Positions 1-64,000 of a DNA stretch of 64,000 nt are shown here, one piece after another. Both the position numbers and the translations under genes were made by a program. The stretch's first letter is position 1. The number at the start of each line of letters is the position of its first letter. The notes beneath the pieces are model-generated. The model had not been told where the DNA came from and did not search any database. It worked only from the letters and a program-made list of their open reading frames with translations. The stretch is from Polytrichum commune (lineage: Eukaryota > Streptophyta > Polytrichopsida > Polytrichales > Polytrichaceae), in NCBI GenBank assembly GCA_950295325.1, contig OX485803.1, forward strand, positions 55,999,554 through 56,063,553. The letters are read 5' to 3'.

Positions 1-1715
1 CCAAGTCAAATGGCATATTCGATACTCAAGGTCGTAGACTTCACCCGTTTGATTGTTTTAGCGTTTAGACGTCTTTGGATCCTTGAAATATTCTAAACCT
101 TAGCCTTATCAAATATTCACTTATTGAATTTAGGTTAGTCAATTAAAAAAAATCATATAATAATCAATTGCCATTTGTTTTAGGAATTTACTTATTAAGC
201 TAACATTTAAATATCAATTTATCCAACTGACTTAATATTTTACTATCTACCACTTATTTGTCTTTATTATTAAATTAATTTTATATAAATAAAAATAACC
301 CTTTACAAATGTTTTGCGCGAAGTATCATGCAAACTGTATTCTACATTGATTATCATATGCGAAATACCATGCATAATGCATTAGCCATAGAAAATTCAA
401 GGTGATTTTTTTATAAATATTCATACTTTTGATTTAATTCAACATCGATAAATATATATTCATTTGTAGGTATGTATTTGTATATTTTGTGACAATACCT
501 AATTGATAAGAGGCGATATCAAATATCGGTTTGACTATTGTAGGTCTTAAATCGAGAGGTTTAAGTCAAATTAAATGAATGCAAAGATATTATATCTCTT
601 TTGTGTATAACACATGTGCAAATATTCAATGAATCGTTAAAAATAATTGTAGATGACAAATATAAATTCAATGACAAAACATCCGTGCTGGTGATTATTA
701 TTATCATTGTACGTACATTCATTAATTATAATAATAATATGATCTAAGGAGAAAATTCTTCAATTGTAGAGATTAACCAACATGTGGAAGTCACTGAATC
801 TCCGTTGTCAGGTAGAGAAGTCTTTGCTTTGGGAAAATACTAGATTTTTGGCTGCAATTAGTTTTGGCTTAAGACATGGGAAACTAGGATAACGTAAGAA
901 GTATTCATCCTTAAATACATCATATATACAAACTCATATAAGTCTTGCATATACCTTCAAAATCCCGGATCTCTCTTTAAAATTATAGTCAAACTTCAAA
1001 TAACCACGAAATTAGCATAAATACTCCAATTCAATAGTGTTTTAGCATTTTGGAAAGCTATCAAAGTGCTTAACAGAATAAAAGAGAAATTAAAGGTTAA
1101 TAATGTACTGTCCAAGGTCCATAGCTCGTCAAAGGTCATACTTCCAAATACATTGTTAGCTGCACTTCCTTTCACTTCATAAGACGCTCTGGCTTCATAT
1201 AAACTTTGTTAACGCCAAGTGTTAGCTTTTTGGAAAGCTAACAACATCACACATGTTTTCTCCAAAATTCATCTTTAAAATCCTTACAAAAAGTTTTCTA
1301 TGCTCTGTTGAAGTTGGTACACACTTTCATTCTTGAATCTAGTTGGCAGTTCAACACCCTCTCGCCTTGAAAGTCATAACTCTCTCTTCAACACTCTAAA
1401 TCAAGAAGTATAAAGCTTCACAGAGAGTTGATACAATAACACTTCACTTGCTCAAATTTCATAAACAAAAACACTATACATAAATTTCTATAAATTTTTA
1501 AAGTCATGGTCTTCTAAATTTCATTACAACAAACAATTTTCCACTCTAACATTCATAGAAATCACATACAAAATCCAAATAGAGCGTACTATATCATTTC
1601 GGAACCACACCGACAAGACGTACCAACTCCCAAAATCTCATAGAAAAATTCCAAGCATACACTAAATTCTCCCTTCCCATATACTATACCTCTCAACTCC
1701 ACTAAACCCCCCCTT
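1..1715. other. AT-rich intergenic DNA, no gene seen
   Basis: I see no coding frame, RNA gene or bounded mobile element here. The sequence is AT-rich with frequent stops on both strands. The 60-codon frame on the - strand near 1.6-1.8 kb overlaps the start of a tandem duplication and looks like chance. Confidence 0.6.
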
Positions 1716-2146
1716 GAAGAGAGAGGGGTCCAACCCCTTAGCCTCCTCTCAAAATCAACACTAACCCACATATGTCACATGAGCTTCAATAAACCATTGG
1801 CTAATGTCAATTAGCTTACTCATCCTTATCTATATTTTATCTTCGCCATAAGGCATCAAAAGTCTACCAAAATGGTAAAGTATTTTTACCTTTCGATTAC
1901 CAAACTTCAAACACACAAGATAAAGTTTGAAGAGAGAGGGGGGGCCCGACCCCTTAGTCTCCTCCTAAAGTCAACACTAGCCCAAATGTATGTCACATGG
2001 GCTTCAACAAACCATTGGCTAATTTACATTAGCTTACTCATCTTTATCTATTCCTTATCTTAGCCATAAGGCATCAAAAGTTTACCAAAATGATAAACTA
2101 TTTTTACCTTTCATTTACCAAACTTCAAATACATAAGATGAGGTTT
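1716..2146. repeat. Tandem duplication, two units of about 215 bp
   Basis: Two adjacent units start with the same gaagagagagg sequence, at 1716 and 1929. They stay alignable throughout, sharing the Rsite-like block ccattggctaat, then cataaggcatcaaaag and accaaacttcaaa. Small substitutions and a longer G-run in the second unit show the duplication is not recent. No coding function is apparent. Confidence 0.85.
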
Positions 2147-2156
2147 GAAAATATTA

Positions 2157-2180
2157 ATATATATATATATATATATATAT
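2157..2180. repeat. (AT)n microsatellite
   Basis: Twelve uninterrupted AT dinucleotides, directly after the tandem duplication. Confidence 0.9.
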
Positions 2181-2230
2181 AACCTTAAATATATTTTTAA
2201 ATAATATTAAAAATAATTCCAAAAGAAATT

Positions 2231-2689
2231 TCATTCCAACTGCAACAACTTGAGGATACATCGAAGAATATCTGCAACGTAGTCCGCTCGAACAGCCTTA
2301 GACAAAGAATTAACTGGACCTTCAAGCCAACGTTGATGACAGCGACTTCTTTTTATAGGCCTAAGATAACAAGACTATTGATCATCATTTAAGCTTTTAA
2401 AAATTCCTTCAAACGTCACATCTCGAGTGTCAGGTTCAACACATCCAACTTGTAACAAAATCACCAATGCACGAGCATCTTGTTGAAGGTTTCCCTGCCA
2501 CTGATGTTCCACATGAGGTTGTTTTGACAGCCGAGAAGGCCCAGCTTCTTCTTGAGGACGCTCGTGTAGTGGTGTAGGACTAGATGGCAAAAGAGTACGA
2601 ATCGGCAGTTGAAATAGAGAAAAATCAAGCTCAAGCTCTGGTTGAAGTTCTTCATCTTGACTCTCAGAATGAACTCTCCAATTCGACAT
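2231..2689 (-). pseudogene. Open frame of unknown family broken by one amber stop
   Basis: From the ATG at 2689 a frame of 104 codons reads MSNWRVHSESQDEE and onward, then meets TAG at 2377-2375. The same frame continues without another stop for about 46 codons (including AVRADYVADILRC) to TGA at 2233-2231. The amino-acid composition (acidic and proline-rich in the first half, amphipathic helix-like at the end) looks more like protein than chance on both sides of the amber. I do not recognise the family. It could be a pseudogene, an exon whose intron removes the stop, or an accessory ORF of a transposon. A SINE lies just upstream of its start on this strand. Confidence 0.35.
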
Positions 2690-2906
2690 GTTGAAAAAAT
2701 AAATCAAAATAACTACATCAAACTGGTGAAGCTTCAAAATGGTCATTTTTCTGATAACATAAATATTTTCTAACAAGAAAACGTCATCTTGAAGCTTCCC
2801 CAAAAGGTGTGTTTATTTCTTCCAATCAAATTTCATTCAAAAAAAAAATTATGTATAAAGAATGGATGGGATATAAATCCTTTCGGCATGCTCCGATAAA
2901 TGTCAA

Positions 2907-3130
2907 GCCGCGGAAGCCCAACTGGTAAAGTGCTTCAAACGCCATAGCACTGGTCCGGGTTCGAAACCATTTGAACCTGTATGAGCGGGCGAATGGTCAC
3001 ATGGCTTGATACTGCTGGTGAAAACTAGGCAGGTAACTACTAGTTGGCGCCACCTACCCCCTGAGCATGCGAGAAGACGTAGAGACTCCAAGTTTCGTGG
3101 TTATAACCACGGCTCTTTCTCTTCCCCCTT
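2907..3130 (+). mobile_element. tRNA-derived SINE
   Basis: The head carries pol III promoter boxes in tRNA order and spacing: an A-box-like AAGCCCAACTGG at about 2915-2925, and a near-perfect B box GGTTCGAAACC at 2958-2968. It is followed by a non-tRNA body and a T-rich 3' region. The surrounding bases do not fold into a normal tRNA acceptor stem, so this is a SINE rather than a working tRNA gene. The exact 3' end and target duplication were not found. Confidence 0.6.
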
Positions 3131-3234
3131 CATTCCTCTGATCTCCCCTTCCCTTTTTGTCTATATTTTTATTATTAATTTTCTTTGTTTTAGTTTTATT
3201 TTCTTTAAATCCTACTCTTAAACCATTCCACACT

Positions 3235-5595
3235 ATATTTACATATTAAACAATTTCTTGCACGACAACGTATGTTATTGTGGTATTTTATTATTATTAT
3301 ATATAATAATTTAGTTATTGGTTTAATTTTTTTGATGATTATGTTGGTTTAATGCGCTTATGAGCGGATTAATAAACACAGTAAATGGTAATTTCTCATC
3401 GTATATCGATTTTGATCATTAGGGTCCATATTATTGTTGTCATATAAATATGAAATATATTTAATTAAAATGATACCAAAATAGGCTATCAAACCAACTT
3501 ATGGATTAGTTTCGAGTGCGATATGATCCACAAATAGTTGATATTAAGTGTAATGTCATGAGTTATTACATATTACATGTTCTCGTTGGATGGGTGAGAT
3601 CATGAAGAAATGAAGGTAGTGATAGTTTTACTGTATAAACAACGAAGAAGTGGAAGGTGGTTGTTCTTGAAGTTGGCGTTATTTTTGTTTCATACTATGG
3701 CAAAATTCATTGGATTTTTTTTTTGTCTTAAGTTATACTATGATTCTTTAAAGATTGCCAAGTTGCATGATAACAAGCATATTCGTGTTTATTTGGCGAA
3801 TATGTGGGCTACTTGAAATGGATTTCATGAGGGATCTAGGGTATGAGAAAAGTCTACCAACACAAAAATTTGGAAAGCTTGTGTTATGTTGTAACAACAA
3901 TCGAACTAGGAGTATGAATATTACGTTTGGAAGTGCATTACGAAGATTTGTACAAGAAAAAAAAACTACGCCATCAAATTTGTAGATAGTTAGTGATATG
4001 ACATTAATAAATGTGTTTTACACTCATAGATTACAATATCATATATTATGTCTCATCACACGAATTTGACTTGTGGTTGTTTATAGGACAAAGACCTACA
4101 ATTATTTCAAAGCGAAGCTTTTCATATAAGGAACATATATTACTTTGGCATTTTAAAGGTATTTGTATTCAAAGAAACCAACAATTTGATTCAAAGTGGA
4201 ATGTTGCTTTGGAGAATAAAAAAATAATCGACAAAATGCATCATGGGAAATCACAACGAGCCATTCATAAAGAATTCATGGAAAACATATTATTGTATGA
4301 CAGAAGTAAAATATCTTATTATGAAAAATAGTTGTAGGAAAAAAATTATCCGTAACAAATGCAATCTTTAATAATTAGAATTACATTTTTGATTAATTAA
4401 GTGCCCTCAAACTCTATGAAATAAAATGCTCATTTGAAATTCGTTGTAATCTATATCAATGCATATTTTGTCATACAAAAGTGTCATGTATTGTTGGTTT
4501 GGCTTTTGTTTTGACTATGGGGATCCACAAGATTTTTGTGTTCACCATATTGTTTTTTGCACCTAGCAAGTTGTGAGGTGGGACCTATTGTTGTTCCGAA
4601 GCTGATTGCTCATATTTTGAGAGCGAAAAAATGGTTGCATATATGATGGAGGTGCACTTGGCCAAATTGATATCATAGAGCTGAAATTGTTTACAATTCA
4701 GGTTTGAGATTTAGTATGCTGGAAATTTTACTATATGTCTCAACTTTATTGGAAGGAATATAATCAAATACCTTTTATTTTGTCTTTTATGTCACACAAC
4801 ATGGTGGGGGATGAGATAAGTTTATACCCAAGAGTGGAGGACACTCATTACATTGACATCGGAATCCGACAAATGGATGTAATTATGGAAGTTAAGCACT
4901 TCCAGTGACTGAGGCCTTCGTTCTTACGGTTTATCCGAGCTGCAGCTTCTATGATAGGTAAGAACTGCCGAAGTTTTGCAACTAAGGATTGGCATAAGCT
5001 TGAGTCCTGACTGGTGATAATTCCTTACATATGCAAATATATGTAGTTTTGAGGGAAGAAAATTACTGTGACAGATTGGAGAGTCAATGATGGTCATACC
5101 CTCTTTTGGGATGTTCTTTCAAACACATGTTGGAGATGTGGGTCAACTATATTTTTTAAAACTTGAGATTTCCTAGACCACATACTAGACAAGGAAGAAT
5201 TGGGGGCATGTTACAACATCTTTGTTAATTGCAAGAAATCACTAAGGTTTTGAGCATTTAACATCTCACAATGCATTTACAATTTTGTCATATTCAAATG
5301 AATACCAATGTGTCATGCATAATGTGACATCCATTATATTTCATGCAAAATATGTTATGCATAATATTTAAAATATCATCATTTATTGAATTGTAACATG
5401 TTTTGCAATGAATAAACACAATTTGATTCATATCCTAGCAAGCTCTAATCCCCTCCGTAAGCAATATGTTTCTTGGATGATCCTCTAGAAGACCCTTCAA
5501 AAAAACGTCTATGTCTTTTTGATGAACGTTACAATCACATACATGGAATAACGTTGTGTTATTTTATTTTTTAAATGTTGCCATATGTCTTACAA
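3235..5595. other. AT-rich DNA with a decayed coding-like stretch at 3.6-4.3 kb
   Basis: Between about 3610 and 4330 the + strand holds three short overlapping frames in different phases. They read as protein-like pieces (for example AKLHDNKHIRVYLANMWAT and HHGKSQRAIHKEF). This looks like one old coding sequence broken by frameshifts, but I do not recognise it. The rest, 4.3-5.6 kb, shows no gene. Confidence 0.4.
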
Positions 5596-8390
5596 TTAAA
5601 GCTTTTTATTTTTCCTTATATGTTTCAAGTTTGCAACTAAGTAATCTTGTAAATTAGAGTACTCTATTGCGGTTTCGGCAAGAGACTCTTGTAACAATAT
5701 CACCATCATCTGATTATTGTGGCCTAGTTTGTTTTGTGTGTCATGTGAGAGCTCGAGGGAGTGAGTTGCATCACCAAGATTTTGATCATATAAAGAAATT
5801 AACGACAACATGTCAAGCGGATCTGCTTTAAAGTTGAGGCAAACGAGGTTTTCTACTTGACCACCTGATTAACATCATCACATAGGTTGATGGCATCTTC
5901 AATATTTTTCTTTTTAATTGTTTGTAAATTTGCAAAACATTGAGACAATGGAAGTGTTCTTTAGGTTCCATGCACCGTGCCAACATGTTGGACAATGACC
6001 TCGTCTTCAATGTTAGGGTGGAGCATTTTAAATATTTTTATGATATGCTTACAAATCATTCATTAGGCATCAATAGAATAGCTACAATGTACCCATTCTA
6101 AATCAGGGAAGTGGGATGGTCCAAACCTTTAGACACTTATTGACCGAGTCGACATATGCAACGTCATCATCAATGCATATTAAAACGTTAGAATTTGGTG
6201 GAATGTTGCAAGTGGAATGTTGCAAGTGCCGGTGTACCACGTGGAAATTGTATCTATTCAAATTTTATGAATGTCGTAGCCTTTGGATAATTATGTTATA
6301 TATCATAGAGTTGTTTGTGTGTCCATTACACCATATGATAATCAATGGAACAACCCTTCCCATACATGACAAGCCCAATTCATTGTAAAACAACAATTCT
6401 TTCAACCTTGTCGTTAAATTTTTTTTACTGCATTTTTTGCCGATGCTTTCCGCAAATGCCATAAGCATAGAAAATTTGGGCAGAAGGCCACACTTTCCTG
6501 AAGAAAATGGATCAAACTCATAATTAAGTTTCAAACATTTCTAAACTACAATGAGTTAGACATATGATGGTGTGAAAACTAGGACCTTGAACTAATAACA
6601 CATGCATATAAAAGCCTTCCAACCGGATATTCATTATATGACCCCACAATAGATGATTAAACAGTATTGCAACAATTTTTGTATGATATTTAGTGCACAA
6701 TACATGTTGCATGATACATACTACAAAACATGTAATGCATAATATGGTATATATCACACTAAATGTATGACAAGATGTGCAATGTATGATATGGTATGTA
6801 TCACAAAATGCATAACATAGAGGCAAATACTTGAGAGTGTTAATTTCAGCTTGTGCATTGTCAACAATTATTGATGATGGACTTCATGTCTCGTGAAAGG
6901 TCTGAACGTTGCAATGCAATGCATCAAGCACAGGTCTAAGATCCTCGTCACGAGACCGTGAAACAATAAAAAAAACTACCGGTATTTTGTTCCTCCAATT
7001 ATCGAACACCATGACTACATAAAGCGGGTACTACACAACCAATAAACCAATAAAATAATGTTATACAAATGTTATACAAATTCCATAATGCAAAATTTAG
7101 TATAGGTTCTACATAAATTCTCAAGTTTAAACATTGGAGCTAGCAACTTACCCTAGTTTGGTTGGTTCCAAACGTCACGTCGATTGCAATTGCACTGTTA
7201 TGGCCAAATTTGGCCATTTGTTGTTGACAATTAGTCTGAATTCCAAGGTTGAATGGGATATCTTCTTAGTTAGTATTATTAAGGTCTAGAAGAGAGTGTT
7301 CTTGACTAAATTTTTTTTTTTAAAAACAAAGTTAGAATTTTCATATATCCATATCTATATGTTGATTGGATTCGAAGGGTGTTTTTTCCACAACTCTTCA
7401 ACTTTCTTCTTGTAAATATTCCATATGTCGGAAGGAAGAAAAAATGTCTCTCTTGTCATCTGTTCGTTACATTTTGCCAACTCCTTCACATTTTGTTTGT
7501 GTTGGCTCATGATTTGAGTTGGAAATCCAAGGCATGCATATGCTCTATATGAAGTTTCATGTCTTCATAGATATTAGACCCCAATGCATGACGAAAACCA
7601 ACCACTGTACTTCCATGCCATGGCTCCCTATGTTTATTTGTATGCTCTACATGTTCATATATGAGTTGACATAACAAGCCATCAAGATAAGGCCTCTTCG
7701 CAACAAAATAACGAAGACACTCACGCTTAATGAACATACCTACCATAGTTTTCCCAATTCTTTGTAGATTGACAAAGAAATCATCATAGTCCAAGATAGT
7801 ATGGGGACCTTGCTTGGCTTCAACTTTTTATGTTTTCTTTTTGTACATTTTTGCGTAGATTTCAAGAGCGTTTGCATGTCGTGTGGAACGATCCATGTCT
7901 TATCATCTGATCTTAAGTTGCATCTATGTTTGAATACAATAGAAAATGTTAAACATTGATAACATGGTTGTAATTTTGTCACATAACATCATAATTATTG
8001 ATGTGTACTATTATCAAGCTTGAATCTCTCAAATTAGAAGCTTAATGTATAGATGGTGGCAACTATTGTGATTTAAGGCCTTTATACTTCATGATTTACA
8101 TGCAAGCATTAAAATGAATAGGCGATGATGCATTAATTTGAGAAATGGCAAGTGGAAATGATTGTAATGGATAACATTATCTTGTTGCAATCCTAAGATT
8201 GTTGGCTTTCGAATTGCTGAGGGATTTTGGAAGATTTATCTTGATAATTTCCTTGGTAAATTTGCATGGGAAGAGGTCATTTTTCAGTTCACCAACTATG
8301 AAGTCATGAAGCCTTTCCCAAGGTATGACTACATAATTGATGATGTTGTAGCGACCATTCCAGACAAAACTCGTTGAGTCCACAAAAGGT
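5596..8390 (-). mobile_element. Decayed MULE-type transposase gene with introns
   Basis: Read on the - strand, frames from 8383 down to 5596 line up in the order of a Mutator-like (MULE) transposase. First come IPWERLHDFIVGE near 8.3 kb and an N-terminal region at 7.98-7.5 kb. Then the first catalytic Asp block DVTFGTNQTR (about 7182-7152), the strand YPLYVVMVFDNWRN, and the second Asp block VDNAQAEIN (about 6873-6845). Then VWPSAQIFYAY near 6.48 kb, and near 6.0 kb the end of a SWIM-like zinc finger, KHIIKIFKMLHPNIEDE. Two introns are visible as GT-AG gaps that restore the frame: 7151-7031 (121 nt) and about 6831-6500. Several frameshifts and stops make it inactive. Terminal inverted repeats were not found, so the element's ends are unknown. 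Confidence 0.8.
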
Positions 8391-8984
8391 CCTCAAAGGC
8401 AAATGGGCTTGTTTGATGGATATTGAGTCGATTCATGTACTCTCATTATCATATATGCTTATACAACTCAAAAAACAATTGAATTAGTTTTGACATCTTT
8501 GTTGTTTGTCTTGTAGTTGGATTTGAGGTCCATGAAGTTGATTATCCTATAATGAAAATTGTAAGTGTTTTACACAAACTACAACTTGTTTCCAACCATG
8601 TCTTAGTAAACTATGATGCAACCACAAAACTTAACAAATCAATATTAATGTGTAGGTGGGTATTTGCAATTAGATCAACAAGTTTGTATTATTAAACCAA
8701 CTACATTAACTAACCGATTAGAGACTCATAAGACTCGTTAGTGATGATCCAAGTGAAGAGGTACATAACAATTGTGGATCTACATTGATATGAACAATAG
8801 ATTATAGTGCGAAAAAAAAAATACTCATACACAACCTACAAACCATGTGTATGTAATATGGGACAAAAGAGGTGTGTGCACTAAGCTATGAAATATTCGC
8901 ATCATAAGCTTAGAGAGGAAGATCACTTGATTACAAGCATTATTTGTGCGAAATAGTTGTGGGCACTATCAAGACCGGATCCGT

Positions 8985-9428
8985 TGATTTTCTTGCACAA
9001 CATATTTGTAGATGTGGTGCATAACACATTTGTAAATCTAGATTTGGTGCATAATGTATTTGTAAATATGGATTTGGTGGACAACACATCTATAAATGTA
9101 AACCTAGTGCATAACACATTCGTAAGCACAACACATTTGTAAATATAGACCTGGAGCATAATACATGTGTAAATATGGATTTGGTGTACAACACATTTGT
9201 AAATCTAGATCTAGTGCATAACACATTTGTAAATATGAATTTAGTGCATAATACATTTGTAGATCTTGAATTGGCGCATAACACATTCCACATATTTCAG
9301 TACATAAAACATTCTACATATTTCAATGCATAACACATTCTACATATTTCAGTGCACAACACATTCTACATATTTCAGTGCATTACACATCCGCAGATAT
9401 GGTTTGCATAACACATTAGCAAATGTGG
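8985..9428. repeat. Minisatellite: about nine 30-bp units, then about five 26-bp units
   Basis: Units follow the pattern gtgcataacacatttgtaaa plus about ten variable bases ending in gatttg. The first block (about 8985-9280) has a 30-bp period. The second (about 9281-9428) is a shorter 26-bp version containing cacattctacatatttca. Because 30 is a multiple of three, several frames stay open on both strands and encode periodic 10-residue peptides. These are judged artefacts of the repeat. Confidence 0.9.
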
Positions 9429-9518
9429 TTGAGAACCGATGGGAAGGGAGCAGGGTACATTCCCAATGCACGGAGGAGGGTCCATGACTCGAAGGATGAC
9501 TAACGTCATTATAACTAA

Positions 9519-9934
9519 GAGCATCCCCACCAGATCGGGTACACGCCAAATAGAGTATATAATATTTTATACCTTTGGGGAGCCCTCCATCTTGGGCGGG
9601 GCAACTCATCTTGAGTCAAAGCCCACCAAAGCCTAGGCATACCACCGGTATAAATAGGAAGCAATCAATAAGACAACGACACCTATTATCTGACATGGGA
9701 TAAAGTAGGATATCGGAGTATCTAATATTAAAGTAATCTCTTGGCGGGCCGGAGGAGGGCCCTTATATGAACCATTTATGGCGGGGGAGAGTCTTTAATT
9801 ACCCAGGCCAGTTCTAAATTATGGGGGACCGGACATTGGTGGGGCTCAATTTATGCCGGTACCGCCACCTAAGAACCCAGGATGCCCCATTTTTGGCGTT
9901 GGCATGCCCCATGCCCGGTCTGGTGGGGACGCTC
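9519..9934. mobile_element. MITE, PIF/Harbinger-like, TAA target duplication
   Basis: The left end GAGCATCCCCACCAGATCGG and the right end CCGGTCTGGTGGGGACGCTC are inverted repeats with two mismatches over 20 bp. The 416-bp element is flanked on both sides by TAA (9516-9518 and 9935-9937), the target site typical of PIF/Harbinger and Tourist elements. The interior is GC-richer than the surroundings and has no transposase frame. Confidence 0.85.
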
Positions 9935-9937
9935 TAA

Positions 9938-11609
9938 CTCCGTTCAAGGTTCCATCCAGTTAGGCAAGTTGCAAGCAACATCATGGGCAGATCCAGATTG
10001 GTTTGGGCACTGACGCGTGGGCTAACGGACAGTGTGTATGTTTGACAAATTTCATGTGACGTTCAACCTCAAATCCAAAGTGTTATGTGACGTTTTCAAA
10101 AACAAAAATGAATGTCAATTGACATCTACATTTTATTCCAAAATGTCACATCAATTTTTGGCTTACACAATATTTTAGAAAACTAATATTTTGAATAATA
10201 AAAAACTATCAATCGAGCTTAAGTATCCTTCGGTCTTGCATGTTTCTCCAAATGTTGAAGATGGTAGTATGAGCCCAAAATGAGTGCTCACATTTGTTTT
10301 ATGTTTAGAATTTAATTAGAATTGCAATTGGAGTGTTATTGAAACAATCAAAAGTATAAAAAGAGTGAGGCTTGGTGTGGATTTATGTTTAGGCCTTAAG
10401 CCATTTTGTGTGGTGAATTAGAAGCTTAGTAACATTAGGGAGTGTTTTGATTAGAGGAGTAGTGCTTGATGAGGCAAGGGGAAGTGCCTTTGATTTAATT
10501 ATTTGAATTAGAACGTGTTCTTGTTGGTTTAGGGGTTGAAGGGTTAGTGGAGAGGATGAGGTCCTACTAAGGGGGAGAAGGTTAAGGGGTTGTGATTGGA
10601 TGCCCTATCTCTCCTCTTCCTCCCTTATCCTCTCTTCTCCTTAAGTTCCCTCTCTTTACCTTTTCTTCTCTCTTCTTCAAAATCTTCCTCTCTCTCTCAA
10701 TGCTCTCTCTCTTTGTCTTTTCACTCTCACCCCTTCCCTCTCTTGTGTGTAGAGGTGTGTGTGTGGGTTGTGGGTAATACCCAAAGGAACGTTAGTCATT
10801 TGATTGTTAGTCCTTAGTTGTTTAGGCTTATAGTTTAATCTAGTTTGATTTAGTTTAGTTTGAATGGTGTTTATGGTTTTATGGTGGTTTAGCTAAGTTG
10901 AGTATTCACATGCAAGGCTTAGCCAACCCCTGGACTAAAACGGCAGCTGGGCCGAAGGCTTAGCCAACCCCTGGACGAGACTGCAGCTGGGTTGAAGGCT
11001 TAGCCAGCCACTGGACTGGGGTTGAGCAGTCCCGGTCACTGCAACCGGTTGTTGGGTAGCAACCACAATAAGGAGTGGGAGCCATTTGAACTAGGGCTTA
11101 GGTAGGAGTTGGGTTATGAGTTAAGGGGGGTAGCTAGGTAGAATTTAGGAAGTTAGCGGGGTTAGCATTGGAGTTACAATTAGGAACCCCTTAAGTTGGA
11201 GGTTGTTGACGTTAGGGAGTGAACTTGTGAGTGAATTTAGAAGTGACTTGCAATAGAGGAATGCTAAGATAGTGATAAGAGAAAGAAGTGTTTTTTAACA
11301 CTTGTATCCTTATCATGGAATGAATTGATGTGCTAAACTTGATGTAAAGCACCAGGGTGAGTTGTGTGGTTCCCCACAAAGAGGACGGCCTTGGGTGACG
11401 ATTGCGGATTAAGGTATTAGAAATTTAATTGTCACATGGAGTCGACAAGCCATAGCCTCACGGAGGCTAAGATCACTAATGAGAAGGTCTTGGCTAATAT
11501 CAAGGTCTCAAGAGGGATATCACTAAGGGCATGTGTAGCCAAGGCCGCGGGGTGGACCCTTGAGAAGGCCAATGCTCTACCTATTCAAGAGGCTAACATC
11601 AATAAAACA
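9938..11609. other. Intergenic DNA with pyrimidine-rich and repeat stretches
   Basis: No gene is recognised. About 10.60-10.74 kb is strongly CT-rich, which accounts for the Leu/Ser/Phe-rich frames there. A three-unit minisatellite lies at 10.91-11.04 kb. The stretch 11.2-11.6 kb looks like ordinary non-coding DNA. Confidence 0.5.
10914..11036. repeat. Minisatellite, three units of about 40 bp
   Basis: The block aaggcttagccaacccctgg followed by gcagctgg recurs three times with small changes. The third unit has agccactgg in place of acccctgg. Confidence 0.85.
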
Positions 11610-12173
11610 TCATGATTCTAAGTAAGTTGGGAGTTCATTGAGATGGGAGTTACATTCCATGTTACCGCGAGTTTTGGTATGACACTTGTGATTCTCAAAA
11701 CCACCACCCGGACTAGGACGCTTAAGGGTGGTGGGTTTGGCCTCATAGGTAGCCCAATCCATTGCATCCACTTCAAGCCCACAAAGAGAAACCCGCATAA
11801 GAGCATCAAGGGTCTTCAAGTTCAACCTATTGCGCAAGTGGCTTTTGATTGCACTTCGTTTGGAAAATCCTCTCTTACAAATAACTATACTTGATGGAAT
11901 GAGTATAATTTTTTGCCAAAGTTGCATAAGTTTAGGCCAATTTGTGTGCCATTCCAAATTGCTACCACATATGCGCCAAGCCTCAAATATCGTTTTGTTC
12001 TCACACTCATGTCGAAGTGTTTCCGTAAATTCCAAGAGTTCTCCCTTACACATGTCACTCTCTTCTTCAGTGTATTGAAACTTCAACAATATCCTTTCGA
12101 GCCACAATTCGGTATTTGTGATTCGGTCACTATCATTGCTTGGATAATTACGGACATAAACTCTCAAAGGTGA
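11610..12173 (-). pseudogene. hAT transposase, C-terminal fragment
   Basis: A 185-codon frame on the - strand ends with the hAT C-terminal dimerisation region: CKRGFSKRSAIKSHLRN, then LKTLDALMRVSLCGL. The pattern RGFS-x(5)-KS-x-LR-x(7)-TL-x-A-x-MRV is shared with the second hAT fragment at 27.9-28.6 kb. The family's usual Cys-Glu-Arg-Gly is Cys-Lys-Arg-Gly here. The N-terminal BED zinc finger and the catalytic region are absent, and no flanking inverted repeats were seen, so this is a transposon remnant rather than a host gene. Confidence 0.8.
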
Positions 12174-13461
12174 TCAACATGGGTGACTCTCTTGCACTTC
12201 AGTACGGAGGCTCTGAGGCTCACAATTACGTATGCTCCTCCCTTTGCTTGATTCTAGTTGAATGTATCTATTTATCTATCTACCTATCTGTTGAACAATC
12301 AATATCAACCGATATCCTCTTGAAGCATATTATATCCTTTAGTGGTAAAGAAAAAGAATAAAAAATTGTTCAATTGGTGAGGTCTGATCTAGGTCTCTGA
12401 ACTAGAATTGTGAAATATAGAAACACTTCTAGTGCGCTGGCCAACAAAAGGTTGTTACAAGATGGAATACTGATTATCGTTGGGAATTAATTGGTTCCAG
12501 GTGTTTCCATAGAGGCAAGGGAAGTGGAAAGCAACCACACAATCACAACTTCATAATTACAGGTTAATTATCCCAACAGAACAATTCACTCGGGAACAAA
12601 GTGCACTACAATCAATCCTAATTGAAAGCATGCGCTCATCTTCGTGCCACTTCTGCGTCATTTTTGCAATAAGAAGCCTCTCCAGCTCTAAAAAAGCTCA
12701 ATGGGATTCAGATGCTTTCAACAAGGGTGCTTTGCGATTCAAAGGGAATTGCTCAAAACAACTCTGGTTGAAAGCAAGAAAAACTCACATTGGTTGGAAG
12801 CAAGAAAAAACTCATATGGAGTGGAGGATGTGCAAGCACCACGGTGATACAAACATTTGCCTCGCCATGTTCCTAGTTAGTCTCGCTCTCCGATCACCGT
12901 TTTAGCTCCTGGTTACAAAGGAAATTGCAAGAGCAAAGTTGAACTTAAGTATGTGAGTGAGTGTACGAAGTTCTCCTACTGTTATGGGTTATGTTTTCCG
13001 GATACTTGAGCTGCACTTTATAGTACTCAAGTAATATGTGTCATTTCAGTTTCTAGTGTGTCAATTGACATGTGGTTTTTTTCTTCACAAGTCACAGTGC
13101 GTGTCAATTTCTAGATTGTGCGTGTCAATTGACATGCATTTTTTTTTTGTGCAAGTTTTTGCGTGTCAAAAAAGAAAAACTTGCAAAAACTTTGTCAAAC
13201 ATATACATTGCTAACGGACGCGGATTCTTAAGCGCACAGAGCATGATAAGGGTTCTTTAACGTCCGGCTATAAGTTGAAGATGAAATTCTTAAGAGTCCC
13301 TGATAGCTTGGAGATTTCTCTTTTTAGTTGATTTGGTCTTGGAGTTGACATGGAAACCCCAGAAAAGGCAATGCCATAGCTGGACCCCCAACATGTGTCA
13401 GCGCTACAAATTAAACCTTTGCCAAGGCGTGCATATTATTACATCCTTGGGGCCAGTCTCT
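12174..13461. other. Intergenic DNA, no recognised gene
   Basis: Frames here are short and unlike known proteins. The region contains two copies of the 12-bp palindrome TGTCAATTGACA (13059-13070 and 13123-13134). A third copy lies at 10113-10124. Confidence 0.5.
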
Positions 13462-13646
13462 GGGGAGATTTTTGAGAATAATCGGTCAAAATCCTAGTGT
13501 TTCCAAGTCCAGCTGGTTACATGTGGCAATCTTTTCAACTTTCTTCATTAATTCGAAGTATATTCTATAGATTCTTCTGGAACGGTAAGTTGTTTTCTTG
13601 AATTCTTGATCTTCAATTGGTTATTTCTCAACCGATTTATGTGTAA
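13462..13646 (+). repeat. Dispersed repeat family, copy 1
   Basis: This stretch aligns with 37655-37842 on the + strand and with 39896-40052 on the opposite strand. Shared blocks include gtcaaaatcctag, tttccaagtcca, ggttacatgt and agattcttct/ggattcctct, in the same order. There is no coding content. It may be part of an LTR or an unclassified transposon. Confidence 0.75.
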
Positions 13647-14118
13647 GGTATGCGGGTGTTATGTAGTTACTTTTCTTAATCAGACACTTAGATTTGATTG
13701 GTATATGGTTCGGTGAGGATCAAAGAGAAACCATCATATAAAGACATAAGTTTAAAGGACATTGGACTACATCTTCAAATATTGATAACTATTCTACACT
13801 CAATAGTGAACACAATTAGGAAGAGCTATATATCCACTTAAGAAATCAATAAGCATGCACTTCTGATAACCGTAACTAATCCACGAGAGCTTTGATTTTC
13901 AATCCGTTTTTTGCATATGTTTCATCAAAGATTTGCTATGTAACACAACTTTTATTGTGTAAATCTAATCGGTAGAAGTTGGAGACCATGAAAAGGGAAG
14001 CAAATAACACCCACATACCTTAACTAGCTATCAGTTCTTCTTGTTCGTTGCTTGGGGTAAATATGTACTCGTGATCCACTAACACTACCCGCTGCATAGC
14101 ATAGGAGCCACAGTGTAA

Positions 14119-14512
14119 GAGCATCCTCAGTCGGTCTAGGTAAAGCTCACTGCAAACCAAAACCTATCTTTTGACTGACCTAAAATTAGAAACTGAAATT
14201 ACCATCATTAGAAGCACACCTAAATAAACGTGAGATATTTCTCAAGAAAAAAGAATTGTAAAAATTTGACGTAGGTGAAATCCCTCATTGAAAACACCAC
14301 ATTTTCAAAATTTAGAGGGAGTGCACCAAATCTTGCTTTAAAATGGAAAGATCCTCCCACACTCCCTCCAAATTTTTGACATTTAGAGGGAGTGTGGGAG
14401 GATCTGTCCATTTTAAGCAAGATTTGGTGCAATCCCTCTAAATTTTGAGCAATTTTAAGCAAGATAGGTCTTGGTTTGCAGTGAGCTTTACCTAGACCGA
14501 CTGAGGATGCTC
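14119..14512. mobile_element. MITE, PIF/Harbinger-like, with long internal hairpin (full copy)
   Basis: The ends are inverted repeats of about 50 bp beginning GAGCATCCTCAGTCGGTCTA, flanked by TAA on both sides (14116-14118 and 14513-14515). A second, internal inverted repeat of about 50 bp per arm centres near 14378; its arms contain gatcctcccacactccctcc and the complement. The whole element could fold into one long hairpin. The short - strand frame across it is not a gene. A truncated copy lies at 27402-27658. Confidence 0.92.
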
Positions 14513-14515
14513 TAA

Positions 14516-15969
14516 CTTCCCTAACGCCATTTATACCTAATTGAATCCACTCAACTGTCATTGAGCCTGTGTGCTGAGTCAAGCTTCAAAAATTGTTTTA
14601 TTAAGCTGATGATTCTTACTGCTGAATTTATACCCACTCACCACAAAAAGGTTAGAATATTCATTTAAAACATCTAAGACATGATGTTGTGTTCTTATTG
14701 GCTTGCGAAATGATGGGCCGTGTTTCTCCACCCCCTCCCCCCACCATTTTTCAAGAGCTGGCAGTCTGGTGGAAAGGCTAACCCCCATTCCTAGTTGCCA
14801 GTTCAATGAAGAACAACTTTTTATTTAGGTCATGGAATGTTTATGAAGATGGCGTTAGTGAGGGAAACCGGTAGTTTCACATCATGTGTGCCCCCTTTCA
14901 ATGTGATAATGTGGTAATCCTGACTTAGTGTGCGGAGGCAAGTACAATCCAACCTTTGGGGCTATTAATTTTCCCTTGCTTCTCGTTATTCATACTAGTT
15001 GGAAAGAGGTTGGAAGTGTTGTGTTTAAATGTACATGTTAGAATAGAATTGAATGCAATTTCACCTCAAGCAATAGTGTTGGGGCCCAACTCCAAGAGGC
15101 GGGTATCTAACCTTGGCCCAACAAACATGTCTTAAAATAGCATGGAGTTTGGCCTGACTACTTTTTTCAATAATTCAATTTGACATTTTAATTAGTTTCA
15201 AAGATCTTGACTCATGAGTCTTGAGATGACTTAACTTAATATATTAATTCATATGCATGGGTGGCACGGGCTGGGATGGCACGGGTCCAAGCTAGTCATT
15301 TATATATCTAGTGTAGATGTCTTATTATTTGAGTTGGACCCCACCAATCTTACCGAGGTAAATGGAGTCTAATCATCATGCCTTCCATAGGCATGTTTGT
15401 GGTTATTCACATCAATTGGATCCTAATAGACTAATTCAGGTCCATGATGCTCATTTTGGAGTCAAATCATCTTAAGAATTTGATAATTGTGCTATTTGTA
15501 TAGTTGGCTATGTTATTTGAAACCTATTGTAGTAAACCTACATTTTGAAGCGGGATTTCATTCTTTAGTTACCAGCTAGGTAATAACATGCTCCCAATCA
15601 CATTTCGATACCGTAGGTGCAAGTGAGGTAAAAGAACTTTAAGATATCTTGCATTGTGGCAATGCACTAATAATATCATTATATTCTTATTTTTATTTTA
15701 AAAAAAAATTGTGAAATACAAGCTACGGACTCATCCTAACATAAGCTCGTTGCTAGGATGTGGGGCGGGAAAGAAGCCACGTATGGTGATGAAGATGGGT
15801 CCCGAGGGTGAAACCCCCCAACATGCGGTATGCCTCCCCATGCACCGAGATTTACATTCAATATGATTATGCGCTTAAGAAGAATCTTGTTGGGATTATC
15901 CCATCATAACCATGTAATATACTTGGGCCTTGAATTCATGATCAATACTGAATAATGTTATGTTATTCA
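14516..15969. other. Intergenic DNA, no gene seen
   Basis: Only short frames. The - strand frame at 14.58-14.81 kb is not recognised. Confidence 0.5.
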
Positions 15970-16352
15970 GGGCCGGTTCACACTATAGCCAAGCTTCGAG
16001 AGGAGAAGCGTTTGGACCAATGAAAATGCATAAATGTCCAAAGTCCGTCCTCTCGGCCTTCACACTAGAGGCTAAAGTCCAAAGGACGTCGCCTCCAAAA
16101 GAGCCTAGGTGGCAACACTTTTAGGAAGTTATGGCGCCAAGAGTTCGGCCTCTCGAGCAAAGTTTGGGTTGAGCAAAATGCTCGACCCAAACTTCCGTCG
16201 AGAGGCCGAACTTTTTTCCATTAAAATATTCAAAATCCGACATTGGATTATTTTAAAATTTTTTTTTAGCCCAAAGGCTTCTCCTCTCGACATAGTTTGG
16301 TCCAGAAAAGTGACGCTTCTCCTCTCGACTTGGGCATAGTGTGAACCGGCCC
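15970..16352. mobile_element. MITE with TCA target duplication and internal hairpin
   Basis: The ends GGGCCGGTTCACACTATAGC and GCATAGTGTGAACCGGCCC form a near-perfect inverted repeat. TCA flanks each side (15967-15969 and 16353-16355). Around 16140-16215 an internal palindrome has arms of about 35 bp containing cggcctctcga and ccaaactt. No transposase is present. The GGGCC start and 3-bp target duplication suggest a PIF/Harbinger relative, but the target is not the usual TWA. Confidence 0.85.
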
Positions 16353-16355
16353 TCA

Positions 16356-18279
16356 ACCCTCGTTGAGAGGTGTTGTGGGGCAAGGAATAAGTTCAAATAG
16401 ATATATGGACAATATTGGGGATATCCTACCATTCTCATATTCAAGATTGAATTTCAAAATTGGAAGACACATGCCCCATGGTAGTTGTACTTTGCATATC
16501 ACTTTATACCACTTTGAAATGGCATGGCCATAAGAGCAAAGTGATTGGCATAAGGTTGTGGAATAATATATGATGATTATGAAATTTTCTTAAAACACAC
16601 GCATGCATGCACACACACCATTATGTTTCAATGGAATTTCTTCCAACACTTGAAACTCAATAGGATATCAATATTAGCATAATTGATGATGACAAAGTTA
16701 TTGGAAAGTCTTTGCTAAAGACATATGCTCATTTATATCATCTTATCGACTAAAATGCATCGACTAGGCTATTATAAGTCAATATGTACATTGGGAACAT
16801 GCGTTGGGAATGTTTTTGGACCCTATGAGTGTCCACCCGTGGTCCAATTCCATGCATTATCAATGACAATATTCCTTTTATATGCACAATTGTGTATATT
16901 TCACGGGTAGAAACCCGTGGCAAGGACTCGACGAATAATGTTTAGATCAATAAGACTAAAAAATAATCATGCGCATGACAACAAGTGTTTTCCTAACAAA
17001 TTGGTTGATTTATAGAAGCCACGAGAACACATATCATTACAACTAACATCACCTAATAAATATGGAAAAAAATATATAATACAAAACCGACCAACCACAA
17101 GAAGGTCAACAAGTCTAATTATGTTCATGTGCACGATACCAAATGCGTTTCAAATTCATTGGATTCATAGAAACCACAAGTACACATATACCATTGCACA
17201 AACTAGAAGGATAGATCTAATGATGAGTAAAAAGCCCATGAGCAACCAACACAACCTAACAAATGTGGGCAATTATATAAGACAAGCCCGCCTAATCATG
17301 TGAGGAGTATGAAACTTTAATCCTCTTCAATTTTAGATTGTGAGATTTTTCAACTGCAACACGTTGCATGCATTTCAACTCCTCTAGATGATGATTCTCA
17401 TTCATTAACACTATTACTTCTTGCAATTTCTTCATCCTTGCAACAATATGATAAAACATTGAAGATTCAGTCTTTGGTGAACCACAATTCCAACATCCAT
17501 AAACTATTTATGCAACATGTGTGCTCAATAGGCTGAGGGGTTTGGAGAGCAAGGTATCTCGTAACCCAAAGAGAAGGGGTAATGGTTGGAGCCACCACTG
17601 CAATGCAACCAAAACTTCGCATGATCGGAGCATGTGAGGCTAAGACATGAACAATACATTATGTCATTAAAATCTTTATAATATATGACAATTGCAAAAG
17701 GGGATTTGCACATGAAACAAATTTCATGGGAAAAAGTTGAAGGAATCACTTTTGAACATGGAGACAACACTTTGACAAAGTCGATGTTAGTATTTGGAAC
17801 ACGTTGACGATAACGTGAAGTAACAACATGCTCTTTTGCTCATGTGTAATAGGAAATGTTACGGGGATTAATAGAAGTTATTGTATGATCAAATACAATG
17901 ATTCAATCACTAGCATGGTCACCACAAACGTTCATTAATGAGACAATGACTAGAAACCAACAAATATCACACATGGTCAAAATCAACATAGAAGGCCGTG
18001 TATACCAAAATCTTACAATACATGGCCAATGATGCAAATAACATAGACTCCGATACCATAATCTTGTAAAATATTTGACTCCAAGTCCATATATGACCAC
18101 CATTCACATGAAAAAAAAATTCTAAGAAACCATTTGTAAACAAGTGAAGTCCAAGGTCACGGAGGAAACCAAATAGAGTTTGAATGAATACATGTATCTA
18201 ATAAAAGGTGAATACAAATGTACACTAATAGGGAATCCATTCATATGCTTTCCCCTTCATCTGAGCCACTAGGATCTTA
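16356..18279. other. Intergenic DNA, no gene seen
   Basis: AT-rich with short unrecognised frames on both strands. No repeat boundaries could be set. Confidence 0.5.
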
Positions 18280-18778
18280 GGGCCACTTCACACACAAGCC
18301 AAGAGCCGTGACCATGAAATTGTGAGAGCCTAAAAGAAAGTGTCCAAAGGCCGTTCCAAGACACCTCCAAAATCATGTAGTGTGGTCACGGATCTTCAAG
18401 TGTACTGTGAAGTCATATGTGACCGGGTCTTTAACCAAATGCTATTTCGATGAATTTCTATTCATGTGGGTCTTCACACATGATAAAATAGAATAAATCA
18501 ATGGTTGGGAGCATATGAAGTGCCATGGTCTCCTGGTTTTGTGTTAGGCCTACCTCCAAGAAGTGGTTTTTGAAAATAGTCCAAGAGACCATGAAACGTG
18601 ATCCATTTGATGCCATGTAGGAATCCAGTTGAACTTTACATCCACCTTGCATTCACATACTCCGTTGGTCCCTCAAGAGTAGTTTGAAACGAACTTGGAC
18701 CGGCTCCGCCTTTTCCACCAATGAGAATGCTTGAAATGTAATGGTCACGGGCTCTCATGCTCGTGTGTGAAGTGGCCC
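18280..18778. mobile_element. MITE-like element with GGGCCACTTCACAC ends
   Basis: The left end GGGCCACTTCACACACAAGC mirrors the right end GCTCGTGTGTGAAGTGGCCC with two mismatches. The next inner blocks (agagcc / gggctct) also pair. Flanking bases are TTA on the left and TTG on the right, an imperfect 3-bp target duplication. The interior (499 bp) has no transposase. Confidence 0.8.
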
Positions 18779-18780
18779 TT

Positions 18781-21560
18781 GGGGAGGGGAACAACATATT
18801 ATATCTAGTTTATTGCATGCTTTTAAAAAAAAAAAATCTTGGCAACTCCAGATTGAAAGGTCTTTAACCTGATGGATAAGGGCCACTCCCCACATAATTT
18901 GGTGATATATTATTGAGAATTGAGAAGTTTTTGAAGGTAATTATGAAGCTGAGCATCCAAATTATGGTTTGACACCAAAAAACCTTCAAGGAGCACCAAG
19001 ACAAATATCTTCATAGACCCTCAAGGAATGCCATTGATTGTAATACAAAGTGTTTTGTATATATCCAAGTTGGGCATCAAAGGAGGAATTGCACTTTGGA
19101 GTCTAGACTTTATCATGAAGAAAACCATGTTCCTTACAAGTTAATGGATATCTTGTTTGTGTTGATTTGGAAGTGCATGAATAAAATATATAGTGTCAAG
19201 CATGTGATCCACGGGTGTCCCGTCCATGGTATTGCACCGAGCTCAATGTATGCTTTTGTGGGGTGTTCTCATCCTGTTCCAAAAAAATAAGATTAAAGAT
19301 TTTGTGGCAATTAAGCTTGGGACGAAAGCTTTTATTTTAAGTATTGGAAAGATATGGCAAATCAAAAAAATTCTAATCAATAATTGGAATCTATGGCTCC
19401 AACACTTTTGTATTGGGAGGATGTGCTTGTTGCTCTAGATAATCCTTTGCCCTTATTCCATCTAAACTTAGCAACCCATTTTGGCCTTCAACACAATTCT
19501 CCATTGCATTAGTCCTATATGTGAAGAATGTGCTTCTAGCTAAGAATAATACCATTGATTATACCTATGTGCGGCTAGCTAGTTCTTGACATGTTGTGAC
19601 CTTCCGTCTTGGTGCACATATCGGGGTCAACTTACTACAATCTAACGAGGCTTGTTTTAGTCTAGTGTGGACATATGAGTGATTGCCGAGCTTAATTTGG
19701 AGCATATTGGTCCTTATACTCGTTTGTTGAGATTGTATATTATGCAATGGTCCTTAGATTTGAAATAAGAAGACCTTGGACGAGCATTGTGAGGAATGGG
19801 ACACAACAAAATCTTTTAGATGGACAAAGCTCAAAAATAGGCTCCAGCTCATCAATCCCTAGATTATGTTTTGGCATCTTGGGCAAAAAAGAAGAACATG
19901 TAGGATGACAATGTAGTCATCCCAACGAAGCCATTTTTTTTTCACAAAGAATAATTTAGAGAGATGCACGAGAGGTAAAATAGAAATGACTAGTGGAGGC
20001 CAATCCAAAGATGGAGAGGGTACTAACTGAAAACCTTTTGATAGAAGATGCATTGCTCAATCCTTAGTATTCAGGGTGAACTCTTGTGAGTGGCCATCCA
20101 AGGTTGACATCAATAATTATTTTGTATATGAAGTACTATGGAGGGTGAAAGTGTTTGATGCTTGATTTTTTTTTTTGATATTTGGAGGCTCAATATGAAG
20201 AAGTTTTTCTCCCTATTGCTTAATGGTACCCACCCCAAGGTTCCTTGGTAGTATGGGTGTACCCTTGGTGTCACCATTTATCCATGGATGGACACTTGTG
20301 GTTGGCCAAATTTGGACACATTGTCAAATATAGACCTAATCGTTTATTTAATGTTTTATTTTGTGAGTATAAATTGGGGAGCTCCACACCTTAACATTTG
20401 TTTGGGGATGCTTAAATTACCACTTCTAACATAAACCATTGATGTGAATTTCCACACATGCATTGTTATATTCTACGAACATGTTCTCTATGCAAGGTCG
20501 TCACCCGATGTGCATGGTAGGAACAAACTATCCATAGGGGGTGTAAGCACCCATGGAGTGTAAGCACAATCCTTTTTGTATTTATTGACATGAGCACTAC
20601 ATGAAAATTGCTATCCCTGGATTAAGACTGTTATGAGGACCTACTTACCAACTACTTTCGTGACTACAAAGTTTTGTTGGAGGTTGTGTGGGGTGGTCAT
20701 GGTTAGGGACACGAGGAAAGGTGTGAGCTTTTGTAATGGATGGTGTCTGGCTTCTAGTTGTCTTTTGCTGAGGATGAGGATGGAGAATGGGCATTGGACA
20801 ATTGTGTGGGCATGGATTTGTAGTTGGTGAGTTTTGGTTGGGGGGAGTTTGAATGTGCTTGAATTGTTTTGTTGTGTATGTGCACCCCTCCCTCCCTTGC
20901 CATTTCAACACTTTATACACCATATATTAATTTCTTGAACCAAAAACAACGATTATCGTATGAAACTAAATAATGAAAATGTGACAGGTATAATAAATTC
21001 AAATAACTCAATCTTCAATGTCAAGTTGTAAAAATTGTTGCTCATGTGAGAGTATGTTATAAATAACCATAAAAATGAATGGTGAAATATTTAGTATGAG
21101 ACAAAATTTGTTTAACCAAATTAGTGTGACCCACACCAAACACCACACAATAATCAATGCATTATTACCAAAAACTTGCCACATGCACATGCAATCTTGC
21201 CACACAAAAACCATTGCGAGAATTGCATAAAAAGGAACTCACCCACAATACACCCCACACCACCTTTGCAAAATAAAATAAAAAGAAGAAGCTACAACAG
21301 CCTCAATGAGAGGAGAGAACATGGGGCCCCCAGTCAAACAAGGAGTTGACCGAAGCCGTGCCGCACAAGCCCACACACGAACAGTGAACCTCGCTCTCTT
21401 CCCGGCTATGGCCATCGCCATCCTCCCCTGCACCTCCACCGCCAATTAGGTCACGGCTTTGTGACACCCACGCGCAACTATCCGTCGCGGCACCAGCTCC
21501 ATCGCGAAGGCAAACTCCGGATCGCCCGGGATCGCATCTCGCACGCCAGAAAATTATCGC
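18781..21560. other. Intergenic DNA upstream of the PRA1 gene
   Basis: Short frames occur on both strands at 19.1-20.1 and 20.6-20.9 kb, but none is recognised and codon phases switch often. From about 21.25 kb base composition becomes clearly GC-richer, marking the approach to the PRA1 promoter and leader. Confidence 0.5.
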
Positions 21561-21581
21561 CACGTCTGGAAACGCGAGCGT

Positions 21582-21589
21582 TAGGGTTT
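21582..21589 (-). promoter_or_regulatory. Telo-box-like motif upstream of PRA1
   Basis: TAGGGTTT (AAACCCTA on the - strand) lies about 165 bp upstream of the PRA1 start codon, with further TAGGGTT copies just downstream. Telo boxes are known in promoters and leaders of many broadly expressed plant genes. I see no TATA box in this stretch. Confidence 0.45.
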
Positions 21590-21752
21590 GATAGGGTTGA
21601 GAGAGGTTTGCGAGCCTGTGCGTTAGGGTTGAGTCGAGCAGAGCGGGATTGGATTCTTGGGAGATTGATTTTGTGGAGATCGGGGACTGGAGGTTGTTAA
21701 TTGATCCGGTGTTCGGATTGAGTGGCGGGATTTGGCAAGAGACGGAGGACAG

Positions 21753-24700
21753 ATGGAGTGGAGCAATGTGACGGTAGAGGAGCTTGTGGATGCGTTGAAG
21801 GAGGTGGAATGGTCGACTCCGCCGCGGCCGTTGGCCGAATTCTTCGCCAAGTTCACTGTGCCGAAGACGCGATCGAAGTGGGATGGGCGCTTCAAGTGCA
21901 ATCTGTACTAGTAAGATCTCGCAATGTTTTACTCCTTCAGGGTTTTTAAAAATGGGATTGACTGCTTAAGTTGTGGATCGAATGACAGAGTTGTAGTTGT
22001 GAGTGTAAGGACATTTTTTTTATGTGCGATTCTGTGATAGATGCTGGGAATTGAGTGAATGGCAGAGTTGGCGAAAATTGATTGGGTTGGTATGTTGCAA
22101 GTCCCTATAACATGGATAAATGATAGTGCTCTTCAACACTTGTTTGCAGCGTAGGTTCGACCTAAATCATCATCATTTCATGGGGTCTGAAGACTTTCAT
22201 ACCCACATAAGTGGGATTTATGGATCCACACCCTAATTCTCCATAGTGGTTGGCATGTAAATGGCAGCAGAATCTCCTTCTGCAAGCTAGAGATTCTCCA
22301 TGTCTGCATTTAGGTTTAGATTCCTGGAACCCTTCATTCCCCAGATTTAGGTGCAATGGGGCCTTGAACACGAAGAGTAAATGTAATGTAACATCGGGCA
22401 GAGAGGGTTAGTCACAGTGGCATTTTAGGTTCTACGTGGGTGCAGTTGGAGGGCACTTGATGAGATATTCTGCTTAAAATGCGCTTTTCATTGGGCGCCT
22501 GTTCGAGTCAGGACCAGGAGCTGAGTGCAGAGGAGGCCAATCGTGCCAGCTACTAAGGGTCGTGGCATTGTATCTGGAATGTCAAGCTCATGTTATTGGT
22601 TCTCAATTATCAAGATAATGAGTGATGTGCAACTCTTAATCCTCAACAGAGGACCTGGAGAAGGATCCTCCCAAGTCTGGGACACTTACTTCTAAGCAAT
22701 TATTGGTGAATTACTCATATTTGCATACGTAACAAGGGTCACTGTTCAAATCAGAGAAACGCATGGAAGTTAGTGTTGGTTCCTTAGTGCTTACCTGAAA
22801 GAAGGTTGAATTTGCTCCGTAAGCTCAGCTTATTTAGTTTCACATTAGTAATTAGTTTGAAACACACAATATCTACGAGTATATTTTGTTTTGTTGTGTG
22901 TGGATCTCCATTGTCCAGCAGTTGTTTCAATGAATGCCATTTAATGGACACTCTGGTTATTGAGGCGTTTCTGGTTGTTCTTTAGTAAGTTATGAAGGTT
23001 TCTACAAACTCACTTACTAACTCAACTTTGTCTTGGACCCTTAATCAAGTAGGGTTTGTTCTGCTCATGCTGATTTTCCAAATCATACAGCAACGGTTTC
23101 CTTTATTGCTGATTAATGCATTAGTTTCTGTGCAGATTGATAGGTAGCAATGATGCTTACTGGCTCTGTCATCTGTGTGTTGTGCAGTTACCGGACAAAT
23201 TACTTCATCCTTATGGCTCTTACTCTTGGTAGGTTTTACTTAAACTACAATTTTCTTTGTCTTTGTTAGCTGCCTTAAGGTTATTCCATGGTGAAGTCAA
23301 GTGCCAATTCATCATGGTGCATGATTCTTTGAAAGAAGTGTCTTCTATCTTTTAGCATGGAGGTAGATTATGTTCTTTGTGAGATCTAAGCTTGAGGTAG
23401 CTGGAATACTAGGAGAGTATTCCAGAAACACAAGTTGGTAGAACTGTCATGAATTGCACGGAGGAGCAGAGGCACTATGGCATTGAATGTCAGTCTTTTC
23501 TGTGGATATTTCTCAGAGAACTTCTTCTCATGCTTCACATACCTGCATTTCTCTAACCTTTTAGGTTTACGTTGCTTTCTTTGTCAGTGATTGCCTTCAT
23601 TCGAAATCCACTGGCGTTGGTGGCTGTATTTCTTACAGGTGTAAGCGTTGCTTGCCTGAATGATAGGTAATAACCTTTATCATGTCTTTGAATTCTAGCA
23701 TATTTAGAGGTATTATCGTGCTTGATTTTCACAAAGTAGTTTCTGAAAATAGGGCTTCTTGCAATTAGGGTTGCATGCCATGTACAATGTACCAGACCCC
23801 TAAGAGTGGTTGAAACATGGAATCACTGAACTAGCACCTCACTGGAAGTGCAGAGCTGTACTATATTATATGATTGACCAACTAGATGCTCAATGAATCT
23901 AGCCAACATAGTGGTCTTGTTACTCTCAAGAGAAAAAAGAAAACATGTATTTTACACTTCATTTATCACTTGCATGCTAATGGGCAAATCCATATTTCCT
24001 CTTGTCTGTTGATCTGCTTAGCTTCAACTGTGATAATTGTGAGTGTTGAAGATGATGCTTTTTTGTTATGTGTTGATGGTTCATAAGGCTACAACTACAA
24101 ATATGCTGGGCCAGGACAGTCTAGGTTTGACGTGATGTAATGGTGGACTTTACACTGCAAACACTCTTTCTCTTTGCTTTTGTGTCTGGTGGGCACTGGT
24201 TACTTGTGTTGCATGCTCTTTAGCTTACATTAGTGTGATGTGGGTTTGTAGTCTTGCAGTGGCACTTAGTGAAAAGTTGACCAGAGCAGTGAGACGGATA
24301 TCTCCTCCCCTAGCCCACAAGTTGCGGGCCCCCATTTCGTGAGTCCTTGACATTCTTTCACCACCCCATACCTTTCATGATTTCATGTTTCTGGAACTCC
24401 ACCTCTGACAGGATTCAAATTATATCTCAGTGACTCCCAGACATTCAATGCCAATGGTAAGATTCACATGATTGTTCTGAATCAACTTATAAGTTGTGCT
24501 CTTATGGCTAAAGCATGCTTAGCCAGGTATTCTTTCAGATTGGACTTCCAAGTGCTTTTGGAAGTTACATATTGACTAATGTGGAAATGATATTTATCCC
24601 ATGTGTATAGGACTGGACCTCGAGGACGGCCTTTGAAAGGAACTGTTTACATCTGTGGTCGAGATCGGCGGTACTTTGTGGGTGCCTTGGCTTCTGGTAC

Positions 24701-26159
24701 GTGGTCAAAAGGAATATATTAGTCAAATGTCAAGTACTGTGACCCCACTTTTCAGTTAAAATAACTGATTGCAATGTTGTGTGCTTTGCTGGGTTGTATT
24801 TTAGTAATCACTACCTGTACTGTTTGCATTGTTTTGAGATTCAGTGCATACAATCTCTGCTGCATTGAGCAATAAAGGTTGTCTGGCTTAGGATATCAAT
24901 AACATGTGTTCACTGATATACCTTAGCAGTTGGTGTATAGAATGGAGTCAGATTATTTCTATCATTCTTTTCATACGATTTGGTGCTGTGATTGTCCAAC
25001 ATCTATAGCACATTCAATATTAGCAGTCATTGAATGTTGCTTCATATGTGGTTTTGTGAAGCGGAGCAGAAAAAGTAGGCAAGGACCAGGGAAAGTATTG
25101 ATGTTTTGCTTCTCCATATCAAGTTTCTCTTATGGAATTTGTACTAACCAGGTAACTGTTGCTTGTTGTGTTTTGCAGTTAGCCTACTACTATGGTGGTA
25201 CTCGTCTGCTATTGTGACTGTTCTTGGTGCACTGATCATTGGATTGTTGTGTAAGTTTCTCCCACCTAAACTTATTCCCACATGCCTCTATAGTGATAGA
25301 TTCTGATAAGGGCCTGAAATAGTGGAGGCATTTGAATAAGGAAGTAAATGATTTTTCAGTAATTCTGCAACTTAAGTTACCAACTTCTTAATTGTTTTCT
25401 GTGATCAATGGTGACCCAAATTCATGCAAGCATTGGCTCAATTCAGATATCCAACCTTGATGCCTAGCTATTATGCTGGATCTGTAGCTTTCTGAATGAA
25501 CATCTGTGTATACATTTGTCTCTACAGATTTCTCCTTTGTAATAGCGGTGTATGTCTATCAGTGATATACTTGTGATGATGACTCTTTGAGGTTCCTCCT
25601 CACTAGGCTGGTTGTAATTACACTAAGTGGTCCTATCAGTGTGGATGGAAAATAGCGTTGAAATAATTACTGTGGACCACAATAATTTCCTTGTTAAGGT
25701 GAAATTAATGTGGGTCCAAGTTGCCAGGTCTTTCAATAAGTCTTCATGAAGACTTCGGACCAAAACATTGATTACTAATAGGACAAAAGTAGCACAAAAT
25801 AAAATTATCACCCCTCTTAGAAAACAATCAATGTGGCCCTTGCTAATTATCTACTAGAAACCTATGTGGGTTGAAATTAATGCGGCTCACATTAACTCTC
25901 ATGATGAGAATTTGTGTGGGCTATTACTGTGGCCCACAGTAATAGGACTATTTAGTGTACCTTTTCTTTTCATCTGGAAGTCAGTTTTCTTGTTCATCCC
26001 ACCAGCATATGCGTCTAGGTGTCTTTTCTAATTGACGCTTGTAATTCTGGTGCAGTGCCAACACTTCATGCAAGTTTCCGCACACCTAATTTGAAGGCCC
26101 GTCTCAATTCATTCCGGGAGGAGTTTCGCGCTGTTTGGAGGGGTTACAGTGATGCATAA
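21753..26159 (+). CDS. PRA1A: PRA1 family protein, clade A (prenylated Rab acceptor), 7 exons
   Basis: Exons: 21753-21910, 23188-23228, 23588-23666, 24252-24338, 24611-24696, 25179-25250, 26056-26159. All introns are GT-AG and the 627-nt frame gives 208 residues, close to the length I recall for Arabidopsis PRA1.A. The start context is a cluster of in-frame features: MEWSNVTVEELVDALKEVEW, then PPRPLAEFF and FTVPKTRSKWDGRFKCNLYY, all typical of this clade. Two hydrophobic blocks (about residues 58-92 and 141-176) form the PRA1 membrane region. The tail RTPNLKARLNSFREEFRAVW is the conserved C-terminus. PRA1 proteins sit in ER, Golgi and endosomal membranes and help Rab GTPases and cargo move through the endomembrane system. 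Nothing looks broken. The last intron carries a MITE. Function is inferred from family only. Confidence 0.95.
25621..25957. mobile_element. TA-flanked MITE in the last intron of PRA1
   Basis: The left end CACTAAGTGGTCCTATCAGT mirrors the right end, whose complement is CACTAAATAGTCCTATTACT. TA flanks each side (25619-25620 and 25958-25959), as for Tc1/mariner-type elements. It lies wholly inside intron 6 (25251-26055) and does not touch splice sites. The CACTAAAT start is shared with the MITE at 38829-39045. Confidence 0.85.
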
Positions 26160-27401
26160 ACATCTTGTTAAGCAAGGGGGATGCTTCAATGTAATGCCAT
26201 AACATGCTTTATGCATAGTCAATGGACATGATGGTACGAGGGAGTGAAAACTCAATCTTTGGAAGTGGTCCGTGCTGTCCTCAATTCTGTGGCATGCATT
26301 TAGAATTGTGTTGCCAATCCACCATTCAGCTGCCCAAAGCTCTCGGTCAATGATTTGACTTTTCATTATGTTGAGTATAGATCCTCTGATGTACACATTC
26401 CTTAGGGCTTTATTGCACACATTTTGTCATTTGTATACTTTGTCTCCTCTGAAGGTCCTTTTGCAGTGCCACACCTTTCAGGGCCATATGTGGACAAAGC
26501 CTCTGGATAAGTACCAGGGAGAATGTGAATCAAGAAATCTTGTTTTTCAACCAGTTCATTCGGTTTAGAAATAAGCAGCATAAGAGCATTGGAGAGATGG
26601 AAATACTGTTCTGCTATTTCTAGTTTACTGACATGACATTCCCAAGAATATCATTGACGAAGGACTAGGTTGTTTTTATTAGAATTAGATCAATATTCAG
26701 GTAGATTCTGACAGTTTGTAGTATAGAATGTTCTACACTGAAGAGTCAAATTTGTAGACTATGTTTAGTACCGGGCATCAATCTATGTCCAGCAAAATGT
26801 CCTCTCGAATATGCTTCTGATCATCAAATTGTGTACTGAACTACGTAGTGTTCTTCAATGTTCATTCGTGTGCCAAATTTTAGGTGTAATTCATGCCCTT
26901 GTTCTTCTGCCTAATGGAGTCATGAGGTGGACTCCAGTCATGAGTTCTAAAATTTTTAAGAAGATGTTAATGGCGTTTTATGATGGAAACTTGCAAGCTT
27001 TGATGAATATACATGTGAATATCTGCATGAAGGTGTAGGTGAAGGAGCCTTATTCCTTGTGATGTTATTTGTGTGCACTTAATGTCATCCATATATCCAT
27101 ACCTATTTGTTATGCTTGTGTACTTATTCAATGTTTTGGATGTGTTTGCAATTTTTTTAATCAGAAGTGTGGAGAAGAGAAATTGTGAGACTATGTGAGG
27201 CAATTGTAATATGAAACGACTACTAAATTTGGACTCTTACAGGCCAGGCCGTATACCATAGATCCTTCATGAAGTGTTGTGAAGGGGTATATTTGGGAGT
27301 TGAAATTTGATTAGGAAATTTAGGAACTAGTCAGACTTATAACAGAAATAGACGATTCTAGGATCCACATAACATACTTTAGATCTTCTGGGATAGATCT
27401 G
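26160..27401. other. PRA1 3' flank, no further gene
   Basis: The first few hundred bases after the stop codon are likely 3' untranslated sequence. No clear polyadenylation signal could be picked. No other gene is recognised. Confidence 0.5.
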
Positions 27402-27658
27402 AAATTTGGAGGGAGTGTGGGAGGATCTTTCCATTTTTAAGCAAGATTTGGTGCACTCCCTCTAAATTTTGAAAATGTGGTGTTTTCAATGAGGGATTTC
27501 ACCTACGTCAAATTTTTACAATTCTTTTTTCTTGAGAAATATCTCACGTTTATTTAGGTGTGCTTCTAATGATGGTAATTTCAGTTTCTAATTTTAGGTC
27601 AGTCAAAAGATAGGTTTTGGTTTGCAGTGAGCTTTACCTAGATCCACTGGCGATGCCC
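27402..27658. mobile_element. Half copy of the 14-kb MITE family, inverted
   Basis: About 255 bp match the left two-thirds of the element at 14119-14512 in reverse orientation. The match runs from ggagggagtgtgggaggatc to the terminal sequence gtgagctttacctaga. The outer end is degraded (cactggcgatgccc where the full copy has gactgaggatgctc), and the other half is missing. This copy lacks one terminal repeat and could not move by itself. Confidence 0.9.
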
Positions 27659-27702
27659 TTAGGGGAGCAATAAAATTGCCCTTCATGTTGGGTGCTGAGC
27701 AG

Positions 27703-28810
27703 CAGGCCATAAATTTGACACCCTAGCCAAATTTCCAGGGGACACCCTGTCCCAAATTTTGGGTGTCCCAAGGACACCCTGCTCCAATTTTTGGGTGTCC
27801 TCATAAATTTCTCTTAAATTTTTTTTTTGGTCAAAATAGGTATAATTTTGAAAAATATATAATATCATTTCAAAATCTCAATTAAAAATCAAAAAAATCA
27901 CTACATATCATAACTTGCAATGCAAATCAAACCTACAAGCGGCGGCCTTTCATAGCACACCACTTTACCCATACTTGTTCAAAGTCAATGGCCTCTATGG
28001 GGTATTTTGCCATTGCAACTCTCATTTGTGCTTCCAAAGTCTCTAATACCAAACTACACCGTAAAGTAGATTTAACATGATTTTGAGTAGAAAATCCTCT
28101 CTCACAAGAAGCTGTACTAGCAGGAATTACAAGAACAACTTGCCACAACTTTGTCATATGAGGATATCTTCCAACATAGTCCAAATTGGAAGAATAAACC
28201 ATCCAAGCTTGGTGCATTTTAAGACCACCACATGAAATATGAAGTGTATCCAAAAAACCTCGAAGCTCTGATTTTAAACCACGCTCATCAAAAAGATTCC
28301 CTCCATTAGTGTAGAAGTGGTCAATGAAACTCTGAAGCCATAAACGAGCATTTCGATGAAGAAGTGTCAAGTCTGTTGAAAAACAGACAGGGCTAAATAG
28401 CTTAGCTGCATTGAAGAGCTTCAAATCAGGAAATCGTTGCTGCAATGATTCTATCACCTTAACCACATAGGCCTGTGCAATCACCTTGCACCCATGGAGG
28501 GTACCATCACCACCAAACTCAATTGCATGAGGCAATGGTGCATAATGCAATATATGTGAATGCACCACTCCTGTAGAGTCTTGAAAATGGATCTCACCAC
28601 CTCTAGAAATGTCCAAAATTCGTGCCACAAATTTGGTATCCGCTGATAGGCCCTACAAGTACAGGGGACACCCTGAATTTTTTTTGGGTGTAAAAAGGAC
28701 ACCCTTGTAGGATTTTTGGGTGTCCTCGGGGACATCCTGTTTGAGATTTGGGTGTCCTAGGACACTCTAGGAAGCAAAATACACCCCCAGGGTGTCAATT
28801 TTATGCCCTG
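27703..28810. mobile_element. Short hAT element with inverted repeats and 8-bp target duplication
   Basis: The left end CAGGCCATAAATTTGACACC and the complement of the right end, CAGGGCATAAAATTGACACC, are near-identical inverted repeats starting with the CAGGG-type hAT terminus. The flanking 8 bases are ctgagcag (27695-27702) and ctgagcaa (28811-28818), 7 of 8 identical, the hallmark of hAT insertion. Both ends carry subterminal arrays of ggacacc and gggtgtcc palindromes. The interior encodes only the C-terminal part of a transposase, so this is a deletion derivative of about 1.1 kb. Confidence 0.92.
27933..28628 (-). pseudogene. hAT transposase C-terminal fragment inside the short hAT element
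   Basis: A single uninterrupted frame of about 231 codons carries the end of the catalytic region and the C-terminal dimerisation domain. The domain is seen in WQVVLVIPASTASCERGFS, then VKSTLRCSLVLETLEAQMRV, close to residues 165-210. The N-terminal DNA-binding zinc finger and first catalytic Asp region are absent. No ATG opens the frame in a convincing context, so translation is uncertain. The lack of stops over 230 codons shows either recent origin or some constraint. It ends at TAG near 27933, well inside the element. Confidence 0.85.
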
Positions 28811-28818
28811 CTGAGCAA

Positions 28819-31523
28819 TTCTATTGAGACTTGGAAAAGGATCTACCTAGCACTGGAGTCAATGTTAGTTTAAGGACAGGATGTACACTCTAAACTTTGT
28901 AATATCACGCTTGTGGCAACCAAAGTGCGCATGATATGGACTTCTTTAGTGTTAACATGGGTGCGTGATAAAAGAGAATTAGTGTAGGATGTGACATAAT
29001 GGAATACATAAAATCAACATTGCAATAATTACAATGATGACAACGTGATGCATGCAAGCATGTGGTTTGATTTCTTTGGTGACTTATTTTAATGTGAAAA
29101 CTCATGATATATGGGAGGGAAACGTGACAATAAAGAGTGAGATTTAGATTTAAATTATGGACTTTTGAGTGTACCTATTTGATGGTCTTCAAAACATGGA
29201 CGATCTTTGAGGTATGGAACCGATTCACAAAGGACATCCCCAATGTGAACTTGACTAGAACATGATATTGCAGGTCACTAAGTTTGGGGCTTCAATGGAA
29301 AAGTAGGTCAAATTCGGACTCCCGAACGTATAAGTACCGTAAAGTGTTGTTTGGTTCAACACTTTTGAGTGCCGAAACTAATTTCCACATTGGATTGAGC
29401 TAGGCCTTGACCAATGTGGATACGACATGTGGCAACATTATACCATAAAAGAATTGTATTATGTTGAACCAGAGAGCACCCCTGTGGTAGTGTGTTTTGT
29501 GGCCTCAGCACTCAAGTTACATTGGTCCAGGTGACATTTCTTTTGCAGGAAGTTGCTTCTATGGTATATATTGGCAACAGATGTGATCACTAACCCCTTG
29601 TTAAATTTACTATGACATGATTTACACTCTTCATACAATTATTTACTAGTAACTCATTGGCAGTTCATAACTTGTACTGTCAATTTCAAAAACTCACCAA
29701 GTACCGCGGTTATCAATTTTTTTTACCTGTGTTTGGTATTCAAATACAAAATACATATGTTCACTCTGCACTGAATGTTGTCAAAATACAATAGCCTAAA
29801 TACATGCACATGTATTTGAGTCTACATGATACATAGTGCGAGTATGTAGATGTACTCTATATCTCAAAATATATCAATGTACATGCCAACCGTGTCACAA
29901 ACCAATGCAAACCTAACTTGAGAGTATCTTTGACGTTGAGAGGTTAGACACCGACTTTCTGGTGGAATTCGAAGAAAAGTGCGAGGGGTTGGACTGATAC
30001 AGTCATTATATTAATCCCAAATTCCAGAGTCAGTCTTGTTTGGTGTACGTTTGCTAAGGGCTTTTCGCGACCTGGCCAACATGTTTGAAGGTTTTGGGAT
30101 TCACAGGTCTGCTTGCTTCACTATCTTATACTGGATCTGCTGTGTCGATGAAATGCACAGCTTACAAATTAATGGTGCCGTGCAGAGATCTTTCAAAGTT
30201 GGGTTCAATTCATGTCTACGCAAAGTGACAGCTTATATTATACTATCTTAATTCAATTCTGACTGCACGGCGCTTGACCCCTAGTTTGACCAGAGAGCAT
30301 GACTCCATGAACATCAGCGCAGCTAATTCAAAGTCAGCCAAACAAAATGCTTATGTCATCAATCCGGAATCTGTATCTTGAGAACCAGGATACCCATTAA
30401 CACCACCTGGTATTCAGTCAGTCGATATTGGAAGAGATCGCCAATGTTTTCAAGAGGTTAATTATGAAGAAGTGATTAATCAGTTGATATTGGAAGAGCT
30501 TTGAAAGTCAATATATGTGGTCACTCGTTGTATATTGCCTCTACGAGGTCAAGTTCAAGTGGTGTATGACAAGGCTTGTAGTTCAGAACAAACACCAAAA
30601 AGACATGTGTTATGATGAGGTTGGGACACATAAGATATCACTTTATGTGGGTTCCAAGATGAACACAACTGATTACTTGATAAGAAAGAGAATCTTTACT
30701 TTGACTTGTAATTTTTGCATCTCAACTTTGATTTTGAAACTTGAAATGATAATTTATGTGATTTGCACTGGGAGAGACAATGCTCATATCAATTCATGAA
30801 CAATTAACATTGTCTGTGGTGTTGGAAGTGCTCACAATGGGGCCAAATTGTACATTGCAAGTTGAAAGCATGTTGGATCTCCCATTGCAAATTGGATCAC
30901 CCATGTTCACATGCATTAAATTATTTGATAAATGGGTTGAATTTAAAAGATTTTATGTCAGTTTTTGTGATCGGTCAACTGACTACATGATGATGTAGAG
31001 TTGCGACTGTACTTTAGCTCCAATAACATGGATGATCTACAACCTACAACAAGATGGAGGAATATTTGTGTTGTTCTAACATGTGAATTGTTTTTGGGCT
31101 ATTTATTGCTCAAACACTTTACATTTCGAGGGATGGAATATTTAGTTATATATATCTCTCTTTTTGCGTGGAATAAACTGACATTTGAGTATGTTTGGAC
31201 AAATCACTTGTCCACAACAATCAATTGTTCATCCTTCGTCCATATTATGGATGTAAATAGCTACTTTTCTCTTGAGTAAATCTCATATTGCACTCCCTAT
31301 GAAAATGAAAAAATAAAATAAAATAAAATAATTCCTTAGTTTCAACATTGTTGTGATACATGATGGTACACTTTAGGGTGCATTCTTTAATGAGTAGATG
31401 GATTGTATATACTACTAAAGAATATATGATAATGGTGCCTTGGCTCTCACTCACCATGTAACAAAACACACACTATTCAACTATGCAATATTCACTTGGC
31501 GACCCTAAGACTTCAACTGCTAG
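28819..31523. other. Intergenic DNA, no gene seen
   Basis: Only short unrecognised frames. The + strand frames at 30.0-31.3 kb follow each other in different phases but show no family motif. Confidence 0.5.
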
Positions 31524-31857
31524 CCCGGGGAGGGTAGTCATTGGTTGGAGTAGCAATATACGTGCGAACAAATGATAGGGTATTTTAAAAACATGGGGGC
31601 AAAAAATTATAAATGGACTTAAGAGTAATATAGGGTATCAAAAATGGCATTGGACATCTTTAAAGTACTATAGGGTATGGAATAATAGGTAATTTGGAAT
31701 TATAAGTAATGCAAGCCATTTTTCTATTAACCCAAAGTAGAAAATTATATAATGATAGCATGTGAAAAAAGAAGAGAATTGAAAGTAATACCCCCCTATA
31801 AAATAATGGTTGTTCGCACTTATATCCTTAACTTTTTAACACACTGCCCTCCCCGGG
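31524..31857. mobile_element. MITE-like element with CCCGGGGAGGG ends
   Basis: The left end CCCGGGGAGGGTAGT and the right end ACTGCCCTCCCCGGG are inverted repeats. The pairing resumes further in with gtgcgaacaa and ttgttcgcac. GCTAG occurs just outside each end (31519-31523 and 31861-31865) and may be the target duplication. The interior (334 bp) is AT-rich with repeats of ctatagggta type. Confidence 0.7.
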
Positions 31858-31865
31858 ACCGCTAG

Positions 31866-32781
31866 CAAGAATGAACTTGATATATATATATGAATGGATG
31901 AAGGAATGAAGGAATTAAAGTAATTGGGGACCTTGGCACGTGCGGACTTGATGGTGTCACTCACATAACATGTGAACATTGCTGGTGGAAACCGATGAAT
32001 AATTCCATCATCTGGCGGGTCCTTTTGGGTCACTCTTCTTAATTGCACACATGTATTTGAGTGGTTTATGACAAATATTTAACATAAGAATGGACACCAA
32101 ATAAGACATGTGTAACGATGAGATTGGACTATGTTCTCAAAAAATATTAGGCATTATTGGTTCAATGGTCAACGCTGACAATTTGGAAGGCCTATGTGAT
32201 TGCGTAGGCACTTTTTGAAGTAGATGTGCGAAAAGTTATGCAATTTGCAAGAAATTATCCACAGCCTTGGTTACACAGTAACTAGGTAACAATGTTTGCA
32301 GGAGTGGAGCTCATTCCACATTGGATCGAAACTCTCTCCTACTAATGTTGCAGAATAGAGATAATTGCATATTTCTCTACCAACACTTAATGGTCTATCT
32401 GATCTGTAATTTTCTGGATGTATAATGCACAAATGTGTGCGTCACTATGATCAATTTCAATATCTTTCGTTGAAATTGATGGGTCTTGATTGCGGCTGCC
32501 ATGTCAACCCTAGATGTGTTTCGACCTGCATTGCGATACAACTCCCTAGTCACCGAGAGAGATCGTCACAAAGCAAAAATCTGCTAAGTGTGGTTCCTTA
32601 TTGCAGTTTGGCAATACCTATGCCACAAACAATCCCCTCTAGGAGATTATTGTGTCTACCTTTCAACATTGGATGACGATTGCATTGCTGCCATACGAAA
32701 ACAGCTTCAAATTGACATACCAATAGTCTCAAATCGATTGAATGTATCTATACCACCTAATTTAGGGTTGCGCAGTTTCTT
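31866..32781. other. 3' flank of the DAHP synthase gene
   Basis: The part next to 32782 is likely 3' untranslated sequence on the - strand. The + strand frames at 32.4-32.8 kb overlap it and are not recognised. Confidence 0.45.
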
Positions 32782-35776
32782 TTAGAAGGTTGATTCGATG
32801 ACTTCTGGTGAGAGTCCGGCTAGTTGCAAGGCGACCCGCCTCTTGCTGAGTCGCTCAGCGATGATGAAGGATAGTTCCAGTGCTTGGGAAGCATTGAGGC
32901 GGGGGTCGCAATGGGTGTGGTAGCGGGAGTTCAGATCCTCAAACGTCAAATTATTGCCTCCTCCCACGCACTCGGTCACATTTTGTCCCGTCATTTCCAG
33001 GTGCACACCACCGGCGTGGGTGCCTTCTTGCTCGTGCACATCGAAGAATGCCTTCACTTCGTCCTGTGTGTCACATTTCCCACGATGCTAAGAATCAGCT
33101 ATGGCGCATGTACACAGTACACTCATTCCACAACCACTTTCCTAACTTTTCGAGCGAGTTCTGCACCAGAAATGGATTGGAAGTATTCATGAGGGAGAGG
33201 TGTGTACAAAATTTACCATCAGAGAATTTTTCTCACCATAATCAATCACAGAGCCATTGCAGTTCCAACCCTACATGGTGAAACAGGGTTCATGGACATT
33301 TCTCAAATGGAGGTTTGAATTTTACACCATGATTAAAGGCGTCCAAGTACTCATGTGGTTTGTTAAATATTCACCATCAGAGGCATTTGTTCGCCACAAG
33401 CAATCACAGAACGTCACCACAAACTCCATGTGGTGAAACATTCTGTGAGCGATTGCAATTTGAGTTCTACATGGTGAACTTAGGATTCAAAGGAAGATCT
33501 CAAAAGGTTACGACAGGAGGTCTGAGTTGTAGAGCATGAAAGGCTTCCAAGCATTCATAAGGAATAGGTTTAAACAAAATTCACCATCAGAGGAGTTTGT
33601 TCGCCGCAAGTCATCACAGAACTTTATGTCTCGATCCATTCTGTAAACGATTGCAATTCGATCGTAAAACGGTGAAATTAGGGTTCGAGAAATTTGATGA
33701 TCGGAGGAGAGAAAGGAAGGGAAACTCGGTCATGAGCTTACCAGGATGGAATCAAAGGGCCGGGTCTTGAGGCCAGATGGAGCTTTGATGGTGTTGCCAT
33801 GCATGGGGTCACTCACCCATGTCACCACACATCCTGCCTGCCTTACCGCTCTAACCAAGGCGGGGAACTTCTCCCTCAGCTTGTCGGCACCCATACGCAC
33901 AATCACCGTCAACCTCCCAGGCTTGTTCTCAGGGTTAAGCATCTCACAGAGCGTCACCAGATCTTCAGGCTTCATTTTGTCACTCATTTTAACTCCCAAG
34001 GGGTTAGCAACGCCTCTCAAAAACTCAACATGTGCACCATCGAGCTGCCTTGTGCGCTCTCCGATCCAGAGCATGTGTGCAGAGCAGTCATACCACAACC
34101 CCGAGGTGGAGTCCTGGCGTGTGAAAGCTTGCTCGTAAGGGAGTAGCAGGCATTCATGTGAGGTGTAGAAATCGGTGGAGTTTGTCACGGGGTTATCGAT
34201 TTTGATCCCACATGCGGCCATGAATCCCAGGGCTTCGTCCACCTTTCGGGCTAACTCCCTGTACCGATCTCCTTGTGGACTGCTTGCGGCGAAGTCGAGA
34301 TTCCAGTTTGTGACTCTCTGCATGGCAGCAAACCCTCCGGTGGCGAAAGCTCGGAGCAAATTTAAAGTTGCTGCCGCCTGTGTGTATGCTCGCACCATGC
34401 GGTTTGGGTCTGGGATGCGAGCTTGCAGAGTTGGGAGGTCTGCGTTGATGTTGTCTCCTCTGTAGGATGGAAGCTCCACTCCGTTCACATTCTCTGTGTC
34501 TGCTGACCGGGGCTTCGCAAATTGTCCAGCCATCCTTCCAACCTAAATTTCCAGAGCCAGGTTAAGCATATGTTAGCATCATCATGAATGTCTTGTGCAA
34601 TACTTGCGGATTACAGGAAAGGATTCTTGAATATTCATTCTTGTAGAGTTATGTTTACTTATGTAACAACCGTAATTGTGGATTCGAGGAAAACTTTCTG
34701 GATTCTAGAATCAAGAAATCACTGCCTGTCTGTGTGGCGGTGGATTCTCTGCAGGTAGTCACGAAAAATGCAGGGGTTGCCGGATATGGTGGAAATGTCA
34801 GGATGATCATGTCTTGTGCAATTGTGGATTAGAGGGAAACATTCTTGTTTCAGCAGCATTCTTGATGTTTCAGGCGTAACTCCAGAATCAAGAAATTGGC
34901 TGTACGGTGGGATTCAATTGAGGATTCCAGGAATGCATTCTTGTTACAGCATTCTTGGTATTTCCGTCCCAGACTGTGTGGGGGTGATTTTGTTGCATGT
35001 AGTCACAAAATATACTTGCGGGGTAGAAGCTGGACATGGTGGCTTACTTTGACAACGGGCATTTGGCCACCGAACATGAGCACTGCACTCATCTGCAACA
35101 GAACACGGAATGTGTCCCTAATGTTGACGGCGTTGAACTCCTTGAAGCTCTCGGCACAGTCTCCTCCTTGGAGCAGGAACGCCCTGCCCATGGCGGCCTC
35201 AGCAAGCCTCTCCTCTAAGCTCCTTGCCTCTCCTGCGAACACAAGAGGCGGCAGGTTTGCAAGCGTCTTCTCCACCTCTGCAAGCTTCTCGGCGTCAGGG
35301 TAATTCGGCTGCTGGAGGGCCACCTTGTTCCTCCAGCTGCTTGTTGACCAATCTTTCTTTCTCCCTGGCAATACCCCTGCAAAATTCAAATGTTGCAATC
35401 CACTCATCACATCATGAGAACGTTTTTCACATGCGATCATATAACTAGTACATAATTAAATGACGTCGCACCGGTCATTAACTTCTCCATCATACACACG
35501 AGTCATTATAATTGCTGATCAAGAAGGACGACATACATCATCAACATTTCGACCATTCCATGTAATACCTGCTTTCTCCACAGTCGTGTGTTGTTCAACT
35601 CTTTTGAGAATCTCCGCGGCTTTGCTGGCCTGTGACACAATTGTTGTATTGCGCCGAACAAGTGACCTGGGTTGTCGATGATGCACCACCTGGCCGGGCC
35701 TCACGGAAGCCCCCAAGAAAGAGGTTTCCTGAGCAACCGCCATTAAGCTCATGTGACTTGCTAGCTGGGCCGCCAT
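32782..35776 (-). CDS. DHS: Class II DAHP synthase, plastidial, 4 exons
   Basis: 3-Deoxy-D-arabino-heptulosonate-7-phosphate synthase joins phosphoenolpyruvate and erythrose 4-phosphate, the first step of the shikimate pathway to aromatic amino acids. Exons (- strand): 35776-35569, 35376-35048, 34542-33742, 33063-32782. All introns are GT-AG, and 1620 nt give 539 residues. Residues 1 to about 65 are rich in Ser and Arg and poor in acids, as in a plastid transit peptide. The core shows GGDCAESF (Cys143), [20 protein letters not shown] (172-191), MHGNT (His427), [11 protein letters not shown] (Glu469) and [11 protein letters not shown] (Asp499). Cys, His, Glu and Asp are the metal ligands of class II enzymes, and the 42- and 30-residue spacings between the last three match the family. 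No defect is seen. A TTG upstream in frame was not preferred over the ATG at 35776. Introns 2 and 3 contain tandem repeats. Confidence 0.97.
33175..33700. repeat. Three diverged tandem units in DAHP synthase intron 3
   Basis: The block ttcaccatcagag, then ttgttcgcc, then caatcacagaa recurs near 33209, 33370 and 33578. Each is followed by a related stretch about 'cattctgtgagcgattgcaa'. The units are about 165-205 bp and fill most of the 678-nt intron. Confidence 0.8.
34576..35042. repeat. Tandem duplication in DAHP synthase intron 2
   Basis: Two units of about 220 bp share atgtcttgtgcaat (near 34588 and 34808), gaatcaagaaat, gtagtcacgaaaa/gtagtcacaaaat and the closing ggatatggtgg/ggacatggtgg. 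They fill nearly all of the 505-nt intron. Confidence 0.8.
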
Positions 35777-36261
35777 GATGATGCTCTCCTTCACTTGTAA
35801 CCACTTCAACTCGACCACAATCACAAAACTATCTATCCCAAAACTACCCCTACAACGAAGCCGATCCAAACTCCTCTCGTTGCAATGTTATACGCTGATC
35901 GCAGCAACTGGTTACAACTTCCTCAACTTGCAGGTGCTCACGAAACCACCACTCTCGATCGGAAATGCGGTGACTCTGCTAGGATGTATATATGAAGTCC
36001 GAGGCGATCAGATACTGAGTATCAAATTTCTGCAGCTGGCCCAGCAAAACAACAACTTAGACTAGTAATTACGCTGGACAGAATTCTTCAGATTCCGCAA
36101 CTACACACAACCTTGGAGATCGGTCTCGATGAATATTTGCACTGCACTGGACTGGATTAAACTAGATTTTAATGATATTGCAGGTGAAGATGATGATCCA
36201 CGGGTAGTGCAGGAGGCCGCCAGCTTCGACGATGATCTGCAAAATATGTGGAGACGAGTCT

Positions 36262-36271
36262 GTTTATATAC
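36262..36271 (-). promoter_or_regulatory. TATA box of the DAHP synthase gene
   Basis: On the - strand the sequence reads TATATAAA. It lies about 490 bp upstream of the start codon, so transcription would begin near 36235. A weaker TATATA stretch near 35990 is an alternative. Placement is by sequence only. Confidence 0.5.
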
Positions 36272-36363
36272 ACACGATCATCTCATCACATGCACACACA
36301 TGACAAACAACTACTCTAACTCATTTTGTGGTTCCCCATTATTCTCACGAATGGAAGAATGAA

Positions 36364-36392
36364 GTCAGTCAGTCAGTCGGTCAGTCAGTCAG
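36364..36392. repeat. (GTCA)n microsatellite
   Basis: Seven four-base units, one with a substitution (gtcg). It lies about 100 bp upstream of the proposed DAHP synthase TATA box. Confidence 0.85.
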
Positions 36393-36399
36393 GTGTGGG

Positions 36400-37654
36400 C
36401 ATATCATGGGTGTGTGCGTTTGCTAATTCAATTGTGGGTCCGAAGCGGTAGGCGGCGGCTGGATCGGACGACAATTTAGACGACCAAGAGCTAGCGCCGC
36501 GGCTCATCCTCACCATTCCTGCGATAGATTACACTGTGGAGGGCTGACTTCCGCACTTTCCACGTCTTTGCCCTTCTTCCCCAACCCCACCCCCCCTGCC
36601 CGCCTCGGATGCGGCGCGCACACACAGTCTCTACTTTGCTAATATACATATTAACGCCTAAACGCTCAAGCCTTCACATTCCATTTTCGAGCACCTCCAG
36701 CACCAGTGCTGCAACTTCTTTCTGTTGTGTAGCAAAATAGGCTTTGCTTTCTTCAAATCCAACCGCACGCACGAGTATGAATCAGACTACCATATACGCT
36801 TTCTGTGAATTTTTGAAGTCAATCGGAGCATATTTGTTAGGTCATGTTGACATAGAAACAAGGCCTTCATCCGGGGGGCGGCTAGAGAAAAACTCTGAAA
36901 TTTTTCATTTCATGACCATTTCGGTCATTCCACAAATTTTAAGAAGTTGACAACTTTGCCAAAATATGTTATGTGGATGGTGAATGAGCTACTCTCAAAA
37001 TTTTGGGTATTTGAGGAAAATTTAGATGAAGTTCATCATGGGCCACATAAGGTCATTTTGGGACATTTCCCTTTTTTCATGGAGCAAGCAACATGTGCAC
37101 TAAGTTTTTCTCAATTCCATCCGGTCAAGTTATGTACAACCGTCACCATGTCCTAAGGAGACAAAAAGACCTCATCCAAATTGGGCATCATATGTGAAAG
37201 ATATTAGTGCCTACATTTGAGCGACACATGGAACCACCTCCCCCAAAAAGTAATGCCAACCTATCGAAAAATCCTACATGCTTGGAGTATGAGATTTTAA
37301 TATGTTAATTTTGACCCAAATGGCACTATATACATCCTATCAGTGTGTAGGGTGGTGCTAGTAGGGTGTGTAGGGTCATGCCACAAATGTACATAAATTA
37401 TACATATATTACTATATACATCCTACTGGCACCACCATACACCAGTAAACTATTTATATATTACTTTATATATGTGTAAATTATAATATATGTATAATTT
37501 ATCAGTGTAGATACCTTTCCTTCCACGTAAAATGCCGCCTAGTGGGTCGCAAACCCTAGTAGAATATTAGGTGTCGGCCCATTTCGGGTTGCTTGAGCAT
37601 TTAAGGGTTAATCATGCCACCAAGATCAGACAATTCCCATTGAGACAATGTCCA
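36400..37654. other. Upstream of DAHP synthase; no gene seen
   Basis: 36.4-36.7 kb is GC-richer and may be distal promoter. 37.33-37.52 kb is an AT-rich palindromic patch with repeated tatacatcct and caccac blocks. No coding sequence is supported. Confidence 0.45.
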
Positions 37655-37842
37655 GGGAGAATTTTGGGCATAGTTAGTCAAAATCCTAGCCTTTTCCAAG
37701 TCCAACCGGTTACATGTTGTGATTTTTCGATTTTCTTTATTGATGTGAGATATATTCCATGGATTCCTCTACAATGATCGATAATTTTCCTGAAGTCTTC
37801 AACTTCAACCAGTTATTTTTCAAACTCAACCGGTTCATCTGT
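37655..37842 (+). repeat. Dispersed repeat family, copy 2
   Basis: Aligns with 13462-13646 in the same orientation and with 39896-40052 in the opposite one. It keeps gtcaaaatcctag, ttccaagtccaaccggttac, tattccatggattcctct and the later caaccggttca. Confidence 0.8.
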
Positions 37843-38828
37843 AACTACTGGTCGGTTCTCCAATTCATTGCACTGAGTTTGTATATAGCAGAGAGTGCTA
37901 CATCTGAATTATGCAATTTAAGTCCAGGTTAGATTATTTATTATTTATTATTTAATAATAATAAATAATATAATATATGTATATGTATGTATATACATAC
38001 TAGTCTTTATTCACTTGTAGCTTAAACGTCTGCAAATGATCAAACTATGCATGTAGATAGCACGACATGCACCATTTATGGTATACAATGTCACATGTGT
38101 AATAACGTCTCTTACCCTAGTTTGAGGCATATGCTAGGTTACACTAATGACCAACGACTTCACCATTAGTTTCACCTTATGACATTTGGCATTCAAGTGC
38201 GCTTACTAATATCTTGACATGAGTATCTTCAATAGTGTTATGAGATGTACACTTCTGTTACACAACAGTCTACAAGTTGATTGAAGTGTGCACAAATGCC
38301 ACTTGGCATTAGAATGCTCAAGAATATCTGCCTCTTGCACATTAATATGTAAACACATCATGCGTATTGTTTTCATGCTCTTCCCCTTGCATACTAAAAC
38401 GCAAGACTATCGTCTCAAGTACCCCAATGTGCTACACTAATTATCATAATGTAAATAATTTTGCACTTAGAAAAGCTACTATGTCGACAATTAGTATGGT
38501 ATTGACAATATGTGTACGTGACACTTTGAGGCCTCTAGGCATCTAGTTCAGGCCCTTTGCAAATAGTGTACGTGACACTAAATACCATAACTGGTGTAGT
38601 CTTATGAAACAGTGAGGTCATGAGGAGAACTTTATTGGTTGTGTCATGTAATTGTGCTTGTCAAAGGCCACCTTGACCTACAACGATCTGATAAAGAGTG
38701 GAAAGGTATATTTTATAGTTGCAAGTCTTCGACAGATGACGAGCATTCTCATTAGGAGCATGTAAAAAGAGAGAGGAATATGCGAATCTAAGTTAGGGAG
38801 GAGTGAGGTTAGCTGCTTAGAATTAGTA
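37843..38828. other. Intergenic DNA, no gene seen
   Basis: AT-rich with short stop-bounded frames only. Confidence 0.5.
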
Positions 38829-39045
38829 CACTAAATATGATATTTAGTGTTACATACTATTTGGAGTTACACATACTTACATCTTTATATTATTAATGTC
38901 ACTTTTCACCAAGTAAAGATGTTAATGTTTCATAAATGTTCAAACAACCAATTCAACCTTTGTTGGTAAAATCCAGATGTATAGTAAATGGTTATTGCGT
39001 TGTGTAATTTCAAATAGTAAGTGACATTAAATATCATATTTAGTG
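38829..39045. mobile_element. MITE with CACTAAATATGATATTTAGTG ends, copy 1
   Basis: Terminal inverted repeats extend about 44 bp, and the outermost 21 bases are themselves palindromic. TAGTA flanks both sides (38824-38828 and 39046-39050). This may be a 5-bp target duplication or a TA duplication plus chance. The 217-bp interior has no frame. Confidence 0.88.
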
Positions 39046-39360
39046 TAGTACAGAAACTCATGGTATGGTCACTACAAAATGATCCTCTCCATAAACAACT
39101 TAGAAAGTTTTTGGGGCCAATAGAGTTATATGTAAGGTCTTAGAGTCAAACTCTTCCAAGTGATTTTTGGTAGGTTATACATAACTTGGCCCATGTTTTT
39201 ATCAAGGCTTACATTAACATGTTTAAGGATAGGCGTTAACATTTGGGCATTTTGCTTGTCATACTTGGATCAATGAGCCCAAATGCATGGCTTTGCATAT
39301 ATATCGAGCTGGGATGTAGAGTGGTGGGTGTCGTGGGTTAGACTGTAGTTAGTTTTTAAA

Positions 39361-39577
39361 GTAAACTCTCAATTTTGAGTGTCATTTACTATTTGGAGTT
39401 ACACAATGCTATATCATTTTACTATTGATGTTATTTTTTATCAAGTAAAGTTGTTGATGTTCCATGATGTCTAAACAATCAATTTGACATCTGTTGGTGA
39501 AATATGAGATATATAGTGCATAGATATATCATTGCATAATTCCAATTAGTAAGTGACATTAAATAACATATTTAGTG
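39361..39577. mobile_element. MITE of the same family, copy 2, degraded left end
   Basis: It aligns along its length with 38829-39045, including ctatttggagttacac near the left end and agtaagtgacattaaata near the right. The left terminus reads ctctcaattttgagtgt and has lost much of its palindrome. The two copies lie in the same orientation, 315 bp apart. Confidence 0.85.
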
Positions 39578-39895
39578 TAGTTGTTGGATCCCCCATTCAC
39601 TAACTTGTAGGTCACGAATGTAGCATATCATTATTAAGCTGCTAACATTTGTTTCATTCTAATAATGGTCAGTGACTATACTTCACCAGAATCTCACTCG
39701 TTTTTTACTTACTGACAAGCATCCTCAAGTTATAATTCTAGCACCTCACATGACATATTCCCAACCCCATTCAACCAGGTTATGAGCAATTAAATAGTGT
39801 TGTCATACTATATTAACACCGATTGAAGGCACTGACCAAATCTATGAACAGGGAGATCCTATCGCTAGTTGCAGATTGGCAGAATGAGTTTGAGG

Positions 39896-40052
39896 AATAA
39901 CCAGTTGAAATTCAAGTCAAACGTCGATCATTTTAGAGGAATCTATGGAATATACCCTAGGTTAATAAAGAAAACCCAAAAGGTATTCAACATGCAACCT
40001 GTTGGACTGGAAGCATCAGGATCTTGATCAATTTTGCCCAAAATCTCCCTGT
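39896..40052 (-). repeat. Dispersed repeat family, copy 3, inverted
   Basis: On the - strand this reads as gggagattttgggca, then ccagtccaacaggttgcatgt, tattccatagattcctct and aatgatcga, matching copies 1 and 2 in order. Confidence 0.8.
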
Positions 40053-40985
40053 TTACTGGACTGAATAGGATTTGTTGGGAGCATTTGAACATCTGGGGTA
40101 GAAATCCATGTCATAACCTTGAATATATAACTCTACCGAATCCCAACATTTCGACTGCTTTCTTCAAGGGAGAAACTTTCTTGTCAAAAAGGACATGCAG
40201 TGCAACAAGCCTTGACACTCAAAGGGGCCACTTTAGGTGCCGAATGAGGACCGGATTTGAGTCTCTGAAATAGTGGTGATATTGAAAACAGCATTGCTCC
40301 CTTTTCGCACTAAAGATGCACTTCAATTGTACTGTAATTTAAGGTATATGTACCTCTGTGGGCACTTGCGAATTCACACACTATTCTGGCCACTGGATCA
40401 GCGAGCTTAATAACTTATCTTGCTACCCATTTTCATGGAGGGCAAATGTCGGTGAGAAATTTGCTACGGGCGTTCTTATATAATTCCGAGATCTCAAGTC
40501 AAAGCGCAAATTTCATATTTTGTAAATTGGTCCAATTTGACGTTCACATTTCACATGTGTTGAGATTGGCATTCATGTGTGGCTATTCATGTTCTAAAAG
40601 GATGTTTTTCCACCAAAAAAAAGCTTGACCATTGTGCAAACAAGCGAGTGTTGTGTTTGAAACTTTGTGTTTATGAGGCACTTGTAATATGTATGGAAAT
40701 GGTCCTAACATGGTTTCGAAATAAGAGCATTGTCGTGTAACTATGCCCATGTTTACCAAATAAGACTCCATATCACTGCAATTGCCTCATCAACCTACAA
40801 GAATGAAAGTGATTGTTTGTTATGAGGCTTTGGTTATATGCCTAGGATGGCATGTTCATAGTTATGCACAAAATCAATATTTGACCAACCCAACTACGAA
40901 CATGGTCCAATGAAATAAAATGAAATTGATTCTAAAGTCCATGAAGCCAAGAAGTTTATGGGACTAAAAGTACATCAAGATGGGA
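40053..40985. other. Intergenic DNA, no gene seen
   Basis: Short frames at 40.03-40.27 and 40.45-40.63 kb are not recognised. Confidence 0.5.
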
Positions 40986-41917
40986 TCAAGATGGCGTCGA
41001 ATCAACTAATTTTCTAGAGCGGCGGAGTGTGGTAGTCTCCGAGAGATAGAGGCTAATACCAACTTGATAGTCCAATTGAAAGAAAGACTTGAGACTCCTT
41101 AATACTATATTCTCCAATAATACTTGAAACATATATCTAATGGAATTATACAGGGCACACTCCAACACAAATTGTGCCTCCATTTCAACTACATTATAAG
41201 AGCAAAAGTGGCATAATCTATTATCTCTAGAGATTGTGAAAGTCAACCAACGGTCCAATTTCAATGGCAAGTTCATGATTTGCGGTGCGGTAATCAACAA
41301 TGATCTTGTATTGAGGTGTGTCATTGGTTGCTACAAGTGCAATTCATGTTCGTATTTGAGAAATCCTTGAGGTGGAGGTATTCTAGTTTCTCACCCAAGA
41401 GATGGAAAGAGTTCCAATCTTTAGCATGAAAAATCTCCTTGAGATCATAAAATGTTAATTTTGATGATATTGGGTTGTCATTGAGATAGACCCCATGATC
41501 CATTCCACATGGTTGTCATTTTTGTGCTAGGTGTCAAATCCTTGTTTGTCAAGGTGTTGAGCAAGTGAGGTTGCTTGACCAACTATAGAAAAAGAAGGGT
41601 AGGTGGACAAGCCATTGTTGGAAACCTATAGTTAGCTTAAGAGCATATAATTCTATGAGAAGCTCCAAATTTAGCCAACAAAAAATTATTTTAGGTTGTT
41701 GAAGAACACACTCTGATGTGAGACGTACCTTCATGCCCTTTTCAAAAACCTTCCAATGAGAAGTTTTCAAGCCACCTCCCAATTCTTTGTGCCATATGTG
41801 AAAGTTGGAAGCACCAAAGCCTTGAATACATGGGATTTGAGTTCCCAACATGTGACTCCAACTACTGCTATTTTCATTAAGGCAGTCATCACCCGGGGAG
41901 TGCATTGCACAAAACAT
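40986..41917 (-). mobile_element. LINE-type retrotransposon, 3' coding fragment
   Basis: Read on the - strand, pieces in shifting frames follow the C-terminal part of a plant LINE polyprotein. These are VFKALVLPTFTYGTK near 41.8 kb, HWKVFEKGMKV, ELYALKLTIGFQQ near 41.65 kb, then CHFCSYNVVEMEAQFVLEC near 41.2 kb. The last is a zinc-knuckle-like block in which the expected His of the HFVLEC part is Gln. Frameshifts and stops show it is dead. The reverse transcriptase part is not present here but occurs at 52.35-54.79 kb in the same orientation. Confidence 0.8.
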
Positions 41918-42948
41918 GTATGACTATACATGAGTGCACAGAAGGGGTATTAATTTGAACTTTGTCATATTATGTATAAATATGCTACACAGATTATAAC
42001 TTGTAGTTATGTACAGGTATGAAGGACCTTCAGTACCAATACAACATTTGTACTTGCATGATAGTGTTACTAGACTTTATAGCATAAGTATTTTATATTG
42101 AATGAAACTAAAGATGACTAATCCTCTCGTTTCTTGATCTCATCAGGAATCGTGTATGTATGTCCGATAGTAGTATTAGGTTTTGAAAGGGGTCGTTGGG
42201 TGAAGAATGGGGATCCAATTGACTTGATGGAGATTGGCTTATGTTGGTATCAAAAAAGAACCAACAAGGGACCAACAAGGGACCAACAAGTGGAAATATG
42301 ATCTCACTAATTATTTGATGGTACACTTAGGAATAATAATTGCACTAGCTTTTATGACATATGTTGCAAACTTAGATGCTTATGAGTTAAATTTAGGGCA
42401 TGAAAAAGGCCTCTACAACTTCATTGATAAATGCTAGGGTTTTGCATTATATATATGATAGGGATTGATTATTATTCAAAAGTACACTTGTATACTTATG
42501 CTTATATATATATATACATGTCCATATTCTCTCTTGTATATATATCATTAAAATTGTGTGTGTATTGATTAGTTTTCCAAAAACACTTTAACACATTTAA
42601 AAGTAAAATTAGTTCAAGTCCAAAATTATAACATGCTAAATTCCTTCCATAGGATCCTACGATAGGATTGTATGGTAAGGTTCTCCAATAAAATATGCGG
42701 AGTTGATAATATTTACTGTTATAGCAATTTTTTGATAATATTTTTATTATCCAACATTTATTTATTTTTATTTAACCTCAAAAAATAGATATTTTATTTC
42801 TTCATCATATTTTAACATCATAAAATTCAAGTAATCACTAAGGATTCACACATCTTCCATTAAATTTAGGTATATCAAAAGTACATCATAGGATCCTATG
42901 ATAGAATTGAAGCAACCAAATAGTCCAAGTTTTGGAAAATATCTAGAC
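41918..42948. other. Intergenic DNA between the LINE fragment and the CACTA end
   Basis: It contains an 11-bp unit (ggaccaacaag) repeated three times at about 42258-42292 and AT-rich sequence. Two copies of ataggatccta lie near 42.65 and 42.89 kb and may mark another small inverted-repeat element. No gene is seen. Confidence 0.45.
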
Positions 42949-44299
42949 CACTAGAAGAAAAAAGGATACCGCATCCAGCCATTGCGACTAAAAATAGCAT
43001 GCCACTGCCTCGATGGCAAGCTCTTCCTCCATGTTATTTTCTTTGCTATAGGTGCATTACGCAGGCCGATGGCACTGCCATGTCATTCATGCTCAAGCAG
43101 CGTGCAAAGAAAAAATACCATCTTTTTTGGACAAGGGATTGATTGTAGAAACATATGATGACTCATCTATTGACTCATGCACAACCACATCATGCAAGAG
43201 GCTTATGGTGGTTGTTGCCTTAATTGTTGCATGTAATGGGGTGCCATTCCTTCTTGGGTGCCCACCAACAATGGAGGCCTATGTTTCAAAACTCATGGGC
43301 CAGCCGTGCTACAAATCTTGTTGTGGGTAACCGTTTTCACATTAGCTACCATACACTTTGCGATGGCTACCAACCAACTGGGGTTTCATATGCATCCCCA
43401 GTTCTCACTCATCGCAACCATGTGTGCGGGTGCAATGCTCATGTTTGGGTGGAGGTCTAGAGCAATAATGGTGCCACATGTGCAGTTGCCATGTGTGGCT
43501 AAATGGTGGTTGCAACCACAATGATTACACGACATGGATGTCCACAGCCATAAATGACCTACATGTATGTGTACAAATTCCCACTGATCCTGGTTGTGTG
43601 TGTAGTGTAAGTTGTTTTTGGTATGGCATATATTTGTGAGCATTGTGGATCGACTTGGGCAATGTGATGTGTTATTGGACCACTCAGTTTTAGATTATGA
43701 ACCATACCTACTATTGTTGTGTGCAATTGCATGGATATTAACGTATGTGAAAATTTTCTCTATTGTATATGATCCAACATGTACACATTCATTGTTGGCA
43801 AATAAACAAAGCACATTGTAAATTAATGATGTTGGTATTATTCCAGTAGTGCCCTTGATTTTCACATTTCTCAACGCTTTGTGGAGGTTATGGTTGGCAT
43901 TCATTCCATGTTGACGCCTGCCAATGCTTTAGCATCACTGGGCATGGATGCCAATCACAACCTCCATTTCCATTTGTGATTGTAACCACTTCTCAGCTTC
44001 GTCACACGGCCCTTTATTTTTTTTCATCTGTGAACTCTTTATGTCGCGTCCATACTTTTGTGTCCCATTTCTTTCAATGCCTTTCCAACCACAATGTGAT
44101 ACTAACAGTAGCTTCACATTGTGAAGCAAGTGTCGTCACAAAACCTCTCCATTCCGCCAACTACCAAACCTTAACCAACACTAGCCATGGATGCCAACCA
44201 CAACATACACTGCCATTTTCTTTTTGGAATGACTTCTCAACATTTGCAAGTGGCCCTACACATACGTTTTATGTGAGTTGTTAATATAGTGTGCATACT

Positions 44300-47200
44300 T
44301 CTCTATTCCATTCATTCCCCTACCTTCATAATCATAACAAAATCGGCTCTACAATTTTGCATTGTAAGGCAAGTGGCATTATATAAGTGCATTGTCTAAG
44401 CAATTATTAACCCTTAAACTTCATGTTCAAAAATCACACCTATCAAATTAAGAATTTCATGCATCTGGCCTAAAATTGCACTATGCCCTCACATATTCAT
44501 GTACTTATATAAGAAATGTTTTATGCATGTCTTTACCACCATGCATAGAGGTTATTTTCCTTGCTCCATGTTCTTAGCATGCATGGCCACATCTTCCATG
44601 AGGACAATGTACTCAGAGCCCCAAAAAATGTTCATATTCACAACTTGCAAAAGTTTGAATATGGACTTTGACTCATCACGCCATTGTAGGGAGTTTGTAG
44701 ATGGTACGCCTTCATGACCCACACTTAGTATCACCCCTCTACAACCAGTATGTCGTGGAAAACCTCCACTAATGGCCTACCAATGATCTTCCCCGTCACC
44801 ACCTTGGCACATTTGTTTCGCCGCTCCACAAGGTACACAAGCTACTGCAATTGAAATGTCTTCAACAACTCAAATGTCTGCAAAGGATCCCACTTCTTAG
44901 CTTTTGAAAAGAAATCTTCCTTAATTATCATAGTTGGATCCACTACAAAATCCATACCAAATTCCTAGTATGTTTGGGTTTTAGTTGCTAGTATGTTGCA
45001 AATTCAAACACAATTGCATCCCGTATCTATAACTTGTTTCCCTTAACAGTTATGAATGTAACCAATACTACAAAAATTCAGAAGGAATCAACTCACACGG
45101 ACATGCTACATTGTCAAGTTCATTCACTCAAATATGAAACAATATCGACATTTACCCATATGCCAACATGGTACTCCCCACAACATCCCATAAATGCCAA
45201 CCTAAAATAGCAACATTCACATCCAGCAAAGACACCTAACAACCAAACACATCCACCACATTAAACTTGCAAGGGAAGCAACAACTCTGACATTTAGGGC
45301 CTTATGGATGCACCAACTTAGAAATGCAACAATATCTACTACAATTACTCATAAATGCACTAATATCAAATGCAACAACCAAGAAATACAACAAGTGCAC
45401 CTACTCAAAAATGCAACAAGATCTAGTGCATCAACTCAGCTATTGCTACAATATGCAGTGCATATCCACATGGAAGCATGGTGCTCCCCACAACAAGCCG
45501 GAAATGCCAACCCATGATAGTAGCACATGCATCCACCAAAGATATAGGACAAAGTTAGTGTAGTAGTAAATTTTGATTTTTTCTGTTCAAAACTGGAATT
45601 GTATAAACATAGTCTTTACTTAACTAGATATTACCTATCTGGACTAGTGAGGATAGGGCAATAGTCTAGTGAGAGCTGAAAAGACATTAGTAAGGGCTAT
45701 GGTCTGTTGGCAGCCGAGGCGGTTACATGCGCTCGGCAAAATTCCAGGAAGGGAGGTAATATAGGAGGAGGTAGGCATTAGAGGGAGAGAGAGGCTGGGA
45801 GAGCCAGGAGATAGAACCAACATTTTTTATGCGTCTCAGATTCTTGTGAACTTACATTGATTGATTTTGTAACTTAAATAGTTCAATCTGCAGGTGGCAA
45901 ATTTGTTGTATTCCAGGGTGTATGTACTGGACTTTTGATTTGGATTTTGTTGGGATATTCTATTTGTAAAGAGGCTAGTTGTGTGAGGCAACATAGTTGG
46001 AAGTAAAATTTACAGCAGCAAAAGGATAAACTATATTTATACTCTGAGTCCATTGGCTTGTGGCTGTATGTTGTTATATTGTGTAAGTCTGATTGAGAAT
46101 GTTGACATTATTAATGGCAGAAATTACTGTGCTAATGTGATTCAAAGTAAACAACAAATGCAGGGATTGCTCTTAGTTGTTTATGTTTGACTATGATTTG
46201 CTGGTCTTGCCTCGTCCTAATTGCAATATTTTAAATCTACTCTTGCATTGATTATCGGGTAAGACAGGGACCATAGGCAATTGAATTTGCAGTAGTTACC
46301 AAGTCAGGAATAATTTTGTTTACTGCTATTGCCTCGCCGAGTTAATTACAGGGAATGTAACAGCAAGGTGAGAGGTTTCGAGGCCATTGTCTGCGAGAGA
46401 TGTGGTTCGAGAGCATAGCCTTAGATTCTGCTGATTATTACAGTTAATGAAATTAGGACGTCCAAGTGGAGAATTCTATCATCTTAGGCTTCGCATAGAT
46501 AATCATTATGTTGAGGTTACTTGCTCGGAGGGATACCGTGATCTGAGAGGAATTAGAACCTACAGATTTAGTAATAAGCTAAATACTGAGATTACAAACC
46601 ATTGACGGTTTTACTTGAATACGATGATGAAAGAGTTAATGTATCTCAAGATGTAATAGAAGCAAATCATGAACTCTGATTGAATATGGTTTTGTAATTG
46701 CATTAATATATTATGAAAACCAAGTGATGAATTCATCTTGTATAACGATGAGTAGTTTAACGAATTCATGAACTTACAGTTGTGAAGATGCATTGTCCTT
46801 GTATGGCTATATTTTACTGAACTAAGTTTGAGGCTATGGCCTGGCCAGTATAAATGGCATTCGTGTTATATCCTAACCATTGACAGGATGTGAAGCGCTC
46901 ACCGGTTGAGACAATTGACTGTGAAGGGTCAACGGACCGCGGTGAAGATTTAAGGACGTGCCGCCTACGGAAAAGGTGAGTACTAATTGACAACTAAGAT
47001 CTTAAGGGAATTAAGAATCATTGGTGATATCGTTGTCTTTATGAATTGAATTGCTTAAGCATTGCTTGCAAGAGGGGAAGATGGAAGTAATAAATTAATT
47101 TCGTATTTGGAGAACTAAAAATGAACAATATAACTTTACGAAATGAGTGAGGATATGTTGACGCGCATAAGTGGTGATGACCTATTGACGCAATGAGGGA

Positions 47201-48200
47201 GAGCATAATTACTCTGATTAAAATCAGGTAGGAGACCATTGTTTGACATGATAACTAAAATCCTCTTAAATTGAAGGAGACGGAATATCCCAGAAGGATG
47301 ACTGCACGGACTTTTCAAGTTGCATTAAATATGATTAATTAATGTAAGATTATTGACCAATCCAAAGTGCCCATGGCTTTGGTATCGAGACAAAAATGGG
47401 TTACTCCTGCAAGACTACTGACTATGGTTGTGCCTATGCTTGCGCACCGCACTTGGTCCAATTAAAATGAACTCGCTACCAGACTATTGCATGGGAAATT
47501 AGACTGAGGTGAGAGACTGTCACATTTGCATGTACTGACATAGAGAGGTTTTTAGAGTTTTTTACCCTCTTCCGTAAATCAATTGTCAGTCTTAATTTGA
47601 AATGAAGCGAAATAACCTTGTGTTTTCCCTAATAATCCTTATCTAAGACACCTAGATGATATACAAGTCACCTTTTAAGTCTTCCCTTATTGTTTCCCTG
47701 GTTGTTTGTTTAAGCCAAAAACTAAACTACAGTTAGAAATCTACAATTATAGTGATTACGTGTTTGTGCACTCCAAATCTTTGGATCAAAGGTTGTAGAT
47801 CACATTCCGATGGCCACACAATTGTGCGGGAAGCAACAAACATAATAGGTTCTCAATGTTGACATAACAAGCAGCCCAATCCATGTTTTCCAGCAATATT
47901 TGATAGTGTCTCACCCGCAACACAATGCACTACTCTATATAACTCTAAATAACATCCCTACAAGTTCAATGAGCGGTGGCAAAGATGGCATGGGAAACCT
48001 TGTAATACAAACGACCAACCATTCTTTCAACCCTAATCTAACAGAAGTTTTCTTGCACTCTCTGACACCAACTCACATCTGTTCCATTTGCCAACTTCAA
48101 AGCAGACCCAAAATCAACAAGATTTTGTTGTCAAACAAAAAAACCACGAGGAGGTAAGAATGGAGCTCATAGGTCGGATGTGCAATTGATCGTTGCTTAA
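44300..48200. other. CACTA interior, no recognised coding sequence
   Basis: 45.3-45.5 kb has repeated atgcaac and cactca-type blocks. 45.6-47.8 kb differs in texture (fewer subterminal-type motifs) and may be a separate insertion, but no ends could be set. Frames are short and unrecognised. Confidence 0.4.
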
Positions 48201-48727
48201 GCTGTAGCTTTCACAAGTATGGTACTTTGGATGAGCTATTGGAGTGTTGGGAGGCGCAAGTATATAGGCTATAAATGTGGAGTTATAGTAGTTGGTAGCC
48301 ACTATTGGTGCCACAGGTTGCATAGGACGACCCAAGTGATGGAGCATAATATTGACACATTTCTCGCTCTTATTGGAGGAATGATTGCATCATGCAAGAC
48401 GTTCCCAACATTGGGGAACAACATTGGCATGATTGTGGACCCCAATAAAGGAGAATTTGGACATGGTATAAAATAAACTAGAAGAGGTGTGTTTGAATAT
48501 GGAGGTGTTAGCCATGGTTGCCATCCATTACTAGATGTAGTAGGACGCTATGCTAGCCCATGTGATTGTCATTGTTTAAAACACATTCACATCATATAGG
48601 AGAACAATTTTGCTTAGTGCAATGTTCAATATTTGCTCATTTGAGGGCAAAACCCAAGTCTTTGAGATTCCTTATTTCACAATTGCTTGGAGGGAAGACT
48701 CCTATAGCCAAAGAGGACTACTAGATT

Positions 48728-48964
48728 GTGAGTGATGATCCTTGTGATATGACCGGCCTTGTAGATGGATTGTTGGATAGTATTGTTTTGTACAACATAT
48801 TTCCATGCATTGTGACAAATGTTAGCAACACAAACATGAAAGTGTGTTTGTTGTATGAGAGCATGCAACAAACTATGGTTGCGTCTTTTGAACTCCACCA
48901 TTGTTGGAGCGAGCCTATGCAAGCATTGCAAGATGTGAAATTGGAAGGTTATGAAGATGGATAG
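48728..48964 (+). pseudogene. Unrecognised frame in the CACTA interior
   Basis: A 78-codon frame begins with GTG and reads SDDPCDMTGLVDGLLDSIV. An overlapping - strand frame of 142 codons (49105-48677) is also open. The + strand peptide is more protein-like. Neither is recognised. It may be a relic of an element-encoded protein. Confidence 0.25.
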
Positions 48965-49668
48965 AACATGTGCTAGTAGCCTAGCTATATTATACGTGTA
49001 TGATAGGGAGTTGTGAGGCACTATTTGCCTACCTATGACATTTGTAGCAAAGAGTGCATTTTGCATAGTTGGTTGTATGCCAAAATATTGCAATCTCCAT
49101 TCCATATGCTCACCGTAGATGAATTGTGGATGCTAAAGTGAGCATACATCATAGTAAGGATATTTCCAAACCAAAAGACAGCCACTCAAAGGCCCACTTC
49201 ACGGACTGCATACAATGGACTGCCATGTGCCTAGGTTGCCAAACATCACTTACATTGAGATGTTGAGTAGCATGAGAGTAACTCTCAACATGGATTTCTT
49301 TTGACCTAAATTTATGGATAGATTGAGTTTGCATACATGTTGTACACATGCAAAGTGGGAGGAGGTCAAATAATGGAGAGCTGCGTGATTATGATGATAA
49401 AGAATGGTGGTAGGCAAGACTAGTATCCCTACAAGAGTGGTTCAATGGTGGATTGGTTGGGTCTATAAAAGAAGAGCGGGCATGATTTTAAAATTCCATA
49501 TCGCCGGATGAAAGTTTGGTTACATGGTGGTTGTAGCTTGCACGGTTGGCAACCTAGAATAGGTTTTTGGCACACTTGCTCCAACCAGGGCATGGAGATG
49601 TAGGAAAAAATCCCAATCCCTGCCAAATTAGTCCCATTTTGTTGTGTTGCGTACATTATTGGTGGTGA

Positions 49669-50127
49669 GCACCAAAAGTGGTCTTTTCATTGGACGTGTG
49701 GTTGGGCCCAAAGAAGGCAACGCATAAGAAATTATTGGAACTTACATGCAACGTATGTCAAACTCTACACCTCATCAAGGAGAATGTGAGGTCAGTGGAG
49801 AAGAAAATGGAGGAAGTGGAGTGACTAGAGAAGCAAATAGCCAATGAGTGTGGCCAATGCACAGATGTGGCAGTGGAGGTGTGGGACCATACTAACAACA
49901 CATATGGGGAACCAATGGCACCAAAAAAAATAAAAATAAAAATAAAAGTGTTTGGCAACACAAGCCCTCCATCCCATTATTGCAATATTGCAATACAAAA
50001 GTGCCACACCCCCCTACCTTTGGAGAGTTTGTTGCCCATTTATCACAGAGGAAAAGCCATCCAAGAGCTTGGAGGAGAAAGTTGCATCACAACAAAGAAG
50101 ACATGCTTGTTTCCAAGCTGTGGATGA
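49669..50127 (+). pseudogene. Coiled-coil-like frame with one stop, CACTA interior
   Basis: The frame runs about 150 codons with a single TGA after KENVRSVEKKMEEVE (about 49.82 kb), then continues with LEKQIANECGQC. The charged heptad-like part suggests a coiled coil. A relic of an element-encoded protein is likely; the family is unknown. Confidence 0.3.
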
Positions 50128-51405
50128 TGTTGTGAAGTCGTTATTGGAGTATGATGTGTTCTAATAGGCAAAGAATGAGGGGAGGATACCACCAAAGGAA
50201 AGAAGGATATTTGCATAAAAAATTACGATTCTCAATGCCATTCCCCCTTGTCCCCCAGTCCACATCAATGTGTGGTGCTTGTAGCAATCCATAGAGATGT
50301 AGAAAATGTTGTAAGGCATAGAAACATCAAACATGACCTTGGGGAGTTCACTAGACATGTATATATGTATACACGTGCGTGACAAGGGTATTTATTCAAG
50401 GGGTATTTAATTATCTATCCTTAATTTTTTGTACCGTATTATTATATAATTATATAATTTTTTGTTTTTCAAATGACCCTATAATTACTTTTAAATTTGA
50501 TGAAGCTCTAATTTTAAGCTAGGTATGTTTATTATAATTATTTGATTTTGCTCCAAAGGGTTTAAGAGCATTTAAAGTACTAAGTCACTAAAATCCAAGG
50601 CACAACAAGGTTTTACATTAAGAGTGTTCATAAACAGTTTCAAACAACAAAATCAGCCCATGTTCCTCAATCAAGTTACACGCACAATTAAACACAATGG
50701 TACTGAGTGTCAAAAAAAACAATTAAAACACCAACAACAAAGCAAGCAAAAATAGGGTCCATGCAATAATGTAGAAGGGTATAGAGTTAATACTACAACA
50801 TCCTGCTTGAAGCAGACAGACACAAGACCAACCAAAACTCCTCTAATTTATCTTGAGAAATTGTTTTTAGCATTTAAAACACTAGGAAAAATGTTCATAG
50901 CAAATGAAAGATGTCATGTTCATCTTGCAAAACAATTCCTAGCTTTTAAGAACACTAGTATATAATCAACAAATAATACATGCCTTTAATATCTGTAATT
51001 TCTAACGTCCCAGCGCCCCAACTTCATCGCCATAGTCTTCAACGAGTTGTCCGCAAACGTTCTCCAAGACTTGCACTCCAGCTTCTTAAATCCTACGGTA
51101 TATTTTTAAAAATATTTTAAAAATATTTTAAAAATATGTGTTATTTGTATCAAGCCTATATTATTTATAATAAAAATTTTATCATACATACTCACCTATA
51201 TTACTTCTAAGAAAATTCTAAGTTTTTCCTTTTGTGAATATAAATTACCCTATATTTTCCCGCACGTTGTTGTCTAATATTATCGCAGTGAACTCCCCGA
51301 GAACATGACACTAAGTATGGTTCCTATCATATGCATAGGGTGTTAAGCGAAGGTGTTGAAAGTAGTGTTGGAATTGGGGGCCTCAATGTAAGCGTAGATG
51401 CCTAA

Positions 51406-51437
<32 letters not shown>
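51406..51437. repeat. (ATT)n microsatellite
   Basis: About ten ATT units, with one interruption at the start. Confidence 0.9.
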
Positions 51438-51997
51438 CTTGGCGTTAATGTGTGCGATGCAATTGAAGTACATGTTAGGAATGTGACCATGGACAATGAT
51501 AAACGTGCAGTGCATGTTAAATGAGTACATGTTGTTGTTATGCCTTGTAACATGTTTATACTTAAACACACTAAATTGTTGTAGCACAAAAAGTTGTTGT
51601 AAGCAATTCAAACGTTGGTATTGCATATGAACATGAACGGTATGTTTTAATTGCCCTCAATGTAAACAGTCGTTATGAACCACAACATTGTATATGTTTC
51701 AAGAGGATTGGGAAAACACATGTTGGCAACCATAGGCCACATCTTTGTTCACCTTAGGTGGTGTCAAAAGATGGCAGCCATTCTTGGAGAGCATCCACCA
51801 ATAATTGCCAGAAGCGGGCAAGTTGTAGATGTTAGACATTGCCATAGTTGCTTCAAACAAGTGGACGTATAACTTGGAACTATGTTCTAGGGATGGACAC
51901 AAACAAAACACCCAAAATAAGGTACAATAATCATAATATTGCCATCACACATCAACTACAACCATGATGGTAGTAGAGATGCCCACCACCACAAGAC

Positions 51998-52195
51998 GGG
52001 AAAAGACTTCTACATTGGACTCTTTTTCTTATATTATGCGGTGGCAAGTTCCACCTATGCAGGCAAAGAAAATTTGCACTAGAAACTTCCAAACCATGTT
52101 GCCCGTTGGCAATATTCACCACCTCGCACCCCACATAGGTGGAACTTGCCACCGCATAATATAAGGAATGGAGTCCAATGTAGCAGTGTTTTCCC
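51998..52195. repeat. Inverted repeat, arms about 62 bp, inside the CACTA right end
   Basis: The arms 51998-52059 and 52134-52195 share ctacattggactc, ttatattatgcggtggcaag and ttccacctatg in inverted order, with a spacer of about 74 bp. Either the remains of a nested MITE or a part of the CACTA subterminal structure. Confidence 0.85.
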
Positions 52196-52349
52196 ACAAT
52201 GAAAAGCAATTCACATTAAGTTTATGTCTCTGCAAGTCCCGGGGGGTCAGCCTCTGCATTTGGTTGCATAGGGCACTTACTGCACCCACCGCGTTGCAAT
52301 GGCTAGTTGCAGGTGGTTGCTATGGACATGATTTCTCCTAGTGGATTTA

Positions 52350-54790
52350 CTTAAATACAACATCCTTGTATACAAAGGGTTTTTTAAATATGTTGCAAAT
52401 GCATGTAATTCTTGGTTTTAATGAAAGATGCACCCCCTAGGGGCCATCAAGGCTTCCATACCCACAATTCATCACCTTTTACTTGATGGTTCAAAGTCAC
52501 CATGTGAATAAAAATCAATCCTAAGGTACTTACATTCATGGGTTCTCTCAATTTGGTCCTTGCCTAGATAAAATGCCTATTGGTTTAAATTCCTTTTCGT
52601 ATAGCCAAAAATCATGATTTTGTCGTAGAAACTGACATGAAGGCTAGAGGAAGTGCAAAACTTGAATATGAGTCTTTGTAAGCCCACTCCTTATTTAGAG
52701 AGAAAAATAGCATTGTCAACATAAAAGGGAAAATGCAACTATTTTGTTATATAAAACATGGAGAATCCCCATCAATCTCATCCAAATATGATTCAAATTA
52801 ATCATGTACAAGCCAAATAGTGTAGGGGAAGGATTACATCCTTGTTTAACACCAATGTTAGGACTCAAACATTACTTCACCGTATGTGTCACTCTCAATT
52901 CATCTTAATGCATAAACTATGGTATACATGGCTTTTAGAGCTTGTTGTAAATGAAGCGGTATGCCTAATTGTTGGGGGCGTTCCCAAAGCTTGACATATG
53001 GAACCATGTTGAAAGCTTTTATGAAACCAATGAAATATGAATAAAGTCATTGACCTGAAAATATTTCTTGTTCAATTAAAATATAGAATGTAAGGATGTG
53101 GTTCAATGTAGATCTACCTTTCTTGAAATATGTTTTCCTCTTGCTCTAACCCCTTTTAGTTCTGCCCATAGACTAATTTATCTAGAACAAAGTCATAGAG
53201 CTTGCCAAATATTGTGCCTAGCATTATGGTCCTACAGTTCATTGTGGAGTTTCTCTCACCAAATAAAAAAATCAATTGACTAATGTTTGTAGTCCATGAG
53301 GTTGGAAAACCCTCTCTAGCCATCATATAAATGATGTTGTGATTGATGCACATAGATCATTTATAGCCTATTTTAGAAACCCATGTTGTAGCCCATGAAT
53401 ATCTCATGCCTTGTGATTTGCTAAATCTTTCATGATGGCCCATATTTCCCCTTTGGTAAGAACATCTAGAAGTTAAGTGTTTGGAATAAATTAGTTATTG
53501 ATACCTTGTCATGAGGTCTAGAATTTGTGTAATAATCTAATGCTTCTTGGAGCGTAAATGGGAGGGTCAAATCACCTTTTGCTTTAAAGCTCTTCCAAAA
53601 CAATTTTGGTCTCTTTTCGCAAACGATGTAGTTCCTTTTATTTGCCCTCCAAGTAAGAGCATTTTTTGTGATGGACCATTGTGCCATTTTTTTGAAAGCC
53701 ATTCTTGAAGTATTGACCAAGTGAATAGAGTTTAACACAATATGATAGTTTCGTTGAGTCTTTTGACAACTGCTATCAAACCATGCGTTGGATGTCTGCC
53801 TCTTTGTTTGCCACCTAGCTTTTAGATTGGTTGAGCCACACGTAATAACAAATATAACCAAGCTTGAGTGTGCTCATCTAACGAAGTGTAGGTCTCACCT
53901 AGCACATAAGTGAGCTCAAATTTGACACTTAGAACATATCAATTTGCCTTCTTAAGGTTGGGACAAAGAACTTGACATTAATTAGACGAGGTTTGGAAGC
54001 CTTGATCCTACATATGACATACTTTGAAGAAGAAATGACAGTGGTTTGAATTAGATAGTTTACTCCCTATGGAGAAATCGGAAATAGAATTGCAAAGGGA
54101 GTTGGGAACACCTATGAGGTATCAACTACACTAGCCCCACCCATATGAGATAAACAAGTGAAATTTTGACATAGCGTAATTACCTCATTAACGAATCACA
54201 GAGCTAGAGAAAGACAATTATTCTACCAAAAAATCGACTAAAAGCATTGTAATGGCCATTGTCTTCCGACTCACTGAGACATTATGGTCTAGCATGTTGA
54301 TGCCATTGGCATCAGGATGGAAGTCTTGTCCCTGGTGAGAACTAGTTTGAGCATTGAAATCACTTACTAAAACAATCTCTCCTAAAGACCGATAGGGAAC
54401 AAACTTGGTGAAAAGAAAACTATGAGGGTCTGTAATTGTAAATTTGTAGCCTTTGGCGCCATAGGGTAGGAAGTAGCATATACCAATATAGATATATGTG
54501 GATAGTCCTATATCCTTGTGTATTCTAACTTACATGTGCATGTCCATGTGAATGGAAAGGAGATGTGAGACCCATATCCCAATAGACTTCTTAATAAATA
54601 CATCAATGCCCTCATGTCCCCAAGTAGCAATGTTTGATTGTATGTTGCTAGATTCATATCGTGCAGTGGAGAAATAACTATAACCAAGAATTTTTGCTTT
54701 TCCTATTCCACCTTCCTCCCAAGTTTCTACTAAGAATATTAGATCTATAGTTGGACTTCTTTTGGCAATTAGAGTATTATTGTGCATAGA
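52350..54790 (-). mobile_element. LINE-type retrotransposon, endonuclease and reverse transcriptase part
   Basis: On the - strand the pieces follow LINE order. The endonuclease start has PTIDLIFLVETWEEGG (about 54.74 kb). The endonuclease core has SDFNAQTS (about 54.35 kb), where the usual form is GDFN. The linker has NAWFDSSCQKTQRNY (about 53.78 kb) and CEKRPKLFWKSFK. The reverse transcriptase has WTTNISQLIFLFGERNS and NCRTIMLGTIFGKLY (about 53.25 kb), FIGFIKAFNMVP (about 53.03 kb, Asp of F-x-D-F replaced by Gly) and GVKQGCNPSPTLFGLY (about 52.83 kb). The YADD motif is not found intact. Many frameshifts make it inactive. It ends within a few bases of the proposed CACTA right end. Confidence 0.85.
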
Positions 54791-56373
54791 ATAACCTCCA
54801 CAATTTCAAGGAACACAAATTTTGAGGTTGAAGTTTGTCTCATGGTGTTGTTTCACTTAATATGGCTTGTGTATCGTGTTGCCTGGCCAGTTTTTTGTCC
54901 ATCTTCAAAGTACCACAAATTCAAGTCCAATGAACGCCCTAGCAAACTACAGCTAGCTACATGAGGCACACATACCTTATGTGCCTCTTGGTCTCCAGGT
55001 AGAGTTTGCTTTGTTTGCTATGTGACACCCCTACAGTTGGTAACCTTGAAGTATCTAGGGTTTATGGCTTTATTGTTAGCACCACATACATTCAAATTTG
55101 TTGGATTAGCTCAAGAACTGTTACATCTGGTTAGCAAGTGCAAAGTTCATCGAATGCCATGTCAAGTTACAGAACTGTAGTAGAGAAGCTAAAATTGAAG
55201 GAGCCCAAAGTAAAGGCTCTCTCCTTTTTAACAATTAGATGCCGCCCTCAATTGTCTTGAATATTGAACCTAGGGTAGAGTGATACAAGCACATAGTCCA
55301 ATCACGTTATAAACACATGTATTTTTGGTGTCTGTTCTCACCCCAAGCCTTGCCTACACCACACTACTACAGGTGTCCAATGAAGTAAGTTAGACTGACC
55401 ACATATGGCCCAAATACCTAAGCCTTCAAGGTTTTTGAGGAGTTTCTGATGGGTTGTGTACAAAGCTTGTATTTGCACATGCACATTATTGTTTTCTATG
55501 TTTTCCGTGCAACTTCACCAAAAGGTTAACAGTTGGTAAGTAATTTAGGGGTTACAGAGTCTCAGGAGCTAAAGTTGTGTGCATTGCCAAATATGAATAC
55601 ATCTTCAGGATCCCAAATATGAGGGGAAATATGAGAAATTTTCAATATTTCAGGAAAACCTTTGATTTGAATTTAAATTCAGCCCAGCCGAACAGAAGCT
55701 CCTAGAGTATGCACAATTTTGAAGATGCTGTCTATGTAACAATACTGTTAACAAAAATCTCACAGACCTATGTGCATTCAAAAATAGGATGGACACTGGA
55801 AGTACCTAGCAACCCTGTAACCTTTATACCTTTAAATTAACATAGGGTGCTGTATTCTGAAGGATTGATGTCAATGTAATCATAGTCAACTAATCGCTGA
55901 CAGCACACAGGCATGTACACAATCATGTGCAAGGCTTTGAATTAATGAAAGAAAAAACTACACTGTTAAACCACAGCTGGGATCATTCTGTCTCCCACTT
56001 GTGTGTTTGTGAAGCAATTTGCTGTGTGTTAAAAAAAAAAGTTGTGGTGACCTACTTCAAACTATACTGGAGTATAAGTTATACACACACTCAGGAACCT
56101 TCACACCCCCACATTAATTAGGTGGTGCTGATCCACCTGGGTTTTACAAATGGGCGCAGAGCTGAAACCTATGTCACAAATTATATATTCCCGGCACCCG
56201 CTTTCCCTGAAGGAAGACACTCACAGGCCTCACAGAGGCCTCTCACTACAAATTCAATTGAATGGGAGGGATATTAATTATCATGATGGTGGTTTGCTAC
56301 CCTTGACCTATCAAAGCCACCATCTGCCATCCTACTATTGTTCATACATAAAACTGCTGTCGTGTAATAAAAG
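54791..56373. other. 3' flank of the Prune-like gene; no other gene
   Basis: The part near 56.37 kb is likely 3' untranslated sequence of the - strand gene. A short stretch (about 55765-55830, containing cctatgtg and caaaaatagg) resembles one in that gene's last intron (about 56795-56850). Confidence 0.45.
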
Positions 56374-59300
56374 TTATGTAACGTGTTCCTTAGCTTCATA
56401 AATGAAGAGCTTCTTCCGTATCTTTGTGAAAGAGCTCGTCTTTACTCCACGAAACTCATTGGCAGATGGCCCTGACCTGATCGATTGTGTTGCTGCCTTC
56501 CTTATGTGCGCTACCGCCTTTGCATCCTCACTGCGTCCTCCCAAACCTGAAAAAACAATAGTGAAAAAACATTAGACCTTCTATGCAGGTGGCCAAGGTC
56601 TATTGCAACCAATTAACTAGAAACATCACTAGACATATGAGAGGTGAACAATTCAAAACCCATATCATTTAGTTTATCAATATGTTCAAATAATTCTCTG
56701 GTAATGATTTTAACAAGACAACTAACACTGCATGACCGTTTCACAGAAATTTTTGCAAATTTTTGGGCAAAATGTCCGTAACAAGATAATACAAACCTAT
56801 GTGGACTCAAAAATAGGGTAGACATTAGTGGCAACGAAGCACAACTTTGTTGAACCTTTGTGTGATCATTCATGCTTCAGGCAGATGGCAAGGAACATTT
56901 GATTAAGGTAAAGCAGAACCATGATACCACTCTACAAAGAAAGTAAATTTAGACTACAAAACCTGGTGGAAGAAAGCATACATTGCAAAGGGAAGGTAAG
57001 CACAAATTGGATGTGAATTGGATTGTGAAGGCAAAGTAGTAGTTGTAGCTGGAAATTATACAACAAACAGGAGTACATGGGGGTAGGAATAAGTGACAAG
57101 AACAAAGTGTGAATTGAAATGCTCACCAGATGGTGTAGAGAGCTTGTTCGATCTGGCTGGGGCAGAATGGGAAATTAATCTAGAATATTTGAACGATGAC
57201 CTCTGCTTCAGGCGCGGTGAATCCTCATCCAAGCTACTATTCGTCCCGGCTTCCGAAGTTGATGTTTGGTCTTGGCTGAGGGTAAAGATAGAATCCCTAT
57301 CTGAATGCTCATGCTCTGCTTCGTCCCGTGCTCTTGAGGGAACTACAGAATACAGCATAGCCAGTTAGAGAATTCAACAAGAGAAATAAATAACTTTCAA
57401 TCAGTTATACAGTGTCCACACATATGCTGGAAAAGTATCAAGTAGATATTAAAACAATTCTTCACCAGAAAAAAATTATACAATTCTTTGAAACCATGAA
57501 AAGTTCACAAAAAGTGTAGAAATGGATGAGATGAGCACCAGAAATCTGATTCCCCTCTCCATAGTTCTCGGTGACAAGTTTTGCGACTCGCGAATCATAC
57601 TCAACTTGCCTCACTGCCACATCATAAAAACCACACCAGTCAGTCAACACCTTCCAAAATGTTTTTGAAGAGTCAAAAGGAGCACAAAATCCTGGAGCAA
57701 TAACAACAAGCATCTGAGGGTGTAATTATATTAAATAGACAAGACATGAACTTACACTGATTGAAGAAACCAGTTCTTCCAAGTGACCTTGATCCCAGGT
57801 CCAACATAGCTGTCATTTCCGTGTCTCGCATCGATGCAAAATCAAGGTTCTCGGTGTCCAGCAGGATTCCAGCCAGCTGCAAGGAAGTGAATAATTTCAG
57901 TAAAGTAGAGCGTAGAGCCATCTCAAGTTCTGAACAACCATAGTATGCATTCGACAAGTTGAATACCAATGTAATTGCAGATATTAAGTTAGAAACAGCC
58001 TCTCACCAAAAGCGATTTTGTGTAATGTGGCTGCAATAAGGTAGGCGCTTCAGACACCAGTGCTTCTGCCAGAAGTGTACATACTGATCCCACCTGCTTG
58101 GAAAGAAAGAAATTTGATAGCCCAAACATCAGTTACTAAATGATTGACTCTCAGCTTGCTATATATCAGATTCAGGTTGAAAGAAAAAACATCAGAATGC
58201 TATTATAATATGGTAACAAGTAGCAAATTAAAGAAACCAATTTGCTGTAATGAATTTTTGGCTCTTGGATACAAAAGATAGGAAAGGTAATTACTTCATT
58301 TTTTGTAACAAGAACATCTTGTCCAACAATCCACATCTTGATGCGCCCTGCAGCCATCAAGCTTGATAACTCTATCTGCAAAACTCCCAATATGCAGAAA
58401 GGTTAAAAATTGGGCAAGCTAATCGCATTCTTTGTCAGCATATGTGTTTCTGTGTAGCAGCAGTTGACACAGTTAACAAAGAGCAGAGCAGCTCAAACCT
58501 ACACATATTCAGAAAATGCAATCCAGTCCTCGGATTGTCCAAACTACCAAATCACCACTCATCAAATATATCAATGAGCAGTGACCACCAGATTGAAGCG
58601 ACTTATCACCCAATTTCAACAATATAGCCCTATCTAGCCCTATTTAATATCCTGTGTCTGAAGTATCCCAATAAATTTTATTAGTATTGGCTCTTAAGCA
58701 TTACTTTACATTACACATTCATTAAAAATGCACTACAGTCTTTGGACTCTCCACATAACATTACTCAGCTGATGAGCTGTGATTAAGTCTAAAGCAGTGG
58801 GATTCCAGCATCCAGAATCTTTATTCTCGGATCTACTGCTGGACCAATGAACACAGCTCTTCAGCTGAGTAATGTTATGACCGAATTACCTCATCAAATA
58901 TATCAATGAGTAGTGATCACCAGATTACAGAGACTTATCACCCAATTCAACAATGTTACCCTAGCTGGCCCTATTCATATCCTGTGTCTGGAGTATCCCA
59001 CTAAATCTGATTAGAAATGGCTCTTAAGCCTTACTTCAAGTTTGCATTGACAAGTCTAGTTATGAGTTTGTCTACCACAGGTCCTGTGCAGTACCTCGTT
59101 TGCAAAGAGCAAGGATCCTGCATCAATTCCACAAACATCAAAAAGCCATGCTGCATCTTTGTGCTTGTGCATTAGATGCCTTGGAATATCAATCATGGGC
59201 ACTGCATGCCACGTGTCACTGGCCACTTTGCAGGTGGTGTTTTCCTGCATCCATGCATAGCACATTGCTGCCACCATGGAACTCACTTCTGCAAAGGCCC

Positions 59301-62300
59301 AAAAATATTTTGTCAGATATAAGATCTAAGACTATGACAGATGAAACATGAGTAACTCCAATGTTACAGCAGGAAGATATATTTCAAAGTGGGAGGGTTA
59401 GGAGTGGTACCAAGATCAGCTCCAGTTCCAGACATAACAATGCAGAAGCAATCAGTGTTCCCCTTCTCCAAACTGCTAAGGAGGCGCTTCTTTTGAGCTG
59501 TGAGGAAATTGTTCAACTGGTCTATGTCTCTGGAATGAAATTCAGAGTGCAAGGGCAAGCTACAAGGGGGAGCAGCAGCTTCTTCAACCACCGAATCAAG
59601 TTCAGGCTGCAAGTTTAGTGGAAAGGGACCATCCCAATCAACCTCCTCCATGGACTGAGAGCTTTTGTTCACACTATTTCCACTAAAACTTGGGCTGTCC
59701 ACACTCCGGAAGCTCCCATGGCTTCTTGTCGGGCTATCCACGCTCCGGAAGCTCCCACAACAATCCTCAAAAATCTCTCCCTCTGAACATCGAAGCGGGT
59801 CGCCTCGAGATATACTTGTTGATGCTTTTGGTTCAGGTGGAATAGCCACCACTCCCAGCTCCCCAGATATCATGGTGGGCTCATTACCACCCATGGACAC
59901 ACGCAGTCTTCGTGGTGGTACGAGCAACTCTTGGGCAGCTCGAGTTGGAAGACGCGGATGACTTGGGGTAAAAGGTGTCACGTCCGAAGCAGTTGAACCT
60001 GCAGCAACACAGCATCAGGAGTACCATTGATCAAACCTAGGGCCACAAATCTCATTACAATTTAGGTGACACATCATCAACACCCCGTAGCGAGGTGGTA
60101 ATACCTTTTCATCTTGTACAGATTACTTGAGGAATCAATCAAAGGATGGTAGCCATCTCCTTATTGTTGTTAAGGTTCCTAGCAAAATCAAAGAAATAAG
60201 ATCTACAACATACTTAAATGTATGGCAACGTGGCCATCTGGTAGTTGCAAACTGAAGTGATGAATAATATCACACACGAACAACATCACAGAGCAGTGTA
60301 GTAAGCACTTTCTATACCCCTTCCATCATGTGCAGTCCAATTCAAAAGTCAAAAATCACGGGCTATCCTAATGATAAGTATATTATTGTTGTCAGTAAGG
60401 TTCACAGCAAAACCATGGAATGTACAAGCATTCTTCAATGTAAGGCAACATGGCCAACTGATAGTTACAAGAATGATAAAGGAGGAGTACAGAGGAAGTG
60501 GTGACATACATGAACCCCATGATAAGACTCTTCTATGCTTCGGCGTCCCCAGCTTCTCAGTGCTGCCCATACTGGAGAAGCGATCAGACTTGACAACAAA
60601 GGAGTCACAAGCATCACTCATGATTTCTGAAGTAGGGGACTTGCATTCGATTGGATCGGCCAAGCGAGACTTCTTGTTCAATGTGTTAGAATTTCCCTTG
60701 CCAACCGTCTTTGTGCCCTTAGAACTTGTCTTGGAACCCCATCTCCACTTGAAAACCCAGCGTGAACCACTCTTCTTCTCTGGAGTGTCATCAACCAACG
60801 TGTTGCCTTCTTGTTTCCGGGCACTGGGATAGGAGGTTTCCAGCTTTCTGGGTTCCACAGTTTTTGCAAACTTGTGCCGTTGCAAAGCTGTGTTGTCGGA
60901 AACTGCGCTCATGCTCGACGTTTTCGTAAGTTTTCGAGATGATCCAGCACTGTCTTTACCTGCACATGCTTCCAGTTTGTGTAAGAAAAGAGGAATCTTC
61001 TCAACAATACCCAAATCTTCTCAACACCAAAACTCTTCCAGAGTCATCAAATCTCAACTTCCGTCATCAAACATCGAAAGCCTCCCAAACTAAGTCTTTC
61101 TAGTGGACAACCCACAACTTTCATTTCTGCAAAAAAACTCAATTGTGGAGGATGTAATCTGTAACCCAAGCGAAGGAAGAAGATCACAGAGTCCAGTTAA
61201 AACGCACCTGATTTTGTGTCGGAGCTCCACCCGCCGAGCTTCAATTTCCTCATAAACTTCGATGTCCTGGACTCCACCGAAACACAACGAGGAGAAGACG
61301 GCACCGAAACAGGGGCACGGACAACGTCACCGTTCTCCTTCACAACATCATAAGTTGGCACCGAAACAGGGGCACAGACAACGTCACCATCCTCCTCCAC
61401 AACATCATTAGTTGGCACCGCTCTTGACGATCCACCTAACATAGAATGCTTACTCAAACCACCACTCACCACATCTTCTTCATCACCACCACTACACTTG
61501 AGTTTCGGTTTTCCAACTTTGATTTGAGCCAAATTGGTAGTGTTCCCTGGAAAAATCTCCTCTTTCGGAAGCAAAACCTCCAAAGGTTTCTTCCCTACTA
61601 CGATGACCTTCGTATCCTCCAAAGCCATCACCGTCACCTTCGAATCCTCAGGTCCCTCGAACAGTGGAAACTTCGGCACAGACACGCATCGAAACGACCG
61701 CTGGGAGCTGCGCCTCGAAGAACCTAACCCATCCGATTTTCTCAAGCAAGCTTCAGAAGAGTTAACCTTGGGGCTCTCAGTTCTGGCTTCTCGAGGAGTC
61801 CAGAACATCTGCCTTTGCAGAACTTCCAGGGAGTGCACTCTTGCGGATCCTGGGGCTTGGGCCTCCCCCAACAGAAATTCTTGGCTTACAGTTGACAGTC
61901 CCACTATTTGGGGTGAAGCTTCGGTGTCTGGAGTGGTGCCTGCATCCGGTGTAACATCCACTGTCATGCGTTTGGTGCGTCGTCGTGACTCTCCCACCCG
62001 TGACGAGCTTCGTGTCTCGCTGGTTATGAGCGCTGACCTTGACGCGTTCGGTGAGCTTGGTGAATCCAGTGGAGGAGGTTGGGGCTTCGAGGAGGGTTCG
62101 CTGTTCTTTATTGTGGTGGTGATGCTATCTAAGTTGAACTTCCAGGGTAAGGAGAAGCTCGAAAATGAGGAGCCTCGTTGTAGGTGAGGCTGCTTCGTGG
62201 GGTTCTGATGATCCTTCGAACCTAGTTGCCATTGGATGTTGAAGTTGGCTATGGTGGCGGGAACCTGCATTCAACAATTTCCAGATTCACGTCAAGAAAT

Positions 62301-63243
62301 CGTGAAGAGCACCAAGAGAAGTAGCCGAGGACACCCCTGAAATTGCTGCATTATGGTACTTGAAATTACCAGTTCAGTGAATGTACCATGGTGCGGAAAT
62401 TTTAGCTGCACCATCTTCAAAGCTTATGTTAAGCTTTGTCACTCGAACATTTTATGCGGAGTAATGAGGCAGCACCACATGGTAGGGGGAACGATTAAGT
62501 CGAGTAGTGAAAGAGTGAACTTGAGGATTTCAGTATGCATTTTCTCGGCTCTCAAGTCCTCAATCGTGAAGAAATGACGTGATTGTTGACTTCAGCAATT
62601 GCTCTCCGCAACATTCACCAATGCAAATCGAGAGACATTTCTCAATGAACACTGGTAGGATTAAGAATGGATGGGCTACCTACTTACCTTGAGCTACCTA
62701 TCTGGCTGATCACATTTCAAGACAACCCGATTATTTATTTGCGAATCGCGTGTCACACATTGCGGATGATCAGAATGTCCACATTCAGTACAACATCCTC
62801 TGTTCTACCTCTAAAGCCCTGTCGGACTTTGTTTAAGCTGGACTTCAAGATTCAACACATTCTTGTGACAATGGATCCCCCCATTCTGAATCAAGAAACA
62901 TTTGAAATTGTCCCTAATTCCACCTCTGTCCGAACCTATATATATCAAATACAACTCGTACCGGCTTGAGAGAATGCAGAGCACGATTCGTCCGCAAGGA
63001 TTTCGTACCTTCCAACCAACATCCTCCTCGCAGTCCTTCCTCTCAAGATCCACACCGTTGAACCCAGACCAACTCTGAGGAGGAAGAAGGAAAGCATAAG
63101 GGGACGAGGAAGAAACCCACCTGGTCTATTTTGGTGGCCAAGCTGTTGGACAGCTCCACAGCCGAAGTCCACCAGTTGGAATCACGTGAGCGCCATGACA
63201 AAGATTTCCCATTCCCACACCTAGCAGCAGTCTCCCCTGTCAT
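56374..63243 (-). CDS. Prune-like DHH-superfamily protein with lost DHH motif, 12 exons
   Basis: Exons (- strand): 63243-63121, 63074-63009, 62264-61208, 60959-60510, 59998-59411, 59288-59095, 58375-58295, 58093-58007, 57876-57756, 57613-57539, 57342-57127, 56546-56374. All joins are GT-AG and 3231 nt give 1076 residues. Residues 1-700 are Ser/Pro/Lys-rich and probably disordered. About 720-925 align by eye with the DHH phosphoesterase core of Prune exopolyphosphatases: SGTGADLE at 755-762, GIDAGSLLF, then IVGQDVL where Prune has VDHH (residues 843-846), VGSVCTLLAEAL, and GILLDTENLD (Asp889). The DHH motif and second Asp of D-x-D are replaced, so it should not be an active hydrolase. I recall similar Arabidopsis proteins under a 'nucleolar gar2-like' label, but cannot confirm this. 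The N-terminal two exons are less certain: the alternative start is ATG at 62270, preceded directly by an in-frame TGA. Confidence 0.8.
58556..59042. repeat. Direct duplication around a hairpin in intron 6 of the Prune-like gene
   Basis: Two copies of about 155 bp (58556-58711 and 58881-59042) share catcaaatatatcaatgag, cttatcacccaatt and atcctgtgtctg. Between them lies an inverted repeat with 28-bp arms at 58754-58781 and 58852-58879, 27 of 28 pairing (cataacattactcagctgat on the left). All of it is intronic. Confidence 0.88.
61296..61410 (-). repeat. 57-bp in-frame duplication in exon 3 of the Prune-like gene
   Basis: Two adjacent 19-residue units, VPTNDVVEEDGDVVCAPVS and VPTYDVVKENGDVVRAPVS, occupy about residues 346-383. 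They lie in the disordered N-terminal region, and both stay in frame. Confidence 0.92.
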
Positions 63244-63390
63244 CTTCACCTACACACAAATTTCGTCTCACTCACTCAACGACCTTCAACTCCACCTTAA
63301 CCCTCAAATGCACACTTCTGGATGTCGATCTCTTCACCGTGCTCTTCCCGGGGAGCAGCCTACGTACACCTAAATCCGTAAACTCCCAAA

Positions 63391-63402
63391 AATATATATA
63401 AA
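63391..63402 (-). promoter_or_regulatory. TATA box candidate of the Prune-like gene
   Basis: On the - strand the sequence reads TTTATATATATTT. It lies about 150 bp upstream of the ATG at 63243, giving a leader of about 120 nt. This supports the upstream start codon rather than the one at 62270. Confidence 0.5.
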
Positions 63403-63409
63403 AGTAATC

Positions 63410-64000
63410 AGCTTGTTTGAGGTTACTTAAGAATCTTCGGTGACGACAACGTGTGTTCTAAGATTCACCAGGTGAAGAAATTCCTGTTGCGTATCCTACG
63501 ACGCCAAACCATTAAATACTCCTGTTCAGCCTCCGTTGCCATCCTTGCTGTGGGTGTGTGACCCCCTCCCTATTTCGTTGAGCAGGAACACCCAACCTCG
63601 CCCGGCAGACTTTCATGGCTGCTGTCGATGAGGATTTTGCTTCCTGTCTCAATCCCCCTCCGTCTCCGCAGCATTCATAGCTCAAGTGCACACTAACACA
63701 AACCTCCACCACCTCCGGACTCGATTTTTCTCAATTCAACTAATCCCTGCTGTTGCTCACATCCTTTAACAGTGGAGGAAAAACGAAATGTTGTCACACG
63801 TCACCAACGCAGACGATGATGATCGATATGGCTATGATGGCAATGCTGATGACCCCATCTCCACCTCTTCCTCCCTGCCTTGCTACGAGAGATTGACTCG
63901 GAACAAGAGATGTGAACCCAACTGACACGCAACACGCGAAACAACATGCACTCACCGTCCCTCCCTCCCTCCCCGCCTGCCCGCCCCAGCCTGTCAGAAA
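63410..64000. other. Upstream of the Prune-like gene; GC-richer
   Basis: No further gene is seen. The last 40 bases are a run of ccctccctccc type. This is probably promoter or leader sequence of the Prune-like gene or of a gene beyond the window. Confidence 0.4.

Follow-up and report, generated by a model that had tools for sequence, protein, structure and literature searches.

Structure of the locus

Gene A was located on the minus strand of Polytrichum commune contig OX485803.1 (GCA_950295325.1), with its start at position 63243 and the end of its stop codon at 56374 of the window, which here means the whole 64,000-nucleotide stretch that was analysed. The same bounds and strand had been given in an earlier note made from the sequence, and they were unchanged in the rebuilt model. 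A scripted splice-site trial gave a predicted product of 1,052 amino acids from 11 coding exons without an internal stop (Table 1). The earlier description of an open, multi-exon spliced protein therefore held, while its size of 1,076 residues in 12 exons was revised. All ten introns were GT-AG, several with weak donors such as GTTCAT and GTGCTC, and the exon 3 donor was ambiguous by 6 bases (two residues). An exon starting at 57713 was rejected as it required a non-GT donor, and exon 9 as listed in Table 1 was taken instead. The idea for this exon came in part from an angiosperm protein that we take to be a homologue, and the exon is supported by its reading frame, by paralogue B (described below), which shows the same acceptor context, and by the longer alignment to human PRUNE1 that it allows.

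Within exon 2, at window positions 61300-61420, a unit of 57 bases was repeated in tandem (2.1 copies, 92% match), and the alignment of paralogue B had a gap across much of it. Elsewhere in the window, a class-II DAHP synthase gene was recognised in pieces (33730-35455, minus strand, at least two exons), along with two hAT transposase remnants with a C-terminal dimerisation region (11610-12173 and 27933-28652). Taken with the intron-rich genes, these neighbours point to a plant.

Table 1. Features of the gene A model in window coordinates
Feature	Position	Strand	Basis
Coding exon 1, start codon	63121..63243	-	Splice model
Coding exon 2, Ser-rich N-terminal arm; LPWKF and SSRRSS common to paralogue B	61208..62264	-	Splice model and A-B comparison
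Coding exon 3, N-terminal arm, SRWxFKWxWGS common to paralogue B; alternative end 60510	60516..60959	-	
Coding exon 4, which carries GSFRSVDSP repeats and the beginning of the DHH-like domain, with motif I to ADL	59411..59998	-	
D-L-E codons, spanning the exon 4/5 junction	59420-59411 + 59288-59287	-	
Coding exon 5, DHH-like domain; length of 194 bases common to the three paralogues	59095..59288	-	
Coding exon 6, degenerate motif II; terminates at the deletion scar (TKNE / VGS)	58295..58375	-	
GQD codons replacing Prune Asp106-His107-His108	58316..58324	-	PRUNE1 alignment
Intron 6, 201 bases, site of the missing motif III segment	58094..58294	-	
Coding exon 7, VGSVCTLLAE, aligned to Prune VGSCATLVTE	58007..58093	-	
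Coding exon 8, motif IV GILLDTENLD	57756..57876	-	
Asp codon matching PRUNE1 Asp179; retained by each of the three paralogues	57856..57858	-	
Coding exon 9, end of DHH-like domain (LRQVEYDSRVAKLVTENYGEG); same acceptor context in paralogue B, exon not located in C	57539..57613	-	
Coding exon 10, C-terminal tail in place of Prune DHHA2	57127..57342	-	
Coding exon 11, stop codon	56374..56546	-	

Similarity of the core to Prune and PPX1

The DHH-like domain of A, at residues of about 724-921, was a homologue of Prune's N-terminal DHH domain. A Prune-like block had previously been placed at residues 720-925, and the block start at about 724 and the end of the PRUNE1 alignment at about 921 agree with that placement. 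BLASTP with human PRUNE1 as the sole database gave 52.4 bits for A (2e-12), 53.1 bits for B (1e-12) and 42.4 bits for C (4e-9), the PRUNE1 sequence used agreeing with the published one at four residues checked. The A alignment was collinear across PRUNE1 residues 20-238, with 57 of 228 aligned columns identical (25%). A profile of the three paralogues scored 44.1 bits on PRUNE1 residues 1-215, the best of 5,000 shuffles reaching 7.2. When the same profile was compared with 177,635 PDB sequences, yeast PPX1 was the top match (E 0.0021) and the next was a carbonic anhydrase-like chain (E 0.57), and the core of A alone, in a query with four wrong N-terminal residues, matched yeast PPX1 only (E 0.12).

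A comparison by hhalign with a PPX1/pyrophosphatase profile gave 74% probability, and 1.4% for the reversed control. This profile comprised PPX1, PpaC and 23 of the 24 loci that were confirmed among 454 candidates when bacterial and archaeal genomes were searched with PPX1 and PpaC; locus L016 was left out, its longest open frame of 238 amino acids falling below the cut of 280. The profile proteins were the longest ATG open frames; for L023 and L029 the frame chosen may belong to another gene. The hhalign alignment set the GQD region of A beyond motif II, while in the alignments to PRUNE1 by BLAST and HMM, GQD fell ungapped on motif II. An alignment with PPX1 made by MAFFT misplaced the segment after the deletion, and the BLAST and HMM alignments were preferred.

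No Pfam match, including DHH and DHHA1, was found at E values up to 10 in the 1,027-residue model of A without exon 9. The three cores likewise gave no DHH match, the sole match being a sub-threshold CheB_methylest (0.056) in one of the three. Searches with the three-paralogue alignment gave 49 candidate stretches in bacterial and archaeal genomes and 225 in viral contigs, none of which was confirmed, as was also the case for the 23 candidates found in viral contigs with PPX1. The PPX1 search of plasmids matched 68 records.

Active-site motifs

Motif I of the Prune/PPX1 exopolyphosphatases contains two Asp residues. An Asn in motif I has been described for exopolyphosphatases, with DHH as motif II and DHR as motif III of all prunes (PMC3022644). 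Elsewhere in the Prune/PPX1 group, motif II may read DHN and motif III DHH. At motif I the three paralogues read GTGADLE (A), GTDIE (B) and GAGSGM (C), none of which has the Prune/PPX1 form; the Asn typical of exopolyphosphatases was gone, and in copy C the motif I Asp was gone as well. Asp28 was kept in A, and in B it was kept only if a two-residue alignment gap is right, ungapped BLAST setting Asp28 elsewhere. The position of PRUNE1 Asp30 was occupied by Glu in A, which bears out the earlier reading of D-L-E in place of D-L-D. This change alone is no proof of lost activity, because the PRUNE1 D30N variant was described as having an exopolyphosphatase kcat/Km above that of the wild type (PMC5382943).

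Motif II was GQD in A, GKD in B and GLD in C, so that neither DHH nor DHN was present in any of the three paralogues. The substitution of VGQD for VDHH, also noted earlier, was recovered in the BLAST and HMM alignments, which set GQD on PRUNE1 Asp106-His107-His108. Relative to PRUNE1, A lacked 29 residues in the stretch leading from motif II to the conserved VGS, among them Asp126-His127-Arg128 of motif III. This gap falls on the exon 6/7 junction, and the motif III segment was absent from all three paralogues. There was no DHH, DHR or DHN in the forward frames of the ten introns of A (three frames for intron 6) or in those of the scar-site introns of B and C; a single DHR lay next to a stop in the first tested intron of B, a long way upstream. 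The DHHA2 domain was not detected in A, where the 1,027-residue model gave no Pfam match to E 10 and the PRUNE1 alignment stopped at residue 238. In the predicted protein, the active-site loss in A is greater than first described, as it takes in the motif III segment as well, and DHHA2 was undetected.

Asp179, the motif IV residue, was kept in all three paralogues. Six Asp and His residues were invariant in the three cores (H80, D97, D108, D137, D180 and D191, numbered as in alignment A1), and weak metal or ligand binding may therefore persist.

Comparison with known DHH proteins

Human PRUNE1, of the Prune branch of DHH subfamily 2, shares with A a collinear N-terminal domain and Asp179, and A is ungapped from PRUNE1 LIFRDEI through motif II. 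In A, by contrast, GQD stands for DHH, the 29-residue gap removes motif III, Asp30 is replaced by Glu, DHHA2 was undetected, and the protein carries a long N-terminal arm as well as a distinct tail. Yeast PPX1 (PDB 2qb6) was the best PDB match, and a second, non-significant stretch of that match paired motif IV, LLMGAILIDTSNM with LLLAGILLDTENL. The PPX1 sequence differs in having VDNN as motif II and IDHH as motif III, and the PPX1 group is described as having the DHHA2 domain (PMC3022644, PMC3307487) that was undetected in A. CDC45 and inactivated archaeal RecJ homologues are described as having apparently non-catalytic DHH domains in the replication machinery (PMC3307487); they belong to the RecJ/DHHA1 clade, however, and their likeness to A is one of description only. 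Human PRUNE2, another member of the Prune family with a multi-domain build, differs in being described with DHHA2 and a BNIP2/SEC14-like part (PMC10225987), and in A no DHHA2 was detected.

Paralogues and constraint

A search of the genome (407.8 Mb, 64 contigs) gave 14 matches, all of them within gene A and two paralogues. Both paralogues lie on contig C4, with B at about 5.367 Mb on the plus strand and C at about 25.157 Mb on the minus strand. Core identity to A was 70% for B and 49% for C. The deletion scar TKNE-VGS was identical in the three genes, and exons 5-8 were 194, 81, 87 and 121 bases long in A and B and 194, 84, 87 and 121 in C. The reading was open across the 11 exons of A, nine joined exons of B, and part of exon 4 with exons 5-8 of C. 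Since all three paralogues share the motif losses and the scar and have nearly the same exon lengths, the loss most simply predates the duplications. A local defect, which the earlier note had named as an outcome that would count against its reading, is contradicted in this genome by two diverged paralogues that share both losses.

Substitution rates were estimated by the NG86 method. The A-B core had a dN of 0.170 and a dS of 1.65, for a dN/dS of about 0.1 that is rough as dS is near saturation. The N-terminal arm had a dN of 0.521 and a dS of 1.81 between A and B, and the tail a dN of 0.33. For the A-C core the values were 0.42 and 2.18, the latter near saturation, and B-C was not computable. 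The low core dN relative to dS indicates that the core has been constrained despite missing motifs II and III. Among the three paralogues 93 of 209 gap-free core columns were invariant, and the scar window LVTKNEVGSVCTLLAE, with 13 of 16 positions invariant, was tied with one other window as the most invariant.

Terminal arms

The core of A is flanked by an N-terminal arm of 696 residues and a C-terminal tail of 133, with Ser contents of 16% and 18%, respectively. Disorder-type residues made up 68% of each arm and 51% of the core. Seventeen SP/TP sites were present, fifteen in the N-terminal arm and two in the tail, with none in the core. Short islands were shared by the arms of A and B, including LPWKF, SSRRSS, SRWxFKWxWGS, KSDR, the GSFRSV repeats and SMEExxWD, with SLDExSPRL in the tail.

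Prune and polyphosphate genes

Angiosperm proteins with a segment similar to that containing GQD exist. Searches of the P. commune genome for a catalytic Prune with PF01368, PF02833 and PRUNE1 residues 1-370 gave no match, and copies A, B and C were missed too. These searches are accordingly weak, as is further suggested by the five DHH-domain proteins counted in Arabidopsis (PMC6973038), and a catalytic Prune may well be present elsewhere in the genome. For yeast PPX1 and H-prune, the same plant review lists Arabidopsis matches by domain only, such as At1g53345, and none by sequence (PMC6973038). That part of the source fits with there being no catalytic Prune in Arabidopsis and lends no support to a recognisable Prune-like protein there. 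Two reports mention plant genes under the names exopolyphosphatase PRUNE1-like or PRUNE/PPX1, in passages that give no motif details (PMC11305583, PMC12317545), one of them a potato phosphorus-efficiency study with a PRUNE/PPX1-named gene as a candidate (PMC12317545). No plant Prune pseudoenzyme was described among the matches listed in a search of the full-text literature, a body from which subscription papers are largely absent.

Sequence related to polyphosphate metabolism was also observed in the genome. The bacterial-type polyphosphate kinase PPK1 was represented by three collinear pieces (G000:C5:17879551-17881459), multi-exon and two of them above the cut-off, with a best E value of 6.4e-14; PPK1 has been reported in the moss Physcomitrella and in few other eukaryotes (PMC3680246), which would be in keeping with a moss. 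A Ppx-GppA sequence was found on contig C6 (6.6e-18). Further Ppx-GppA matches on two other contigs (G000:C2:68515308-68515653 and C3:6775919-6776264) had identical scores and lengths, and the stronger match on each contig contained one TAA, as if copied recently.

Interpretation

Taken on its sequence features, gene A is probably an old, selected pseudoenzyme that was derived from a Prune-type DHH exopolyphosphatase and that would act as a docking domain between long Ser-rich arms. A pseudoenzyme had been proposed at the outset, and it is supported by significant Prune homology, the disappearance of motifs II and III, and the same losses in two diverged paralogues; GQD itself did not prove fixed, as it varies among GQD, GKD and GLD within the genome. 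The N-terminal DHH domain, presumably with its DHH fold, would have been retained from a Prune-type ancestor while the metal centre was dismantled by the change of motif II from DHH to G-x-D and the loss of the motif III segment at an exon junction, with no DHHA2 lobe detected to close the active site. These losses would have come before the duplications that gave rise to the three paralogues, with purifying selection acting on the domain since. A two-metal centre would then be unable to form and catalysis would be absent. The domain may instead serve as a protein- or ligand-docking module between the arms, whose short conserved motifs may be recruited or phosphorylated and so provide regulation. 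PRUNE1 is described as having non-catalytic partners such as tubulin (PMC5382943), so that a scaffold role is plausible by analogy.

The closest competing explanation, although a rather unlikely one, is that the domain binds polyphosphate, a nucleotide or phosphate without catalysis and signals through the arms as a sensor. Asp179 and its neighbouring motif IV residues are invariant in all three copies, and the PPK1-type and Ppx-GppA-type sequence suggests that polyphosphate may exist in the plant; such binding would have to be achieved with motif III missing, DHHA2 undetected and, in C, no motif I Asp. It could also be that the active site was rebuilt and the protein is a genuine enzyme acting on a new substrate. 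This would account for the strong conservation of the loop GxDxLxTKNEVGS and for the six invariant Asp and His residues, yet we regard it as improbable given that Asp-His-His of motif II and the entire motif III are gone.

Two further readings are both very improbable. Lost motif residues, some weak donors and a model made from sequence alone are what a decaying pseudogene copy or a wrong gene model would produce, but A, B and C are open across their modelled exons, the dN/dS of the A-B core is about 0.1, and B and C share the changes. Similarly slight is the likelihood that the resemblance to Prune arose by chance with no common fold: it would explain the missing Pfam match to DHH, and against it stand the PPX1 match at E 0.0021, the PRUNE1 BLASTP scores and both the shuffle and reversed-profile controls.

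The selected pseudoenzyme that we favour may bear on land plants more widely. It is possible, though we hold this only tentatively and think it doubtful, that in land plants catalytic Prune gave way to an ancient family of motif-III-deleted pseudoenzymes, acting as scaffolds or as polyphosphate or nucleotide sensors, and that plant PRUNE1-like genes are not polyphosphatases. Plant genes named PRUNE or PPX1 should not be taken as enzymes on their names. The RecJ/CDC45 clade is described as containing inactivated DHH domains that became components of the replication machinery (PMC3307487), and an inactive DHH domain derived from Prune, with the motif III segment cleanly missing and with three diverged versions in one genome, would add a separate, second example.
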